Below, one piece after another: positions 1 to 64,000 of a stretch of DNA of 64,000 nt. The stretch lies in the NCBI RefSeq assembly GCF_018613235.1, contig NZ_JAGGQP010000027.1, positions 1 through 64,000 of the forward strand, read 5' to 3'. The position numbers and the translations under genes are program-made. This stretch comes from Bacillus sp. ISL-41 (GTDB taxonomy: Bacteria > Bacillota > Bacilli > Bacillales > Cytobacillaceae). Each line of letters begins with the position of its first letter. Positions within the stretch are counted from its first letter, which is position 1. The notes under the pieces were generated by a model, which made no database searches, was not told where the DNA came from, and saw only the letters and a program-made list of their open reading frames with translations.

Positions 1-52
1 TGTTTAGTTTTCAAAGAGCAAGTTGTTCAGTTCGTCGCCCAGAAGCGACTTT
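1..52 (-). other. 5' leader of an rRNA operon running out of the window
   Basis: Read on the minus strand, the first 25 bases contain TGCTCTTTGAAAACTAAACA, the boxA-like leader element that precedes 16S rRNA in Bacillus rrn operons. No mature rRNA lies inside the window, so 16S should start left of base 1. The consensus promoter just upstream supports this. The operon identity is inferred from leader plus promoter. Confidence 0.8.
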
Positions 53-55
53 ATT

Positions 56-84
56 AATATAACACGTTGATTTGTTATTGTCAA
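56..84 (-). promoter_or_regulatory. Consensus sigma-A promoter of the rRNA operon
   Basis: The minus strand shows TTGACA (84-79), a 17-base spacer and TATATT (61-56). It directs transcription left into the rrn leader. The near-perfect hexamers are as expected for an rrn P2-type promoter. I saw no convincing second promoter further upstream. Confidence 0.85.
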
Positions 85-263
85 CATCGTTTTTTGTTTT
101 TCTTTTTCGTAAAAACCGATGTTTGATTTTCAATTCAACGTTGTTTTCCTGAAGCGAGATTAAATATACCATGGATAAAATATGTTTGCAATATAATTTT
201 AAAAGAATTTTTCACAAGAAGAGAATTCTTTTCAGGTTTTCCGAGTTTCTTCTTATTAAAGTG

Positions 264-340
264 TTTTATAATAATTTCTTACAAAGTCCTCATATAATTT
301 AAAGGTTTTTATAATAATTTCTTATAAGTCCTCATATAAT
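264..340 (+). repeat. Tandem ~35-bp direct repeat, each copy ending in TATAAT
   Basis: Bases 264-298 and 307-340 are the same segment (about 33 of 35 bases identical, one base shorter in copy 2). Each ends in a perfect TATAAT (293-298 and 335-340). Neither has a recognisable -35 at 16-18 bases. It lies directly upstream of the 58-aa gene at 376, so a duplicated promoter or regulator site is likely; which is inference. Confidence 0.6.
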
Positions 341-375
341 GCTTTGGAAAAACTATTTTACAGAGGTGATCCTAC

Positions 376-552
376 TTGCTGCAATCAATCGCACTATATC
401 TATCATTATCTATGGCAATTCTTTTATTTAGCATTGCCTATATTGAAGCCATTAAAATTGCAAACACTGAAGGAAAGGTTCACGGTGGAACTCTTATTTT
501 AAGCTCTGTCTGTGCATTATTATTTTCAAGGTTCACTTACCTATTCATTTAA
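376..552 (+). CDS. Small hydrophobic membrane protein (58 aa), unknown
   Basis: This ORF is too short for routine gene callers. It starts at TTG 376, six bases after a strong GAGGTGA ribosome site (364-370 region), and ends at TAA 550-552, right before an intrinsic terminator. The product starts MLQSIALYLSLSMAILLFS and has two hydrophobic stretches (about residues 3-24 and 41-57) joined by a short polar loop with KIANTEGK. A later in-frame ATG (codon 13) lacks a ribosome site. It is probably a two-span membrane protein. I do not recognise the family. It has its own upstream repeat and its own terminator, so it looks monocistronic. Confidence 0.65.
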   Translation: MLQSIALYLSLSMAILLFSIAYIEAIKIANTEGKVHGGTLILSSVCALLFSRFTYLFI

Positions 553-560
553 AAACATTT

Positions 561-594
561 AAAAAAATCCCCTCTTAATGAAGGGGATTTTTTT
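561..594. terminator. Bidirectional intrinsic terminator
   Basis: The A-tract, stem ATCCCCT/AGGGGAT and T-tract work in both directions. It ends the 58-aa gene on the plus strand and the converging acetyltransferase transcript on the minus strand. Confidence 0.85.
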
Positions 595-625
595 GTCTAC
601 CCCTTAAGGTCTCGCATCTATACTC

Positions 626-1171
626 TTACAGTTTTTCTCTAGCAGCCTGGCGCAGCAGTTTTAAATCTCTCCACATATATGCTACTTCGATAAATTCTCT
701 GCCTGCAATTTTCACAACTTCTTCCCCAGCTTTTTGCGGCTGAAGGCTTTCATAAAATTTCCGGCTTTCATTATCTGCTAACACCCACACGAGGATGGAT
801 TCGTAATTTTGATTCAGCAAATCATCCACACCGGCTTGCAGCAGCCTCAGGCCCAGTTTTCCTCTTTGATACTCTTTAAGGATATAGATCGCGTACAATT
901 CTCCGTCGGCTTTAAAATTCCCTGATCTTTCTTTTCCAAAGGATGCAAAGCCTACTATTTCCCCTTCTGGATTAACAGCGACAAAAACCGGAGAGATATT
1001 AGCACTTTCTGATAAGCTTTTTTCCCATAAAGGTTTCCGGTCCTCCACCTTTAAAGTATCCAAGTAATCCTGGCTTATAATCCCCTGATAAGTTTCTTGC
1101 CAGCTTCTGACGTGAACCCTGGCAATTCCGCTTGCATCATCTTTTGTAGCCTTTCTAATCTGCACATACAT
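626..1171 (-). CDS. GNAT-family N-acetyltransferase (181 aa)
   Basis: This is a probable acetyl-CoA-dependent N-acetyltransferase of unknown substrate. The N-terminal segment (IRKATKDDASGIARVHVRSW) and the acetyl-CoA loop region (IYILKEYQRGKLGLRLL, about residues 94-110) are typical of small stand-alone GNAT enzymes. A conserved-type ADNESRKFYES segment follows at about 130-140. The ATG lies three bases after the stop of the DMT transporter gene, so the two are almost certainly co-transcribed. An exporter next to an acetyltransferase suggests modification and export of a small amine or toxin. The family call is firm; the substrate is unknown. Confidence 0.85.
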   Translation of the reverse strand: MYVQIRKATKDDASGIARVHVRSWQETYQGIISQDYLDTLKVEDRKPLWEKSLSESANISPVFVAVNPEGEIVGFASFGKERSGNFKADGELYAIYILKEYQRGKLGLRLLQAGVDDLLNQNYESILVWVLADNESRKFYESLQPQKAGEEVVKIAGREFIEVAYMWRDLKLLRQAAREKL

Positions 1172-1174
1172 CCC

Positions 1175-2089
1175 CTACCCCGATATTGATTTGATTTCGG
1201 CTTGATTTTTCAGCTTCATCTTTCTTTCATCTACTAAAAACAATGTTATGCCTGCAATAACAACTAGTCCTCCGATAATCTGAGTCCAAATGACTTTTTC
1301 ACCGAGCAGATAGAAGGCAAGTACGGTTGCGCCAACTGGTTCGAAAAGTATCGCCATCGAAATAACTGAGGCGCTGATCCATTTTATTGACCAGTTGAAC
1401 AGTGTATGGCCAAGCAGAGTTGGAATCAGAGCTAGAAGGATAAAGTAAACCCAATCACTCGTAGGATATGGATAGAACGAGTCACCAACAGCTACTACAT
1501 AGAAGAACAATGTAATTGAACTGATGCTATAGACGATAAAGGTATAGGTTATTAAAGACATCCTTTTCCTGACTGTTTGGCCAAATAAAAGGTATACGGT
1601 TACTAATGCACAAGCTACAATCGCCAAAAAATCTCCAAACAGAGCGCTTCCACTGATTTTAAAATCACCCCAGCTGATGATGACACTGCCGCCAATCGCA
1701 ATTACACCACTTAAAATCGCTTTAGCTGAAACACGCTCTTTAAAGAACAGATAAGCACCCACAAATGCAAATAGAGGCTGAAGAGTGACCAGCACGGTTG
1801 AGCTCGCTACCGAGGTATAGTTTAGTGATTCAAACCAGAGGATAAAATGGAAGGCCAGAAATATCCCGGCTATTCCGGTGAATACCCAATCCCGTTTCGT
1901 AATAAGACGAAGTTCCGAAACATACTTTATAAGAAACACCGGCAGCATTAATAGTACAGAAAAGAATAATCGATAAAAGGCTATGACTCCAGACGGCGCG
2001 GATGAGACCTTTACCAGGATCGCAGAAGTTGAGACTGCCACGACACCGATTGCTACCGCCATATACGGATTTACTTTAGGTGATTGCAT
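1175..2089 (-). CDS. EamA/DMT-family drug-metabolite exporter (304 aa)
   Basis: This is an integral membrane protein with about ten hydrophobic helices arranged as two EamA repeats (about residues 8-140 and 150-285). The repeat signatures are visible: ATVLVTLQPLFAFVGAYLF near the end of repeat 1 and MAILFEPVGATVLAFYLLGE near the end of repeat 2. Length is normal for the family. DMT proteins export amino acids, purines or other metabolites; specificity cannot be read from sequence. It is the first gene of a two-gene minus-strand unit with the GNAT enzyme and is divergent from the MgtC-like gene at 2246. Confidence 0.88.
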   Translation of the reverse strand: MQSPKVNPYMAVAIGVVAVSTSAILVKVSSAPSGVIAFYRLFFSVLLMLPVFLIKYVSELRLITKRDWVFTGIAGIFLAFHFILWFESLNYTSVASSTVLVTLQPLFAFVGAYLFFKERVSAKAILSGVIAIGGSVIISWGDFKISGSALFGDFLAIVACALVTVYLLFGQTVRKRMSLITYTFIVYSISSITLFFYVVAVGDSFYPYPTSDWVYFILLALIPTLLGHTLFNWSIKWISASVISMAILFEPVGATVLAFYLLGEKVIWTQIIGGLVVIAGITLFLVDERKMKLKNQAEIKSISG

Positions 2090-2245
2090 TTCTATTCTCC
2101 TTTAAGTTATACAATGTGAATTAAATGTATTTTACAATGAATTCGAGGTTTTATCTTGAATTATATTTTATTTTTTCTATAAAAAGTTTAGTCCGTGGTT
2201 TTTAGGGAAAGTAAATACATCTTATTTAGGGGCAGGAGAAACGAT

Positions 2246-2941
2246 ATGTTCTATTCAATTGATATGGAAATATTGCTAAAGTTGGGGATTTCCGCATTCT
2301 TGGGCCTGGTGATCGGGCTCGAACGGGAGATTAAAAGAAAACCGGTAGGACTTAAAACAAGCCTTGTTATATCAATCGTCAGCTGTCTTTTAACGATTGT
2401 ATCAAGTGAGTCGGCTTATATGTTCCCTGGGGATGAAGATGTGAATATCACGATGGACCCGCTCCGTTTGGCAGCGCAAATCGTCTCAGGGATAGGTTTC
2501 CTAGGTGCCGGAGTTATTTTACGAAGAGGGAATGACACAATTTCTGGTCTGACCACGGCAGCGATGATTTGGGGTGCCGCTGGAATTGGCATCACGGTTG
2601 GCGCCGGGTTTTACTGGGAAGCCATTGCTGGTGTTGCTCTACTCATTGTGAGTGTGGAATTCATACCGTTCCTGATGACTTTCATAGGTCCAAGACAATT
2701 AAGGGAAAAAGAGATCCGGCTGCAGTTTAATGTCAATAGTCGGGAAAGTATAGCCGATATTATTACCAGGATCAAAGAGGAAAAAATCGCCTTGAAAAAC
2801 GTCCGAATTAAGGATCTTGCAGAGGGAAACCAGCTGGTGCAATTGATTGTAACCGTGGACTTCCGCAGAAAGACGACGGATGTGTATGAAACGGTGTCGG
2901 AAATCGATGGGATCAACAGGGTTGAAATCGAAGGTTTGTAG
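2246..2941 (+). CDS. MgtC/SapB-family membrane protein (231 aa)
   Basis: The N-terminal half has four to five transmembrane helices with the family signature GLVIGLEREIKRKPVGLKTS (about residues 15-34), and GIGFLGAGVILRRG and GLTTAAMIWGAAGIGI further on. A soluble ACT-like domain follows (about 150-231). MgtC-type proteins are linked to growth at low Mg2+; the chromosomal Bacillus forms are poorly defined. I chose ATG 2246 because CAGGAGAA sits five bases upstream. The longer GTG start at 2195 would add 17 polar residues and lacks a ribosome site. The gene is monocistronic and ends in a terminator. Confidence 0.85.
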   Translation: MFYSIDMEILLKLGISAFLGLVIGLEREIKRKPVGLKTSLVISIVSCLLTIVSSESAYMFPGDEDVNITMDPLRLAAQIVSGIGFLGAGVILRRGNDTISGLTTAAMIWGAAGIGITVGAGFYWEAIAGVALLIVSVEFIPFLMTFIGPRQLREKEIRLQFNVNSRESIADIITRIKEEKIALKNVRIKDLAEGNQLVQLIVTVDFRRKTTDVYETVSEIDGINRVEIEGL

Positions 2942-2942
2942 G

Positions 2943-2967
2943 AAAAGCCGCTTATTGCGGCTTTTTT
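2943..2967 (+). terminator. Intrinsic terminator after the MgtC-like gene
   Basis: Stem AAAAGCCGC/GCGGCTTTT with a TTATT loop and T6 tail, starting two bases after the stop codon. Confidence 0.9.
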
Positions 2968-2988
2968 GCGTGCACGTGAAATTTTGTC

Positions 2989-3017
2989 TTGCATGTCCGG
3001 CGAGATGGTTATATAAT
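2989..3017 (+). promoter_or_regulatory. Sigma-A promoter of tRNA-Ala
   Basis: TTGCAT (2989-2994), 17-base spacer, TATAAT (3012-3017), 27 bases before the tRNA 5' end. Confidence 0.75.
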
Positions 3018-3044
3018 CTTTCTTGTACCTTATCTATTAGATAC

Positions 3045-3117
3045 GGGGGATTAGCTCAGCTGGGAGAGCGCAACGCTGGCAGCGTTGAGGTCAGGGGTTC
3101 GAGCCCCCTATTCTCCA
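3045..3117 (+). tRNA. tRNA-Ala (anticodon GGC)
   Basis: A full cloverleaf can be drawn. The acceptor stem GGGGGAT pairs with ATTCTCC, followed by discriminator A3117. The D arm is GCTC..GAGC. The anticodon stem CAACG/CGTTG closes loop CTGGCAG with anticodon GGC. The T arm has AGGGG-TTCGAGC-CCCCT. CCA is not encoded. It stands alone between its own promoter and terminator rather than in an rRNA or tRNA cluster. Confidence 0.96.
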
Positions 3118-3123
3118 CTTCCT

Positions 3124-3161
3124 AAAAAAGCCGTCAAACCAATTGGTTTGACGGCTTTTTT
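3124..3161 (+). terminator. Loop-free palindromic terminator after tRNA-Ala
   Basis: AAAAAAGCCGTCAAACC joins its complement at a central CAATTG, then a T-tract. The stem is a perfect palindrome. The same CCAATTGG tip recurs at 10653-10695 and 13384-13420. Confidence 0.9.
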
Positions 3162-3371
3162 CATTATTGATTATCTTCCTTCATTAAACGAAATACTCTC
3201 CATATCCTTTATCTCTTTAGCTTACCCAGGAAATACGCATTTTTTATAATAAAGTAAGGGAAAATATCATTGAGTGCTTCAGTAAACTTTGTAAGACGGT
3301 CTAAACCCTTCCTGATCAGACAATTTTGTTCAAGAATTTAATATTCAATTAGTAATTGAGGTGTCAAATAC

Positions 3372-4139
3372 ATGCCCATGCTGAATATGAAAAGTACCAG
3401 TCTGTTTTATACTGTAAAAGGAAGTGGAACTCCGATTGTTTTTATACATCCTCCTGTATTGACTTCAGTGAACTTCCAATATCAATTAGAAAAACTCTCA
3501 AAAAATTTTCAGATTATTACCTTCGATATTAGAGGACACGGAAAAAGCCCATACTCCACAGAACCCATAACCTATCCACTGATTATCAAGGATATCATTT
3601 CAATATTGGACCATCTTAATATAACCAAAGCGTTTATATGCGGATATTCGACGGGCGGTTCTATTGTTTTGGAATTCATGCTGACGTTTCCTGAGAGAGC
3701 TTTGGGGGGAATTTCGGTTGGGGCAATGCCCGATGTGAATGACGATTACTTGAGAAAGAAGATCTCTTTAGGAATCAAGCTTTCAAGCAAAGGAGCCATA
3801 AACTTATTAGCCTGGTCCATCTCCTGGAGTAATTCAAATAATATAAAGCTGTTTAAAAATATGTTTTCAGAAGCTAAAAAAGGAGATTACCGCAACATTG
3901 AGCAGTATTACCGCTATAGTCTAAAATACAATTGTGTCAATCAGCTGCATGAAATTACTCTGCCTATCCTACTGGTTTATGGCAAGAAGGATAAGCCCTT
4001 TCACTCTTATGCAAAGCAATTGCATGAAAAATTGCCCCAAAACGAATTGCATTTTATCGAGAATGTCGACCACCGTGTCCCTACTAAGGGTGCGAAAGAA
4101 CTTAACCAGCTAATTTCTCAATTTATAAATACAAAATGA
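3372..4139 (+). CDS. Alpha/beta-hydrolase fold protein (255 aa)
   Basis: This is a probable serine hydrolase or esterase of unknown substrate. The core shows FIHPPVL (oxyanion region), FDIRGHGKSP (about residues 51-60), the nucleophile elbow GYSTGGS with Ser93, an acidic residue in GKKDKPFH and the catalytic-type His in ENVDHRVP near the C-terminus. Length is typical. There is no signal peptide, so it is cytoplasmic. A GAGGTG ribosome site precedes ATG 3372. It lies alone, followed by a hairpin. Close relatives include proline iminopeptidase-like and lactonase-like proteins, so the reaction is open. Confidence 0.85.
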   Translation: MPMLNMKSTSLFYTVKGSGTPIVFIHPPVLTSVNFQYQLEKLSKNFQIITFDIRGHGKSPYSTEPITYPLIIKDIISILDHLNITKAFICGYSTGGSIVLEFMLTFPERALGGISVGAMPDVNDDYLRKKISLGIKLSSKGAINLLAWSISWSNSNNIKLFKNMFSEAKKGDYRNIEQYYRYSLKYNCVNQLHEITLPILLVYGKKDKPFHSYAKQLHEKLPQNELHFIENVDHRVPTKGAKELNQLISQFINTK

Positions 4140-4163
4140 CAGGTATCTATAGGTACCTGTCAC
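4138..4163. terminator. Hairpin after the hydrolase gene
   Basis: Perfect arms TGACAGGTA/TACCTGTCA overlap the stop codon. No U-run follows, so termination efficiency is doubtful. It may also act on the converging deacetylase transcript. Confidence 0.5.
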
Positions 4164-4188
4164 CGTTCTTGTAAAAAGCAACTTTAAG

Positions 4189-4890
4189 TCAATCTCTATT
4201 CTGAAGTTCATTTACCGTGATGAATGAATATCCTTCTGCACTCAATGCCTTCAAGATTCCCTCCAGTGTTTGAAGCTCTTCGCCTGTCTTATCATACATA
4301 GGATGCAATAAAATGATGGATCCCGGTTTTACATTGTTCTTGATGTAATTTATTTTCTCGGATGACTTGGTGAAATAGGAATCGGGCTCAAGATTCCAGG
4401 TGATTGTATCAATATTTTGCTGATCCAGGTAATAAGGAAGAGCGAGCAGTTTTTTCCCATTAGGCGGCCGGAAGTCAATTTCACCGGTAAAGCCGGCCTT
4501 TACTATCAGCGTATTAGTTTTCTGGATTTCCTCTTTGATAAAGGAAGGGGATTTCAACACCATTCTATTATGGGAGTATGTGTGATTCCCAATTTGATGG
4601 CCTGCCCTGGCGATGAATTGTGCCGCTTCTGGATTTTTTTCGATTTCATTGCCAATCAGGAAGAATGTTGCCTTGGCATCGTACTTCTCTAATATTGGCA
4701 AAATGTCTTCCACTTGTTGTGTAGGGCCATCATCAAAGGTTATAGCCACTATTTTTTCGTCGGTATTTACTTGGGCTGTCAGTCCGCCGAACAATTGAAA
4801 AGTCCTGGAATTCATCAATTTATAAGTTCCTAGTAAAAGGAGGATTATTACTATAGTTAAAGTTCCAAAATAGATGATTCTTTTCTTCAT
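4189..4890 (-). CDS. Membrane-anchored polysaccharide deacetylase (NodB-like, 233 aa)
   Basis: It removes acetyl groups from a wall or extracellular glycan. Residues 5-24 form one membrane anchor; the NodB domain follows. The metal and catalytic residues are in place: TFDDGP with Asp53/Asp54, His103 and His107 in GNHTYSH, then FRPPNG and ILLHPM (the C-terminal His motif). Substrate could be peptidoglycan GlcNAc/MurNAc or another polymer. The next gene on the same strand (MarR) ends 38 bases upstream of its start, so co-expression is possible. Confidence 0.88.
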   Translation of the reverse strand: MKKRIIYFGTLTIVIILLLLGTYKLMNSRTFQLFGGLTAQVNTDEKIVAITFDDGPTQQVEDILPILEKYDAKATFFLIGNEIEKNPEAAQFIARAGHQIGNHTYSHNRMVLKSPSFIKEEIQKTNTLIVKAGFTGEIDFRPPNGKKLLALPYYLDQQNIDTITWNLEPDSYFTKSSEKINYIKNNVKPGSIILLHPMYDKTGEELQTLEGILKALSAEGYSFITVNELQNRD

Positions 4891-4927
4891 AAGTTACCTC
4901 TTATTTCTCCCGTCATTTATCTGTGTA

Positions 4928-5311
4928 TTAAAACTTCTCCTTGAACAATCCAATCCGCTTTATTTCCTCAAGGTGAATCGCAGACAGGCCCTCGAGAATC
5001 TCCATTCCTTTATCCGTTACATCTATCAATACGCTTCTCCCGTCTTCCGGGTTTTTCCTGCGTGAGACCAGTTCTGACTTTTCGCAGCGGTCAATCAGTC
5101 CGACGCATGAATGATGGGTGATTTGCAATCGTTCTGCCAGCTCGCTCGGTGTAGCATAATCCCTTTCCGGGTACCCTTTGATGGCTAGCATCAATTGGTG
5201 CTGCTGAGCTGTGATGCCCATATTTTCAGCTGCTGTTTCACTGAACTTCTGGAACTTCCTCAATTGGTACCGAAACTCCGCGAGGTACTCATATACGTCT
5301 TTACTAAGCAA
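4928..5311 (-). CDS. MarR-family transcriptional regulator (127 aa)
   Basis: This is a winged-helix repressor. The middle contains the recognition region (TPSELAERLQITHHSCVGLIDR) and wing (SRRKNPEDGRSVLIDVTDKG). I place the start at TTG 5311, five bases after AAGGTGG; GTG 5320, three codons earlier, is less well placed. The intergenic region to the divergent 35-aa ORF carries a perfect 19-bp palindrome and a second degenerate copy, the obvious binding sites. Autoregulation plus control of the peptide gene is inferred from this layout. The inducer is unknown. Confidence 0.88.
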   Translation of the reverse strand: MLSKDVYEYLAEFRYQLRKFQKFSETAAENMGITAQQHQLMLAIKGYPERDYATPSELAERLQITHHSCVGLIDRCEKSELVSRRKNPEDGRSVLIDVTDKGMEILEGLSAIHLEEIKRIGLFKEKF

Positions 5312-5332
5312 AAATTCCACCTTACTTTCTTA

Positions 5333-5390
5333 TTGATAATTATATCTTAACACGATATAATTAAAATACAAAATATCGTAATACGATATT
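5333..5390 (+). promoter_or_regulatory. Promoter with two 9-1-9 operator palindromes
   Basis: The plus-strand promoter is TTGATA (5333-5338), 17 bases, TATAAT (5356-5361). A degenerate palindrome (5341-5359) fills the spacer and part of the -10. A perfect one, AATATCGTAATACGATATT, lies at 5372-5390 just past the start point. Centres are 31 bp apart, about three helical turns. This arrangement fits tight repression by the adjacent MarR protein. Confidence 0.75.
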
Positions 5391-5416
5391 TACATCTAAA
5401 TAAAGGGGTGCTTTTT

Positions 5417-5524
5417 ATGGATCTTTTACATTATCTTTCTCCAAACTCAATTTCGGGCGTCATTTTTTTCATTGTTGGAAGTTTGTTTACTATTTATTTG
5501 CACTTAAAAGTTTATAAACTTTAA
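5417..5524 (+). CDS. 35-aa single-span membrane peptide, unknown
   Basis: A short ORF below normal length cut-offs. ATG 5417 follows AGGGGTG and a strong promoter. The peptide begins MDLLHYLSPNSISGVIFF, has one hydrophobic helix (about residues 13-29) and ends LHLKVYKL with positive charge at the C-terminus. It overlaps the 3' end of the converging ATPase gene by a few bases. The real support is the dedicated promoter with two MarR-type operators. It could be a small regulatory or stress membrane peptide; I know no named family. Confidence 0.6.
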   Translation: MDLLHYLSPNSISGVIFFIVGSLFTIYLHLKVYKL

Positions 5525-6201
5525 TACGGGATTAAATCTATATATAAGAATCTATCTTTTTTAGTGAAATAGTCCTTTGTCACTTTTTCCTCGCCTAATC
5601 TATATTTGATGGGGAATGTAAAGTTAGGTCCATCGAACACAAATGAATGGAATTCTCCATTCTCTCCGCAAATATCATGGTCTTTCGGATATTCCATGAT
5701 AAATTTTCTATCATATACTTTTCCTGCATAGGACGGCTCCAGACTTTCTAAATCAACACATGTTAAAACCGTTTTGAATCCAAGATCAACAAACTCACGA
5801 CTTACTTCCTCAACAGGTAAACCCCAGAGAGGGAATATTGGGATTATTCCCGATGCTGATAACATTTTTTCTCGATATTCCCGAACATCCTGAAGATGTA
5901 TATCGCCAAAAGCGATATGGGTAACTCCGTCTTCTGTCATGCCGGCCATTGCTTTTCCCATAATGTCTTGATATTTTTCATCCGGACAGTCCTTTGGAAG
6001 CCAGACCTCTCTTAATGGAATTCCCAATGACTCAGATTGAAGCTTCAACAGCTCGTAGCGGACTCCATGAATCGATACGCGATCGAATCCTTCCGTCAGC
6101 GTCACGAGCAATGAATCAACCTCAAAATCAGGATTGTTTTGTATTTTGTATAATGCTAGCGTAGAGTCTTTTCCGCCACTGAATGAGACTGCTATTTTCA
6201 T
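5521..6201 (-). CDS. PP-loop ATPase, Dph6/diphthine-ammonia ligase-like (226 aa)
   Basis: The N-terminus carries the PP-loop SGGKDSTLALYKI (residues 8-20), which binds ATP. ITHIAFGDIHLQDVREYREK in the middle and a C-terminal ENGEFHSFVFDGP segment are hallmarks of the Dph6-related family. In eukaryotes and archaea these enzymes amidate diphthine; bacteria lack diphthamide, so the bacterial members adenylate an unknown substrate. Length fits. The stop codon overlaps the end of the converging 35-aa ORF. Confidence 0.85.
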   Translation of the reverse strand: MKIAVSFSGGKDSTLALYKIQNNPDFEVDSLLVTLTEGFDRVSIHGVRYELLKLQSESLGIPLREVWLPKDCPDEKYQDIMGKAMAGMTEDGVTHIAFGDIHLQDVREYREKMLSASGIIPIFPLWGLPVEEVSREFVDLGFKTVLTCVDLESLEPSYAGKVYDRKFIMEYPKDHDICGENGEFHSFVFDGPNFTFPIKYRLGEEKVTKDYFTKKDRFLYIDLIPY

Positions 6202-6322
6202 ATTTGGCCCTCCTTCGCCAGGTTATGTCTATGCAACAATTACCGCTTCTAATAAAATCCCTTCAACTTATTATACCTGATAACGCACCTCACTGTGACT
6301 TCTCGTCAAAATGGATCATTTC

Positions 6323-6880
6323 TTACTCATATAATGAAGGATCCACTAACGCTGTATACGCTAAGTAAATCACCATACAGATGGCCATTGTGATGAATCC
6401 CCACCCGAGGATTATCTGATCAACTACCAAATAATTGTTGCATAGCTGATCGTTTGCTTGAATATATAACCAGCCCATACCCAGGAAAATCACTGTGAAA
6501 AATCCAATGGTAAAATTTTTCCGGTTCTTGCTGAGTTTTTTCCAGGAATCTCTCAGAGGCACTCCCGCCAATAATGGCAGACTGATAAACTTGAATAATT
6601 CCACACTATTTCCCGTCAAGGCTTCATCCATTGTGCGCGGCAGCATCCAATAACCCATGATGATGATAAAAAGAAGGGTTCCTGGAATGCCCTCTTGATT
6701 ATATTTTAAAAAGAAATGAGGAAAGCGCTGCTGAAAAAACTGTCCCATGAAAAATCCGGCGATCACCAGCATCGGCATCTGCATATGCATGTGAATGATC
6801 ATGACGGATTCCATTAAGTTTGCAACAGGAGGAAGCATTAAACCGATTAAAAGTGCGAGCCCAAACAGAAACTGATTCAT
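6323..6880 (-). CDS. Met/His-rich multi-span membrane protein of the haem-copper cluster (185 aa)
   Basis: It has about five hydrophobic helices. The striking feature is a Met/His-rich stretch, MESVMIIHMHMQMPM (about residues 23-37), at the edge of the second helix, which looks like a Cu(I) or haem site. It starts two bases after the SCO gene's stop, so the pair is one unit. The context of SCO, CuA subunit and catalytic subunit suggests a role in copper delivery or assembly. I do not recognise a named family. Confidence 0.7.
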   Translation of the reverse strand: MNQFLFGLALLIGLMLPPVANLMESVMIIHMHMQMPMLVIAGFFMGQFFQQRFPHFFLKYNQEGIPGTLLFIIIMGYWMLPRTMDEALTGNSVELFKFISLPLLAGVPLRDSWKKLSKNRKNFTIGFFTVIFLGMGWLYIQANDQLCNNYLVVDQIILGWGFITMAICMVIYLAYTALVDPSLYE

Positions 6881-6882
6881 CT

Positions 6883-7524
6883 TTATTTCCTCCTGTCTGC
6901 TTCTAGAGTCTCTTTCAACTTATCTGCAGCCTCATTTACCTTTGTAAAATCCATTACGTTCACTAGTTCTCCCTGCCGGTCCACTAAATAAAACGCTGAA
7001 TTATGAGCGAAGTTCCCATTTCCATCTGGGATCACAATGACGCCAAACTTCTCCAGCAATGTGTCTAACTGATCCTGGTCCGGGATCCTGGCCATTCTCC
7101 ATGTCTCCCCATCACTTCCGAATAAATTCTTATACTTATTCAAAGTAGCTGGGTCATCTTTGCCCGGGTCAAAGCTTATGCTTAAAAAGACAATCTCCTT
7201 GCCTATATATTCACTGGGAAGCAAGTCGTACACCTGCGACATATTTTCTTCTAATTTAATGCATATCGTAGTGCAGCCTGTATAAATAAAAGTGATAAAT
7301 ACATACTTACCTTCAAATTCAGATATAGAATAGGACCGCCCCTCACTATCCTCAAAGGTTACTTGTGGAAACTGGGGCTGTTCCTCAACCAGCTTTGTCA
7401 CTCTTGCTGTCTCTGCTGTATAAGCAGTGAATCCGTCTGTTCCTGTATAAAATAAAAGCAGTCCAAACACCAATACAACTATACAGGAAATGAGCGTTTG
7501 CCGATTTTTGATCAAATTGATCAC
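6883..7524 (-). CDS. SCO1/SenC-family copper chaperone (213 aa)
   Basis: This is a thioredoxin-fold protein anchored by one N-terminal helix (about residues 12-28). It carries the copper motif CTTIC (Cys84, Cys88) and the third ligand His174 in NFAHNSAFYLVD. SCO proteins load or reduce the CuA centre of subunit II. The gene lies downstream of the CuA-containing subunit genes, separated from them by a repeat element (7661-7776), and is followed closely by the Met/His-rich protein gene. Confidence 0.92.
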   Translation of the reverse strand: MINLIKNRQTLISCIVVLVFGLLLFYTGTDGFTAYTAETARVTKLVEEQPQFPQVTFEDSEGRSYSISEFEGKYVFITFIYTGCTTICIKLEENMSQVYDLLPSEYIGKEIVFLSISFDPGKDDPATLNKYKNLFGSDGETWRMARIPDQDQLDTLLEKFGVIVIPDGNGNFAHNSAFYLVDRQGELVNVMDFTKVNEAADKLKETLEADRRK

Positions 7525-7660
7525 ATCCCATTTTTTCAGTTGTGATTCTTTTAAGGATTAAGATTTCACATATCGTGCTGATTTGAAAGAGATAGCCCTG
7601 AATCAGGAGCTATCCCTTTGTTTACATTACAAGAAAGTTAAAAGGTTTTTGCAATAATGT

Positions 7661-7776
7661 TAGCTCCAGCGCCTAGCCAGTTTTCATCCTGAAAGTGCTC
7701 CCCGACTATCTTGCGATAAGCGTCAGCCTTGAGCAGTTCGAGTCGTTTCGGCTGACTAAGGCGCTTGCGCTTTTCT
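7661..7776. repeat. Dispersed intergenic element, copy 1
   Basis: It begins TAGCTCCAGCGCCTAGCC and ends AAGGCGCTTGCGCTTTTCTT. The ends match copy 2 at 61537-61655, while the middle differs. The outer AGCGCC and GGCGCT are complementary, so RNA from either strand can fold. As in copy 2, it abuts the 3' end of a minus-strand gene. I recall elements of this form as common between genes in Bacillaceae, with no agreed function. Confidence 0.75.
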
Positions 7777-7778
7777 TT

Positions 7779-9464
7779 TTACCAAGTTTTAAATGGCGGC
7801 GATCCTGGAGGTGCATTCATGATCATGTCTGCGATTGGCAGGACGTAAGCCATTGAAACAACCAACAGCATGAGTACAACCCAGATTCCCCAGCGTTCTG
7901 TCCAGTATGGAGTTTTCGCTGCCCCTGCTACCTCTTCGGCAATTGGGAATTCTGTTACTCCCTTAGGTGCGAAGAACATGAGGTTGAACACCGCATAAAC
8001 TTGAAGGATGACGGCAATCAGCAATAAGCTTGCTCCTATTCCTACCGCTGCCATAAGAGGGTTCCATCCAAGTTTTTCCGCAAAGTCTCCATAGGTGGTG
8101 AAGGATGTTCTCCTTGGTGAACCGAAGAGACCTGCAGCATGCATGGAAATCGACATGATCACCATGCCTACAGTCCAAATGACGGTTTGAATCACGCCCA
8201 ATCTATTTATGGCAGGAGTCAACACCCGTTTTGATAAATATGGAACCAGCCAGTAACTGATGCCGAAGAATGTCATGATGACAGACATTCCAAGCGTCAA
8301 ATGGAAATGGCCTACCACCCACATCGTATTGTGTACAACCTGGTCCAATTGGTTTGTGCTTTGAGCAATTCCGCCGGCTCCAGCTGGAATGAATGCTACC
8401 ATGGCGATAAATGGCGACAGGAATCGTACATCTCCCCATGGCATCTTTTTATACCAGCCAACCAAACCCTTTCCGCCTTTCGCTCTTGCTGTACGTTCAA
8501 ATACCCTGAACATCGCGTATGCGGTCATTAAAGAAGGAAATCCAATAGCAAGGCTCATGAATACGTGCATATATTTGATGGACTCCGAAATACCAGGGTC
8601 AATGATCTGATGGTGGAATCCGCCGGTAATGTTCATGATCACTAACGGTATGACAACCATACGAGTCAAAAGATCATTCCAACGGTGTCCGCCGATTATT
8701 TTTGGTACGATTACATACCATGCTGATACAGCTGTCAGATACCAAATGTTCACGGCAGTATGTCCGAATGCCCAGAAAAGTGTACGCGCCAGCAATACGT
8801 TTATGCCGTCAGTCCAGCCAAGTGTCCATGGAATGATCATGAAAAGGACTTCTACTGCAACAAAAGCTGTTGCGCCGACTAACAGGACAAAGACACCAGT
8901 TGCAAAGAAGGCGAGAATCGGGAGATGTTGTCCTTTGTGATTCCTTCTCCAGTTTGCAACCTGAGTAAACGCTCCCAATGAAAGCATCCAGATTCCCAAT
9001 ACAATGAACACTAAGCCAAAGTAAAACATTGGCGATGCAGCCATTGGCGGGTAGAAGGTGTACATGACAGAGGCTTCATTCTTTAAAATCGGAATGACGA
9101 CCAAAACAAATCCAAAGATTTTCATCCAAAAACCGATCCATGCCATTTTCCTTACTTTAGGCAGCAATCCACCCAGCGTGTGAGAGAGTCCGGCATAAAA
9201 ATATCCAATGGTGAAAAACGCGGATAGTACAACAACTAACAGGATTCCGTGGGCCGTCAGCACCTGATAATAGTTAAGCCACGGAGGCAATTGCAGGACA
9301 CCGGCGCGGTTGAGACCTTGCAGCAAGCCCAGAAAGCCGCCGAGCAGCATAGCGATAAACGCGATAGATAAGTATGATTTCGAAATTCTTGCATCTTCGT
9401 TGCTGATTCCTAATACTTGATTAGTTTTTTGTTTAAATGAAGTTGATTTTAATGCAGACTGCAC
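7779..9464 (-). CDS. Haem-copper oxidase-superfamily catalytic subunit, ba3-like, Tyr-to-Asn (561 aa)
   Basis: This is a polytopic protein (about 13 helices) with the haem and CuB ligands of the superfamily. His72 (LTAHGILL) and the VVGHFHLTLG pair bind haems; His235 and the HHQIIDPG pair bind CuB. The overall pattern is ba3/B-type. The helix-VI motif reads GHTAVNIWYL where O2-reducing A and B families have GHPxVYFWLL. The Tyr four residues after the CuB His, normally cross-linked to it, is Asn239 (codon 8748-8750). Haem-copper NO reductases lack this Tyr. So the enzyme may be a CuA-type NO reductase or an unusual oxidase; sequence alone does not decide. It is the third gene after the small and CuA subunits. 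Confidence 0.85.
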   Translation of the reverse strand: MQSALKSTSFKQKTNQVLGISNEDARISKSYLSIAFIAMLLGGFLGLLQGLNRAGVLQLPPWLNYYQVLTAHGILLVVVLSAFFTIGYFYAGLSHTLGGLLPKVRKMAWIGFWMKIFGFVLVVIPILKNEASVMYTFYPPMAASPMFYFGLVFIVLGIWMLSLGAFTQVANWRRNHKGQHLPILAFFATGVFVLLVGATAFVAVEVLFMIIPWTLGWTDGINVLLARTLFWAFGHTAVNIWYLTAVSAWYVIVPKIIGGHRWNDLLTRMVVIPLVIMNITGGFHHQIIDPGISESIKYMHVFMSLAIGFPSLMTAYAMFRVFERTARAKGGKGLVGWYKKMPWGDVRFLSPFIAMVAFIPAGAGGIAQSTNQLDQVVHNTMWVVGHFHLTLGMSVIMTFFGISYWLVPYLSKRVLTPAINRLGVIQTVIWTVGMVIMSISMHAAGLFGSPRRTSFTTYGDFAEKLGWNPLMAAVGIGASLLLIAVILQVYAVFNLMFFAPKGVTEFPIAEEVAGAAKTPYWTERWGIWVVLMLLVVSMAYVLPIADMIMNAPPGSPPFKTW

Positions 9465-9479
9465 ATTCTTTCCCCCCTT

Positions 9480-9941
9480 TTAATTAACGATGATTTTCGT
9501 GCTCATTGCCTGGTGTCCTGCACCGCAATATTCATTGCATAACACCAAATATTCACCTGGTTCATCAAACTTCTGTGATATTTTTTGGATATGCCCCGGC
9601 ATAACCATTGCGTTCAAATTTGTATTTGCCACCTGGAACCCATGAACAACATCTTTTGACGTTAAAGTGAAGTGGACAGTTGATCCAGCAGGAACTTCGA
9701 TTTCCATCGGTGTAAAACTAAATACCTGAAGCGTCATGACAACTTCATACTCATTTTCACCAATTTGTTTGATTCCCGGCTCATCAAACGGAGCTGTCTG
9801 ATCGACCTTTTGGGGATCGATCGTTTCTTTATGGCTTGGGGGCCCCATTCCCAAAGCCACTGCCTGGTACCCAGTAAATATCATGAAACCCATGATCATG
9901 CCAAAACTTAAAAACAGCCAGATTTTTTCATCTAAATGCAT
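9480..9941 (-). CDS. CuA-containing subunit II (153 aa)
   Basis: It accepts electrons from cytochrome c or another donor and passes them to the catalytic subunit. One N-terminal helix (about residues 8-30) anchors a cupredoxin domain outside the membrane. All CuA ligands are visible: His100, Cys135 and Cys139 (CNEYCGAGH), His143 and Met146. The short single-helix form is typical of ba3-like enzymes. It lies 15 bases upstream of the catalytic subunit and just downstream of the small subunit. Confidence 0.93.
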   Translation of the reverse strand: MHLDEKIWLFLSFGMIMGFMIFTGYQAVALGMGPPSHKETIDPQKVDQTAPFDEPGIKQIGENEYEVVMTLQVFSFTPMEIEVPAGSTVHFTLTSKDVVHGFQVANTNLNAMVMPGHIQKISQKFDEPGEYLVLCNEYCGAGHQAMSTKIIVN

Positions 9942-9956
9942 TTCTCTCTCCCCCTT

Positions 9957-10124
9957 CTAAACTCTTGCCATATAAAGTCCAAATAGAATAAAGTACGTAG
10001 CAAGAATCACTGCTCCCACTACTCCAACCGATATCCAGGTCCCTACCTTTGTTTTCTCGTGACTGGTAACCTCCACGATTTCACCCTGAACTTCTGTCTG
10101 GGCCTTCCTGTCTGTCGCTTTCAA
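9957..10124 (-). CDS. Small single-helix subunit (IIa-like, 55 aa)
   Basis: Too short for standard ORF lists. TTG 10124 follows AAGGAGGGG by six bases; the stop is at 9957-9959, and the CuA subunit starts 15 bases on. The N-terminal half is polar; one helix follows (VGTWISVGVVGAVILATYFI, residues about 29-48), ending LFGLYMARV. This matches the form of subunit IIa of ba3 oxidases (a short helix ending in FGLF..R). It is the first gene of the haem-copper operon. Confidence 0.85.
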   Translation of the reverse strand: MKATDRKAQTEVQGEIVEVTSHEKTKVGTWISVGVVGAVILATYFILFGLYMARV

Positions 10125-10154
10125 CCAAATCCCCTCCTTTGATTTCTTACCTTC

Positions 10155-10197
10155 ATCTTAATTGCGAATGATTATCAATGTAGTGAGTCAAATCACA
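10155..10197 (-). promoter_or_regulatory. Fnr-like activator site and -10 of the haem-copper operon
   Basis: The minus strand has TGTGATTTGACTCACT (10197-10182), an exact TGTGA-N6-TCACT, the B. subtilis Fnr consensus. A -10-like TAAGAT lies at 10160-10155. With a start near 10148 the site is centred at -41.5, the class-II activation position. A Fur-box-like stretch (10163-10177, 12 of 14 defined bases) lies between them and may be chance. Confidence 0.65.
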
Positions 10198-10264
10198 TAT
10201 AAAACCCCTGGGAGTACTAGAAATTTATCTTTTTTTAGAAATGTTTTAAACTTTGGCAAACAAC

Positions 10265-10295
10265 AAAAACCCTCGCTTCATTCATCGAGGGTTTT
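10265..10295 (-). terminator. Orphan intrinsic terminator
   Basis: Stem AAAACCCTCG/CGAGGGTTTT. The better U-tract is on the minus strand (TTTTTGTTGTTT). No minus-strand gene lies immediately to its right, so it insulates the haem-copper promoter or ends a short transcript from 10300-10400, where I see no gene. Confidence 0.7.
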
Positions 10296-10468
10296 AAAAA
10301 ACAACTTGTAATTTTCAATACGCTTGGGGGCGAACCCCTTAAGTAGTTCAGAATGAGTTTATTAGTTTTTAAAAGAGGGTAAACATTCATCTACCAAGAA
10401 AGCCAACTATGGTTTTTCCATCATGGATTTTTATATTTCCCAACAATAGTTCAACAGGAGGATTTTAT

Positions 10469-10633
10469 ATGTTTAAGGATATTTTGACTACAGAAGAACA
10501 TAATTTAGTGAAAGAATTAAAATATAAGGTTATAGATGTGGCTAATAAAAATGAAAGAGAATCGATTCATGGCGAAATCAATGCCATTTTTGAACAGGCC
10601 AAAACTCGCTTTCTATCGAGTATAAATAACTAG
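10469..10633 (+). CDS. Small helical cytoplasmic protein (54 aa), unknown
   Basis: ATG 10469 follows CAGGAGGAT by seven bases. A longer frame back to 10409 has no ribosome site. The product (MFKDILTTEEHNLVKELKYK...) is charged, with no membrane segment, and looks all-helical. It ends 20 bases before a strong palindromic terminator. It stands alone. I do not recognise the family; coding evidence is ribosome site plus terminator. Confidence 0.6.
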   Translation: MFKDILTTEEHNLVKELKYKVIDVANKNERESIHGEINAIFEQAKTRFLSSINN

Positions 10634-10652
10634 TCTGTATTAATTCTTCACT

Positions 10653-10695
10653 GACAAAGAGGCAGAAAAACCAATTGGTTTTTCTGCCTCTTGTC
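10653..10695. terminator. Loop-free palindromic terminator
   Basis: GAGGCAGAAAAACC meets its complement at CAATTG with no loop, flanked by AAAGA and TCTTGTC. It serves the 54-aa gene and probably the converging opuFB transcript. Confidence 0.85.
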
Positions 10696-10735
10696 ATTAT
10701 CCTGATACTCTTCTTAACATTTGTTCCTGAATTAT

Positions 10736-12253
10736 TTATTCCAATAATCCAGCTTCTCTTAAATACTTCCGTGCTGTCTCTTCAGCCGACTCCCCTTCTA
10801 CATTCACCTGATAATTCATTTTCCGCATTTCGTCATCGGTGATTTTACCGGCCAGCTTGTTGAGCGCCTTGACGATTTCGGGATACTTCTCTGCTGTTTC
10901 AGCTCTCATGAGCGGGGCTCCCTGATATGGAGGGAACAAGTTTTTATCATCTTCAAGTACGACGAGATTGTATCGCTGGAGCTCGCTGTCGGTTGAGTAG
11001 GCATCCACAAGGTTTATTTCGTCATTTTTGATTGCCCTGTACCTGAGTTTCGGTTCCATCGTGATCAGGCTTGGCAGGTTTAGTCCATAGAGTTTTTGGA
11101 TTCCTTTATATCCATCTTCCCTGTCTGAAAATTCAAGTGTAAACCCTGCTTTTAGCGAGGATTCAATTGACTTCAAGTCAGAGATAGTTTTCAAGTCATT
11201 CTCTTCAGCCAGCTGTTTAGGAACTGCTAGAGCATACGTATTGTTATAGTGCATTGGCTGAAGCATTTCCATACCAAACTCTTTTTTCATCCCATCCCTT
11301 GCCTGCTGGTATACTTCTTCCCTGTTTGTGCTGCTGGCTGTTTCTTTTAAAAATTCCGAAATGGCCGTGCCGGTGAATTCGGGATAAATGTCAATATTGC
11401 CGTTTTCCAATGCTGCAAAAACAAATGGAGTCTTTCCCAGTCCAGGTTTCAACTGGACAGAATGGTCCGTTTCTTCTTCAATAAGAAGTTTATACATATT
11501 GATCAAGAGCTCTGGTTCGGCACCCAGTTTTCCTCCAATAACAATCTCTTCTTCATTTTTTCCGCCTAAAAATGGAATGACCATTATGAAAAGGACTGCT
11601 AAGGATAAGGCACCAATGGTGATAAGGGATTTTTTAAAGGAAACCGTTTCAAACCTTCTGAGCACAAGGTCGAACAGGATGGCAAGCAAGGCAGCGGGTA
11701 TTGCGCCAAGAACGATTAATGTCGTGTTATTCCTGTCGATACCAAGAAGGATCAGGTCACCTAAGCCGCCCGCTCCTATCAGCGCGGCAATCGTCGCTGT
11801 TCCGACAATCAAGACCATTGCCGTCCGGATTCCAGCCATAATGACTGGCATCGCCAATGGGAGTTCAACTTTGAGCAAACGGCGCTTGCTGTTCATTCCC
11901 ATGCCCCGGGCGGCTTCAATTAATGATGGATCAACCTCATTGATTCCTGTATATGTATTTCTTAAAATCGGCAGCAGCGCGTATGCCACAAGGGCAATGA
12001 TTGCAGGGACTTTGCCAATCCCGAATAAAGGGATCAACAATCCAAGGAGCGCAAGGGATGGGATTGTCTGGAGGATCGCAGTAATCCCAATGATTCCTTC
12101 TGAAATCCGCTTCCTTCTAGTCAGGAAAATCCCAAGAGGAATGGCGATTAAGACTGCAAAAAACAGCGCAATAAAGGAAATTTGTATATGTTCAAGCAGA
12201 GCACTTAACAGCTCGTCTTTTCTATCTGTAAAAGTGGAAATCCAGCTGTTCAT
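10736..12253 (-). CDS. opuFB: OpuF-type permease fused to osmolyte-binding domain (505 aa)
   Basis: It imports compatible solutes (glycine betaine-type). Residues about 15-210 are an ABC permease with the EAA loop (EAARGMGMNSKRRLLKVELPL). A further helix near 212-228 connects to a substrate-binding domain (about 235-505) beginning EEIVIGGKLGAEPELLINMY and containing DIYPEFTGTA, typical of glycine-betaine-binding proteins. Permease and binding protein are thus one polypeptide, so no separate lipoprotein is needed. The gene overlaps its ATPase partner by four bases. The hybrid layout matches OpuF described from Bacillus infantis. Confidence 0.9.
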   Translation of the reverse strand: MNSWISTFTDRKDELLSALLEHIQISFIALFFAVLIAIPLGIFLTRRKRISEGIIGITAILQTIPSLALLGLLIPLFGIGKVPAIIALVAYALLPILRNTYTGINEVDPSLIEAARGMGMNSKRRLLKVELPLAMPVIMAGIRTAMVLIVGTATIAALIGAGGLGDLILLGIDRNNTTLIVLGAIPAALLAILFDLVLRRFETVSFKKSLITIGALSLAVLFIMVIPFLGGKNEEEIVIGGKLGAEPELLINMYKLLIEEETDHSVQLKPGLGKTPFVFAALENGNIDIYPEFTGTAISEFLKETASSTNREEVYQQARDGMKKEFGMEMLQPMHYNNTYALAVPKQLAEENDLKTISDLKSIESSLKAGFTLEFSDREDGYKGIQKLYGLNLPSLITMEPKLRYRAIKNDEINLVDAYSTDSELQRYNLVVLEDDKNLFPPYQGAPLMRAETAEKYPEIVKALNKLAGKITDDEMRKMNYQVNVEGESAEETARKYLREAGLLE

Positions 12254-13197
12254 TTAATACCCTCCATCTGCCGGGATAAGATCCGGATCATTCCCTGTCT
12301 ATCTATCGTGCCGATTATTTCATCTTTTACTTCAACTGCTAGCTGTTCATGCTCGCTCAATAAGGCGAGGATTTCATTTATCGGTATTCGGGAGGATATG
12401 ACAGGTAGATTGTCCGCTTCTCTTGGATTTACAGGCTTGACACCTTCACGAATATCCACGATTTCTGCCTGAGCCTGGTCAATCCCGACAAATTCACGGA
12501 CAAAGTCATTCGCCGGCTGTTGGAGCAGCTCTTCCGGAGTTCCGGTCTGGACAACTTCTCCATTCTTCATCAGACAAATCCGTTCTCCGAGCTTAAGCGC
12601 TTCACTCATATCATGGGTCACAAATACAATGGTTTTCTTTATGTTCTTTTGCAGTTCGATAAGATCATCCTGAAGCTTCTCTCTGCTTAGGGGATCCAGG
12701 GCGCTGAATGGCTCGTCCATTAAAATAATCGGCGGGTTTGCCGCAAGCGCCCGAGCCACGCCAATTCTTTGCTGCTGTCCTCCGGATAGTTCATGAGGAA
12801 GTCTTTTACGATACGTTTCCGGTTCAAGTCCGACCATATGCAGCAATTCATCTATGCGCTGATTGATTTCTTTCTGTTCCCATTTCTTCATTTCCGGAAC
12901 AACCGCAATATTTTCTTCAATCGTCATATGCGGAAATAAGGCAATTTGCTGAAGGACATATCCAATGTCCCAGCGAAGCTCGTGAATATCATAGTCACTG
13001 ATTTTCTTATCCTTGATTTTAATGTAGCCCTCCGTAAGAGGAATCAACCGATTGATCATTTTTAAAGTTGTCGTTTTTCCGGAGCCGCTTGGACCAATCA
13101 GGACAAGCAATTCCCCTTCCTTGATATGTAAATTAAAATTCTTTACCGCGAAGGTTCCATCGTCATATCTTTTCGATACATTTTCAAAGCTGATCAC
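12250..13197 (-). CDS. opuFA: OpuF-type osmolyte ABC ATPase (315 aa)
   Basis: This is the ATPase of the betaine importer. It has Walker A IGPSGSGKTT (about residues 33-42), the Q-loop, signature LSGGQQQR, Walker B IILMDEPFSALD and the switch His in VTHD. After about residue 240 a CBS-like segment follows (SRIPINEILALLSEHEQLAV...), as in OpuA-type regulators of osmotic activation. It starts at GTG 13197, six bases after AGGGGTG. It is the first gene of the two-gene operon; two inverted repeats precede it. Confidence 0.92.
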   Translation of the reverse strand: MISFENVSKRYDDGTFAVKNFNLHIKEGELLVLIGPSGSGKTTTLKMINRLIPLTEGYIKIKDKKISDYDIHELRWDIGYVLQQIALFPHMTIEENIAVVPEMKKWEQKEINQRIDELLHMVGLEPETYRKRLPHELSGGQQQRIGVARALAANPPIILMDEPFSALDPLSREKLQDDLIELQKNIKKTIVFVTHDMSEALKLGERICLMKNGEVVQTGTPEELLQQPANDFVREFVGIDQAQAEIVDIREGVKPVNPREADNLPVISSRIPINEILALLSEHEQLAVEVKDEIIGTIDRQGMIRILSRQMEGIK

Positions 13198-13234
13198 TTT
13201 TTCACCCCTAAGTCTTCTTGTCTTTTAACTATTG

Positions 13235-13311
13235 TTGGCACTTTGGTGATTTCTTATTTTAAGTGCCAAAATGATGCTAAATAAATACTACCAAAGGAAA
13301 CACCTTTGGTA
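13235..13311. promoter_or_regulatory. Two inverted repeats upstream of opuFA
   Basis: Site A is TTGGCACTT (13235-13243) and AAGTGCCAA (13261-13269), arms perfect, 17 apart. Site B is TACCAAAGG (13289-13297) and CCTTTGGTA (13303-13311), 5 apart. These look like operators, for example of a GbsR/OpcR-like repressor, but the regulator is not in the window. Confidence 0.6.
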
Positions 13312-13383
13312 AAAGAGGCGCATCCTAATCTGATGTAAGACAAAAATACCTTTACCCTAAATACAAGAAAATCATTCCAATAC

Positions 13384-13420
13384 AAAAAAAGCTGTAAAAC
13401 CAATTGGCTTTACAGCTTTG
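13384..13420 (-). terminator. Palindromic terminator after the aldo/keto reductase gene
   Basis: A-tract, GCTGTAAAACCAATTGG and complement CTTTACAGC; minus-strand U-tract. The third terminator in the window with a CCAATTGG tip. Confidence 0.85.
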
Positions 13421-13430
13421 TTTGGACTAC

Positions 13431-14420
13431 TTATTTTAAAATTTCATCAATCATGTTCAATTCTGATTCGCTGAAATTAAGATTGTTCAGTGCAGCGACG
13501 TTTTCTTCAATTTGGCTGACCTTGCTTGCACCGATAAGTGCTGAGGTGATTTTTTGTTCCCTGAGCACCCAGGCAAGTGCCATCTGGGCAAGTGACTGGT
13601 CGCGTTCCTGGGCTATTTCATTTAATTGTCTAACCTTAGTAAGGACTTCTTCCGAAACATCTCCTTCGTTCAGGAAGCTGTTTGGCTTCAAGGCCCTGGA
13701 ATCTGTGGGAATTCCATTGATGTACCTGTTGGTCAGCAATCCTTGTGCCAGCGGAACAAATGCAATCGAACCGACTCCTTCTTCTTGAAGCAGATCGGTA
13801 AGTCCATTTTCTACCCAGCGGTTAAACATCGAATAAGCAGGCTGGTGAATCAGCAAAGGAGTACCCAGCTCTTTTAAAATTCCGATGGCCTGTTTCGTCT
13901 CCTCGACGCAATAATTGGACAGTCCTACATACAAGGCTTTTCCTTGTCTGACGACATGGTCAAGCGCCATCATTGTTTCCTCTAAAGGCGTTTCTGGATC
14001 TGGTCTGTGATGGTAAAAGATATCGACATAATTAAGGCCCATCCTTTTTAAACTCTGGTCGAGGCTGGACACGAGGTATTTTCTTGAACCCCAGTCGCCA
14101 TAAGGTCCCTGCCACATTCCATATCCTGCTTTTGTTGAGATGACCATCTCATCACGGTAGCCTGAAAAGTCCTTACGCAGGATGCTGCCGAAGTTTTCTT
14201 CTGCTGATCCAGGTGGCGGACCATAGTTATTCGCAAGATCAAAATGGGTAATACCAAGGTCAAAAGCTCTTCTGATTAACGAACGGCCATTCTCAAAAGG
14301 ATCCTGGCCGCCGAAATTATGCCATAACCCCAGTGAAATAGCTGGCAATTTAAGTCCTGATTTGCCGCATCTGTTATAAGTCATTGTTTCATAGCGATTG
14401 CTGTCTGGTTGATATGCCAT
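13431..14420 (-). CDS. Aldo/keto reductase, YghZ/Gpr-like (329 aa)
   Basis: This is an NADPH-dependent carbonyl reductase of the Kv-beta-like branch. It has the fold's catalytic set: Asp and Tyr in HFDLANNYGPPPGSAEENFG (about residues 60-78), Lys in ISTKAGYG and His in DIFYHHRPD. GSRKYLVSSLDQSLKRMG is close to E. coli YghZ, an L-glyceraldehyde 3-phosphate reductase, so methylglyoxal or aldehyde detoxification is plausible. It lies 33 bases downstream of another aldo/keto reductase gene and ends the unit. Confidence 0.88.
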   Translation of the reverse strand: MAYQPDSNRYETMTYNRCGKSGLKLPAISLGLWHNFGGQDPFENGRSLIRRAFDLGITHFDLANNYGPPPGSAEENFGSILRKDFSGYRDEMVISTKAGYGMWQGPYGDWGSRKYLVSSLDQSLKRMGLNYVDIFYHHRPDPETPLEETMMALDHVVRQGKALYVGLSNYCVEETKQAIGILKELGTPLLIHQPAYSMFNRWVENGLTDLLQEEGVGSIAFVPLAQGLLTNRYINGIPTDSRALKPNSFLNEGDVSEEVLTKVRQLNEIAQERDQSLAQMALAWVLREQKITSALIGASKVSQIEENVAALNNLNFSESELNMIDEILK

Positions 14421-14453
14421 TAATTGAAACCTCCATTAAATAGTCTGTTTTAG

Positions 14454-15389
14454 TTACCAACCCAATGGGTCAGCTTGAAGCTTTTGTTCCCATATCTCCT
14501 CTATCTTTTCTGCTTTTTCAACAGAGATACTTTTATCTGAAGCAGACAGATTTTCTATCAGCTGCTCGAGATTTTTGTTTCCAGGAATGACGGTAGAGAC
14601 TTCCTGATAATTAAGAATATACCTTAAAGCCAACTGGACCAACGATTCACCAGGTTCCAGCATTTCCTTAAGGACAGGCAGGAGTTCTGCTCTTTTCTTA
14701 AGCTGTTCACGGCTCCAGCGACTCCGGATGTCTGTAAAAATATTGTTTTCACCATATTTGCCTGACAGCCACCCAGAATCAAGCGGAACTTTTACAATCA
14801 GTCCGACATTTTTTTCTGCTGCCTTCTTGAAGGCTTTTCTTGGTTCCTGATGAAAAATGTTGAACATCACCTCAATAACCTGGCTTCCGGTATTCCGAAT
14901 CAGCTCATCCATTTCTCTCGCAGAGTCCACTGAAGCACCATAAGCCCGGATCTTGCCTTCCTGTTTGAGGGATTCCAACACATCAAAGTGATCCGTAACC
15001 CCGGTCAGGATTTCAAACGGTGGGTTATGAAGCAAAATCGAATCAAGATAATCCGTTTTAAGCCGGCGTAGGCTATTTTCAACCGAACTGCGGATCTTCT
15101 GTGAATCGAAATTCAGGGTGTTATCTGGATGATGACCGAACTTGCTGTTAATCACCGCCTCGCTCCTTCTTCCAGTAAGAGCTTTCCCAAGCAATGACTC
15201 ACTATTGCCCCCGCCATAATTAGGGGCGGTATCAAAGAAATTGCAGCCCTGCTCAAGCGCTTCATGCACCAGCTTGATTGCCTGATTGTTCTCCATACCT
15301 TCCCAGTCCCTGGCGTTCCCGAGCTGCCAGGCACCAAAACCAACTTCCGACACCTTTATCCCTGTGCTTCCAAGCTGCCTGTATTTCAT
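14454..15389 (-). CDS. Aldo/keto reductase (311 aa)
   Basis: A second NAD(P)H-dependent reductase of the same superfamily but a different branch. It begins MKYRQLGSTGIKVSEVGFGA, has Tyr in FFDTAPNYGGGNSESLLG (about residues 52-69), Lys in INSKFGHH and His in SILLHNPP. It sits between the MATE exporter and the YghZ-like gene with short gaps, so the three may be co-transcribed. Substrate unknown. Confidence 0.87.
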   Translation of the reverse strand: MKYRQLGSTGIKVSEVGFGAWQLGNARDWEGMENNQAIKLVHEALEQGCNFFDTAPNYGGGNSESLLGKALTGRRSEAVINSKFGHHPDNTLNFDSQKIRSSVENSLRRLKTDYLDSILLHNPPFEILTGVTDHFDVLESLKQEGKIRAYGASVDSAREMDELIRNTGSQVIEVMFNIFHQEPRKAFKKAAEKNVGLIVKVPLDSGWLSGKYGENNIFTDIRSRWSREQLKKRAELLPVLKEMLEPGESLVQLALRYILNYQEVSTVIPGNKNLEQLIENLSASDKSISVEKAEKIEEIWEQKLQADPLGW

Positions 15390-15415
15390 CTCACTCCTCC
15401 TTTCAAAAATAACGA

Positions 15416-16786
15416 TTACGCTGTCTGTACCCTGTCTTCAACCAGGACCTTCTTCTCCCAGACTCGGCTTCTCCATCTGATATACATAATGATTCCTCTG
15501 AACCATTCATCAATGATAAAGGCTATCCAAATGCCAGAAAGTCCGAAGCCCATTGTAATCCCTAAAAAATAGGCGAGCGGGACACTGATTCCCCACATCG
15601 AGACAAGAGCCATCTTCACCGGGAATACAGCATCTCCGGCTGCTCGGAGAGAGCTGATCACAACTATATTAAAGGTTCTCCCAGGTTCAAGGATCAGACA
15701 CAAGAGCAGAACCTTGCTTCCTTCCCTGATGATTTCCTTATTATCGGTAAAGACCCCAAGTATAGGTTCTCTGATTGCAACGATTACTACGGTAATCGCC
15801 ATTGTGATGATAATACTTAGTTTCAAGCTTTTTAATAGTTGATGGTAGGCTTTATCAAACTCTCTTGCCCCTACTTTGTATCCAATCAGTATTTGCGTGC
15901 CCTGGCCTATCGCGATTCCGAATAGCATCATAAATGACATGATGTTAAAGGTGTATACCCTTGTTGTCAGTGCCATAGCCCCCAGCAAACCTATAATGAC
16001 GGTAATCGCCATCTGGCTGGTGTTATACACAACATTTTCGCCAGCGGAAGGAACACCGATTTTCAAAATCTTTTTGATAAAAGATTTATTGAAGTTCAGA
16101 TAGTCTTCTAAAGCAATTCTCATAGGGAGCCTGCGGTATAGTAATCGGAATATCAGAATCACTGCGATTGCCCGGGATATGGCTGTCGAAATAGCCACAC
16201 CCTGAACACCCATTTCCGGGACGCCGAATAGTCCGTAAATAAATAAACTATTACCCGCTAGGTGAATGATATTCATGACAACCGAAATGACCATTGCCTC
16301 TTTTGTTAACCCATTTGCCCTCAGGATTGCCGACGCAGTGACAAGCAGCGCCTGTGTAAAAAGTGTTCCACCAACTATCGTTAAATACTGTTGAGCAAGA
16401 CGGTGTATTTCGGGCGTCAGATTGAACATTTGTAAAAATAAATCGTTGAAAACAACCACAATGATACTGACGATCACTCCAAATATGAGATTCAAAGAGA
16501 GTGAGAGACCTGAAATCTTTCTTGCATCAACCTGAAGTCCTGCTCCAAGGTTTTGTGATACCAAAACTGCAGTTCCTGTGGCTACAAAACCAAATACGAG
16601 GATCATGAAAAATACGAGCTGATTGGCCACCCCTACAGCCGCAACAGCTTCATCCGAAATATGGGACAGCATGAAAGTATCCGTGCTGCCCATTAACATG
16701 TGCAAGAACATTTCTATAAAAATAGGCCAGGTAAGTGCTAATAAGCCAATCTGTTTAGGCAGACTGTTGTTTTTCTGTATAGTCAT
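15416..16786 (-). CDS. MATE-family multidrug/cation antiporter (456 aa)
   Basis: A twelve-helix antiporter that exports drugs or metabolites against Na+ or H+. The two-fold repeat is visible, with LTWPIFIEMFLHMLMGSTDT in the first helix and VVISSLRAAGDAVFPVKMAL in the second half. I take ATG 16786 because GGTGG lies nine bases upstream; the frame is open nine codons further to a GTG. It probably heads a transcript with the two reductases. Confidence 0.88.
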   Translation of the reverse strand: MTIQKNNSLPKQIGLLALTWPIFIEMFLHMLMGSTDTFMLSHISDEAVAAVGVANQLVFFMILVFGFVATGTAVLVSQNLGAGLQVDARKISGLSLSLNLIFGVIVSIIVVVFNDLFLQMFNLTPEIHRLAQQYLTIVGGTLFTQALLVTASAILRANGLTKEAMVISVVMNIIHLAGNSLFIYGLFGVPEMGVQGVAISTAISRAIAVILIFRLLYRRLPMRIALEDYLNFNKSFIKKILKIGVPSAGENVVYNTSQMAITVIIGLLGAMALTTRVYTFNIMSFMMLFGIAIGQGTQILIGYKVGAREFDKAYHQLLKSLKLSIIITMAITVVIVAIREPILGVFTDNKEIIREGSKVLLLCLILEPGRTFNIVVISSLRAAGDAVFPVKMALVSMWGISVPLAYFLGITMGFGLSGIWIAFIIDEWFRGIIMYIRWRSRVWEKKVLVEDRVQTA

Positions 16787-16897
16787 CTTGCATTTCCACC
16801 TTTTAAAGTTCACTATGATGGTCAGTATTACGCTGGCCTCCGCTCATTCAACTGTGATAGTTAATAAATTTTTAAGCAACGCAATGGAATAGAAGGA

Positions 16898-16930
16898 AAA
16901 AGGCAGAAAAGACTTGCTGTTCTGCCTCTT
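16898..16930 (-). terminator. Terminator of the beta-glucan operon
   Basis: Stem GGCAGAA (16902-16908) / TTCTGCC (16920-16926) with a U-tract in the minus direction. It lies about 140 bases after the secreted GH16 stop; the repeats at 16944-17045 fall between. Confidence 0.7.
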
Positions 16931-16943
16931 GATTCCGACCTAT

Positions 16944-17045
16944 TTGAATTTTATTGGCGAATTTCATAATAATTCGACCACATTTTGAGTTTTATTGGCG
17001 AATTTTTAAATAATTCGACCACATTCCCAATTATTTCGACCAAGT
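16944..17045. repeat. Two and a half copies of a 41-bp AT-rich repeat
   Basis: TTTTATTGGCGAATTT recurs 41 bases apart (about 16949 and 16990), each followed by AATTCGACCACATT; a third partial TTATTTCGACCA follows. Within each unit CGAATT and AATTCG are complementary. It lies in the 3' untranslated region of the GH16 gene and differs from the 52-bp family elsewhere. Confidence 0.75.
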
Positions 17046-17065
17046 CGCCCCATCCGCTAATTAAC

Positions 17066-19996
17066 TTAGTTTTTTATGATGCTTACATTGTCCAGATAGA
17101 CATTCGTTGCCGCATTGCCGTCTAAAATATTGCCGAGTTCGAAAACGATTTTGCCATCGTTAAAGGTTTCTTCAGTCATGACAAAGATATAGCTATGTCG
17201 TTTCATTTCAGTCGTTAAATCCACTGTTTTTGTTGGCATATAGCTAATGAACCAAGGATCGTATGACAACTCTTTCCCTATATTGACATTCATTTTCCTT
17301 GGCACATCTGCTCTTGCATCAAACGTTACTGTATAGCTGCTGCCATTTTCAAAAAGCAGGTCCTTCTGAAAGACTTGAGGGGAATATGAAGCATCGCCAA
17401 CCTGTGAAATCGCAACCTTCAGTTCTCCATTTTCAGCAACCATCTCTCCAACAGCATAACCGCCCCACTGGTCGCCCCACCATGCTGTCCAACCTGCTGT
17501 GCCTTCACCGAATGTTCCGTTGTCAATCCCAGGTGTGGAAACAGGCTCTTCTTCGGCCGTAGCGTCTCTAACCTTTAACACCACGTTATCGATAAATACA
17601 TCATGTGCGCCGACTGGTGAAAGAGCGTTTTTACCAAGAAGCATTTTGAAAGACGCAATGTCATCATCGGGCATGGTGAATTCATATGTGAATTGCTGCA
17701 TTTCGTCACTAAGAGGGATCACTTTTTCGAAATACCTGTGGTACTGTGCGTTTTCTATCGTAACCTCTGCCTTCCTCTCCTTCGTAGAGCGAGCGGCAAA
17801 GCTAAGCTCATAGACTACTCCCTTAGCAAGGCTTAAATTCGGCTGTTCCAAAAGGACACTCCAGGTTTCATTGCCTTCATGGCCGATACTAACTTTTGCC
17901 TCGCCATTTTCTACTGTAACTTGGCCACCTGCATCGTAATGCACATAACTTCCCCATGATGAAAAACCGTCTGAAAAATCACCATTCTTCAAAGGATATA
18001 AGTCGATATCTCCATAATCTGGAGTATTTGAAGTCTTCAACAGGACAACATCATCCAAATAGACATCGCCGGCTTCGTTTCCAAAACTAAAGACAAGTTG
18101 AGCTTCTGGATTGGATACATCCTCTGGCATTGTAAATTCCAATGTGTACTCTTCCATATTGGAAGTGAGTTCGATTGTGTCCATTCCAGAGTAATTAACC
18201 GTGTCGTCCACGTTCATAAGACTGACTTGAATTTTTCTTGGTTCGTCTGATCTTGCTTTAAAGCTAAGCTTATAATCATTTCCCGCAACCAGGTTCATCC
18301 CCTTTTGGTCAAGCTGGACTGCTTCCGGATGGCTGCCACCATCTTCAATTGCCACATCTAGTTCTCGTGTGTTTTCAGAAACAGATGCCGTTGCAGATGC
18401 CTCGCCGACTGAGAAATTCCAATACATCATTCTATCCATGCCGCCCTGGTCAAATGTACCATTATAAACGTGATTCCCATTCGGCAGCGGCTGCTTAGTC
18501 GCATCTTCGTCTACCGGAGTCCCAGTAATATCTTCTACTTTCACGTTACCAATCCAAACTGGGTTGGTCCCGTTCCCGCCAAGATTGAATTCAAGTCTGG
18601 CTGCGATATCGGTTTCATTTAGCATATCAAAAGTGAAGTCATAGGTTTTCAGTTCATCAGATAGCTGGAAGGATTCCTCATTAGAATACTTTACCCAGTC
18701 TCCTTCAGCGCCCGCACCAACTTTTACCATCATGTTTCTGGCAGCTGTCGATTTGGCGTCAAAGCTAACCTTATACTTCCCGCCATTTCCTAGCGAGATG
18801 TTCTGAATCATTTGCAGGGAATAAAGCGCTGATCCGGGATTTGAAATTTCCGTCTTGGCAAAATTTGTGCCATCCAGATTTTGAACTGAAATGCTGCCAA
18901 CTCCGTCAAAATCCGGTAAGTGGACAAAGTTCCAATACTTTAAATTCAGCTCATCACCAGGCATACTCACATCAGTAATTGCTTCCTCAAAATTCTGGTC
19001 ATAAACTAAATTGCCATCCTCCATCGGCTGTTTCGCATCTGCAGGCAATACAACAGGCCCTGCCACTGGCTCAATCGGCTCGCGGTAATCCCGTTTCTTC
19101 AAATCGTATACCCTGACATAGTCGACTTCCATCTGGCTTGGAAATATCGTCGTCTCGTCAACTTCCCCGTCAAACCAGCCGCCAACTGCGAGGTTCATAA
19201 CTAAATAGAATTCCTGGTCGAAAGGTGCAGGATAGGAAAAGTTTGCTGCATTATCCGTACCTTTTGAGTACCATTTATTCTGAGTTTGATAGAGTTCTCC
19301 GTCTACATACCAGCGCAGCTCGCCAGGCTCCCATTCAAGGGCATATGTATGCCAGCTGTCGATGCCTCTGTTTTTAGGAAGCTCGAATTCCTTGCCGGTA
19401 TACTTATTATTCGGCCAGCCTTCGCCATAGTGGATCGTTCCTGCCACTTTATGCGGACTGCTTCCCCACGCCTCCATAATATCGATTTCACCTGAAGCTG
19501 CCCATGTACCATATTTATCTTCTTCAGGAAGCATCCAGATCGCGGGCCAAAGTCCTTTGCCTGTCGGCAGTTTCGCCTTGATTTCGTATCTGCCATATTT
19601 CTTGCTGAACAAGCCCTTTGTCTTTAACTTGGCAGAAGTATAATCATAGGTGCCGAATTGATCCGTAACCTTTTCTTTTTTCGCTTTTATCACAAGCTTG
19701 CCATCATCGATGAAGGCGTTTTCACTAGAATCCGTATAATACTCTTTCTCGTTGTTGCCCCAGCCAGGTGTTATCCCATTTCCATCCTCGTCCACGATCC
19801 AGTTCCCAATATCATAGGTCCATTTGCTGCGGTCGATTTCGGAGCCGCTGAACTCATCAGACCAGACAAGCGACCACTCGGATTTATTCTGTTTTGTTTT
19901 CAGCATTTCATTTTCCGGCTTATCTTTAGGAGCCGCGTTACTTGCTGCAGGTAAAATCATCATGGCACTCAATAAAAGAGCCAAGGTCTTCTTCAT
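17066..19996 (-). CDS. Secreted GH16 beta-glucanase with four CBM4/9-like domains (976 aa)
   Basis: This is probably an endo-beta-1,3(1,4)-glucanase (laminarinase type). A signal peptide covers residues 1-22 (ends PAASNAA). The GH16 domain (about 38-300) has the catalytic motif GEIDIMEAWG with Glu170, Asp172 and Glu175. Four similar beta-sandwich modules follow, starting near 337, 505, 665 and 825, each opening with a NGxFxxG...W-type segment and containing F.AR(S/A) and VYLDNV-type strands. There is no LPXTG or SLH anchor, so it is released. It is the last gene of the beta-glucan locus and makes the oligosaccharides that the ABC system imports. Confidence 0.92.
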   Translation of the reverse strand: MKKTLALLLSAMMILPAASNAAPKDKPENEMLKTKQNKSEWSLVWSDEFSGSEIDRSKWTYDIGNWIVDEDGNGITPGWGNNEKEYYTDSSENAFIDDGKLVIKAKKEKVTDQFGTYDYTSAKLKTKGLFSKKYGRYEIKAKLPTGKGLWPAIWMLPEEDKYGTWAASGEIDIMEAWGSSPHKVAGTIHYGEGWPNNKYTGKEFELPKNRGIDSWHTYALEWEPGELRWYVDGELYQTQNKWYSKGTDNAANFSYPAPFDQEFYLVMNLAVGGWFDGEVDETTIFPSQMEVDYVRVYDLKKRDYREPIEPVAGPVVLPADAKQPMEDGNLVYDQNFEEAITDVSMPGDELNLKYWNFVHLPDFDGVGSISVQNLDGTNFAKTEISNPGSALYSLQMIQNISLGNGGKYKVSFDAKSTAARNMMVKVGAGAEGDWVKYSNEESFQLSDELKTYDFTFDMLNETDIAARLEFNLGGNGTNPVWIGNVKVEDITGTPVDEDATKQPLPNGNHVYNGTFDQGGMDRMMYWNFSVGEASATASVSENTRELDVAIEDGGSHPEAVQLDQKGMNLVAGNDYKLSFKARSDEPRKIQVSLMNVDDTVNYSGMDTIELTSNMEEYTLEFTMPEDVSNPEAQLVFSFGNEAGDVYLDDVVLLKTSNTPDYGDIDLYPLKNGDFSDGFSSWGSYVHYDAGGQVTVENGEAKVSIGHEGNETWSVLLEQPNLSLAKGVVYELSFAARSTKERKAEVTIENAQYHRYFEKVIPLSDEMQQFTYEFTMPDDDIASFKMLLGKNALSPVGAHDVFIDNVVLKVRDATAEEEPVSTPGIDNGTFGEGTAGWTAWWGDQWGGYAVGEMVAENGELKVAISQVGDASYSPQVFQKDLLFENGSSYTVTFDARADVPRKMNVNIGKELSYDPWFISYMPTKTVDLTTEMKRHSYIFVMTEETFNDGKIVFELGNILDGNAATNVYLDNVSIIKN

Positions 19997-20116
19997 ACCA
20001 ATTCCTCCTTCATTATTTTACAAGAGTTAAGATCGGTTTCTAAAACAAACCACCCCCTTTTCATGTAAATCACTTAGCATAAAGCACATTTTGTCATGAC
20101 AAGGAGGTGGCAGAAC

Positions 20117-21451
20117 TTAACTTTCTATAATGAATGTTGTAATCGAATGACCAGGCAGCTCGGCTTTGGCAGTCTTGCCTCCGACTGATAGTGAGAATGA
20201 CTCAGTGGTGTCTGCATCGTTCATGACAACCGCGACAATCGAGCCATCTTCATTTTCGAATGAAACTGCTTTTAAAGATTCATGATTTAGTTCATGACCG
20301 ATTCTAACTGCGTTCGGCTTAATGTATTTGCTGAAGTGTCCAATATAATAAAAGGAGCTGTTATAGTGAACCTCTCCGGTTTTAGTATCGACGATGACCG
20401 GTGCGTCGCAATAATTGCCTACATGGTTCGGCCCGCCCTGTTCGTTCAGGACGATATTCCAGTCAATCCAGCCTTCAAGCCAGTTGTTGATATCACCCAT
20501 GATGTTCCTTGCGTAGCGTTCTCCAGTATGCCATGCGCCGAGCTGTACTCCGCCTTCTATGCAGCCTTCGGTAAAAATCAGGTGCTTATCAGGGAAGTCT
20601 TCATGAATCTTGCTCAAATTCTCGAATTCTTCTGATACATACCAGTGGAGCCCTGTGCCCCAAATATATTTTGCAGCCTCGGAATCTGATAAAATCGTTT
20701 TTGCCCGCTCATAGGCAATATCCCTGTTATGATCCCAGATGATGATTTCCTTATCACCCAGTCCTTCCTGTTCCATGACAGGTCCTAAATGATTTTTAAC
20801 GAAATCGCGTTCTTCTTCGGCACTATATCGGCAGGAGTCCCACACTTGAGTTGCCTCCGGCTCATTTTGTACGGTGATGCCCCAGATTGGAATCCCTTCT
20901 GATTCCATTGCCTTGATGTATTTCGTGTAGTACAAAGCCCATGTATCATAAAATTCAGCCTTCAGCTTCCCGCCGTTGTTCATTTCATTATTCGTTTTCA
21001 TCCAGGCTGGAGGGCTCCAGGGAGAAGAAAGAATCGTTAATCCTTCCCCCCTGGCCTCTACAGCATCCTTTATGAGCGGCAGTACGTATTTCTGTTCCCG
21101 CTCTATCGAAAATGTTTTTAGTTCGACGTCATTTTCCTCGACATAGGTGTAATTCTCCAAGGCAAAATCACAGCTGTGGATATGGGTCCTGCCAAGGCTG
21201 TAACCTAGACCTGTCTCCTGGTTAAAATAGCTGTCGATTATTTTTGCGCGTTCTTCCACGGAGATTTGTGCCAATGTGTAAGCAGCTGCCTCTGTAAAAG
21301 CTCCGCCGAATCCCATGAAGTTTTGATATTTCTTTTCTGGATCAAGCTTCATCACAAGATTTTGGCCAGGCTCATCTGTAAAAGAAAGATTGCCCTTGTC
21401 CGCAAAGCGTTCTCCTGTATTCTTGACTGTCTGGATCATTTTTAATTCCAT
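20117..21451 (-). CDS. GH30 beta-glucosidase / endo-1,6-beta-glucanase (444 aa)
   Basis: A TIM-barrel plus side beta-domain glycosidase. It opens with NFMGFGGAFTEAAAYTL, has acid/base Glu197 (TVQNEPEA) and nucleophile Glu295 (FTEGCIEGG), and SPWSPPAWMKTN. GH30 enzymes cleave beta-1,6-glucosyl links, the branch type in laminarin. There is no signal peptide, so it probably acts on imported oligosaccharides. It starts 21 bases after the phosphorylase gene. A second ribosome-site/promoter region lies in the 120 bases between it and the next gene. Confidence 0.9.
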   Translation of the reverse strand: MELKMIQTVKNTGERFADKGNLSFTDEPGQNLVMKLDPEKKYQNFMGFGGAFTEAAAYTLAQISVEERAKIIDSYFNQETGLGYSLGRTHIHSCDFALENYTYVEENDVELKTFSIEREQKYVLPLIKDAVEARGEGLTILSSPWSPPAWMKTNNEMNNGGKLKAEFYDTWALYYTKYIKAMESEGIPIWGITVQNEPEATQVWDSCRYSAEEERDFVKNHLGPVMEQEGLGDKEIIIWDHNRDIAYERAKTILSDSEAAKYIWGTGLHWYVSEEFENLSKIHEDFPDKHLIFTEGCIEGGVQLGAWHTGERYARNIMGDINNWLEGWIDWNIVLNEQGGPNHVGNYCDAPVIVDTKTGEVHYNSSFYYIGHFSKYIKPNAVRIGHELNHESLKAVSFENEDGSIVAVVMNDADTTESFSLSVGGKTAKAELPGHSITTFIIES

Positions 21452-21471
21452 GTGTCAACACCTCAGTTCTA

Positions 21472-24400
21472 TTAATCTAGATAAACATCTATCTTTGATA
21501 CTTTTCCTTCCCGAACAGCTTTTGCATATGATTCTTGCAGCTGCTCGCCATGAATCTCAACCTCTTCGCCCTTGATATGGAGGACATATTTTACTGTCTT
21601 GGCACCATTGTCTCCGAAAGTATCTCTCTTTGAAGGGTTATGGTAGGTTACCTGAATTTTGCCCAGCATTGTAAATTGCACCTTGCCCTCTGAATCGAAA
21701 AGCCATGAAGGAAGAATCGGCTCGAGCTTCAGTGTCAATCCTTCTTCATTTACCTCGAAAAGTTTTTTCCCCATCATCATCAACTGCCAGATGCTTAAGA
21801 ACTCTGCCGTTGTTCCACTCAGCCTCGCAACAAATCCTTGTCCATGGAGGCTGGAATCAGGGTTAACACTGCTCGCGATAAAGGAGGAATTCTCCAGTAC
21901 GCTTCTGCCGTATACTTCCGCATCCATGAATGGAGGCATCGCATAGTTGATATCTTCATAGAACTCATCATACAATCCGGACTTCAGGACACTGAGCAGG
22001 TACTTGAATTCCATATGCATGAAGATGGATTCGCGCTCAAGCCATCCAGGAGTGAATGCCCTCGCTCGGCCAATATCAAAGGTTTGGTCTTCAAGAGACC
22101 CAGAAGTTTTGTACATTTTCAGCTTAGTGTCGTAAATTTCCGAGTTCCTTACATGCTGATATGTCGACATTGCTGTTTGGTGATCGGCAGTCTTCAGGGC
22201 CCTTGCAGGACCTTCAAGGAAATGCGGCAGGACAGACACTTCAAAGCTATTGACCTTGATTAACGGCAAGCCTTTTTTATTCAGTTTTTCATTTCCGCTT
22301 TCATCCATAATTTTTTCCCAGTCAACAGCTTCGAAGGAAAAATAGGTTGGGATAAGCCCATTGCCAAGATCTGTCGCTTTTTCGATTCCTGCTTTTGTTT
22401 TAAGAAGCATTTGCTTTGCATAAGCAGTTAGCTTTTGTAACTCGATGTTCTTTTCCGTACCTTCAAAGCCATTTTTCACTAACTCGCGATATTTTTCACG
22501 GGCCGCCGCAGTTTGATCCCAATAGCTGTAATCATTCAGCTCGCCATTTTCAAATTGATTCAGGAATTCTACAACTGTCTCAGTCAGATCGACTACTTCT
22601 GCAGGGAGTGTAACCTCCAACTTACCAGCATCTCCAGAAGCGATGACAAATTCGAGCAGGCGTTTCAGCTCTAATGTCTCACTCATGGCTGATCCGAAAA
22701 TTCCTGGCAGGCCATTCATGGAATCATTCCAGCCTGGCTTATTCGCTTCCATTTCCACACCCATACCATAAGGATCCAATGTAGAAAATTTCAGCAGTGC
22801 AAGCGAGAATAGTTTGCTGTAAAGATTGGATGCAAAGAACTCACCTTCAGGCTTCCTCACCCAATTTGACTCTTTCTGATGCCCAAATTCAGTAATGGCA
22901 TCGTATTGACGGACCTTGCCATTTGCCAGGACATATTTTTCAGAACGCGGGTTCACAAATACTGGGCTAAGGAAGTATTTGTAGCCATAATCATCAAACA
23001 AAAGCTGCGTTTTTTTTTCCGGATACACCTTCAAATAGTTTTCAACCAGGTCAAGATTGTACGTCCAGTGGTCCATCCAGTAGCCTTCTCCAAACTCAGC
23101 TTCAATGTTCTGGGAGCTCCTTGAAAGGACTTTTTTCAGGAAATCCGGAAGTGACGAGGCAAGCTGAATATCGCTATCCGAGATCGTTTGAAGTAAATCG
23201 CCTGGTGTATAGGTTCCGCTCAGCTTCTTTTTAATGAATTCAGCATCCTTTTGCAGAGGAACCAGATCATCCAGCCATCCCCAATCAGACTGATCTTTTA
23301 ATTCAAAGCTTGCTCCTTTTACAACGAGCGGATTATAGCCATCCGCCTGGATCAGGCTCATGAACAGCTTGATATTGTAGTCTCTCGTCTCAGGATGGAA
23401 AAAGACATCATTCCTGCGGTTCTGGTTCACATCACGGAAGTTTCCGTTCCCCTGCGAGAAGAATTCAGGCGCAAGCGAGAAAAAGTTATAATCCCGCTCT
23501 AAATCCCCGTGCTTGCGGGAAAAAACATAATAAGTAAATGCTGAATCATCAGTCTCCAATTCAATTGGAAAGCCGCCGCGCAGCACATTATCAAGGTAGC
23601 TTTGGTTTACATAGGCATCGAATAGCGGTGAAGCTGTCTTTGTTTCAATATCCTTCGTTATCTCTGTAACAAGACTTTGAGCTTCTTCGTATTTTCTTTG
23701 CATATATCCAGCAGCTAGAATGTCACCTGCTTTTTCATTGATAATTTCGATGTCCTTGACATGACCGATTAGAGTATGGAAGCTCAGCTTTCCACCCTGT
23801 TCAAGTACTCTGCCCATACCGGAGAAACCGGAAGGAACCTTATTTGAGGTTACGGGCTCAGCTGCTATTAACTCATCAATAGACGATTTTTCAAACTCAT
23901 CCGGATAAGACAGTGAACTGTTCGAACCAAAAATCAGTTCCGCGTCAACGATTGGCTTGATCAGCTGACCTTCATCATCAAAGCTTAAATAAAAGTGTCC
24001 CTTGGAAACCTCTTCTACTTCCGCGGAATCATTCGTAGATGAACGTACTCGATAGTATGGGATACTATTTTCAAGATTGAATACATCCATCCAGCTCTTC
24101 AGCGTATTCCCAACTGCTTTATAGGCAGCGTCATCAATTCCGAACGGGATAATCGCAGGCAGCCCATCAATGATCTCAAATTCAAGTGGACCCTCAGAAA
24201 GGTTTTCAACTTCCACCTTTCTTGCGAGAGCACCAAAGTTCTCATTCGGAAGCGTGAAATACGTTACAACTGTTTTCACGCCATATTGATGGTTGATTTC
24301 TTCCAGCTTCATTTCATTTTCTTTTATATACATCGTTCTCTTTCGGTCTTTCTTGCTTCCATATGAAGAAAACGGCTCAAAAACGGTATTTCCATTCAGC

Positions 24401-24651
24401 TTGATGAATGTGCGGAAACCATTTGTTCCTACTCGCTGATATGCCTGGTTTGCCGGGGAAAATTCAGTTATAGCATGATTTTTATCCTGCACACCGAAGC
24501 TGACAATTCCCTGCCCACGGTTAACGTAAAACGCCCATATTGGTATACCGTATAAACCTGCCAGTCCAGGAAGGAAGCTTGAGAATGTTTTTGCCTGGTC
24601 GAATTCCTGTATTACAAGATATTGATTATCATCAAAGCGGTATCTTTCCAT
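21472..24651 (-). CDS. Large GH94-like beta-glucan/oligoglucan phosphorylase (1059 aa)
   Basis: It likely splits beta-linked glucan or oligosaccharides with phosphate to give glucose 1-phosphate inside the cell. It begins with an N-terminal beta-sandwich (about residues 1-300: GIVSFGVQDKNHAITEFSP, NGFRTFIKLNG). A catalytic alpha-barrel contains PGWNDSMNGLPG with Asp643 at the GH94 acid position. The C-terminus has QGFVARLSGTTAEFLSIWQ. At 1059 residues it is longer than classical GH94 cellobiose phosphorylase (about 800) and closer to GH149/GH161 beta-1,3-glucan phosphorylases. The context of GH16, GH30 and GH1 favours beta-1,3 substrates. The exact family needs a profile search. Confidence 0.82.
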   Translation of the reverse strand: MERYRFDDNQYLVIQEFDQAKTFSSFLPGLAGLYGIPIWAFYVNRGQGIVSFGVQDKNHAITEFSPANQAYQRVGTNGFRTFIKLNGNTVFEPFSSYGSKKDRKRTMYIKENEMKLEEINHQYGVKTVVTYFTLPNENFGALARKVEVENLSEGPLEFEIIDGLPAIIPFGIDDAAYKAVGNTLKSWMDVFNLENSIPYYRVRSSTNDSAEVEEVSKGHFYLSFDDEGQLIKPIVDAELIFGSNSSLSYPDEFEKSSIDELIAAEPVTSNKVPSGFSGMGRVLEQGGKLSFHTLIGHVKDIEIINEKAGDILAAGYMQRKYEEAQSLVTEITKDIETKTASPLFDAYVNQSYLDNVLRGGFPIELETDDSAFTYYVFSRKHGDLERDYNFFSLAPEFFSQGNGNFRDVNQNRRNDVFFHPETRDYNIKLFMSLIQADGYNPLVVKGASFELKDQSDWGWLDDLVPLQKDAEFIKKKLSGTYTPGDLLQTISDSDIQLASSLPDFLKKVLSRSSQNIEAEFGEGYWMDHWTYNLDLVENYLKVYPEKKTQLLFDDYGYKYFLSPVFVNPRSEKYVLANGKVRQYDAITEFGHQKESNWVRKPEGEFFASNLYSKLFSLALLKFSTLDPYGMGVEMEANKPGWNDSMNGLPGIFGSAMSETLELKRLLEFVIASGDAGKLEVTLPAEVVDLTETVVEFLNQFENGELNDYSYWDQTAAAREKYRELVKNGFEGTEKNIELQKLTAYAKQMLLKTKAGIEKATDLGNGLIPTYFSFEAVDWEKIMDESGNEKLNKKGLPLIKVNSFEVSVLPHFLEGPARALKTADHQTAMSTYQHVRNSEIYDTKLKMYKTSGSLEDQTFDIGRARAFTPGWLERESIFMHMEFKYLLSVLKSGLYDEFYEDINYAMPPFMDAEVYGRSVLENSSFIASSVNPDSSLHGQGFVARLSGTTAEFLSIWQLMMMGKKLFEVNEEGLTLKLEPILPSWLFDSEGKVQFTMLGKIQVTYHNPSKRDTFGDNGAKTVKYVLHIKGEEVEIHGEQLQESYAKAVREGKVSKIDVYLD

Positions 24652-24677
24652 TATTGATCACTCCGAAGTCATTGGAT

Positions 24678-26012
24678 TTAGATAGAACGGTTCCTGATAA
24701 TTTCTGCATAACGGTAACCGCTATCTTTAAGGATTCTTTCCTGAGTTTCAAAATCAACATAAGTAATTCCAAAACGTTTGTCGTAGCCAAATGCCCATTC
24801 GAAATTATCGAGCAATGACCATAGATAATATCCAGCGATGTTCATGCCCTCTTCATTAAGCTCGGCAACTGCCTGAATATGCTTTTCTACATAATCCTGT
24901 CTGTCAGAATCATGGACACGATGGTCATCTGATACGTGATCATCAAACGCCGAACCATTTTCGGTAATATAGATTGGCAGATTCGTATATTCCTTGCGCA
25001 AGCGGTGTATCAGCTCTTTAAATTCAGCCGGTGATATATCCCAGCCCATTCCGGTCTTCGGATAATCCGAGTATGCACTCTTGAACAGGAAGTCCGATGC
25101 TGCATTGAATTCAACAAGACTTCGATTATAATAGTTGATTCCAAAGAAATCACATTCTACTGAAATCTTCTCCAAGTCGCCTTCCTGGATAAAATCAAAA
25201 GAATGAACATATTTGGAGAACAAATTCATCATGTCAACCGGATAATGACCCTTAAGCACAGGATCCAGGAACCACCTGTTTGTGTAGCCATCCGCATTAT
25301 TGGCAGCCAGCTGGTCATTTGCAGAATTGCTTGCCGCGTACATCGGTGACAGGTTCAGCGTGATTCCGATCGGAGTTGTGGAAGCAAATTTCCCTTTAAG
25401 CAAGGAAACCGCCTCACCATGGGACAGAAGCATATGGTGGACAGCTTTCAGCGCCTCTTCCATATTGGTATGGCCTGGCGCATGGACTCCCTGATGGTAA
25501 CCGAGGAAACCGGCGCACCATGGCTCATTATGAGTGATCCACATCTCGACATGCTCATCAAGTTCCTCAAAGCATTTCTCTGCATACTCGATAAACCAAT
25601 TGACGGATTCTCTGTTTGTCCAGCCGCCTTTTTCATGTGCCCACATTGGCAAATCCCAATGATAAAGAGTCACCGCTGGCTTTATTCCGTTTTCGATCAG
25701 GCCTGTTATAAGCTTCTTATAAAAATTCATCCCTGCTTCGTTATACTTGCCCTGCTCTGGGAAAATCCTTGGCCAGGCAATCGAGAAACGATAGGAGTCC
25801 ACACCAAGTGTCTTTAAAATTTCAATATCCTTCTCATATAAATGGTAATGGTCACACGCGACATCCCCGTTATCCATATTGAAGACCTTGCCGGGAGTGC
25901 GTGAAAATGTATCCCAAATGGAAAGGCTCCTGCCGTCTTCTTTATACGCCCCTTCAATCTGGTAGGAGGATGTAGCCGTTCCGAAAATAAAATCTCTTGA
26001 AAATCTAGTCAT
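24678..26012 (-). CDS. GH1 beta-glucosidase (444 aa)
   Basis: It hydrolyses beta-glucosides, here probably laminari-oligosaccharides or laminaribiose. A full GH1 barrel begins FSRDFIFGTATSSYQIEGA. It has acid/base Glu163 (THNEPW) and nucleophile Glu351 (ITENG), with WSLLDNFEWAFGYDKRFG near the C-terminus. There is no signal peptide and no phospho-sugar-binding signature (the W-to-A/K change in the last motif is unlike 6-phospho-beta-glucosidases), so it should act on unphosphorylated sugars. That fits ABC import. Confidence 0.93.
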   Translation of the reverse strand: MTRFSRDFIFGTATSSYQIEGAYKEDGRSLSIWDTFSRTPGKVFNMDNGDVACDHYHLYEKDIEILKTLGVDSYRFSIAWPRIFPEQGKYNEAGMNFYKKLITGLIENGIKPAVTLYHWDLPMWAHEKGGWTNRESVNWFIEYAEKCFEELDEHVEMWITHNEPWCAGFLGYHQGVHAPGHTNMEEALKAVHHMLLSHGEAVSLLKGKFASTTPIGITLNLSPMYAASNSANDQLAANNADGYTNRWFLDPVLKGHYPVDMMNLFSKYVHSFDFIQEGDLEKISVECDFFGINYYNRSLVEFNAASDFLFKSAYSDYPKTGMGWDISPAEFKELIHRLRKEYTNLPIYITENGSAFDDHVSDDHRVHDSDRQDYVEKHIQAVAELNEEGMNIAGYYLWSLLDNFEWAFGYDKRFGITYVDFETQERILKDSGYRYAEIIRNRSI

Positions 26013-26031
26013 CTATTTCTCACCTCAAATG

Positions 26032-26838
26032 TTATTGGTTTTCTCTCTTGTAAACTTTGATGTAATCAACTGCCATCCTCTGAGGAAACTGGGTTGTTTC
26101 ATCAGGGTACCCCGGCCACTTTCCCCCAACAGCAAGATTCAGCTGGAGGTAAAATTCTCGGTCAAAAGGTGCAAAACCAGGCTGCTGTTCCTCTGATTCC
26201 GAAGCCTTGCTGAACCATTCAGTCTGCCTTGCATACAGGACATCGTCCAAATACCATCTGAATTCGCCTGGTTCCCAATCAAGGGTGAAGACATGGAAAT
26301 CATCAGAGAATTTTTTACTGTCAGGAAGCGTATAATTTTCACCTGTATATGTGTGAGGCATGCCGTAATGCAGCGTTCCATAAACCGTACCAGGCTGATG
26401 GCCGATCAGCTCCATGATGTCAATTTCCCCGCAGGCAGGCCATCCAGTATACTTTTCCATATCCTCTGGCATCATCCAGATTGCTGGCCAGATTCCCTGG
26501 CCTTCAGGCAATTTCGCCCGAATCGAAAATCTTCCGTATGTCCAGGCCGCCTTGCCTCTGGTCGTCAATTTAGCGGATGTATAATCCATCCCGTTGTAAT
26601 CTTCATTCCTGGCCTCAAGAACGAGCATGCCATTTTCGATTCGCGCGTTTTCTTTCCGTCTTGTATAGTACTGGGATTCTTCATTCCCGAACCCAGTGCC
26701 GGCCTCAACAAAATTCCATTGGTTTTCATCTATTTCAGGAAGACTAAAGTTCTCTTCCCAAACTAACTTCCATTCTGCTTCAGATTTTGAAAGCGTCATC
26801 ATTTCTTTGTGTAATTTCCCATGATTCTTTGAATCCAC
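26032..26838 (-). CDS. Intracellular GH16 beta-glucanase (268 aa)
   Basis: A single GH16 domain with catalytic GEIDIMELIG (Glu138, Asp140, Glu143). It is about 50% alike by eye to the GH16 domain of the secreted enzyme at 17066. It has no signal peptide (starts MDSKNHGKLHKEMMTLSKSE), so it should trim imported longer beta-1,3-glucan oligomers in the cytoplasm. It is the first of the five glycosidase genes, with its own promoter in the gap to the response regulator gene. Confidence 0.9.
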   Translation of the reverse strand: MDSKNHGKLHKEMMTLSKSEAEWKLVWEENFSLPEIDENQWNFVEAGTGFGNEESQYYTRRKENARIENGMLVLEARNEDYNGMDYTSAKLTTRGKAAWTYGRFSIRAKLPEGQGIWPAIWMMPEDMEKYTGWPACGEIDIMELIGHQPGTVYGTLHYGMPHTYTGENYTLPDSKKFSDDFHVFTLDWEPGEFRWYLDDVLYARQTEWFSKASESEEQQPGFAPFDREFYLQLNLAVGGKWPGYPDETTQFPQRMAVDYIKVYKRENQ

Positions 26839-26921
26839 CTAAACTCCCCCTTCTGAAAAACTGAATGCTTTGAACAAAACATATCTCAATTCCTATTCTA
26901 CCTTTGACAGCCAGGCATCTT

Positions 26922-26990
26922 GAGATAGAGAATTTTGTTTAGGGTGTCAATATTTTAGAAGAGCGTAAAATCCTATGAAAACACTTCCAA
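26922..26990 (-). promoter_or_regulatory. Promoter and cre-like site of the glycosidase genes
   Basis: The minus strand has TTGACA (26950-26945), 17 bases, TATCTC (26927-26922). Upstream, 26975-26990 reads ATGAAAACACTTCCAA, one mismatch from the catabolite-repression consensus WTGNAANCGNWNNCAW (central CG replaced). CcpA control is plausible but not shown. Confidence 0.5.
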
Positions 26991-27004
26991 AAAAAACCTT
27001 AAAA

Positions 27005-27032
27005 TAAAAAAAGAGAGCCAATTCAGCTCTCT
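27005..27032 (-). terminator. Terminator after the response-regulator gene
   Basis: Stem AGAGAGC/GCTCTCT with a seven-U minus-strand tract, directly after the stop codon at 27033. It separates the regulator unit from the glycosidase unit. Confidence 0.85.
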
Positions 27033-28544
27033 TCATCCATTCATTTCCCGATATTCTTTTGGGGAAATACCTTCGACTTCCCGGAACACTCTTGCAAACT
27101 GTTTTGGGTTCTTGTAGCCGACCATCTCACTGATTTCCAGTATTTTAAAATCTGTCTCCTTCAACAGCCGCTTTGCACTGTCTACTCTGACCATTTTCAG
27201 ATAGTCAACGAAGTTTTGTCCAATATACTCCTTGAACATATGGCTGAAATAGGAGTAATTCAATGAAATGTAATTGGCAACTACGGCTAAATTCAAATCC
27301 TTATGGTAATTTTCCCTTATATACGCAATCGCCCTGTCCATGTACTTTTGCTCTGAATACACTGCTTTTACCTGTTTATTGTATTCATGGATTCTCATCA
27401 GCAAATCCTCGAGGGCATGGAAGTATTCATGGAAATTGTCAAAGTTGTAGATATTGTCGATCTTATTTAAAAGCTCAAACGTGACAAGAGATTCTTCCCC
27501 CAACCTCTTGAAAAAGCCTTTGAAAATCGTCTCATTGATTTCCTCGTTAAGGTTTTCAAGATAATCGATGCTACTGTGGGCAATGACATCAAAATCCATA
27601 ACCTGTCTAAGGTTATCTTTAATTTCCTTTTCACGTTCAGTCCCCAGCATATTGGAAATTTTATTGATCAGGTCTGCCGGAAGAGAGGCTACTTCTGGTT
27701 TCTCTTTAACATTCTCATATAAAATGATCTGGCGACGCGGATAAAGGAAATGATACTTGATCGCTGTGGCTGCCTGACCATAAGTTTGTTTAAACTCTCT
27801 TATATCCTGTGCCTTTTCGCTAATTCCAATGGTGAAAATCGAATGCCTGTCTCGGCCAAGCTGTTCTTTCAGAATGGAGAATTGCTCAAAATCTGCTGAA
27901 ATGATGGTCACCCGGCCGTCTTTATCAAGGAAGGGAATACTGCCACTGCTGGAATAGAGCAGCTGATTAATCTTATTAAGAAAGTCCTCTCCATCGATAT
28001 CTCCATCCACCTGGATGATTCCAACGTAGTATCCATCCGGATAAGATTCTATTTTCATTTTCTTATAAAGATCTTCTACAACTTCCTGTTGAATATTAGG
28101 ATTGAGCAAAATGTAATTCAGTTGGCTGGCACGATAGTCATCCATATGCTGGTAGGTCATTTTCTGGCTGTTTTCCAGTTCTTCTATGATGGTATTCAAA
28201 GTTTTGAATAGCTCTGTGCGGTTTACCGGCTTCAATAAGTAATCTTTTACCTTATGTTTGATCGCTTCCTTGGCATACGTGAAATCATCGTATCCGCTGA
28301 GGATTACAATCGATGGTTTTATTTCTTCCTGCTGTTGGAGTTCCCTGATTAATTGAATACCATCCATCCTTGGCATTTTAATATCAGTGATCACGATATC
28401 CGGTTTATTCTCGAATATACCGTCAAGAGCTTCCTGTCCATCTGAAGCGATGAATGTTTCAAAATCTGGATATTCCCGCTTGATCATTGCCTGTATACCC
28501 AACCTGATATTTTTCTCATCATCTGCTATAAGAACTTTATACAC
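27033..28544 (-). CDS. YesN-like response regulator with AraC DNA-binding domain (503 aa)
   Basis: The N-terminal receiver has Asp8/Asp9 and phospho-acceptor Asp54 (VITDIKMP), Ser/Thr in VILSGYDDF and Lys in LLKPV. A middle region (about 130-390) resembles the spacer of YesN-type proteins. A C-terminal AraC double HTH (about 400-500) includes LAVVANYISLNYSYFSHMFK and ILEISEMVGYKNPKQFARVF. The start overlaps the kinase gene's end by eight bases, so the pair is translationally coupled. It most likely activates the ABC operon and the glycosidase genes in response to beta-glucan products. Confidence 0.92.
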   Translation of the reverse strand: MYKVLIADDEKNIRLGIQAMIKREYPDFETFIASDGQEALDGIFENKPDIVITDIKMPRMDGIQLIRELQQQEEIKPSIVILSGYDDFTYAKEAIKHKVKDYLLKPVNRTELFKTLNTIIEELENSQKMTYQHMDDYRASQLNYILLNPNIQQEVVEDLYKKMKIESYPDGYYVGIIQVDGDIDGEDFLNKINQLLYSSSGSIPFLDKDGRVTIISADFEQFSILKEQLGRDRHSIFTIGISEKAQDIREFKQTYGQAATAIKYHFLYPRRQIILYENVKEKPEVASLPADLINKISNMLGTEREKEIKDNLRQVMDFDVIAHSSIDYLENLNEEINETIFKGFFKRLGEESLVTFELLNKIDNIYNFDNFHEYFHALEDLLMRIHEYNKQVKAVYSEQKYMDRAIAYIRENYHKDLNLAVVANYISLNYSYFSHMFKEYIGQNFVDYLKMVRVDSAKRLLKETDFKILEISEMVGYKNPKQFARVFREVEGISPKEYREMNG

Positions 28545-30399
28545 TTCGGCTGCCTCCTTTCATGATTTTACTAGGCAGTTTTACCGTCACCATTGTGAAT
28601 GCACCTTTCTCACTTGCAACAAACACTCCATACTCCGGCCCATAGTAAAGCTGGATTCTTTCATTCACATTATGGATACCTATTCCATTTCCACCTTTAG
28701 AACCAGAATTTTGATATTCCGCGCCTGTTTGAATGGATAAGTTGAGCGATTCACACTCTTCATTTGTCATCCCCACACCATTATCTTTTATCTCAATGAT
28801 GATATGGTCCTCTGAACATCTAGCATTCACCTGCAGGTTACCTTCATTTTTCTGGTCGTTAGGAATAATCCCATGTTTAATTGCATTCTCAACGATCGGC
28901 TGCAGTGACATCTTCAGAACTTCCTGGTCATACAGTTCATGGGGGACATCAATGTTCAAGGTTAGCAAGCCATCCAAACGCAGATTCATAATCTCCACAT
29001 AGTTCTTTATATAATTCAGCTCTTCATCAAGTACTACAAAGTCATTCTTCCATTTAAGATTGTAGCGCATCATTTCGCCAAGGGAGGTCACGGCATCAGA
29101 AATAGGATACTGTCCTTCTATTTCTGCCATCATCTTGATGTTTTCCAATGTGTTGTAAAGGAAGTGAGAATCAATTTGGGTTTTCAACGCCTTTAATTCA
29201 GTTTCTTTTGCTGTTGCCTGCTTGTTGACAGCTTCAGCGATCAATCCATTCATTTTACCAAGGAGACTTTTAAAATGAAATGCCAGCTCCGAAATCTCAT
29301 CTTGCCCACCAATTTCAACATCAACAGAAAAGTCGCCCTGTTCTACCCGCTTCATTGAATCTTTCAATTTGTACATTTTTTTCAGGAGCAATAAAACAAG
29401 TACATAGGTGACAAAAGAAAGAATAATAACAAGAAAGATAATTCCGCTAAAAATGACATTCCTCGTCTTCGCCGTTTCCGCATATAGACCTTCAAGCGAA
29501 ATGACATTCAGCAGATAGGCATCCAAATCATCAATATAAGCAGTGATGACAAGATAAGGTGTTTCATTGTTTTCGAATTGAAAACTGCCGGTGCCTTCGT
29601 GTTTTGATTTGTTGAATTTAAGTTTGAGTTCTTCAGTATCAATTCCCTCATCTTCAAAATAGGTGTGATGGAAATTCCTGATCATGTTGTTATCCTTATC
29701 AATGACGACATAGACCGAATCAGGATCCTGCACCGTTCCGAACATCTTAGGGAAAAAGTTTTTAAGGAACATATTGATTTCGATGATGCCTAAATGTTCA
29801 TCCTTAGGGTAATCCAATTCCCGCAACAATGAGATTTTCGCTGTGTTTTGCGATGGCAGTCTCTCAAGAACATCCTCTGTCTGCTGATCGAACCACCAAA
29901 CTTCCATCCCGTTCCTGTTGATGACCTCTTCTCTCCATGGCTTATCCATGATTCGATCTTCTTTAAAGAGAATCGGCCACATTTCGGTTATATATGGATT
30001 GGTGGTATACAGGCGAATATTTTCAATCGCTGGGTTATTGGCCTGCAGCCTGGTCACATTCGACAGCTCATTCATTCTGAAATCAATCAACTGATCAATA
30101 TTTGCTTCGTTTCTGCTTTTCACAAAATCAATGAATTCTATGTCCGAAACGACCATTTGGGCCGTTCGTCTCATTGATTCAATATTGTTTTTTATATGGA
30201 TTTTCTCGATTTCAAGAGCATTTTCACTTTTAATCCTGATTTCATTGATCGCTCTGTCATACACGTTACTGGAATAAATAGAAATGAAAATAATAATAGG
30301 AATAATGATAATAATGATATATAAGGCAATCAGCTTTTGCTGCAAGGAAAGTCGATTTAACCATGATGCAGCTTCGTTAATTGTTTTTTGAAAATTCAT
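28537..30399 (-). CDS. YesM-like sensor histidine kinase (620 aa)
   Basis: Topology: TM1 about 22-42, a large extracellular sensor (about 43-295), TM2 about 298-322, HAMP (about 325-380), His_kinase (LytS/YesM-type) with phospho-acceptor His in LKTQIDSHFLYNTLENIKMM, and an ATPase domain (QPIVENAIKHGI, DNGVGM, GGNGIGIHNV). The family usually reads QINPHFLYN; here it is QIDSHFLYN. Next to a binding protein and ABC permeases, it probably senses the imported glucan, perhaps through the binding protein. Confidence 0.92.
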   Translation of the reverse strand: MNFQKTINEAASWLNRLSLQQKLIALYIIIIIIPIIIFISIYSSNVYDRAINEIRIKSENALEIEKIHIKNNIESMRRTAQMVVSDIEFIDFVKSRNEANIDQLIDFRMNELSNVTRLQANNPAIENIRLYTTNPYITEMWPILFKEDRIMDKPWREEVINRNGMEVWWFDQQTEDVLERLPSQNTAKISLLRELDYPKDEHLGIIEINMFLKNFFPKMFGTVQDPDSVYVVIDKDNNMIRNFHHTYFEDEGIDTEELKLKFNKSKHEGTGSFQFENNETPYLVITAYIDDLDAYLLNVISLEGLYAETAKTRNVIFSGIIFLVIILSFVTYVLVLLLLKKMYKLKDSMKRVEQGDFSVDVEIGGQDEISELAFHFKSLLGKMNGLIAEAVNKQATAKETELKALKTQIDSHFLYNTLENIKMMAEIEGQYPISDAVTSLGEMMRYNLKWKNDFVVLDEELNYIKNYVEIMNLRLDGLLTLNIDVPHELYDQEVLKMSLQPIVENAIKHGIIPNDQKNEGNLQVNARCSEDHIIIEIKDNGVGMTNEECESLNLSIQTGAEYQNSGSKGGNGIGIHNVNERIQLYYGPEYGVFVASEKGAFTMVTVKLPSKIMKGGSRSV

Positions 30400-30526
30400 A
30401 TTTTCACATCCATTTTTTCCGCATAAAAAAATTATAAATTATATTCAATATTAATATTGTGGTAAAGTGTTTCAATTTGATGAAATTATGTTGTGTAATC
30501 CATCGCAGTGATACGTGCCTGTATGC

Positions 30527-30580
30527 AAAAAGAGGAATAGACTGCCCCCTCAAGAAATTTAATTCTAGAAGGAACAGTCT
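30527..30580 (-). terminator. Terminator after the binding-protein gene
   Basis: Outer stem AGACTG (30539-30544) / CAGTCT (30575-30580) with an inner CCCCCT/AGGAA part; the minus-strand tail is TTCCTCTTTTTG. It may be partial, letting some transcripts continue into the kinase gene. Confidence 0.6.
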
Positions 30581-30592
30581 TTCCATAGTTAT

Positions 30593-32248
30593 TTATTTTG
30601 CTGCATCAAGTTTCTCTTTGTTCTTTTCATAAATTCCTTGCTGATACTTTTCAACTTTTTCATAGCCATAAGAATCACGTTTCTTCAGGAATCCTTCAAA
30701 GATTTTATCGAACTCTTTATCGGATTTTGCTAAAAGAAGCTTAGGAAGAGTTTTGCCCCATTCCTGTGCAATTTTGCTTGCTGCTACACCTTCTGCAGAA
30801 GTTCCAGTCGGGCTGATGCCGTCGAATTCAGCATAGCTGACTGTCTTTCCTTTTGTCCAATCTTCCATTTGCTTGAAAGGTTCAGAAGCAGGAGGTGCCC
30901 ACGCAAGGCTCATGTTTGTATCCATCAGCATCCAATATTTGAATGATGCGCCATACTGCTGGTCAAAAGCTGCACGGTCTTTGTTCAATAGATCAAGTAC
31001 TTCTGGCTTGAATTCTGGCTTACCGTTCACCATATCATACGTTTCGCCTTCTTTACCCATGTAAAGGTCCATTTGTCCTTCTTCACTGATCATGTAAGTC
31101 AGGAATTGAATCGCTCTTTCTTTATCTTTTACATCTTTAGAAATCAAAGTAACTGTCCAGCCTGAGATGCTGTCACCTGCTAGTGCTGGCCCATCTCCAT
31201 TTGAGTTCGCTGGTCCGTCAACTGCGATATACACGGAATTAGGATCTTTTGCATACAATGCGTGCTGTTGTGCTGCAAGGTCACTGCGCTGGTAAAGCAT
31301 TGCGAAGTAACGGCCTTGTGAAATTTTCTCTTCCATTTGTGGACGCTTATCGATAAAGATATCTTTTGCAAGAAGTCCTTTGTCATTTGCTTCTCTGAAG
31401 GTCTTTAACCATGCAAGATACTCAGGATCCTGGCTGCGGTCATAAACCTTTCCGTCTTTTTCCATAGGGATGTTCAGGAAGTTTTGAAGATAGCCTTCAA
31501 GAGAAGTATTACCTACATCAGTGAACTCATTCAAACCGAATGGAATCAATGGTGCACCGTTCACTTCTGGGAATTCCTTCTTAGCAGCTTCAAGAGCCTT
31601 CAAGAATCCTTCTGGAGTGCTCATATCAGGGCTGCCGATCGCTTCATACATATCCTTTCTTACAAGGAATGTCTGGTTAGATGGCTTAAGGTCTTTATAC
31701 TTGTCAAAATCCTTTGGTGAAGAAGAAGCATTCGGGTAACCATACGTATTGCCATCTTCTTGCTTATACCATTCGATTTTTGCTCCATCTGCTACTTTAT
31801 AAAAATATGGATCATATTGATCTGCAAGTTCATTTAATGGAAGGACAAGCTCGCCTTCGATCATCTTCTTAACTGCATCTTCCCACCAGCCGATTGTGAT
31901 GAAATCAGGAAGCTTTCCAGATGCGATCATTGTGTTCATTTTTTCTGCTTCGTTACCTGCTGGTGAGATGAAGTTAACTGACACACCAGTTTTATCGGTT
32001 ACATATTTGGAAACAGCATCGTCACCCCATTTATGCGCGAACCAAGAAAAGTTAACATACCAATCAAACGTAATAGGTTCTTTATTGGATTGCCAGCCAG
32101 GAGCATCAGCTGTTGCCTTTGGTTTGTCTGCGTCCTTTTCATCGGAAGCGTTTTCATTTGTCTTGCTGGAACAGCCTGAAAATAGTGCTAAAACCAATGA
32201 CAGAACAAGCAATAGTGAAAAGCCTTTGGAAAAGAATTTTCTCCTCAT
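30593..32248 (-). CDS. Lipoprotein extracellular solute-binding protein (551 aa)
   Basis: The oligosaccharide-binding component of the ABC importer. It has a signal peptide with lipobox LFSGC (Cys about 27), then a large family-1-like binding domain (ITFDWYVNFSWFAH..., GKLPDFITIGWWEDAVKKM, QFLTYMISEEGQMDLYMGKEG). It resembles LipO/YtcQ-type proteins that partner LplB/LplC permeases. I chose ATG 32248, with GAGAGGG seven bases upstream; the frame stays open 13 codons further. It lies downstream of the two permeases, with a strong hairpin in the gap. Confidence 0.92.
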   Translation of the reverse strand: MRRKFFSKGFSLLLVLSLVLALFSGCSSKTNENASDEKDADKPKATADAPGWQSNKEPITFDWYVNFSWFAHKWGDDAVSKYVTDKTGVSVNFISPAGNEAEKMNTMIASGKLPDFITIGWWEDAVKKMIEGELVLPLNELADQYDPYFYKVADGAKIEWYKQEDGNTYGYPNASSSPKDFDKYKDLKPSNQTFLVRKDMYEAIGSPDMSTPEGFLKALEAAKKEFPEVNGAPLIPFGLNEFTDVGNTSLEGYLQNFLNIPMEKDGKVYDRSQDPEYLAWLKTFREANDKGLLAKDIFIDKRPQMEEKISQGRYFAMLYQRSDLAAQQHALYAKDPNSVYIAVDGPANSNGDGPALAGDSISGWTVTLISKDVKDKERAIQFLTYMISEEGQMDLYMGKEGETYDMVNGKPEFKPEVLDLLNKDRAAFDQQYGASFKYWMLMDTNMSLAWAPPASEPFKQMEDWTKGKTVSYAEFDGISPTGTSAEGVAASKIAQEWGKTLPKLLLAKSDKEFDKIFEGFLKKRDSYGYEKVEKYQQGIYEKNKEKLDAAK

Positions 32249-32315
32249 TTTTTGACCCTCTCTCTTTTGTGTTATTTTGGGCCACATTACTAAATGTACA
32301 CTGCTTTAAAAGAGC

Positions 32316-32350
32316 GGGAAAGGCTTTTTTCCTAAGTACCAGCCTTTCCC
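32316..32350 (-). other. 10-bp perfect hairpin between permease and binding-protein genes
   Basis: GGGAAAGGCT (32316-32325) pairs with AGCCTTTCCC (32341-32350). No U-run follows in the minus direction, so it is more likely an RNA processing or stability element that raises binding-protein expression than a terminator. Confidence 0.65.
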
Positions 32351-32459
32351 AAGGTCAGAAGGGGGTATCCTTCATGTATAAAGCAGGACATATCAATAAT
32401 GAAGCCAGGATTATTTAAATTTCTTCTATGAAGAAAAATTTAAATCGAAGTTTAGTAGA

Positions 32460-33359
32460 TCAACCTTTTACTGATCCAATCAGCATTCCTTTTACAAAGT
32501 ACTTTTGCAGGAATGGATACACTAGCATGATTGGAAGTGTTGTAACAACCATCGTAGCCAATTTGATAGACTGGGATGTTACTGTCTTCGTGGCAATCGA
32601 TCCTGCTGCATTCGTCATCATCTGGTTTGAGCTTGACTCAGCAACTACTTTGTATAAATAGGTCTGGATCGGCTGCAGGTCTGGATTATTCACAAAGATG
32701 ACCCCGGCAAAGTAGTCGTTCCACTGATAGACTCCCTGGAACAATGCAATGGTTGCAATAACCGGCATTGAAAGCGGGATGATTACTCTGATAAAAATCA
32801 TAAAGTCATTTGCGCCGTCAATTTTTGCTGCTTCTTCCAGAGACGTTGGCAGTTCCCTGAAGAATGATACAAAAATGATTAAGTGGAAGAAGTTAAACAT
32901 TGTCGGAATGATATATACAAGGAAGTTATCAAACAATCCTAGATCTCTGATTAACAGGAAGTAAGGAATCAATCCGCCGCTGAAAAACATTGTGATGACA
33001 CCGACCAGCATGTAGAAGTTCCTGCCGTAAAGGTCACGTCTTGAAATCGCATACGCAACCATGGCGGTGAAAAATACATGGGTGATAGTCCCGATAACCG
33101 TTTTGGCAATTGTCACGCCAAATGATGTGACAATACCCGGAGTCTCAAAAACAGCCTTGTAGTTTTCTAAAGTAAACTCTCGCGGCCACCAGTAAATCCC
33201 GCCTCTCATGGCGTCCACACCATCATTCAATGAATTGACGAGTACATACCAGATTGGGTAGATCGTAATGGCACAGATAAAGAGCATGATCAGAATGTTA
33301 ATGTTGTCAAAGATGTATTCGCTTGTTGTTCGCCGGTTCCGTTTAAAAAGCTTAAACAC
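32460..33359 (-). CDS. Sugar ABC permease, LplC/YtcP-like (299 aa)
   Basis: The second permease of a carbohydrate (CUT1-type) importer. Six helices and the EAA loop (SLEEAAKIDGANDFMIFIRV) face an ATPase. The N-terminus (FDNINILIMLFICAITIYPIWYVLVNS) is typical of LplC/YtcP. It starts 12 bases after the first permease. No ATPase gene is nearby, as usual for this subfamily, which borrows an MsmX-type ATPase. Confidence 0.92.
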   Translation of the reverse strand: MFKLFKRNRRTTSEYIFDNINILIMLFICAITIYPIWYVLVNSLNDGVDAMRGGIYWWPREFTLENYKAVFETPGIVTSFGVTIAKTVIGTITHVFFTAMVAYAISRRDLYGRNFYMLVGVITMFFSGGLIPYFLLIRDLGLFDNFLVYIIPTMFNFFHLIIFVSFFRELPTSLEEAAKIDGANDFMIFIRVIIPLSMPVIATIALFQGVYQWNDYFAGVIFVNNPDLQPIQTYLYKVVAESSSNQMMTNAAGSIATKTVTSQSIKLATMVVTTLPIMLVYPFLQKYFVKGMLIGSVKG

Positions 33360-33371
33360 AACCTCACCCCC

Positions 33372-34358
33372 TTAGAATAAAGATGTTCCATTCAGTTTCT
33401 TCACAATCTTGTTAGCAGACAGGAGCAGGATAAAGGCAATGATCGCTTTTAATAAACCGACTGCTGTTGCGTAAGAGTAGCGTGCATTCTGAAGTCCCAT
33501 TTGGTAAACGTAAATGTCAATTACATTACTTGCGCTTTCATTCAATGAGTTACGCAAAATCAAGATTTGGTCGAAGTTTGAATTCAAGACACCGCTTACA
33601 GCAAGGATGAAAAGAATTGTGATTGTCGGGCGAATCGACGGCAATGTGACATGCCACATCTTTTGGAAACGATTTGCTCCGTCAATTGTTGATGACTCGT
33701 ACAGCTCTGGTGATACGCCAGCGATTGCTGCAAGATAAATGATTGCTGACCAACCAAGTTCTTTCCATATATCCGAGAGAATGACGATTGCCCAGAAGTT
33801 ATCAGGTGAAGCAAGGAAATTCGTACGTTCACTGATTAACCCTAAACCTAGCAGGATATCATTTAAGACACCGATATCTGCCAGCCATGTTGTCAAAATC
33901 CCTCCAAGTACAACCCATGAAATGAAGTGAGGCAAGTAAGAGATCGTTTGAACCGCTTTCTTGAGCTTCATTGATGTAAGTTCATTCAGCAAAAGAGCAA
34001 AAATGATTGGAAGCGGGAACCCGATAATTAATTTAATCAAGCTGATTCCCAGTGTATTTTTCAGGACGATCCAGAAGTTCTCATCCTGCAGGAATTCCTT
34101 AAACTGCATCAATCCTACCCAAGGTGCTTCTGAGATAGTTTTGATAATGCTGTATTCCTTGAATGCGATGATCAACCCGTACATCGGGATATAGTTGAAG
34201 ATGAACATCCACACTACACCGAGAAGCGCCATCGTCTGCAAATACTTTTGAGAAATGATTGTCTTTTTGATTTTTTTGTATTTTTCTTTTTTTGTAGGCT
34301 CTACCATTATGGTGTCACTGACTTGTTGTTCGACTGGCTGTTGAATCTTGACTTCCAT
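33372..34358 (-). CDS. Sugar ABC permease, LplB/YteP-like (328 aa)
   Basis: The first permease, and the first gene of the ABC-regulator operon. Six helices follow a polar N-terminal arm (KKEKYKKIKKTIISQKYLQ); the EAA loop reads LYESSTIDGANRFQKMWHVTLP. FIFNYIPMYGLIIAFKEYSI is a hallmark of the LplB/YteP group. Its 5' leader (about 150 bases) contains an intrinsic terminator, hinting at attenuation. Confidence 0.92.
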   Translation of the reverse strand: MEVKIQQPVEQQVSDTIMVEPTKKEKYKKIKKTIISQKYLQTMALLGVVWMFIFNYIPMYGLIIAFKEYSIIKTISEAPWVGLMQFKEFLQDENFWIVLKNTLGISLIKLIIGFPLPIIFALLLNELTSMKLKKAVQTISYLPHFISWVVLGGILTTWLADIGVLNDILLGLGLISERTNFLASPDNFWAIVILSDIWKELGWSAIIYLAAIAGVSPELYESSTIDGANRFQKMWHVTLPSIRPTITILFILAVSGVLNSNFDQILILRNSLNESASNVIDIYVYQMGLQNARYSYATAVGLLKAIIAFILLLSANKIVKKLNGTSLF

Positions 34359-34403
34359 TTCTTCACCACCTTAGTTGCTTTGTCTTTCTTGTACCTTAAT
34401 CAT

Positions 34404-34430
34404 AAAAAAAAGGGCTTACATTTATAAGCC
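34404..34430 (-). terminator. Intrinsic terminator inside the ABC operon leader
   Basis: Stem GGCTTA (34413-34418) / TAAGCC (34425-34430) with eight U's on the minus strand. It lies between the likely promoter (-10 at 34519-34514) and the first permease, so it would stop transcription before the operon unless bypassed. Confidence 0.65.
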
Positions 34431-34487
34431 ATGGAATTTTGCTTATGGTACCAATTTTTTAGTTTTAGGTTTATTGAACAAAATATT

Positions 34488-34547
34488 GATACCATCGTGT
34501 TGGTATCGTTTACATTATAAGAAGGAATTCGTGGAAGCCAGATACCA
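34488..34547 (-). promoter_or_regulatory. Promoter region of the ABC operon with three GATACCA half-sites
   Basis: GATACCA occurs at 34488-34494, inverted at 34501-34507 (TGGTATC, six bases apart) and direct again at 34541-34547. A minus-strand TATAAT lies at 34519-34514 with no good -35, as expected for an activator-dependent promoter. The YesN-like regulator is the natural candidate. Confidence 0.5.
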
Positions 34548-34644
34548 GTTGAGCTTTTGCATAATCCGAAATGTTAAGTTGTCTCCTATGTAGTGGACAT
34601 TTTTGTAAAGCTTCTTTTCAAGCTTTCCAGCTTATACTTTCGAA

Positions 34645-34691
34645 TAAAAAAAACCTGCGTAATAGACTTTTATATGTGTCTACTACACAGG
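34645..34691 (-). terminator. Terminator downstream of the ZIP remnant
   Basis: CCTGCGTAATAGAC (34654-34667) pairs, with two wobble positions, with GTCTACTACACAGG (34678-34691). The U-tract is on the minus strand. It is the surviving terminator of the decayed gene. Confidence 0.7.
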
Positions 34692-34720
34692 ATTTGCAGC
34701 TTTATCATATTTATCAACCC

Positions 34721-34949
34721 TCAAAACTTAGAGCATTCGGAAGGATCGGCTGTATAAACATGACAGCCCGCTGCCACTCGTTCCACCATGCCAGAGAATT
34801 GGCCGTAAAGGAAGCTATTCTTCCTCGCCATTCCTACCGTTCTTAATGGTATGGAAACTGTAACACCTTCAGGGAAGTTCTGAATTCCTATCCCGATCTC
34901 AAGTGCGATTGCCCCCCATCAACGATTCTGAAAGAAAGCCGGCAACCAT
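34721..34949 (-). pseudogene. Remnant of a ZIP-family metal transporter
   Basis: The minus-strand frame ending at TGA 34721-34723 reads [20 protein letters not shown], then [20 protein letters not shown]. This is the conserved helix pair of ZIP zinc/iron transporters (usual form [12 protein letters not shown]...PLR). Both sides decay. The 5' part needs a one-base shift ([13 protein letters not shown] then frame change), and the 3' part turns into unrelated codons and stops. The intact gene would be about 240-270 codons; only about 75 remain. Family assignment is firm; it is certainly non-functional. Confidence 0.82.
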
Positions 34950-34992
34950 AAAAATTTTCAATACGGTCACTCTACATGGCTCAATGTAAATC

Positions 34993-36699
34993 CTAGATTC
35001 TGAACTTACTCACAGTGTCTTGTAACCCTTCAGCCATGGTTGATAAATTGTTTGCTGCTGCTGATATTTCTTCCATTGATGCTAGTTGCTCTTCTGCTGA
35101 AGCTGCTACGCTTTGGCTATGCATGGAAGATTCTTTGGAAATCGTTGTTATACCTGTAACAGTTGCAGCCACCTCTTGGGTACTTGCGGACATTTGTTGT
35201 GTAGTCGCTGCCATTTCATCAATTTGTTCTCCCATTTCCGACATTGACTGCAGAATTTCTTTGAAATTATCTTGGGTCTTCGTTACAATTCCTAAGCCAT
35301 TTTGGACCTCTTGTTTTACTAGTTCCATTGAGCCATTAGAACGTTCCATATGGCTTTGGATTTGCTTGATTAAATCTGATATTTCAGAGGAAGAGTCCTG
35401 GGATTGCTCTGCAAGTTTTCGAACTTCGTCTGCAACGACCGCGAACCCTTTGCCATGCTCGCCAGCTCTGGCAGCTTCAATGGCTGCGTTCAACGCTAAA
35501 AGATTCGTCTGGTTAGCAATCTCTGTTATCACTTTGGATATATCTCCAATTTGCTTGGATTTTTCATTCAATAATTTAATCACATCACTCGTTTCATTGA
35601 CAGTGGAATGAATCATATTCATTTGTTGGGAGGTTTCGCTAACAAAATCTCCTCCCTGTTTGGCGCGGTCACTTGCTATTGATCCAGATTCAGAAATGGA
35701 TGATGACGTTTCAGCAATATTTGAAATACCTAATGCCAACTCTTCTAATGCTCTTGCAGTCTCTTCAACACTTTGCGTCTGGTTATCTGAACCATTGGCA
35801 ATTTGCTGTATGGCTTCTGTTATTTGTTCCGTGGCCTTACTCGTTTGTTCGGCTCCGGCCGTCAGCTCTTCAGATGAGGATGCGACTTGTTCCGAAGTTT
35901 CCATTACTATCTTAATCATACTGCTTAAGTTTGCTTTCATATTGTTATAACTTGATGCAAGATCACTTAATTCGTCGCCTGCATTATCGACAACGACCGC
36001 CGTAAAATTACCCTCGCCCGCATTTTCCAACGCATTGCTGATGTCTTCCAAACGTTTCTTCAATTTTCTAGTGAAAATTAAAACAACTAAAGAAGCAATG
36101 ATCATTACTGAAACGATGACAATGATAAATACAGTTAAAAATGAAGACATGATTTTGTCAATAATTTCTTGAGATGCTCCTACATAAAGAATACCAACCT
36201 TCTCTCCACTGTTATTCTTAATCGGCATGTAGGCAGTTTGATAATTCTTACCAGCGACCACGGCTTCTCCATAAAAATTTTTGCCCTCTTTGAGAACTAC
36301 ATCAGCTACTTTTTGCGATACTTTCGTCCCTACTGCTCTCTCTCCATTAACTATTACATTTGTTGCGATTCTTGTATCACCCTGAAAGATGGTTACCGTA
36401 TCACCTGTTTCAGCGCCAATCAAATCTACTAATTCATAATTTTCGTTAAGCAATTGATTTCCTTTATATAATTTACCGCTTTTGATCTCCCAATCACCTG
36501 TGAATTTGCTGTCAATGAGTTGATTGCTCATTGCCAAGTCACCTTTCGCTTTTTCAATTGCAAATGACTTGATTCCATCAGTTACTTTACTTATAACCAC
36601 AGTTCCTATAATGAGAGAAAGTAATATGACAATACTTATAACGATTAAATTGATTTTTGTCCCTAATTTTAGCCTTAAATTTTTCTTGCTAGTTCTCAT
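34993..36699 (-). CDS. Methyl-accepting chemotaxis protein with single Cache domain (568 aa)
   Basis: A chemoreceptor. TM1 is about 13-35, an extracellular single-Cache-like sensor about 36-185 ([40 protein letters not shown]), TM2 about 188-212, HAMP to about 265, then the long signalling coiled coil. The tip reads [20 protein letters not shown] and [18 protein letters not shown], which bind CheW/CheA. GGGAGAGG precedes ATG 36699. CheW and an EAL protein lie upstream on the same strand. Confidence 0.94.
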
Positions 36700-36754
36700 C
36701 TGTTGCCTCTCCCTTGAAGTTCATTATTAATATGTACAGATATACAGAGTTTCC

Positions 36755-37216
36755 TTATTGGTTTCCATTTGATATGTATCGTTCCTTAAAATTTTCAATA
36801 TCTTTCAAGGACAAAAGCATTTCCTCAATATTTAGAATTGATATGATCCGGTCTCCTTCTAGCACAACCCCATCGACAAAATTGCTTTCATTTACGATTT
36901 TAACTGGGCTGACTGTGCCAATATGTAGATCAATGATTTCATTTGTGTTCTCAACCATCAGTGCAATCGTTACCCCCTCAATATCCAGTAAAATGTATCG
37001 AGCCTCTTCATCTACATTTATCTTCTGGTTGTAGAGAACTTGATTACTGTCTATTACCGGGATAATTTCCCCTCTAATATTGGCAATGCCAACTATATAT
37101 TCAGATGACTTAGGGATACTGGTTGTCTCACGTTTCTTTTCAATCGATATTACTTTCCGAAGGTCCACTCCGAATACTGCATCATTTGCTTTAAATAGTA
37201 TGAATGTTTTTTTCAT
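36755..37216 (-). CDS. CheW-like chemotaxis adaptor (153 aa)
   Basis: It links receptors to the CheA kinase. The protein is a single CheW domain: FKANDAVFGVDLRKVISIEK at the start, IVGIANIRGEIIPVIDSNQV (the conserved NLRG-type motif, here NIRG) and DGVVLEGDRIISILNIEEML near the end. The 55-base gap to the receptor gene suggests a two-gene unit dedicated to this receptor. A main che operon is not in the window. Confidence 0.9.
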   Translation of the reverse strand: MKKTFILFKANDAVFGVDLRKVISIEKKRETTSIPKSSEYIVGIANIRGEIIPVIDSNQVLYNQKINVDEEARYILLDIEGVTIALMVENTNEIIDLHIGTVSPVKIVNESNFVDGVVLEGDRIISILNIEEMLLSLKDIENFKERYISNGNQ

Positions 37217-37297
37217 GATTTCTCTCCCTTAGGTGCATATATCATCCATTATGTTTATCCAGATTAATATTTGATGGAAAAGCTCATCGAAGGTTGG

Positions 37298-38014
37298 TCA
37301 CAACCTGTGTGGCTTCGAAATATAATAACCTTGCACAGCAGGTATGCCTAACCGGCAAGCAGCGATTAAATCTTCCTTTTTTTCAATTCCTTCGAGAACA
37401 ACTACCGAATCTTCAGTTGAGTCAGCAAGGAAGGCTTCGATATTTTTTTGTTTTTCTTTGGACTTTGACAAATTTTCGGAACAAGATCGGTCTAGTTTCG
37501 TAAAATGCGGTTTAATCTTCCTAATCTTGCTCAATGAAATGGGAGTAAGTGGTAAATCATCCAGGGCAATCAGCAACCCCGTATTTTTTAATAACAATAT
37601 TCCGTTCACAAATTCTTTTTTATCCCAATACTTGTCTTCAAATGAATCCTCATTGATTTCAAAAACCACTCTTCCCTTTAACATAGGGAACTTCTTGACT
37701 AACCCCTCTATAAATTCAGGAAACATAGGGTGAATGATAGTCGAAGGAAAAATATTAACAAAAAGCAAATACTCTTCCCAGTAATAAAGAGGATATTCTC
37801 TTATTGAGTTCAGGATAGAAGCTGTATCTAATTCATACAGCAGCCCTTCTTCTCTTCCATGTTTAAAAACTAGGAGAGGATTAATACTTGGTTCGGTTCG
37901 CAACAAGGCTTCATAAGCAAAAATGGCTTCAGTTTCTGTGTTCCATAGAGGCTGGTACTCATTGTACAATGAACCTGTTGTTATGAGGCTTGAAATATCC
38001 ATTACGCACTCCAT
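37298..38014 (-). CDS. EAL-domain protein with altered active-site loop (238 aa)
   Basis: EAL domains cleave cyclic di-GMP. Visible are YEALLR (the EAL motif), FVNIFPSTI, FEINEDSF, the Asp pair in IALDDL, Lys in FTKLDRS, Glu in LEGIE and GYYISKP. The loop after DD, usually FGTGYSS, here reads PLTPISL, so metal binding or dimer coupling may be impaired and it may act as a c-di-GMP receptor instead. I start at ATG 38014, nine bases after AAGGAG. It is near the chemoreceptor, suggesting a motility link. Confidence 0.85.
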   Translation of the reverse strand: MECVMDISSLITTGSLYNEYQPLWNTETEAIFAYEALLRTEPSINPLLVFKHGREEGLLYELDTASILNSIREYPLYYWEEYLLFVNIFPSTIIHPMFPEFIEGLVKKFPMLKGRVVFEINEDSFEDKYWDKKEFVNGILLLKNTGLLIALDDLPLTPISLSKIRKIKPHFTKLDRSCSENLSKSKEKQKNIEAFLADSTEDSVVVLEGIEKKEDLIAACRLGIPAVQGYYISKPHRL

Positions 38015-38073
38015 CAATTCATGCTCCTTACTTTTTGTATGATGCCAAAATACTACCAAGTCGAAAATGGGCA

Positions 38074-38122
38074 TAAAAAAAAACACTTCTATTGAATTTG
38101 TATTCAATGAAAGGAGTGTTTT
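38074..38122 (-). terminator. Terminator of the short divergent transcript
   Basis: AACACTTCTATTGAAT pairs imperfectly with ATTCAATGAAAGGAGTGTT; the minus-strand tail is GTGTTTTTTTTTATG. No annotated gene reads into it from the right except the short ORF at 38128-38220. Confidence 0.75.
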
Positions 38123-38127
38123 AGCTT

Positions 38128-38220
38128 TTAGCAGGATCGCTGCTCAAATTCTAAGATTCCTAAGGTAACAGCTAAAAGAAATGTTAGCAAGCAACAGGTG
38201 CCCTGTTCTCCACCATACAT
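38128..38220 (-). CDS. Candidate 30-aa hydrophobic peptide ORF
   Basis: The ORF runs from ATG 38220 to TAA 38130-38128. The peptide begins MYGGEQGTCCLLTFLLAV and ends EFEQRSC; the centre is hydrophobic. It lies inside a transcript with a good promoter (TTGAAA 38290-38285, 17 bases, TATACT 38267-38262) and terminator (38074-38122), divergent from the HTH-TPR regulator. The ATG lacks a clear ribosome site; a GGTGGAG inside could serve a shorter frame. Signal-peptide precursor for the regulator or a regulatory RNA are both possible. Confidence 0.4.
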   Translation of the reverse strand: MYGGEQGTCCLLTFLLAVTLGILEFEQRSC

Positions 38221-38236
38221 AATCTTTTAGAATATG

Positions 38237-38322
38237 AAACTTTCGAACTATCAATAACTGAAGTATATACAGGATAATTTAAACTTTCAATGATTTTTTT
38301 TGAAAAAATGTAAAAAACTTTC
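38237..38322. promoter_or_regulatory. Divergent promoter region with three AAACTTTC repeats
   Basis: AAACTTTC occurs in direct orientation at 38237-38244, 38281-38288 and 38315-38322. The second overlaps the -35 of the minus-strand promoter; the third lies just upstream of a TATAAT (38335-38340) for the regulator gene. They are candidate binding sites of the HTH-TPR protein. Confidence 0.5.
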
Positions 38323-38397
38323 ACTTTAGAGTATTATAATTACCAATAATTACACTTTGGTAGTACAATTTAACTATTCTTTATTTCAGGAGTAAAT

Positions 38398-39753
38398 ATG
38401 AAAACACAAATACCTAGGCATAATAATATTGGAGAAAAGATCAGAGAGAAAAGAAAAGAACTGAGAATGACATTAGGTGAATTGGCCAACGGAATATGCT
38501 CAGTAGGCAAATTAAGTAATATTGAAAATGGACATACACCAGTTTCAACTATCGACCTAAAAAAATTCAGCGATAAACTCGAAACACCAATTAGTTATTT
38601 TTCTGATCCCTTCATCAGTGACAAAATCCAGGATCTTGACTACCAGAAGCAAAAAATAAAAGATTTAATATATTTTAAGCAATGGGATATAGTCGTTATT
38701 GAACTTGAGGCATTTAAAAGAAAAATAGATTCTTATCAAATTACAAGCAGAGAGATTGACTATGATTTTCTTTCCGGAATTTATTATCTGGAGACAAACC
38801 AATTGTATCTATCAGAAAAATTTTTGACTCATGTTATGGAATTAAAAGAAACCAACAATTATTCATTACGCCTGAAGCTAAAAGCCTATAATGCAGCTGC
38901 TAATCTTTTTTTTACTCAAAAAAAGATAACGAAAAGCATACAAATGCTTGAAAAGGCTTTGGAACTTTCTAGAGAAAGCCCTACCATTACGAAGGAGGAG
39001 AGAGACAATATTTATTTCAACCTTTCAATCCTTAATCTGTGTGCAGGAGCGTATTTTAAAGCATTACAAAGTGTAAATAATGTGAGCCATTATTTAATTG
39101 ATAACCATGAAACAGAATACATCCAAATCCTGATCAGATTACTTGAAAACTCACCATTAAGTGATGTTAGAAAAGATTTACTCAAGCTTAGGGAAAAATT
39201 ACAGCAAAAGAAGGACAAGGAAGGTATAATCCGTGGATGGGCTTTAACACTCTATACAAGTATGACTTATTATCCTTCTTCGGATCTATTTGATACACTA
39301 AAACAGCAATTTTGGGAGGACATGGGAGTCATCAGCCAAATGGATGAATATAAAGAAACAGCATTACCTCTATTTCAACTGGCACTTTTCGTTTCCATTA
39401 CAAATAATTACAATTTATATTTTTCACAGGATTTAGTCAATAAAACAAAGGAGCTGCTCTTAAATACAGCGCACAAACTAAACACAGCCAGAAATTATTA
39501 TCTTGAAGGAAAATTCCATACTGAATACCTATCCAGCAAAGATACGGCGTTAAATCTATTTCAGCAGGCGCTGGATGCATTAGATAACGAATACAATGGC
39601 CTATTAAAAGCTGATATCCTTTTCGAAATTTCTAAATTAAAATCGATAAAAAATGATGCAATGCTCGCTTTGGAATTGTACCATGGCCATTTTAAAAACC
39701 AGTTTTTATTTACTCATTTTGATGAGTTAATCTTGCCAACCTTTAAATATTAA
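38398..39753 (+). CDS. HTH-TPR regulator, RRNPP-like (451 aa)
   Basis: An N-terminal XRE-type HTH (about residues 10-68: IGEKIREKRKELRMTLGELA, GKLSNIENGHTPVSTIDLKK) is followed by a long all-helical TPR array (about 80-445), including SIQMLEKALELS and DTALNLFQQALDALDNEYNG. This is the plan of RRNPP regulators (PlcR, NprR, Rgg-like), whose TPRs bind short secreted peptides. It has no start-associated partner gene downstream; a short divergent transcript lies upstream. The HTH call is firm; peptide control is inferred. Base composition is more AT-rich than the neighbours, which may mark transfer. Confidence 0.85.
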   Translation: MKTQIPRHNNIGEKIREKRKELRMTLGELANGICSVGKLSNIENGHTPVSTIDLKKFSDKLETPISYFSDPFISDKIQDLDYQKQKIKDLIYFKQWDIVVIELEAFKRKIDSYQITSREIDYDFLSGIYYLETNQLYLSEKFLTHVMELKETNNYSLRLKLKAYNAAANLFFTQKKITKSIQMLEKALELSRESPTITKEERDNIYFNLSILNLCAGAYFKALQSVNNVSHYLIDNHETEYIQILIRLLENSPLSDVRKDLLKLREKLQQKKDKEGIIRGWALTLYTSMTYYPSSDLFDTLKQQFWEDMGVISQMDEYKETALPLFQLALFVSITNNYNLYFSQDLVNKTKELLLNTAHKLNTARNYYLEGKFHTEYLSSKDTALNLFQQALDALDNEYNGLLKADILFEISKLKSIKNDAMLALELYHGHFKNQFLFTHFDELILPTFKY

Positions 39754-39782
39754 AAAGCAATACCTCATCCGAAGTTTTCTGA

Positions 39783-40592
<810 letters not shown>

Positions 40593-40604
40593 AGCTTTTT
40601 CTCG

Positions 40605-40640
40605 ATAGAAACCCTTGCTGCTGCAGGGGTTTCTATTTTG
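40605..40640 (+). terminator. Terminator after map
   Basis: Arms TAGAAACCC/GGGTTTCTA with a TTTTGTT tail. Confidence 0.85.
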
Positions 40641-40712
40641 TTGCATGTTCCCTGTCACCTTTCATACTATATTCCTATTTTTCGTATTGCTAAAAAAATT
40701 AAGCGAAAATGA

Positions 40713-40741
40713 TTGACACTTTTTCTATGACGAAGTAAAGT
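40713..40741 (+). promoter_or_regulatory. Promoter of the met transport operon
   Basis: TTGACA (40713-40718), 17 bases, TAAAGT (40736-40741), about 30 bases before the first SAM riboswitch. Confidence 0.75.
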
Positions 40742-40773
40742 AATAAACAAGATTTACAACTCAATATTCGTTA

Positions 40774-40930
40774 CTTCTTATCAAGAGAGGTTGAGGGACT
40801 GGCCCTATGACACCTCGGCAGCGGACTCCTTTGGAGGACTGTGCCAAATCCAGCAAGCATGAGCTTGACAGATAAGAAGAGGCTGACTTTTAATTTGATG
40901 TCCTCTTCTTTCTGAAGGGGACTTTTTGCT
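40774..40930 (+). ncRNA. SAM-I riboswitch (S-box) 1 with terminator
   Basis: P1 CTTCTTATC (40774-40782) pairs with GATAAGAAG (40871-40879). The core has AAGAGAGG..GAGGGACTGGCCC, CCTCGGCAGC and TGTGCCAAATCCAGCAAGC, all S-box hallmarks. The terminator GTCCTCTTC/GAAGGGGAC (40900-40922) is followed by T5; GAAGAGG at the P1 3' side can pair with CCTCTTC as antiterminator. SAM binding should stop transcription. Confidence 0.95.
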
Positions 40931-40966
40931 TTTCCAAATATCCCCACTCATAATTTCATAACGATA

Positions 40967-41134
40967 CTTTCTTATCAAGAGAGGCGGAGGGACTGGCCCT
41001 ATGAAGCCTCGGCAGCGGACTCACATTGAGGACTGTGCCAAATCCAGCAAGCAAGAGCTTGGGAGATAAGAAGAGATATTGTCCAGCAATCGTTGCGGCA
41101 TGACCTCTTCCTGTTTCCGGGAAGAGGTTTTTTT
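40967..41134 (+). ncRNA. SAM-I riboswitch (S-box) 2 with terminator
   Basis: A second, closely similar aptamer: P1 CTTATC (40970-40975 region) with GATAAG (41065-41070), GAGGGACTGGCCC, CCTCGGCAGC, TGTGCCAAATCCAGCAAGC. Its own terminator CCTCTTCC/GGAAGAGG (41104-41127) has T7. It lies in series behind riboswitch 1, so metN is read only if both fail to terminate. Confidence 0.95.
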
Positions 41135-41158
41135 ATGCATCTAAAAGGAGGAGAACAA

Positions 41159-42190
41159 TTGATTAGGTTTGAGAAAGTTGAAAAAGTTTATGAAAGCCGC
41201 GGGAATAAGGTAGCGGCACTGAATGGAATTGACCTGGAAATCAAAGAAGGAGAGATATTCGGAGTCATTGGTTTTAGCGGTGCAGGAAAAAGCTCTCTGA
41301 TACGCTGTGTGAATCTGTTGGAACGGCCAACAACCGGACGGGTGATTGTGGATGGCTGCGATATGACCTCCCTTTCAGTAAAAGAAGTCAGGGAGGTAAA
41401 AAAGAATATCGGCATGGTATTCCAGCATTTCAATCTTTTAAACTCGAAAACTGTTTTTGATAATGTCGCAATGCCGCTCATTCTCGCAAAACTTCCAAAA
41501 GCCAAAATTAAAGAGCGGGTCCATGAGCTCCTCGACTTTGTCGGCCTGGCGGATAAAGCAGACAATTATCCAGACCAGCTTTCGGGCGGCCAGAAGCAGC
41601 GAATCGGAATTGCCCGGGCTCTGGCAACCCAGCCGAAAATCCTGCTCTGTGACGAAGCGACATCTGCCCTTGATCCGCAGACGACCAGTTCGATCTTGCA
41701 GCTTTTGAAAAAAATCAACAAGGAGTACAATATTACGATTTTAATCATTACCCATGAAATGTCCGTCATCAGGGAAATTTGCGACAGAGTTGCTGTCATC
41801 GAGGATGGCAGAATCATCGAAGAAGACACTGTCTTTAGTGTTTTTTCAGCTCCTAAAACAGAAACAGCAAGAAATTTCGTCAGCACCATCATGAATGACA
41901 GCATTCCCGATTCCGTGTACAGGATTATTGAAGGAAATTCAGGGCTGCATAAGGTTTTCCGGATCAACTTTGTCGGTGAGTCAGCCGGTCAGCCACTTCT
42001 TTCCCAGCTTTCTAAGAAATACGATATCAATGTCAATGTTCTCTTCGGCAATATCACAGAGCTTCAGGGTATACCTTTCGGAAACCTGATTGTCGAGTTC
42101 CAGGGCAGTGATAAAGAAATTTTGAGGGCTCTTAATTTTATCGATCAACAAAAAGTAAGCATAAAGGAAGTGACAGCACATGCTAGTTAA
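41159..42190 (+). CDS. metN: Methionine ABC transporter ATPase MetN (343 aa)
   Basis: It powers methionine uptake. Walker A GFSGAGKSSL, signature LSGGQKQRIG, Walker B ILLCDEATSALD, and a C-terminal NIL/ACT-like domain (about 260-343) that senses methionine. I start at TTG 41159, five bases after AAAAGGAGGAG, giving the usual MetN length; an ATG further up lies in the terminator. It overlaps metI by 11 bases. Control is by two SAM riboswitches. Confidence 0.95.
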   Translation: MIRFEKVEKVYESRGNKVAALNGIDLEIKEGEIFGVIGFSGAGKSSLIRCVNLLERPTTGRVIVDGCDMTSLSVKEVREVKKNIGMVFQHFNLLNSKTVFDNVAMPLILAKLPKAKIKERVHELLDFVGLADKADNYPDQLSGGQKQRIGIARALATQPKILLCDEATSALDPQTTSSILQLLKKINKEYNITILIITHEMSVIREICDRVAVIEDGRIIEEDTVFSVFSAPKTETARNFVSTIMNDSIPDSVYRIIEGNSGLHKVFRINFVGESAGQPLLSQLSKKYDINVNVLFGNITELQGIPFGNLIVEFQGSDKEILRALNFIDQQKVSIKEVTAHAS

Positions 42191-42830
42191 CTCAGAGCAA
42201 ATCATTCAGGCCTTAATTGAAACACTGCAAATGGTTGCGTTCTCGCTCCTATTTTCGGCAATCCTCGGAGTGCCGCTGGGAATTGCGCTTGTGGTCACAA
42301 GGAAAGGCCATTTACTAGAGAACGCACCTGTTTTCAATGTACTCAACAGCGTCATCAACGTATTTCGGTCAGTGCCATTCATCATCCTGCTGGTCGCAAT
42401 CATCCCGCTGACCCGGCTGATTGTTGGCACGTCAATTGGTACAGCCGCAGCTGTCGTCCCGCTCGTCTTCTATGCAGGTCCATATATTGCCAGATTGGTA
42501 GAGAATTCCCTGCTAGAAGTAGATCCCGGCGTGATTGAGGCAGCCGAAGCAATGGGAGCCACTCCCTGGCAGATTGTTTTCAAATTCATTCTTCCCGAAG
42601 CGATGAGCTCGCTGATCCTTGCTTTTACGATTGCAACTGTTGGATTGATCGGCGCTTCAGCAATGGCCGGGGCAATCGGCGGCGGCGGACTGGGCGACCT
42701 GGCAATTACATATGGCTATCAGCGTTTTGATACCCAGACAATGTTCATCACAGTTGGCATCTTGATTGTAATGGTACAGGGACTTCAATCCCTTGGAAAT
42801 ATATCAGCTAAAAAAATCAGAAGAAGATAA
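42180..42830 (+). CDS. metI: Methionine ABC transporter permease (216 aa)
   Basis: The membrane channel of the importer, with five helices and the EAA-type loop EAAEAMGATPWQIVFKFILP. Its length matches MetI (MetP in B. subtilis). It overlaps metN by 11 bases and is followed after 16 bases by metQ, forming a standard three-gene operon. Confidence 0.95.
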   Translation: MLVNSEQIIQALIETLQMVAFSLLFSAILGVPLGIALVVTRKGHLLENAPVFNVLNSVINVFRSVPFIILLVAIIPLTRLIVGTSIGTAAAVVPLVFYAGPYIARLVENSLLEVDPGVIEAAEAMGATPWQIVFKFILPEAMSSLILAFTIATVGLIGASAMAGAIGGGGLGDLAITYGYQRFDTQTMFITVGILIVMVQGLQSLGNISAKKIRRR

Positions 42831-42846
42831 CCAGGAGGAAACCAAA

Positions 42847-43683
42847 ATGAAAAAACTTTTATTAGCATTGATTGTACTTAGTCTAGCAGTAATCAGCACG
42901 GCGTGTGCAAGCTCTTCATCATCCGCGAAAGGCGGAGAAACTGCCAAAGTGAAACTTGGAGTTAGCGGCACCGATCATCGAGTATGGGATTTTGTCGCCA
43001 AAAAGGCAGAAAAAGAAGGAATTGAAGTCGAAATCGTCACTTTCTCTGATTATGTCCAGCCGAACCTGGCCCTTGCTGAAGGTGAATTGGATGCCAACTC
43101 ATTTCAGACCGTTTCCTATTTTGACGCTTTTATCAAGGAACATAATCTTGACCTTGTTCCAATCGCAACCACACAGATTGCACCAATGGGTATTTATTCA
43201 GACAAATACAAAGACGTGAAAGATATCCCTGAAGGCGGGAAGATTGCCCTTGCAAATGAAGCTACGAACATGGGCAGAGGACTTCTTTTACTTCAGGAAG
43301 CTGGGTTGATCAAGCTTGAGGACGGCTTCGATGGAATTGGCTCCCTCGATAAAATCGTTGAGAATCCAAAGAATCTTGAACTTGTTACGCTTGTTGCCGG
43401 CCAGACTCCAAGGGTAATGCCGGATGTAGCAGCATCCATTATCAACAACGGAATCGCAGTCGATGCAGGACTTACACCAAAGAAGGATGCGATCTTCCTT
43501 GAGAGTGCAACTGCCACTCCATATATCAACATCATCGCTGTCCGGGAAGAAGATAAAGACAATGAAACTTTGAAAAGATTGGCTGAACTTTACCAGCAGG
43601 ATGACACAAAGGAGTTCATCGAGAAAGAGTACAAAGGAAATACGCTTCCTACCTTTGTGCCGCTTAGTGAGATTGGGTGGTAA
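42847..43683 (+). CDS. metQ: Methionine-binding lipoprotein MetQ (278 aa)
   Basis: An extracellular substrate-binding lipoprotein of the NlpA family. Signal peptide MKKLLLALIVLSLAVISTAC has a slightly unusual lipobox (STAC). The body contains VKLGVSGTDHRVWDFVAKKA, YVQPNLALAEGELDANSFQT and IALANEATNMGRGLLLLQEA. AGGAGG precedes ATG 42847. It binds methionine and delivers it to MetNI. Confidence 0.94.
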   Translation: MKKLLLALIVLSLAVISTACASSSSSAKGGETAKVKLGVSGTDHRVWDFVAKKAEKEGIEVEIVTFSDYVQPNLALAEGELDANSFQTVSYFDAFIKEHNLDLVPIATTQIAPMGIYSDKYKDVKDIPEGGKIALANEATNMGRGLLLLQEAGLIKLEDGFDGIGSLDKIVENPKNLELVTLVAGQTPRVMPDVAASIINNGIAVDAGLTPKKDAIFLESATATPYINIIAVREEDKDNETLKRLAELYQQDDTKEFIEKEYKGNTLPTFVPLSEIGW

Positions 43684-43700
43684 TAAGACATCTGCCAAAC

Positions 43701-43740
43701 TGTGACCGTAATTACGGGAACTTCCCTTTTACGGTCACAG
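43701..43740 (+). terminator. Hairpin after metQ
   Basis: TGTGACCGTAA pairs with TTACGGTCACA around a loop containing GGGAACTTCCC. The tail is C/T-rich without a clean U-run, so termination strength is uncertain. Confidence 0.5.
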
Positions 43741-43883
43741 TCCCCTCCTTTCTGCGACCGAATACTCTTTTAGAACACATCATCGAGCGTGCAGCAGTAA
43801 CAAGAAGCTTATTTCCAGCCCTAAAAAAATGCATAAGTTAGATAAGTATCATCCATTTAAATAGAACTCAAGGAGGAATCAGG

Positions 43884-45098
43884 ATGACAACACCAGTAAA
43901 AGCACTTAAAGAGTTAAAGGAAATTATTACAGGTAACGTTGAGCTTAATAAGGAGCTGTACTTAGTAACCAGCCATGAAATCCATGAAAGACCGGAAATC
44001 GGTAATGAAGAATTTTTCGCCTCTGCCAGGCTTATCAAGATTTTAGAGGATGAGGGTTTTGAGATTGAAAGAGCGGTAGCTGGACACGAAACCTCCTTTG
44101 TTGCACGGAAAAAGTCTGAAAAAGATGGACCATCAATCGCCTTTCTGGCAGAATATGATGCTCTTCCGGGGTTAGGCCATGCTTGCGGCCATAACATCAT
44201 TGGCACGACAAGTGTTGCCGCAGCCATTGCGTTAAGCAAAGTGCTGGATGAAACTGGCGGTGAAGCAGTCGTTTTTGGAACACCTGCCGAGGAGGGCGGA
44301 CCAAACGGAAGCGCTAAAGGAAGTTTTGTAAAGCATGGCCTAGTTGAGGGAATCGATGCGGCATTGATGCTGCACCCCTCAGGACAAACAAGGTTGACTA
44401 CGTCTTCCCTTGCTGTTGATCCACTCGACTTTGAATTTATCGGCAAACCAGCCCATGCAGCCGCATCGCCTCATGAAGGAATCAATGCATTGGATGCGGT
44501 CATCCAGCTATTCAATGGCATCAATGCATTGAGACAGCAGTTGACAGATGACGTCCGAATCCACGGAATCATCACCCATGGAGGTGATGCACCGAACATC
44601 ATTCCTGAATACGCAAAAGCACGATTCTTCATCCGAGCTGCAACACGAAGTGGTTTAAATGAAGTGACCAGCCGCGTTAAAGCAGTCGCTGAGGGAGCAG
44701 CCCTGGCAACTGGTGCTGAACTGAATATTATTGCCTTCCAAAATGAAGTTGACAATCTTCTATTGAATGATCGATATAATGAGGTTTTTAAAAGTGTTAT
44801 CGAAGACCTTGGGGAGACAGTTGCAACTGATGAAAGGGATGGAATTGGCTCAACCGATGCCGGCAATATCAGCCAGGTCGTGCCAACCATTCACCCTTAT
44901 ATCAAAATTGGACCGGATAATCTCGTTGCCCATACTGTTCCGTTCCGGGAAGCAGCCGCTTCTCATCAGGGGGATGAAGCTTTGCTTAAAGGGGCAAAAG
45001 CACTCGCTTTGACAGCTTTTCAATTAATTACAGACCAGGAGTTATTAAAAGATATAAAAGCAGAGTTCGAGGTTAGAAAAGCTGCGGAAAATAATTAG
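43884..45098 (+). CDS. M20-family amidohydrolase / aminoacylase (404 aa)
   Basis: A zinc-dependent peptidase/deacylase of the AbgB/IAA-amino-acid-hydrolase type. The metal motifs are visible: AFLAEYDALPGLGHACGHN (about residues 94-112), GTPAEEGG with the catalytic Glu pair, LMLHPSG and a C-terminal HTVPFRE with His. The dimerisation domain lies at about 185-300. There is no signal peptide. Following metNIQ it may release methionine or another amino acid from N-acyl or dipeptide forms, but it has its own AAGGAGG and a 200-base gap, so the link is only suggestive. Confidence 0.88.
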   Translation: MTTPVKALKELKEIITGNVELNKELYLVTSHEIHERPEIGNEEFFASARLIKILEDEGFEIERAVAGHETSFVARKKSEKDGPSIAFLAEYDALPGLGHACGHNIIGTTSVAAAIALSKVLDETGGEAVVFGTPAEEGGPNGSAKGSFVKHGLVEGIDAALMLHPSGQTRLTTSSLAVDPLDFEFIGKPAHAAASPHEGINALDAVIQLFNGINALRQQLTDDVRIHGIITHGGDAPNIIPEYAKARFFIRAATRSGLNEVTSRVKAVAEGAALATGAELNIIAFQNEVDNLLLNDRYNEVFKSVIEDLGETVATDERDGIGSTDAGNISQVVPTIHPYIKIGPDNLVAHTVPFREAAASHQGDEALLKGAKALALTAFQLITDQELLKDIKAEFEVRKAAENN

Positions 45099-45114
45099 TA
45101 TTCATTTACTTCAT

Positions 45115-45150
45115 ATAAGAACCCTTGCACCAACGCAAGGGTTCTTATTT
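45115..45150 (+). terminator. Terminator after the M20 gene
   Basis: Perfect arms ATAAGAACCCTTGC/GCAAGGGTTCTTAT with T-tail. Confidence 0.9.
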
Positions 45151-45222
45151 AATGCTCGAAGTCAGCTATCCTAATTGAGAGTCAGACTGGCACTGAGTTT
45201 AAACAAATAAACAGAACCAAGT

Positions 45223-45345
45223 CTACTTCTGTTCTTTTGATAATGCCATACTGATTAAGAAGTCAATTGCTTCCATTTCTTCTCTTGTCAAATAACGTCC
45301 CAATTCCGGATTCTTCAAAATGGCTTCTGCTTGTTCGATCGTCAT
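45223..45345 (-). CDS. Small acidic helical protein (40 aa), unknown
   Basis: ATG 45345 follows AGGAGAG; stop at 45223-45225. The peptide begins MTIEQAEAILKNPELGRYLT and continues with an amphipathic helix (EEMEAIDFLISMALSKEQK). No membrane segment. It lies alone on the minus strand between the M20 and brnQ genes. I do not recognise it; support is ribosome site and protein-like composition. Confidence 0.6.
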   Translation of the reverse strand: MTIEQAEAILKNPELGRYLTREEMEAIDFLISMALSKEQK

Positions 45346-45524
45346 ATGATTCTCTCCTGAACTAAAATTTTCCCTTCTATACTATCGGATGAGAAGAGCA
45401 GTTTTTTAACAGCCAGTAACATTTCAAATTTACGGTGTGAATAACCAAATTCCCTGAAGAAAGCCCTCGATGGATTTGGAAGCCAAACTGCTTTCCTTCT
45501 ATTCGAAAAATACTAAAAACTTAA

Positions 45525-45553
45525 TTGACTTGTGAAGAGTTAGTATATATAGT
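45525..45553 (+). promoter_or_regulatory. Promoter of brnQ
   Basis: TTGACT (45525-45530), 17 bases, TATAGT (45548-45553). It leaves a leader of about 180 bases before brnQ. I found no T-box or riboswitch motif in it. Confidence 0.7.
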
Positions 45554-45738
45554 AGTGTGTATTATTCTTCTTTTGAGAAAGATTTCAATCTCTTGTGATA
45601 GATTGAACAAGTCTTAACTATCTTTCCAATGCTTGGGATTTCCTTCCCTGCTTCAAAGGATTTATGGAATTTCTCCTGATCCACCTGAAGAAGTGCTTAA
45701 CCAGAATTCACAACATCAAGAAGAGGAGACAAGTGTAT

Positions 45739-47103
45739 ATGCAGCAAAAAATTTCGTTTTCAACTTATGCCCTGATTGGGACCATGCTATTCGGAATGTA
45801 CTTTGGAGCGGGGAATTTGATTTTCCCTATTCAACTAGGACAGCTGGCAGGCACGAACTTCTGGCCTGCATTGATTGGCTTCCTTGTAACAGCCATCGGC
45901 CTCCCCTTTTTAGGCATATTGGCGATTGGACTTTCGGGAAGCACTGGCCTGCGTGATTTAGCCAGCAGAGTGCATCCTGTTTTCGGCATTGGCTTTGCCG
46001 CCGTCCTTTATTTGACGATCGGACCCTTTTTCGCGATTCCACGGACTGCGACTGTCCCGTTCGTTGTGGGTTTTGAACCCTACATTGCTCCAGGACAAGC
46101 AGGTTTGTGGCTGGGGATTTTCAGTTTCTTTTTCTTTGCCATCGTTTACTTTTTCTCACTGCATCCTGCGAAGGTGATGGACTACATTGGAAAATATCTG
46201 ACCCCTGCTTTTCTCGTTTTTTTATTTATATTAATTGGGATCTCAGTAATGAAGCCAATGGGCAGCTTTGGGGACCCGAGCGGTGCTTATGAAAATTTAG
46301 CTTTTATCACAGGATTCAAAGAGGGCTATAATACAATGGATGCCCTCGCTTCCCTGGCATTCGGGATTGTTGTCATCAATGCCATTAAAGGGCAAGGAAT
46401 TACCACCACGAAGGAAATTGCCAGCGCTACATTGAAATCCGGCATCTTCGCAATGTCCTTGATGATGCTGATATATGGACTTATAACGTATATGGGGGCA
46501 TCCAGCGTATTAACGATCGGAACATTCGAGAATGGCGGACAAATTTTTTCTGCAGTCGCCAAACACTATTTCGGGCCCTACGGTGCAATCTTGCTAGCTA
46601 TCATTATTGTACTGGCATGTTTAAAAACAAGCATTGGGTTAATCACAGCATGCAGCGAGTTTTTTCATGATCTATTGCCAAAGGTTTCATATCAAAGGTT
46701 TGTGCTTCTTCTTTGCATCGTTTCTTTCACAATCGCAAACTTTGGTCTGAATAATATCATCCAATTTGCTGTACCAGTTTTAATGTTCCTGTACCCATTA
46801 GCGATCATTCTTATCTTATTAACTCTGATATCGCCGCTTTTCGGAAATAAGCAAAGCGTATACGCTGCTTCAATGGCGATGACATTCTTTGTGAGTTTCA
46901 TTGATGGCTATAGCGCTTTGGTCGCGAATCTGCCAATTATCGATATTTCATTATTCAACTCTGTCACGTCACTATACATGGACCATCTTCCTCTATACGA
47001 TATCGGGCTTGGATGGCTCATTCCCGCATTCATCGGGGCTATAATGGGCTATATTTTACCTAAATTGCATTTACCAGTGAAAAAATACCAAAAAGAACTG
47101 TAG
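45739..47103 (+). CDS. brnQ: Branched-chain amino acid symporter BrnQ (454 aa)
   Basis: It takes up Leu/Ile/Val with Na+ or H+. About 12 helices; the N-terminus GTMLFGMYFGAGNLIFPIQL is diagnostic of BrnQ (LIVCS family), and FAIPRTATVPFVVGFEP follows. I chose ATG 45739 with AGGAG ten bases upstream; the frame remains open 25 codons further. It is monocistronic with a terminator that overlaps the last codons. Confidence 0.94.
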   Translation: MQQKISFSTYALIGTMLFGMYFGAGNLIFPIQLGQLAGTNFWPALIGFLVTAIGLPFLGILAIGLSGSTGLRDLASRVHPVFGIGFAAVLYLTIGPFFAIPRTATVPFVVGFEPYIAPGQAGLWLGIFSFFFFAIVYFFSLHPAKVMDYIGKYLTPAFLVFLFILIGISVMKPMGSFGDPSGAYENLAFITGFKEGYNTMDALASLAFGIVVINAIKGQGITTTKEIASATLKSGIFAMSLMMLIYGLITYMGASSVLTIGTFENGGQIFSAVAKHYFGPYGAILLAIIIVLACLKTSIGLITACSEFFHDLLPKVSYQRFVLLLCIVSFTIANFGLNNIIQFAVPVLMFLYPLAIILILLTLISPLFGNKQSVYAASMAMTFFVSFIDGYSALVANLPIIDISLFNSVTSLYMDHLPLYDIGLGWLIPAFIGAIMGYILPKLHLPVKKYQKEL

Positions 47104-47125
47104 ATTACTCTGCAGTTCTTTTTTT
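47091..47125 (+). terminator. Terminator overlapping the brnQ stop codon
   Basis: AAGAACTG/CAGTTCTT with T7. The 5' arm lies within the last codons of brnQ. Confidence 0.85.
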
Positions 47126-47192
47126 CGTGGTTTTTAATAAACAAATTTTTAAAAAATCTTCAATTGGCTGACCTGTAAAATCCAGAAGCAGA

Positions 47193-47315
47193 TCATTTAT
47201 TTTGTTTCCTTTGAGCTTTTAATGCTACCTTTTCAAAACCATTTCCTCTTTCCTCCGCAAATTCAATATCCGCTTTCGGAAGAGCTTTATTATGCTTCGG
47301 TTTCTTTTTCGCCAT
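47193..47315 (-). CDS. Small basic hydrophilic protein (40 aa), unknown
   Basis: ATG 47315 follows AAAGGGGGTG; stop 47193-47195. The product begins MAKKKPKHNKALPKADIEFA, has no hydrophobic segment and ends QRKQNK. Size and composition resemble small spore-associated or YfhD-like proteins of Bacillus, but I cannot assign it. It is divergent from the lipoprotein gene at 47667. Confidence 0.6.
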   Translation of the reverse strand: MAKKKPKHNKALPKADIEFAEERGNGFEKVALKAQRKQNK

Positions 47316-47410
47316 ATGATCACCCCCTTTGTATATTACAGGCTAACTTTCCTATAACCTTTTCGCGGGTTCTCTCCCTTTTAGACTCTGTCAGTGGTAG
47401 AGGCTGCTCA

Positions 47411-47514
47411 CTATGGATAGCGCTTTTTTCGCTGTTTGCCTCTTTACGTGTCTCCATAGGACCGATGGATAGCGCTTTTTCCTATGATTGCTGCTTTTCG
47501 CGTCTCCATCGGAA
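47411..47514. repeat. Two 52-bp repeat units with covarying ends
   Basis: ATGGATAGCGCTTTTT occurs at 47413 and 47465, exactly 52 apart. Copy 1 ends are CTATGGA...TCCATAG; copy 2 ends are CGATGGA...TCCATCG, so a T:A pair has become G:C with pairing kept. It lies between divergent genes. The rest of this gap (47316-47410, 47515-47640) shows nothing else I can name. Confidence 0.75.
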
Positions 47515-47666
47515 AAAACACCCTGGCTTTAGTTTTTGTTCTTTTTAGTCAGGTATGCTTTTTTTCACTAAGTAACTTCTAACGTTTATAAGGATTATGA
47601 CCGGGTATGTTTTAGATAATAATAATCCTACCCAAACTAGGTTGTTTGGATGAAAGGAGACTTATC

Positions 47667-47837
47667 ATGAAAAAGAAACTTTTTTATGGAATTCCAATGG
47701 CGCTTGCGATTTTTATTGGTGGTTGTTCTGCAGAGACGGACCAGGAGAATGAACCGCCTGTGGAGGATACTGAAAATGATGTGGAAGATGAGGACTTCAA
47801 ACTGGATGATGATAAATCAGACAGTGATGGAGAGTAA
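47667..47837 (+). CDS. Small acidic lipoprotein (56 aa)
   Basis: Signal peptide with lipobox FIGGC (Cys about 20), then a strongly acidic tail (EDTENDVEDEDFKLDDDKSD). GAAAGGAGA precedes ATG 47667. It has no recognisable domain. A similar lipoprotein lies at 48721-48963. An anionic surface tether or charge buffer is conceivable, but the function is unknown. Confidence 0.75.
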   Translation: MKKKLFYGIPMALAIFIGGCSAETDQENEPPVEDTENDVEDEDFKLDDDKSDSDGE

Positions 47838-47855
47838 TCCCATGGTGTCCGAAAG

Positions 47856-47893
47856 AAATGCTGCTCCTTCATTTCGGAAGAAGCAGCATTTTT
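47856..47893. terminator. Shared convergent terminator
   Basis: AAATGCTGCT.CTTC/GAAG.AGCAGCATTT with T-run. It lies between the acidic lipoprotein gene and the converging C39-like gene. Confidence 0.8.
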
Positions 47894-47897
47894 CATT

Positions 47898-48635
47898 TTA
47901 TGGTTTGTAAGTGATTGCCTGTTTTCCAAACTGTTCCCATCCTGCAACGAACTCTTCTTTTGAGAGCTTATCATTTTTGCCGCCTAGCGGATCGTTGACA
48001 TAAACGTTTTTATCGTCAAAGCCTGTGACCAGGACTGAATGCCATTTGTACGTAATCTTTTCTTTGCCTTTTTTCGTATTCCATGTTTCCCAGTGCTTGT
48101 CTGGTACGACGGCAAAGGTACTTGGTACCAGCACCCATACTGGACGGCCATCTTTTACATGCTTCTCCACTTCGTTAAATCCTTCTCCCGTCAGGTCTAA
48201 TATTTTTCCGGGAAGGTAAGCTTCTCCCAGTTCCGCAACGGGACCATGATAGACACCTAGCCCCGGCTTGTCCAATGTCTTCATATTGCCGACAAATCCC
48301 TCACCCGGATGCCCCCTCATACCGCCTTTTTCAAATGGAACACGTGCAATTTCCTTTGACAACTCCATCTTGCCAACATCCTTGCCCGCATGCTGTAAGA
48401 TCATAGCAAGGGTTGTGACCTCGCAGCCTCTTTCTAATTCAGGCAATTGCGATATATGGGGAGCGTCAAGTTCCACCTTTGTCTCACTGTCTTGTTCTGA
48501 GTTATTTTTTTTATTTGAGTTCTCCGTCTCAGTTTGTTGCTGCTTATCAGGGGCCGGACCTGACTCTGGAGGAGGACTATCAGCGCCCGTACACCCCGCA
48601 AGCAGGATGATCAACGGTAAAATAGCTTTTCTCAA
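47898..48635 (-). CDS. C39-like peptidase lipoprotein (245 aa)
   Basis: Signal peptide with lipobox LLAGC (Cys15), a Pro/Gln/Asn-rich linker (about 16-55), then a papain-fold C39_2 domain. Candidate catalytic Cys is in ELERGCEVTTLAMIL, His in YKWHSVLVTGFDD and Asp/Asn in VYVNDPLGG. Such proteins are surface cysteine peptidases or inactive relatives. It should be tethered on the outer face of the membrane. Target unknown. Confidence 0.85.
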   Translation of the reverse strand: MRKAILPLIILLAGCTGADSPPPESGPAPDKQQQTETENSNKKNNSEQDSETKVELDAPHISQLPELERGCEVTTLAMILQHAGKDVGKMELSKEIARVPFEKGGMRGHPGEGFVGNMKTLDKPGLGVYHGPVAELGEAYLPGKILDLTGEGFNEVEKHVKDGRPVWVLVPSTFAVVPDKHWETWNTKKGKEKITYKWHSVLVTGFDDKNVYVNDPLGGKNDKLSKEEFVAGWEQFGKQAITYKP

Positions 48636-48675
48636 CCTTTTTCGCTCCTTTTGATAAATGTAGGATTTTCTAATG

Positions 48676-48716
48676 AAAAAACCTTAGTACCAAGACGGTT
48701 CTAAGGTTTTTCGTCA
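48676..48716. terminator. Terminator between the two lipoprotein genes
   Basis: AAAAACCTTAG/CTAAGGTTTTT, U-tract usable on the minus strand for the gene at 48721. Confidence 0.8.
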
Positions 48717-48720
48717 TACA

Positions 48721-48963
48721 TTATTCTTCAACCGATTCCTCGATTGTTTCCTGTTCCTCTTCGGTTAACTCTTCATCATTTTCGGTTGTACCTTCTTCAG
48801 GTTCATCAGGCAATTCGTGGGTTCCATCTGGTGCCGGAGGAGCTTGTTCATCCTGTTCCATCACCGGATCTTCTTCTGGGGGCGGCTCTTCTGTGGCTCC
48901 GCAGCCGGCAAGCAGTAGGCCTGTCCCAAACGTGAATGAAAGCAGTAGATTTCTTTTCTTCAT
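48721..48963 (-). CDS. Acidic Pro/Glu-rich lipoprotein (80 aa)
   Basis: Signal peptide and lipobox LLAGC (Cys about 21), then a low-complexity tail rich in E, P, D (EEPPPEEDPVMEQDEQ, ELTEEEQETIEESVEE). No domain. Same type as the 56-aa lipoprotein at 47667 but longer and Pro-rich. It is divergent from the LLM oxidoreductase gene; the 52-bp repeat array fills the gap. Confidence 0.75.
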   Translation of the reverse strand: MKKRNLLLSFTFGTGLLLAGCGATEEPPPEEDPVMEQDEQAPPAPDGTHELPDEPEEGTTENDEELTEEEQETIEESVEE

Positions 48964-49176
48964 GTTGCCACTCCTTCCTTTTCTGTCTTATTTTACATTT
49001 AGCCCAAATGGAGGCAGATAAACATGGACAGAGAGAATAGGGAAGGTAATATATGGTTTGTTCGGAGATTTTTAATTTTGATAAGGGATTTGAACTAATA
49101 CTGCTAAAAGGATCGAAGCCACGGCGGCTATCCTGGTGCTAGTTTGTATGTACACGACCGGGGAATACTGTTAAAA

Positions 49177-49546
49177 GGCTCTATCGGAGAAATCCATCGA
49201 GCTTTTCTCGATTTGTGTCCATTAGAAGGGCTCTATCGGACAAATCGAAAGGACTTTTCTCGATTTGTGTTCGTTAGAAGGGCTCTATCGGACAAATCGA
49301 AAGGACTTTTCTCGATTTGTGTCCGTTAGAAGGGCTCTATCGGACAAATCCATCGAGCTTTTCTCGATTTCTGTCCGTTAGAAGGGCTCTATCGGACAAA
49401 TCCATCATACTTTTCTCAATTTGTGTCCATTAGAAGGGCTCTATCGGACAAATCCATCGAGCTTTTCTCGATTTGTGTCCATTAGAAGGACTCTATCGGA
49501 CAAATCCATCGAGCTTTTCTCAATTTCTGTCCGTTAGAAGGGCTCT
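49177..49546. repeat. Seven-copy 52-bp tandem repeat with internal inverted repeats
   Basis: Units start at 49177, 49229, 49281, 49333, 49385, 49437 and 49489, with a partial one at 49541. Each reads GGCTCTATCGGACAAATC..., a centre of CTTTTCTC and ...TGTGTCCGTTAGAAG. CGGACA and TGTCCG are complementary. Centres vary as pairs: CATCGAG/CTCGAT in some, ATCGA/TCGAT in others. There are no unique spacers, so it is not CRISPR. It fills most of the 680-base gap between divergent genes; 48964-49176 and 49550-49646 show nothing else clear. Confidence 0.92.
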
Positions 49547-49646
49547 TATGTTCATTTGATAATAAGTGGTCAATAAAAATGTAGGCCTGCTCTTTTCACA
49601 ATTTGTTTCCATAGTGGAAGAAGCAATCATATAGCGGGGTGTTAAA

Positions 49647-50639
49647 ATGAAATTAAGTGTTCTTGACCAGTCCGTCATCAGCAAGGGGGATTCAGCTGCC
49701 CAGGCGTTAACAAAGACGGTTGAGTTGGCACAGATGGCTGAAGAACTTGGTTACACCAGGTTCTGGGTGGCTGAACATCATAATACCAATGGCATCGCTG
49801 GTTCTTCGCCAGAAGTATTGATCTCCCATATAGCTTCCAGAACGAAGAAAATCAGGGTAGGTTCCGGCGGTGTTTTGCTCCCGCAATACAGCCCCTACAA
49901 AATCGCGGAAAACTTCAAAGTTCTGGAGACTTTGTTCCCTAACCGCATCGATGCTGGAATAGGCCGCTCTCCGGGCGGATCAGCCACGACAAGGCTTGCA
50001 TTGACGGATGGGATGAGGAAAAGCTTAAACGAATTTCCGAGACAGGTTGAAGACCTCCAAGGATTTTTAAGAAATGATCTACCCGGGGAACACCCATATC
50101 ATCAGGTAAAAGCATACCCTGAGGGATCTGGATCTCCTGAATTATGGATATTAGGAATCACTCACCGAGGTGCGAGACTTGCTGCAGAACTTGGAACTGC
50201 TTTTACATACGGCCATTTCATTACACCAGTTAATGGCAAACGGGCGCTGGAACAATATTACCGGGAATTTCAACCCTCAGCATTACTTAAAACGCCTAAA
50301 GCAAATGTTTGTGTATTTGTTATTTGCGCGGAAACACAGGATAGAGCTGAAGAATTAGCTTTAAGCCAGGATTTATGGCTTTTGCGAGTTGAAAAGGGAT
50401 TGGACACAAGAATCCCATCGTTGGAAGAGGCAAGGCATGCTCCACTTACTTCTAGCGATCGCTCCAGGATCAAGGAAAATCGAAAACGGATGATCATTGG
50501 TACACCAGAAAAAGTTAGAGATGGACTTTTAAGGCTTGGCGAGGTTTACAGAACGGATGAATTTATGATCATTAACAATCTGTTTAGCTTTGAGGATAAG
50601 GTGAAGACATACACTTTGTTGGCTGACTTCCTTCTTTAA
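49647..50639 (+). CDS. LLM-class flavin-dependent oxidoreductase (330 aa)
   Basis: A bacterial-luciferase-like TIM barrel using FMN or F420. It shows FWVAEHHNTNGIAGSSPEVL, IRVGSGGVLLPQYSPYKIAE and the FMN-site segment RIDAGIGRSPGG, typical of the MsnO8-like subgroup. Length is normal. It is likely a monooxygenase or reductase of unknown substrate. It is monocistronic behind the 52-bp repeat array. Confidence 0.9.
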   Translation: MKLSVLDQSVISKGDSAAQALTKTVELAQMAEELGYTRFWVAEHHNTNGIAGSSPEVLISHIASRTKKIRVGSGGVLLPQYSPYKIAENFKVLETLFPNRIDAGIGRSPGGSATTRLALTDGMRKSLNEFPRQVEDLQGFLRNDLPGEHPYHQVKAYPEGSGSPELWILGITHRGARLAAELGTAFTYGHFITPVNGKRALEQYYREFQPSALLKTPKANVCVFVICAETQDRAEELALSQDLWLLRVEKGLDTRIPSLEEARHAPLTSSDRSRIKENRKRMIIGTPEKVRDGLLRLGEVYRTDEFMIINNLFSFEDKVKTYTLLADFLL

Positions 50640-50675
50640 TTTGTCCTTGCTGGAAGGGGGAAAGTCCCCCTCCTA

Positions 50676-50795
50676 CTATTCCTTTAAATCTTTTTTGGTC
50701 ATTTCGCTTCGGATATTAACATCTTTGGAGATATTCCGTTCTTTATTGTTAGGGTATTTGTTTTTACGTTCGCGGTTATCGTTACGATTTGTCAT
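50676..50795 (-). CDS. Small basic hydrophilic protein (39 aa), unknown
   Basis: ATG 50795 follows GAGGGATAG; stop 50676-50678. The product begins MTNRNDNRERKNKYPNNKER, with no hydrophobic part. It lies 15 bases downstream of a similar tiny ORF at 50811, so both may be one transcript. The composition (N, K, R) is like small spore proteins. Not recognised. Confidence 0.55.
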   Translation of the reverse strand: MTNRNDNRERKNKYPNNKERNISKDVNIRSEMTKKDLKE

Positions 50796-50810
50796 GGCTA
50801 TCCCTCTTTC

Positions 50811-50939
50811 TTATTTATTGCGGCTTTTACCGGAGTTGATGTCCCGGTCATTACCTAACTGACCGTTCGTGCGGCCTTTTTCCTTAGCGATTTTCCCGCC
50901 AAGTCTTACATTAGGCTGGCTGATTTCTTTTTCCCTCAT
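50811..50939 (-). CDS. Small basic hydrophilic protein (42 aa), unknown
   Basis: ATG 50939 follows GGGGGTGA; stop 50811-50813. The product begins MREKEISQPNVRLGGKIAKE and ends DINSGKSRNK. Its G/N/K-rich, helix-poor composition recalls minor small acid-soluble spore proteins, but no family can be assigned. It appears to head a two-gene unit with the 39-aa ORF. Confidence 0.55.
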   Translation of the reverse strand: MREKEISQPNVRLGGKIAKEKGRTNGQLGNDRDINSGKSRNK

Positions 50940-51101
50940 ATTTGTCACCCCCAGATTTAAGATGCTCCATTTTTCAAAATAAAATTTCAGTAATTAAATC
51001 TTTAATCATTGCACATTCATTCTGTTATGTAATATAATTTATATTAAAATATCTGTTATATAACAATAGACGGTAAATTTATGAAAAGAGAGGTAGAATG
51101 G

Positions 51102-51425
51102 ATGACTAAAACGGATGCAATTGCACGCAGGATTTTGGGTTGGAAGCTTAACAGATGGGATCGCTGGTTTGATTATGAAAAAGGCGTTTTCATCAATGAC
51201 TCTGAATTCCAGCCGGAACAGAACCTTGTCCATGCGATGCTGGTTGTCGAGAGGTTGGAGAAATTGGGCTACAGATTCTCATCCAATGGAGTTTCAGAGG
51301 CCGCTTTTAACCAGTTCAAAGGTACGGGGGAAAATTTGCCTGAAGCAATCACAAATGCTGCCTATGCGATCATTGAAAATGACTCAGTCGTCTCTAGTTC
51401 ATCTTTGTGGCGCAAGCTTTCGTAA
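51102..51425 (+). CDS. BC1872-type / phage ABA-sandwich small protein (107 aa)
   Basis: DAIARRILGWKLNRWDRWFD followed by FQPEQNLVHAMLVVERLEKL and a C-terminal AITNAAYAIIEND segment match the layout of the BC1872 / phage ABA-sandwich family (catalytic-free, function unknown, often phage-derived). AGAGAGGT precedes ATG 51102 by about seven bases; the earlier in-frame ATG 51081 lacks a ribosome site. No other phage gene is nearby. Confidence 0.7.
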   Translation: MTKTDAIARRILGWKLNRWDRWFDYEKGVFINDSEFQPEQNLVHAMLVVERLEKLGYRFSSNGVSEAAFNQFKGTGENLPEAITNAAYAIIENDSVVSSSSLWRKLS

Positions 51426-51432
51426 TACTAAC

Positions 51433-51474
51433 AAAAAGAGCTGTCATCCGGACAACAAGGATGACAGCTCTTTT
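51433..51474. terminator. Convergent bidirectional terminator
   Basis: AAAAGAGCTGTCATCC/GGATGACAGCTCTTTT, serving the 107-aa gene and the cyd operon. Confidence 0.92.
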
Positions 51475-51478
51475 GAAT

Positions 51479-51577
51479 TTATTCCACCTTTTCATCCTTC
51501 CCTGCCAGCCAGAATGACGCGGCAATCGATGCGATGATGACAATGAAAGGAGCGTAAAACATCGTGAATTCAGCCAT
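51479..51577 (-). CDS. cydS: Cytochrome bd small subunit CydS (32 aa)
   Basis: A one-helix peptide, MAEFTMFYAPFIVIIASIAA then SFWLAGKDEKVE. It matches the CydS pattern of Geobacillus cytochrome bd (..F..MYAP...FW...KD). ATG 51577 follows AGGGGGG; the start is 11 bases after the cydB stop. CydS packs on CydA beside the haems. It is too short for ordinary gene calling. Confidence 0.9.
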   Translation of the reverse strand: MAEFTMFYAPFIVIIASIAASFWLAGKDEKVE

Positions 51578-51588
51578 TTTCAAACCCC

Positions 51589-52614
51589 CTATGCGTGGTC
51601 GTTCCTCTTCCCCTGAACATAGTCCTTATTAAATAAAAACAACCTCAGAAGCAGGTACAGTGATGGCAGAAGCAGCCCAAGCCCTGCAATGAACGCAATG
51701 ATAAGTGCAATGGCCATCGCTTCATTTGTAAAGCTGTCGTATATGCTGAGAAACGGATATAGCAGATACGGGTAGTGCGAAATACCATAGGCAAAAAAGG
51801 CGATAAAGAATTGGCCGGTCAAAAGTCCGAACGCCACGCCATATGCCTTGCGTTTTCCAATCAGGTACACGGTTCCCACAAACAGGATGAAGGAGATGGC
51901 AAACAGCCACCATAAATCAACCAGTCTGCTGTAATGCTCAGGGTTATGGCCCCTAAGTTCCACGATGATGCCTGTTGCCGTAACGATTGCCGGCACAGAC
52001 CAAATCAAGGCATACTTCCTTAGCAGTTCCGTAGCCGGTTCATCCTGTGCCTTATTCGCATACCAAGTTAAAAAAATGGCTGAGATATAAAGAACTGCAG
52101 TCAGACTCAGGACAACAATGCTCCATGTCAATGGACTGGTGAAAAGAGCCCAGTAGTCCAACGCGATCCCCGAAGCCGTCTCCTCCACAAAGCCTCCCTC
52201 TGAAATCGTCAGCACGATCGATAGTGAGGCAGGGATGAACAAGCCAGTGAGTCCATATAAATACGTGTATCTCTTATGCTTCAATCCGCCGTAAGTCGTG
52301 AACGCATAATATGCTCCGCGAATCGCGAGCAAAACAACTCCAATGCTGGCCGGTACCAGCAGGATAGTTCCATAATAATAAGCCGTTTTAGGAAAGAAGC
52401 CGACAATTCCTACGAAGAAAAACACAAGAAATACATTGGTGACCTCCCAGACAGGCGATAAGTATCGCTGGATGATTCCTGTGAGGATATGCTGCTTTCC
52501 TCTGAATAGGCTGTATGCATTGAAAAAACCTGCACCGAAATCGATGGAAGCGACGATGACATAACCAAATAGAAAGAGCCAAAGAACTGAAATCCCTACT
52601 ATCTCAAGCGTCAT
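51589..52614 (-). CDS. cydB: Cytochrome bd ubiquinol oxidase subunit II CydB (341 aa)
   Basis: The structural partner of CydA in the bd-type O2 reductase. About eight to nine helices; it begins LWLFLFGYVIVASIDFGAGF, typical of CydB, and has EVTNVFLVFFFVGIVGFFP. It overlaps cydA by four bases and is followed by cydS. cydCD, needed for assembly, is not in the window. Confidence 0.94.
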   Translation of the reverse strand: MTLEIVGISVLWLFLFGYVIVASIDFGAGFFNAYSLFRGKQHILTGIIQRYLSPVWEVTNVFLVFFFVGIVGFFPKTAYYYGTILLVPASIGVVLLAIRGAYYAFTTYGGLKHKRYTYLYGLTGLFIPASLSIVLTISEGGFVEETASGIALDYWALFTSPLTWSIVVLSLTAVLYISAIFLTWYANKAQDEPATELLRKYALIWSVPAIVTATGIIVELRGHNPEHYSRLVDLWWLFAISFILFVGTVYLIGKRKAYGVAFGLLTGQFFIAFFAYGISHYPYLLYPFLSIYDSFTNEAMAIALIIAFIAGLGLLLPSLYLLLRLFLFNKDYVQGKRNDHA

Positions 52615-53957
52615 CGAAACTCACCTTCCTTCTCCAGTTCCCTGTCTGCCAGTTCCTGTTCAACTGTATTTTTCCGAAACATTCTTGTTAATACTACGGT
52701 GCTGCCAACTGCCAGGATCAAGTATAAACCAGCAAACAGAAGCAGCATCAAATCGACCTGTCCGCTTGTCGTTGCCGCATCCTCAACTTTCATGATTCCT
52801 CGGAGGATCCATGGCTGCCTTCCAACTTCGGCGAACCACCAGCCGAGTTCAATCGCCACCATCGATAACGGTCCGCCGAAGACAATCAGCCAGCGGTACC
52901 ATCTTGTCCTGATAAAACTCCATTTCATCCACACGCCCACAACATAGACAAGCGAAAGGGCCATCATCCACATCCCAATTGTCACCATTCCATCAAACAG
53001 ATAATGGATGTACAATGGCGGGATCTCGTCTTCAGGGAATTCATTCAGGCCAATCACTTCAGCGTTAGGGTCGCTATGAGCCAAGATACTCAGTGCATAA
53101 GGAATTTCAAGCGCATATTTTACTTCGCCGTCATCAAGAACACCATACAACATCAACGGTGCCCCCTCATGCGTCTCAAAGTGCCACTCTGCTGCTGCCA
53201 ACTTTTCTGGCTGGTATTCTGCGAGGTATTTACCCGAGAAATCGCCGATGACCGCAGCGGCAATCGAAAAGATAAGGCCAATTTTCATCGTTAAAAATAA
53301 TGCTTTTTTATGGTAGACATGATCGGATCCTTTTAAAAGCCGGAATGCGCCAATCGACGCGAGTACAAATGCTGATGTCATATAAGCTGTCGCCAGCACA
53401 TGGGCGACCTTTGTCGGCATCGCCGGATTAAACATCGCCAGAACCGGGTTGATATTGACCAGCTGGCCGTTCACAAGGTCAAAGCCTTGCGGCGCATTCA
53501 TGAATGCATTAACAATCGTGATGAACACGGCTGAAAAAGAAGCCCCAACCGCAACTGGGATCAGCAGCAGCAAATGTTTCTTCTGGTTTTCAAACCGGTC
53601 CCATGTATATAAGTAAATTCCCAGGAAAATTGCTTCAAAGAAAAACGCGAATGTCTCCATGAACAGCGGCAGAGCGATGACATTGCCCGCCAGTTCCATA
53701 AAATTGGGCCACAGCAAGCTCAGCTGCAAGCCAATCGCCGTCCCGGTCACAACTCCGACCGCAACAGTGATGACAAAGCCGCGCGTCCATCTCCTTGCCA
53801 GCAGGATATAATGCTCATCTTGTTTTTTGATTCCCAGCCACTGAGCGATCATAATCATCAGCGGTATTCCCACCCCGATGGTGGCATAAATAATATGGAA
53901 GGATAATGTAAGCTCCGTCAACACACGGCTGAAAAAAACTGATTCTTCATTCCCCAT
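52611..53957 (-). CDS. cydA: Cytochrome bd ubiquinol oxidase subunit I CydA (448 aa)
   Basis: The haem- and quinol-binding catalytic subunit. The haem ligand His is in LTLSFHIIYATIGVG (residue about 18), a second His in PTKVAHVLATAYMTS, and Met in FDGMVTIGMWMMALSL. The Q-loop is of the short type common in Firmicutes. High O2 affinity suits low-oxygen growth. It is preceded by a 31-aa membrane ORF and a promoter region with a Rex-like site. Confidence 0.95.
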   Translation of the reverse strand: MGNEESVFFSRVLTELTLSFHIIYATIGVGIPLMIMIAQWLGIKKQDEHYILLARRWTRGFVITVAVGVVTGTAIGLQLSLLWPNFMELAGNVIALPLFMETFAFFFEAIFLGIYLYTWDRFENQKKHLLLLIPVAVGASFSAVFITIVNAFMNAPQGFDLVNGQLVNINPVLAMFNPAMPTKVAHVLATAYMTSAFVLASIGAFRLLKGSDHVYHKKALFLTMKIGLIFSIAAAVIGDFSGKYLAEYQPEKLAAAEWHFETHEGAPLMLYGVLDDGEVKYALEIPYALSILAHSDPNAEVIGLNEFPEDEIPPLYIHYLFDGMVTIGMWMMALSLVYVVGVWMKWSFIRTRWYRWLIVFGGPLSMVAIELGWWFAEVGRQPWILRGIMKVEDAATTSGQVDLMLLLFAGLYLILAVGSTVVLTRMFRKNTVEQELADRELEKEGEFR

Positions 53958-53974
53958 TTTTCAATACCCCTTTT

Positions 53975-54070
53975 CTATCCAGCAAAAATTCGGCCGATAA
54001 AAGACAATCCCATGATTGCCGCTACAATAAAAGCAAGCCACATAAGCATTCTTTCTTGTTTTTTATACAT
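53975..54070 (-). CDS. 31-aa single-span membrane peptide leading the cyd operon
   Basis: ATG 54070 follows AGAGGTGA; stop 53975-53977, then 17 bases to cydA. The peptide starts MYKKQERMLMWLAFIVAAIM and ends SFIGRIFAG; one helix with a positive N-terminus. Position and ribosome site argue that it is translated. It could be another small bd-oxidase subunit, an assembly peptide or a leader. I know no named family. Confidence 0.65.
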   Translation of the reverse strand: MYKKQERMLMWLAFIVAAIMGLSFIGRIFAG

Positions 54071-54087
54071 AAAGTCACCTCTGGAGT

Positions 54088-54145
54088 TTGTTCACTAAAT
54101 CACATTTTTACGCAGCCTTTGACCTAATCTTTTATACAGTATAAA
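54088..54145 (-). promoter_or_regulatory. cyd operon regulatory region: Rex-like site and palindrome
   Basis: Bases 54088-54105 match the Rex consensus (TTGTGAA-N4-TTCACAA) at 12 of 18 positions. A perfect palindrome TTTATACAGTATAAA lies at 54131-54145 and contains a minus-strand TATACT. In B. subtilis Rex represses cyd at low NADH; control here is by analogy. Confidence 0.45.
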
Positions 54146-54236
54146 TGTGAGAGAAATATGTTATGTAATCCATTTTGGCGTCTTTCATTTCATTCCCGTT
54201 CTCCGGCCTGTTAAAACGAAAAAAAACAGTATATTG

Positions 54237-54884
54237 TCAGTGTGAACGTTTAGGTATTTCAAGCTTTTCTTTATATCTTTGGAAAAACCAAATAACAGCT
54301 GCCACCCACAGACCGCTGGCAAGAAAACCGCCTATGATATCGCTTGGATAATGGACACCTAGATAAACCCTGCTCAACCCAATCGCCAAGATCATAAAAG
54401 TGCTGAGGATGATGACAGTGACTCTCCCCATCCGGGTTGGAACGTGGCGCCAGAGCAGAAAAGCAAGGATGCTGTAAAACGAAAAAGCATTCATCGCATG
54501 GCCGCTCGGAAAACTGTATCCCCCTATTTCAATCAGCCTGTGGAAATCCGGTCGTTCTCGATGAAAATACAGTTTCAGCAACCTGTTCAGAATCGGTGTA
54601 ATATAAACTACAGACAGAAAAACAAGGATTTCCAGCCTGTGTCTTAACACATAAAAAAGGAATAGAAAAATGGGAATCGTCAAGATTACGATGAATTTTA
54701 AAGAGCCAATATAGGTAAAGAATTTCATCGCCACAGTCAGACCGTCTGCTTCGAGCCCCTGCACAGCATCAATGACAAGCTGATCGAATACAACTAGATG
54801 TTCAGCCTGTACCAGATAAGACATAATGATAAAGCAGAATAACGAACCAAAAAAGGCGATTAATAGCTGAAGATTGAACTTCAT
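54237..54884 (-). CDS. PAP2-family membrane phosphatase (215 aa)
   Basis: Six helices with the three PAP2 motifs: KLYFHRERP (motif 1), PSGHAMNAFSF (motif 2, catalytic His) and SRVYLGVHYPSDIIGG (motif 3). It dephosphorylates lipid phosphates such as undecaprenyl pyrophosphate or phosphatidylglycerol phosphate at the outer face. It may recycle the lipid carrier for the glycan genes that lie upstream on the same strand, but a terminator separates them. Confidence 0.9.
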   Translation of the reverse strand: MKFNLQLLIAFFGSLFCFIIMSYLVQAEHLVVFDQLVIDAVQGLEADGLTVAMKFFTYIGSLKFIVILTIPIFLFLFYVLRHRLEILVFLSVVYITPILNRLLKLYFHRERPDFHRLIEIGGYSFPSGHAMNAFSFYSILAFLLWRHVPTRMGRVTVIILSTFMILAIGLSRVYLGVHYPSDIIGGFLASGLWVAAVIWFFQRYKEKLEIPKRSH

Positions 54885-55002
54885 GAACCTTGTTCCCTCC
54901 CATGAATTCTAAATCCTCCTTACTATTCCCAAATCCGTTATTTTAAAAAGACTTTTGGATGATTACCTCATTAGCAAGTTAGCAACATTCACAAGCCAAA
55001 CA

Positions 55003-55033
55003 AAAAAAGGGATGAGTTCACTCATTCCCTTTT
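55003..55033 (-). terminator. Terminator overlapping the ugd 3' end
   Basis: GGGATGAG/CTCAT-TCCC with a seven-U minus-strand tract; the stem includes the stop codon at 55018-55020. Confidence 0.8.
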
Positions 55034-56349
55034 AAAATAACCGCCGGCCTCCCGACTGGATAATATTCAATTGTTCCGCATGCCTTAAGGGCAGTTTCAT
55101 CCAGACAGTTCCTGCCGTCAAAGATGATTGGCTGCTTCATGACAGCCACTAATGCTTCGAGTTCTAGCTGCCTGAACTCCTTCCACTCTGTGACGATGAA
55201 CAGCGCATCTGCACCTTTTGCAGCCTCCATTGCTGAGTCCATATATGTGATGGCATCGCCGATGACTTTCCTTGCATTGTTTGCTGCAACTGGATCGCAG
55301 GCTGCAACCTCAGCTCCAGATGCGGTTAAGGCCTGTGCAATTTTGATCGATGGTGCTTCCCTCATGTCATCCGTTTCCGGCTTGAATGAAAGGCCGAGCA
55401 TGGCGATTTTCTTTCCCTTTAGCTCTCCTAAACGTTTCATCGCCTTATCAACAAGCAGCTTTTGCTGCTGGTCATTGATAGCAATCGTCTCTTCCAATAA
55501 TGTAAACGGAATCCCCAGCTCCCTGGATGTATGAAGCAGCGCTTTTACATCCTTTGGAAAACAGGATCCGCCGTACCCTATTCCGGCCTTTAAAAAGGCT
55601 GATCCAATCCGTTTGTCAAAGCCCATTCCTCTCGCAACATCTTCCACGTCTGCTCCGACAGCTTCGCACAAATTGGCAATTCCATTGATAAAGCTGATCT
55701 TCGTTGCCAAAAAAGCATTGGAAGCGTATTTAATCATTTCAGCGCTTCTCACATCCGTCAATAAAAATGGCACATTCAGCGGCCGGTACATCTCCTCGAT
55801 TTTTTCAGAGGCTCCCTCATCGTCAGAGCCTATGATAATCCTGTCCGCTTTCAAGGTATCCTGGATGGCTGATCCCTGCCGCAGGAACTCAGGGTTGGAG
55901 ACCATCTTGATCTCAATGTTATTTTTCAACTGCCCTAGTAACAGTTGTTTCAAATATTCATTCGTGCCCACTGGCACCGTACTTTTAACCACGATAATAC
56001 AATCCCGGACGATATGCTGGGCGAGATCCTTTGCCGCTTGCTCAAGAAAGCTCAAGTCCGCCTGCCCGTCATCACTCTGGGGTGTACCGACAGCAATGAT
56101 GATGACTTCCGCTTCCCTTAATCCATGCTGATGGGAAGCAGTGAAGGCCAGTCTTCCTTCGGAGGAATTTTTGACCAGAAGCTCTTCAAGTCCTGGTTCA
56201 TAAATCGGGGACTTCCCTTCTTTCAGGAGGTCTATTTTCCTTTCATCAACGTCTATGCAAACGACTTCGTGGCCGATTTCAGCGAGGCAGACTCCGGTGG
56301 ATAACCCTACATAGCCTGTTCCAAGTACAGCGACCTTCATGTCAGTCAC
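55018..56349 (-). CDS. ugd: UDP-glucose 6-dehydrogenase (443 aa)
   Basis: It makes UDP-glucuronate from UDP-glucose with NAD+. The N-terminal Rossmann motif is [10 protein letters not shown] (residues 10-19); the catalytic Cys is in [10 protein letters not shown] (about residue 260), and [17 protein letters not shown] follows. Full length. It overlaps the upstream galU by eight bases, so UDP-glucose synthesis and oxidation are coupled. Similar to TuaD/YtcA of B. subtilis. Confidence 0.94.
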
Positions 56350-57238
56350 ACTCTCTCTTCATGCCCGTCATCTCGTACACGTCATTTAAATACTGAATGA
56401 CATCATCCCTGGTATCTTCTCTTTCCAGAGCAAAATCCATCGTTGCCTTTATAAAACCGATTTTATCCCCGATATCATATCGCTTGCCCTCAAAGTTGTA
56501 GGCCAATACTGCCTGCCGCCTATTCAGCTCATTAATGGCATCGGTCAATTGTATTTCTCCGCCGTGGCCGGTGGGAAGCTGTGCCAGGACTTCAAAAATT
56601 TCCGGCCTCAATACATAGCGTCCCATAATCGCATAATTGGAAGGAGCCTTATCTTTTGACGGCTTTTCTACCAGAGAATCGATATAGAATAAGTTCGGTT
56701 CCAGGTTCGCTCCCTTTGGCTTTACGATTCCATACTTACTTACATCGGTATCTGGTACGCTTTGAATAGCAATGACAGAGCTATTGCAGTATTCAAATAC
56801 GTTGATGATTTGCTTTAAGCATGGGACCTCTGACTTTACTATGTCATCGCCAAGCAAAACAGCAAAAGGTTCATTGCCGATGAAACTCCTGGCGCAGAGG
56901 ATAGCGTGCCCCAGGCCAAGTGCTTCCTTTTGCCTGACATAATAGATCTTTGCCAGGCTTGATATATTTTGGACTTCTTCTAAAATAGCAAGCTTATTCT
57001 TTCTTAGTAACGCATCTTCCAGCTCATAGGATTTATCGAAATGATCCTCTATCGATCTCTTTCCCCTGCCGATGATGATAATGATTTCCTCAATCCCCGA
57101 GGCTACTGCTTCCTCTACAATATATTGGATTGTCGGCTTATCAACGATCGGCAGCATTTCCTTTGGCTGCGCTTTTGTTGCCGGTAAAAATCGTGTCCCG
57201 AGCCCGGCTGCCGGGATAATCGCTTTGCGGATTTTCAT
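56342..57238 (-). CDS. galU: UTP-glucose-1-phosphate uridylyltransferase (298 aa)
   Basis: It makes UDP-glucose. N-terminal nucleotide motif [17 protein letters not shown], then [20 protein letters not shown] and [21 protein letters not shown] chose ATG 57238, after GGGAGG; an upstream frame of 20 codons lacks a ribosome site. Paralogue of GtaB/YngB. UDP-glucose feeds ugd and probably the glycosyltransferase next door. Confidence 0.94.
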
Positions 57239-57357
57239 ATGCTGCCTCCCTTTTGAATTCCATAGTCTTGTATATTCAAAAGGCCAAGCTCCCGGCACGT
57301 TAAAGGCCTACCAATTCGAAAATAGACTATTAACGCATGAGTTAGCTAGATTTCTGT

Positions 57358-58125
57358 CTATTCATGAAGAGGCCTGAAAACTTTTTTAATAAAACGGGGC
57401 AGCAGCTTCGGAAGGATCTTCTTGCGCCTTTTCAACAGCACAGTCACCATCGCCTTTTTCTCTTCTTTAGTCATCATCCAATCGTCAGGGATGGTAGAAA
57501 CAATTTCCTCTATTAAAAAAATCGGGATCGTCTGGATTAACTCGAGGTATTCAGTGAATGCCTCTTCTTTTTCAATAAAAGCTGCCATCATTCGCTGAGC
57601 TGAGCTCTTCCTCAACCCTGTCGGCAAATTTCCGATGCTTTGAATCTCCCAATTATAAGACCCGAGAATCTCGGCGTGGTCAATGATCCATAAATGATAA
57701 ACATCCTTTGTATCTTCCTGTAATAGAATATTTTTGCGAGTCCGATCCCTGTTGCCAAGCCAATAATCAAGCAGGATGATTCCCGCCAGCGTCTCTGCAT
57801 TCACAATCCCGGAGACATCTGTTACTTGGTGGCCGTCAAGGCAGTTCGGCACATACAGAGAGGCAAATTGAAACTGCGCAGGAGTAAATTGAACGTAATC
57901 AGGAATCATTGCAGCAAATTCCTCGGGAATTTCGACCAGCGTGGCAAAAGGAACAGGCAAACCGAGGTATCTTGCGAGGCAATAGGCCACCCATTCATTT
58001 GGCAAGGTTTTCCCAAAACCAGGCTGGAAAAATTTCACGACATAATCTCTGCCATCATCGAAAGCGATGAGATGGGCATTCGATTTCCCTTCTAATTTCC
58101 TTCGGTAGGCAACAGGTTTAATCAT
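57358..58125 (-). CDS. HipA-like kinase-fold protein (255 aa)
   Basis: A HipA-like kinase domain protein. It starts MIKPVAYRRKLEGKSNAHLI and has the catalytic-loop pattern LGNRDRTRKNILL (Asp and Asn) and a metal site in IIDHAEILG. I start at ATG 58125, four bases after AGAGGAGGAG; the gene overlaps the glycosyltransferase's 3' end by eight bases, so the two are coupled. There is no HipB antitoxin gene, so it is not a toxin-antitoxin module. Substrate unknown. Confidence 0.75.
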   Translation of the reverse strand: MIKPVAYRRKLEGKSNAHLIAFDDGRDYVVKFFQPGFGKTLPNEWVAYCLARYLGLPVPFATLVEIPEEFAAMIPDYVQFTPAQFQFASLYVPNCLDGHQVTDVSGIVNAETLAGIILLDYWLGNRDRTRKNILLQEDTKDVYHLWIIDHAEILGSYNWEIQSIGNLPTGLRKSSAQRMMAAFIEKEEAFTEYLELIQTIPIFLIEEIVSTIPDDWMMTKEEKKAMVTVLLKRRKKILPKLLPRFIKKVFRPLHE

Positions 58126-59224
58126 GGCTCTCCTCCTCTGCATTTCCATGGATGATTTCGTACAATAGATCGATATACTGGTCCGCAACGACTTCAATGG
58201 CAAAATGCTGCTCGACATGCTGGATAGCTGCTTTGGACATTTGCTGCTGCCAATCAGGGGAGTCAATGATGGAGTACAGCTTTTGGACGGCATCCTCGAC
58301 ATTTTGTCCGTAGTAGAGCATGCCGGTTTTCTCCTGGAGCACCAGCTCTGTTACAGGCATCATGTTCGACGCCACTACAGGTACACCGCATGCCATTGAT
58401 TCAATAAAGGTATTGCCGAAGGATTCAGACTTGGTCGTCGCCAGCGTGCAGCCCCCGGATTTACGGATTTTCGCATAGACGTGAGGCATTTGCTGATAAG
58501 GAATGACAGGGTGCCATTTAAGGATATCTGTCAGGTTTTCCTCCTGCCATTTGGCTGCGAACTGTTCCCGTTGGACGCTTTGCGCACCGCCGATCAGCCA
58601 AATTTCAATATCCTTTCGTTCAGCTTTGATTCTTTTGGCTATTTCCAGAAGCATCGGCCAGTTTTTCCGTTTATCGACTCGGCCAATCCAACCGATGATT
58701 TTCTTTTCTTCCGGCAGCACCGGGGCTTGATGATAATCGATTTCCCTTTCCCTCAAAGGGCGGAAGAAAGATGTATCCACTCCGTTATAAATCACCTGGA
58801 CTGGCTCAGTTTCAGTTAATATGGAAACGACTCGCTTTTGATAATTGGAAGGGACAATGATGGTTTCAGGTTCAATTCCCCTGAAAGTTCTTAAATGAGG
58901 CTGAAGCTTGATAATTTCTGGGGTACGGGCCTCTATAATCACCGGGCCTGTATAGTTCGCTTTCCGGATCCATTTATAGGCATCCTTCGTATCGATAACG
59001 ATAATCGCATCAAAATTATTGGCTTTGATGATCCCTACTATTTCGTTTTCATCTTTCGTCAGGTAGACTGGAGCAATATCCTCCATGATATGAAGCCCGC
59101 CATGATCGGTCGTATACAAAAACTCGGTATCAATTCCATGCTTTTTAAAATAGATGGAACGATTCCTCCACCCGGCGTTCACTCCGCCAACAGTCAGCAG
59201 CCGCCAGATTACTAGTACTTTCAT
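58118..59224 (-). CDS. GT4-family glycosyltransferase (368 aa)
   Basis: A GT-B retaining glycosyltransferase. C-terminal donor-site motif SESFGNTFIESMACGVPVVA (E-x7-E), with GWIGRVDKRKNWPMLLEIAK before it. It resembles CotSA-type spore coat and surface-glycan transferases. It lies between two kinase-fold genes and near galU/ugd, so UDP-glucose or UDP-glucuronate are likely donors. Confidence 0.9.
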   Translation of the reverse strand: MKVLVIWRLLTVGGVNAGWRNRSIYFKKHGIDTEFLYTTDHGGLHIMEDIAPVYLTKDENEIVGIIKANNFDAIIVIDTKDAYKWIRKANYTGPVIIEARTPEIIKLQPHLRTFRGIEPETIIVPSNYQKRVVSILTETEPVQVIYNGVDTSFFRPLREREIDYHQAPVLPEEKKIIGWIGRVDKRKNWPMLLEIAKRIKAERKDIEIWLIGGAQSVQREQFAAKWQEENLTDILKWHPVIPYQQMPHVYAKIRKSGGCTLATTKSESFGNTFIESMACGVPVVASNMMPVTELVLQEKTGMLYYGQNVEDAVQKLYSIIDSPDWQQQMSKAAIQHVEQHFAIEVVADQYIDLLYEIIHGNAEEESHD

Positions 59225-59268
59225 TTTGCAATCTCCTCTCTATGGATTGGGCATCCTCCTGGACTTAT

Positions 59269-60285
59269 TTACTTTTTCCGTTTCTTTTTCTTCTTTTTCT
59301 TATCCAGGCTCTTCATGATTTTATCCCACGATGGGTCTCCAGCAAGGCTGTTCGTTTTTTCAGCATTTTTATTAAAAAATGATGATAAATCGATTTGTCG
59401 CTGCTTCTTGTTTTTGCCTTTAAGCTTTCTGGCCTTTTTAGGTTCCAATCCCATTTCTCTTCCCTCCCAGTATTCATCGATTTTATCCATGACCGCTTCA
59501 GGGTCTTCCCCACGGGCAAGCATCGTCTTCACCCATTCCTCCTTGAACACCTTGTGCATCATGTTTTCCAGCTGGCGCAGATGGACCTTTTTATCAGAAG
59601 TCGTTAACAGACGGTCACTTAATTCGCGTAACTTTTCCTTATCCGGTTCCTCTTCAAGCAAGAGATAATAGATTTCGCGGGAGATGTCTTCCATCTCGAT
59701 ATAGTACTTCCATTCCTCATACAGCTCTGGCTTCAGGGATTGAACATGCTCCAAAAAGATCTTCTTATTCTTTTCACCAAGTGAAGTCATCAGCTTCCTG
59801 GGATAAGGATATACCCTGTCACGCCAAACGGCCCTGGCAACATCAATCACCTTCAGAGTGCCATCAGGCTGAAGGTAGATTTGCCTTTTATGATGATCAA
59901 TCCGGTCATAGCCAATCTCCTTGAAGGTGATCAGCATGTGGATTAATTTCAGCGACAGCTCCTCACTCAAAGGCTGGGACTGCAAATACTCCCTAACATC
60001 CACCCCTTTGATGATCTCCATGGCAATGTACAAATCTCCCTTCGCATACAGGCGTGGAAAAAGATCTGATTGCTGGCCGAGAGAAAGAGCGTAATACTCT
60101 CGCTCACAGTCCTCCTCATTGCCAAACACCTTCACACAAATATCATCGCTCAATTTAAAAACAGCCCCCTGGCGGCCCTTTCCGATCATCACAAGAGGGG
60201 AATCATTCACAACGTCTACATCCTCATTCTCCAGGTTCGTAACCCTGATCTCCTTCATGCACTTTTTCAAATACTTCGTATCCAC
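59269..60285 (-). CDS. Serine/threonine kinase-like protein with Lys-rich tail (338 aa)
   Basis: A kinase fold: glycine loop IGKGRQGAVFKL, VAIK-type Lys in CVKVFG, catalytic loop IDHHKRQIYL and metal Asp in KVIDVAR. The catalytic Asn is replaced by Gln (HRDxxxxN reads DHHKRQ), so activity is uncertain. YrzF/YbdM-like in B. subtilis. The C-terminus is strongly basic (KKKKKKKRKK). I start at GTG 60285, six bases after AAGGAGG. It is first in the unit that continues into the glycosyltransferase. Confidence 0.8.
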   Translation of the reverse strand: MDTKYLKKCMKEIRVTNLENEDVDVVNDSPLVMIGKGRQGAVFKLSDDICVKVFGNEEDCEREYYALSLGQQSDLFPRLYAKGDLYIAMEIIKGVDVREYLQSQPLSEELSLKLIHMLITFKEIGYDRIDHHKRQIYLQPDGTLKVIDVARAVWRDRVYPYPRKLMTSLGEKNKKIFLEHVQSLKPELYEEWKYYIEMEDISREIYYLLLEEEPDKEKLRELSDRLLTTSDKKVHLRQLENMMHKVFKEEWVKTMLARGEDPEAVMDKIDEYWEGREMGLEPKKARKLKGKNKKQRQIDLSSFFNKNAEKTNSLAGDPSWDKIMKSLDKKKKKKKRKK

Positions 60286-60409
60286 AATGCTCCTCCTTGC
60301 TATCCTCAAGTTTCAGTTCTTAATTAATAAATTCAAGGTTGGCCAAAAACGTAAGGGCATGAATCTAGTAAAAGCAAAATGTGTGCAAGTAGAGATGTTA
60401 GTGGAGATG

Positions 60410-60565
60410 GATGACGGACAATAATTGCTTTGTTTAAATCTTTTCTGTCCGTCATGACCCTGATGACCGACAATAATTGCTTTGCTTGCTTCTTTTCTGT
60501 CCGTCATAGCTGGTTGATGGACAGAAATTGCTGAGTTCCCACCCTTGTTGTCCATCATGACCAGA
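60410..60565. repeat. Three 52-bp repeat units (third locus)
   Basis: ATTGCT recurs at 60424, 60476 and 60527 (spacing 52, 51). Copy 1 ends ATGACGGACA/TGTCCGTCAT pair perfectly over 10 bp. Copy 3 ends TGATGGACA/TGTCCATCA pair over 9, with C:G changed to T:A. Same period and end motif as at 47411 and 49177. It lies between divergent genes. Confidence 0.85.
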
Positions 60566-60673
60566 TTGGCGGTTATATCTCGGTTCGGCTTTGGTTCAAT
60601 GTCATCCACCAATGGCTGGCGCTTTTTTTCTTTGTCCTGTAGAGGTAAAATAAATCTGAAAGGAAGTGGAAAG

Positions 60674-61459
60674 ATGGCAAACTCAACTGCAGGCACCAGT
60701 CAGTCGCATTTAACTCAATATATCCCGCCTAAGGGCATGTACGAACAATTTGAGGATGAACCTCATTATCTCGAGAAGGTCAAAGAATGGGGTTTGAGCA
60801 CGAAGAAAGAGTTTTGGTATAAAGATAGATACCAGCATTGTCTTGTTACGATAAAGGGGTATGAAATCTTCGGTGAAACAGCTGAATTTAATACTCTGGT
60901 GGTTGAATTTCCGGATGGCACCTTAACTTGTATCCACCCGGCGTACCTAAAGGAGATGCAATCTTCCGGCTTTGGGAAGGAAATCATCACTCCAGCTTCC
61001 GGAGATGGAAGTGAAGCAGCAGAGGTGAAGATAGAGAAGCCTAAAGCAGCGGCACCAGCGGCGACAGAAGCTAAAGAAAAAACTCCTGTAAAAAGGGAAA
61101 AAGCTAAAAAGGAAAAGGCTCCTAAATTAGTGCTGCCAGAGGAAAAGGTCCATTTTACAGCGACGGTAAAGCAGTTTGCGCTTAGCTGGAACCATTTCAA
61201 TGAAGATAATGACGAAGTAGTCGTGTTCGAGAATGTCAGGATCGAGCAGGAAGAACCAATCGAGGTTGGCCTGGCATGGGGCTCACACAGCAAAACACTG
61301 AAAAAGCACGAACTCGAGCCTGGACAGCAGCTTGAATTCGACGGCAAAATCGTCAAAAAAAGCCTTCCAAAAGGCAAGGACGTCGAAGATGAATCTATGC
61401 TTCTCGATGTTTCGGTCTCTTACAAAATCAATAACCCTTCAAAAATCACTAAAAAATAA
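60674..61459 (+). CDS. Conserved-looking cytoplasmic protein (261 aa), unknown
   Basis: Two apparent domains are joined by an Ala/Lys/Glu-rich linker (about residues 117-155). The N-part (GMYEQFEDEPHYLEKVKEWG, TLVVEFPDGTLTCIHPAYLK) is compact and acidic; the C-part (VHFTATVKQFALSWNHFNED, GLAWGSHSKTLKKHELEPGQ) looks beta-rich. No membrane segment or signal. AAAGGAAG precedes ATG 60674; a longer frame to 60545 runs into the repeats. I do not recognise the family. Confidence 0.7.
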   Translation: MANSTAGTSQSHLTQYIPPKGMYEQFEDEPHYLEKVKEWGLSTKKEFWYKDRYQHCLVTIKGYEIFGETAEFNTLVVEFPDGTLTCIHPAYLKEMQSSGFGKEIITPASGDGSEAAEVKIEKPKAAAPAATEAKEKTPVKREKAKKEKAPKLVLPEEKVHFTATVKQFALSWNHFNEDNDEVVVFENVRIEQEEPIEVGLAWGSHSKTLKKHELEPGQQLEFDGKIVKKSLPKGKDVEDESMLLDVSVSYKINNPSKITKK

Positions 61460-61463
61460 AGAT

Positions 61464-61500
61464 GGACTGGCGTCATAAAAGCCAGTCCGTTTGTTTATTT
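61464..61500 (+). terminator. Terminator after the 261-aa protein gene
   Basis: GGACTGGC/GCCAGTCC with GTTTGTTTATTT tail. Confidence 0.85.
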
Positions 61501-61536
61501 ATAAGAAAATATATACTTTTGGCATTAAGATAATTG

Positions 61537-61655
61537 TCCAGCTCCAGCGCCTAGCCCCTCGAGACGCTTCGGTCCTGTCAATGAAGTCAAATGACGACTT
61601 CACTGTCAGGCCCTCCAGCGCTTTTCGGGGCTTACCAAGGCGCTTACGCTTTTCT
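61537..61655. repeat. Dispersed intergenic element, copy 2
   Basis: TCCAGCTCCAGCGCCTAGCC at the start and AAGGCGCTTACGCTTTTCTT at the end match copy 1 (7661-7776). The centre holds an inverted repeat (TGAAGTC..GACTTCA type) not in copy 1. It abuts the stop codon of tadC on the minus strand, as copy 1 abuts the catalytic subunit gene. Confidence 0.8.
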
Positions 61656-62575
61656 TATTTTGAAAAGGTTTGGAGAAATTGGATCAGTGCCGGGCCCAGC
61701 AAAACGATGAACAAGCTTGGAAAAATAAACAGGACAAGAGGAAACAGCATCTTCACTGGGGCCTTCATAGCTTCTTCCTCGGCGCGCTGCCTCCGTCGTT
61801 CCCGAACCTCATTCGACTGGACACGGAGAACCTGAACCATACCTATTCCCAGCTTTTCAGCCTGCAGGATGCTGCTGATGAAAGCTCGTACTTCCTCGAC
61901 TTCGATCCTATTTTTGATTCCGGAAAGCGCTTCTCTCCTCGTCCGGCCAAGTCTCAGCTCTTCAAGGCTCCGATGGAACTCGGCAGACAGGACGCCATTC
62001 TTTTTCGCTACGACCTTGCTGACTGCCGAATCAAATCCAAGTCCAGCTTCCAGGCTGACCGTCAATAGATCGAGGATATCGGGAAGTTCTTTCAAGGCGC
62101 TTTTATTCCTTGCCTTTTTCTTGATGCTTAAATAATAGTGTGGCAGGAAAATGCCGGCTGCGAGACCTATGATCAGGAACAGGAATATCCCCGCATAGCC
62201 TGCCTGGAGGAGGGCCCCATATCCGCCTGCCAAAAGCGGGAGCAGAAGCACGAGGGAGATTTGCAGCAGCCTGAAATCAACAGGTGACATTCCAAAAGGA
62301 CTTCCGGCCAGCTGAAGCTTCGTCTCGATTTTCGCTTCCTTTTCGCCTGGCATCCTCCGCTTAAAGCTTCTTTTGAAATCATTCATCAATGGCTTTCCGA
62401 TTCGCTCAAATAGGGAAGCATTGCTGGCTTTTTCAGTGATATCCGGATTCTCTTCCTTCACGCCGCTGACGAAGGTTGACATACGCTTTTTCAGGTGGGT
62501 GGCCTTCTCTGCCCGCATTAAGTACAGTCCATAGATGGCTAATGAAATCGTTAAGAAAAATGTAAAATATAGCAT
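61655..62575 (-). CDS. tadC: Tad pilus assembly membrane protein TadC (306 aa)
   Basis: A type II/IV secretion F-domain protein. It has N-terminal helix 1, paired helices about 95-140, the T2SSF domain (LLTVSLEAGLGFDSAVSKVV, RREALSGIKNRIEVEEVRAF) and a C-terminal helix. It starts two bases after the tadB stop. With TadA and TadB it forms the inner-membrane platform of a Flp/Tad pilus. Confidence 0.9.
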   Translation of the reverse strand: MLYFTFFLTISLAIYGLYLMRAEKATHLKKRMSTFVSGVKEENPDITEKASNASLFERIGKPLMNDFKRSFKRRMPGEKEAKIETKLQLAGSPFGMSPVDFRLLQISLVLLLPLLAGGYGALLQAGYAGIFLFLIIGLAAGIFLPHYYLSIKKKARNKSALKELPDILDLLTVSLEAGLGFDSAVSKVVAKKNGVLSAEFHRSLEELRLGRTRREALSGIKNRIEVEEVRAFISSILQAEKLGIGMVQVLRVQSNEVRERRRQRAEEEAMKAPVKMLFPLVLFIFPSLFIVLLGPALIQFLQTFSK

Positions 62576-62577
62576 CC

Positions 62578-63546
62578 CTACACCTCGACTGCCGTAATTT
62601 TGCGAATCAGAACGAAACCAATGATGCCGGAGAAAATGCCGGCGACCGTCAATGCAATTCCTATTGGATGACGGAAAAGCGTTCCGATATATTCAGGTTC
62701 GATTAAATAAAGGACGAAAGCCAAAATGATCGGGAGCAAACCAATGACAATTCCCGATAGTCTCCCTTGAGCTGTCAGGGAAGATATCTGCCTGTGGATT
62801 TTCGTCCGCTCCCTGATAGTCTGGACAATTTTATCAAGCACTGTCGCGAGATTCCCGCCTACCTGACGCTGAATCAAAATTGCCTGGATCATTAAATCCA
62901 AATCTTCGCTGGGCATTCTTTCTTTAAGCTCATTCAAGGAATCCTCCAGGCTGGCTCCATATTGCATCTCTTTGATGACACTGTCCATTTCTTCCTTTAT
63001 CGGTGAACCCGCTTCTTCTATCACTGTTTTCAAAGCCTGCTGAAAACTAAACCCGGCTCTTAAAGAACCGACAATCGTGGAAATCATGTCTGGAAGCCCC
63101 TCGTTGAATTTCACGATTCGTTCCTTGATTTTCTTTTTTACATACCAGCCCGGCAACAAGAATCCTATGAAAAAGCCGACAACCATCAGGAGCATGTTTC
63201 CGGAAACAAGGAGCATTAAAAATCCCGTGACTCCTGCTGCCAGCCATTTGAATAGGATATATTCCTCAGGCTTAAGTGGAAGCCCTGACCTTCTGAGCAT
63301 GGTCTCGAGCTTCGAATTCTTCTCCTTGGTCAGCATGTTTTTCCTGACCTTTTGCTTTGTCATTTGGTAGTAAACCATCAAATCATATTGCTTCCGGTCA
63401 AGCTTCGTCCCTGAACTGGACAGGTATTTTTCAATTCGCTTCTCCAGACGCTTGTCCGAAAGAAAAATCCGATGGAAAATCGAATAGAACAGTAAAAATA
63501 CTGTCATCATGAACAGGGCGGAAAGGATATAGATCATGCTCCCCAC
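62578..63546 (-). CDS. tadB: Tad pilus assembly membrane protein TadB (322 aa)
   Basis: The second platform protein, T2SSF domain: ISTIVGSLRAGFSFQQALKT, GASLEDSLNELKERMPSEDL and QVGGNLATVLDKIVQTIRER. Four helices in pairs. It overlaps tadA by 13 bases, indicating translational coupling. Confidence 0.92.
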   Translation of the reverse strand: MGSMIYILSALFMMTVFLLFYSIFHRIFLSDKRLEKRIEKYLSSSGTKLDRKQYDLMVYYQMTKQKVRKNMLTKEKNSKLETMLRRSGLPLKPEEYILFKWLAAGVTGFLMLLVSGNMLLMVVGFFIGFLLPGWYVKKKIKERIVKFNEGLPDMISTIVGSLRAGFSFQQALKTVIEEAGSPIKEEMDSVIKEMQYGASLEDSLNELKERMPSEDLDLMIQAILIQRQVGGNLATVLDKIVQTIRERTKIHRQISSLTAQGRLSGIVIGLLPIILAFVLYLIEPEYIGTLFRHPIGIALTVAGIFSGIIGFVLIRKITAVEV

Positions 63547-64000
63547 TCCTCGCCTTCGATAAAGACATTTGCTGGAATGTGGATGCCTGATGCTTCAAGG
63601 CGCTCATAGAACTTAGGGCGGACACCAGTAGGAACAAGATGCCCGATGATTTTTCCATCCTCATTTACTCCCTGTTGCTTATATGTAAAAATATCCTGGA
63701 GGACGATGACATCGCCTTCCATTCCCTGCACCTCGGTAATGCTGGTGATTTTCCTGGTGCCATCCTTCAAACGCGATTGCTGAATGATGACGTCAAGCGC
63801 ACCGGCGATTTGTTCACGGATTGCTTTTACCGGAAGCTCAACACCTGCAAGCAGTACCATCGTTTCCAGACGGGCAATCATATCCCTTGCGCTATTGGAG
63901 TGACCGGTTGCCAGAGAACCATCATGTCCGGTATTCATAGCCTGAAGCATATCCAGGGCTTCGGCACCGCGGACCTCACCAATTACGACCCGATCCGGCC
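63534..64000 (-). CDS. tadA: Tad secretion ATPase TadA/CpaF, C-terminal part (window edge)
   Basis: The frame runs off the right end; only the last ~155 residues are seen. Visible are Walker B and following motif RPDRVVIGEVRGAEALDMLQ and AMNTGHDGSLATGHSNSARD with the conserved His residues, and a C-terminal ARLETMVLLAGVELPVKAIR. It is the hexameric ATPase that powers Flp pilus assembly. The apparent short ORF from ATG 63950 is only an internal Met. Pilin and TadZ/CpaE-type genes should lie to the right. Confidence 0.93.
   Translation of the reverse strand, partial: PDRVVIGEVRGAEALDMLQAMNTGHDGSLATGHSNSARDMIARLETMVLLAGVELPVKAIREQIAGALDVIIQQSRLKDGTRKITSITEVQGMEGDVIVLQDIFTYKQQGVNEDGKIIGHLVPTGVRPKFYERLEASGIHIPANVFIEGEEWGA

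Follow-up and report, generated by a model that had tools for sequence, protein, structure and literature searches.

A close, characterised relative of the locus analysed here comes from Bacillus (Schinkia) azotoformans. In strain LMG 9581, Heylen and Keltjens (2012, PMC3475470) describe an operon, cbaC1-cbaB1-cbaA1-senC1-cbaD1, and assign it to the purified CuA-containing nitric oxide (NO) reductase. The N-terminus of the subunit II encoded by this operon is matched there to that of the purified menaquinol/cytochrome c-dependent enzyme, qCuANOR, which had been isolated from NCCB 10003, a strain closely related to LMG 9581 (PMC3475470). The same report locates the published large-subunit N-terminus in the small gene cbaC, not in CbaA. 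It describes an enzyme with two haems b and CuA, which reduces NO with cytochrome c551 and menaquinol as electron donors (PMC3475470). The helix VI tyrosine of the Thermus thermophilus ba3 oxidase is given there as cross-linked, and in B. azotoformans CbaA1 the cross-linking tyrosine is reported to be replaced by asparagine (PMC3475470). Other reports describe CuANOR as electrogenic (PMC5826923, PMC10256718) and as taking its electrons from cytochrome c551 (PMC10256718).

The former CuANOR now carries the name bNOR and is listed among the biochemically characterised NO reductases; it was counted in 123 of 433 Bacillota genomes holding NOR and/or Nos (PMC11388526). The names in use conflict: sNOR is a separate family in PMC11388526, whereas in Heylen and Keltjens the term "sNOR" denotes type I (PMC3475470). 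KEGG files bNOR as coxA (PMC11388526). General annotation calls the bNOR gene a cytochrome c oxidase, which hides a possible source of nitrous oxide (N2O) in soil bacilli.

Here we describe an operon of this kind in the window, the whole 64,000-nucleotide stretch of Bacillus sp. ISL-41 DNA that was analysed. The initial annotation had read its catalytic subunit as belonging either to a CuA-containing, ba3-derived NO reductase or to an oxidase with altered chemistry. The first reading is supported by an orthologue that shares the asparagine and is assigned in print to the purified CuA NO reductase; for the second we found no support. Judging from sequence, operon and phylogeny, we put at about 95% the probability that the cluster encodes bNOR (CuANOR, qCuANOR type I), in which a B-family oxidase of ba3 type has given rise to an NO reductase.

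A five-gene operon matching that of Schinkia azotoformans

The operon lies on the minus strand in the order cbaC-cbaB-cbaA-senC-cbaD. The catalytic subunit I gene, cbaA (7779..9464), encodes 561 aa and matches Pfam COX1 with 259.8 bits. Upstream of it, cbaB (9480..9941) encodes the 153-aa CuA subunit II (Pfam COX2, 41.2 bits). The CbaB motif CNEYCGAGHQAM starts at residue 135 and supplies C135-x3-C139-x3-H143-x2-M146, with His100 upstream, a ligand pattern that we take to be that of a CuA site. The first gene, cbaC (9957..10124), would encode a small membrane peptide of 55 aa if, as we infer from the translation and the GGAGGGG ahead of it, the start is the TTG at 10124-10122; the S. azotoformans peptide has 46 aa in print. 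Following cbaA, senC (6883..7524) encodes a 213-aa SenC/Sco1-type protein (Pfam SCO1-SenC, 66.9 bits), presumably with a role in copper insertion. The last gene, cbaD (6323..6880), encodes a membrane protein of 185 aa, homologous to S. azotoformans CbaD. No family in Pfam or NCBIfam matched CbaD at E 0.001, yet the protein is conserved in the bNOR operon, and six helices are predicted for the S. azotoformans homologue (PMC3475470).

We compared the operon directly with that of the characterised enzyme. To fetch the S. azotoformans contig we back-translated the subunit II N-terminus in print into a DNA pattern, which gave a single match, contig42 of Schinkia azotoformans LMG 9581 (locus L057). 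All five genes are found there in the same order. The proteins of the window are 74% (CbaA, over 559 aligned positions), 80% (CbaB, over 152 positions), 55% (CbaC, over 38 positions), 65% (SenC) and 66% (CbaD) identical to their S. azotoformans counterparts. The CbaB N-terminus, MHLDEKIWLFLSFGMIMGFM, matches the published subunit II N-terminus at 17 of 20 letters, counted by eye. The helix VI segment AFGHTAVNIWYLT and the helix VII segment IMNITGGFHHQIIDPGISE of CbaA are identical in S. azotoformans CbaA1 (BAZO_06399). The two systems have in common the five-gene order, the asparagine at the tyrosine position and the CuA subunit; they are set apart by ordinary between-species divergence. Outside the operon, the neighbouring Dph6-like and MarR genes of the window have no counterpart within the 8,000 bases of the L057 locus compared.

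Because the published large-subunit N-terminus was found in cbaC, CbaA is tied to the purified enzyme via its neighbours; what supports the link is subunit II, CbaC and the adjacency of the genes. The match to the S. azotoformans qCuANOR type I operon led us to abandon the idea of a new NO reductase family. The window enzyme belongs to a family already known and characterised, and the loss of the tyrosine is its already published signature.

The catalytic subunit carries asparagine in place of the cross-linking tyrosine

Translation of the minus strand at 8733-8765 gives GHTAVNIWYLT. His235 is encoded by CAT at 8760-8762 and Asn239 by AAC at 8748..8750, the place of the cross-linking tyrosine of O2 reductases. 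The initial annotation had placed Asn239 four residues past the CuB-ligand His235, and translation and alignment confirm both its coordinates and its letters. The best solved-structure match of CbaA is the T. thermophilus ba3 oxidase, and in the alignment Asn239 pairs, free of gaps, with the cross-linking tyrosine of that protein (GHPIVYFW). CbaA has Asn239 where a ba3-type O2 reductase has a helix VI tyrosine cross-linked to the CuB histidine. All six haem and CuB histidines (H72, H235, H284, H285, H386 and H388) are present, so the earlier statement that every metal ligand is retained holds. With a B-family subunit I, asparagine in place of tyrosine and six histidines, CbaA has the features of bNOR.

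In cbb3 oxidases a stand-in tyrosine comes from the next helix. We searched CbaA residues 259-297, a span taken around the helix VII stretch without predicted helix bounds, and found no tyrosine, in agreement with the earlier remark that a replacement is missing from that helix. The histidine ligands of CbaA by themselves are compatible with either copper or iron as the non-haem metal; in the B. azotoformans enzyme it is presumably iron.

The window groups with the CuA NO reductase of S. azotoformans

We then surveyed 151 genomes of the family to which the window belongs, its own genome included. CbaA was matched in 130 of the 151 at E 1e-20 or better. At least 74 of the 151 genomes, counted by eye, hold a copy at 69-100% identity, and a second tier lies at 46-49% identity to CbaA among the matches listed. 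From the 74 of the first tier we examined 50, namely the window, 29 other best loci and 20 hand-picked from the remaining 44; together with S. azotoformans L057 these make up 51 asparagine rows. The 24 tyrosine rows comprise 20 hand-picked second-tier proteins, the ba3-type protein of the window's own genome (L003), S. azotoformans L060 and L061, and T. thermophilus ba3. A further S. azotoformans protein, L065, also has asparagine and was placed in neither group. Among the rows examined, the helix VI position is asparagine in all 51 of bNOR type and tyrosine in all 24 of ba3 type.

Phylogenetic trees were built from 33 rows (21 asparagine, 11 tyrosine and L065) and again from 32, omitting L065, the longest row; the helix VI column was kept in the alignment for both. 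In the 33-row tree a single branch splits asparagine from tyrosine rows (support 97/86, 100% of 200 bootstrap trees), a split that applies to the grouped rows only, with L065 outside both groups. S. azotoformans and the window share an 11-row fork in this tree (96/93). Without L065 the split rises to 100/100 and the shared fork to 97/93. Thus in both trees the window lies with the characterised enzyme and apart from the tyrosine-bearing ba3-type proteins, and the placement that the initial annotation had proposed as a check puts it with the CuA NO reductase of S. azotoformans. Both trees give T. thermophilus a long branch of unsure position, and the position of L065 is unsure too.

T. thermophilus ba3 (33.5% identity) and the tyrosine-bearing L003 (47.2%) are, like CbaA, subunit I proteins of the B family, and they share with it the six histidines and several residues of the K-path. 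Both differ from the window in having the cross-link tyrosine instead of asparagine, and Tyr244 of the K-path instead of valine. The qCuANOR type II protein of S. azotoformans (L065, contig 40) resembles the window in its asparagine at the same position and its six histidines, but is only 23.6% identical to CbaA. By contig and description, L065 is BAZO_04705 of PMC3475470, where type II is described as having a subunit II of two helices and a subunit I that is shorter.

A tyrosine is displaced along helix VI

Seven residues past His235, Tyr242 (codon 8739-8741) is present in all 51 asparagine rows and in none of the 24 tyrosine rows, all of which have leucine. We also followed T. thermophilus Tyr244, Tyr248, Ser261, Ser309 and Thr312, which we take to be K-path positions. 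Tyr248, Ser309 and Thr312 are retained in 51 of 51 bNOR rows. Tyr244 is retained in none of the 51 and is valine in the window (residue 246, codon 8727-8729), and Ser261 is asparagine in the window, with asparagine in 27 and serine in 24 of the 51. Because Tyr244 has become valine and Ser261 asparagine, a working K-path is not certain. The tyrosine shift along helix VI, with Tyr242 gained and the residue-246 tyrosine lost, is specific to the bNOR family. Tyr242 may be relevant to proton delivery. A bolder proposal, which we consider unlikely, is that the gain of Tyr242 and the loss of Tyr244 amount to the relocation of a phenol, by which either proton delivery or a radical site is restored for the chemistry of NO, and that this explains why bNOR is electrogenic, unlike cNOR.

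Tyr242, invariant in the asparagine rows and missing from the tyrosine rows, could also be read in another way, as could the retention of the six metal-ligand histidines and of the K-path residues Y250, S311 and T314: the protein might be an O2-reducing ba3-type oxidase that lacks the cross-linked tyrosine and either recruits one from elsewhere, as in cbb3 enzymes, or works by altered chemistry. We regard this as highly improbable, since the orthologue with the same helix VI and helix VII motifs, at 74% identity, is assigned to a purified NO reductase, residues 259-297 offer no tyrosine, and the genome encodes other likely O2 reductases (L001, L002, L003 and L004). As bNOR, the window enzyme would be a clean case of a respiratory oxidase turned NO reductase with one active-site residue lost.

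Proposed reaction

The membrane enzyme encoded by the cluster most likely converts NO to N2O. Its mechanism and substrate are read from the characterised homologue. Electrons would come from a membrane cytochrome c551 or from menaquinol, the cytochrome route running through CuA in CbaB, and would then pass by way of the low-spin haem of CbaA to the high-spin haem and to the non-haem metal, which is bound by three histidines. At this site two molecules of NO would be joined to form N2O. Because the His-Tyr pair is missing, O2 splitting of the kind that oxidases carry out would not be expected at this site. Protons would probably be drawn from the cytoplasm through the remnant of the K-path, and the reaction would be electrogenic, as reported for the B. 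azotoformans enzyme.

A dual use, with NO removal in micro-oxic conditions accompanied by some reduction of O2, appears quite unlikely. PMC11388526 repeats a suggestion that the B. azotoformans bNOR reduces NO aerobically, in micro-oxic settings, but the suggestion concerns NO and not O2. Moreover, the tyrosine is missing, and no sequence feature examined points to O2 chemistry.

Genome context and a palindrome upstream of the operon

A palindrome, TGTGATTTGACTCAC, lies on the minus strand at 10183..10197, 58 bases before the cbaC start. It is the sole match to TGTGA-N6-TCAC within the window, where 0.48 would be expected by chance, and at least one copy arose in 29 of 100 shuffles. Of 31 bNOR loci, 18 have the exact core at the corresponding position and 13 do not; the window and the same-genus loci L009-L018 account for 11 of the 18. 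The S. azotoformans form carries one mismatch. Palindromes of this type presumably follow the Fnr site consensus, which weakly suggests TGTGATTTGACTCAC as a possible Fnr site for anaerobic control.

The 4.6-Mb genome has seven places matching PF00115, six of them above the cut-off. L001 and L002 are A-family proteins whose best solved matches are the aa3-600 quinol oxidase. The tyrosine-bearing ba3-type protein L003 is separate from the CbaA of the window, and L006 is a qNOR (1397 bits to the solved NO reductase 3ayf). L004 (C20:140094-141329), on the contig that also carries the window, is a cbb3-like catalytic subunit; its best solved-structure match is a cytochrome c oxidase (E 1.3e-78), followed by CcoN (1e-76). 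The helix VI motif of L004 is GHNAIG and a tyrosine precedes GPHH in the next helix, which we take to be the cbb3 oxidase pattern.

The genome also encodes an NrfA-type protein (C26:130488-131753, 416 bits) and NosZ (C51:2766-4505, 872 bits). The best matches in it to NirK (64.8 bits, cut-off 296.3), NarG (55.4 bits, cut-off 1084.15) and NapA (149.4 bits, cut-off 930.55) all fall below their cut-offs, and for this reason we infer the NO source; a divergent NirK or nitrate reductase is conceivable. The likely role of the window enzyme would be the respiration or removal of NO, which perhaps arises alongside NrfA-type nitrite ammonification, and NosZ would take the N2O further. With an NrfA-type protein and NosZ but no NirK above its cut-off, the strain is perhaps a nitrite ammonifier that both makes and consumes N2O. 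A similar gene set is described for Bacillus vireti, an nrfA-bearing ammonifier with a cba-type qCuNOR and NosZ, given as lacking nirS and nirK (PMC4719734, PMC10653820). By these accounts B. vireti has nar, whereas the NarG and NapA matches of the present genome lie only below the cut-offs.

The seventh PF00115 place, L007 (C51:19782-20048), is a short match below the cut-off (31.2 bits) in an open frame of 129 aa; it resembles L066 of S. azotoformans (32.3 bits, 151 aa).
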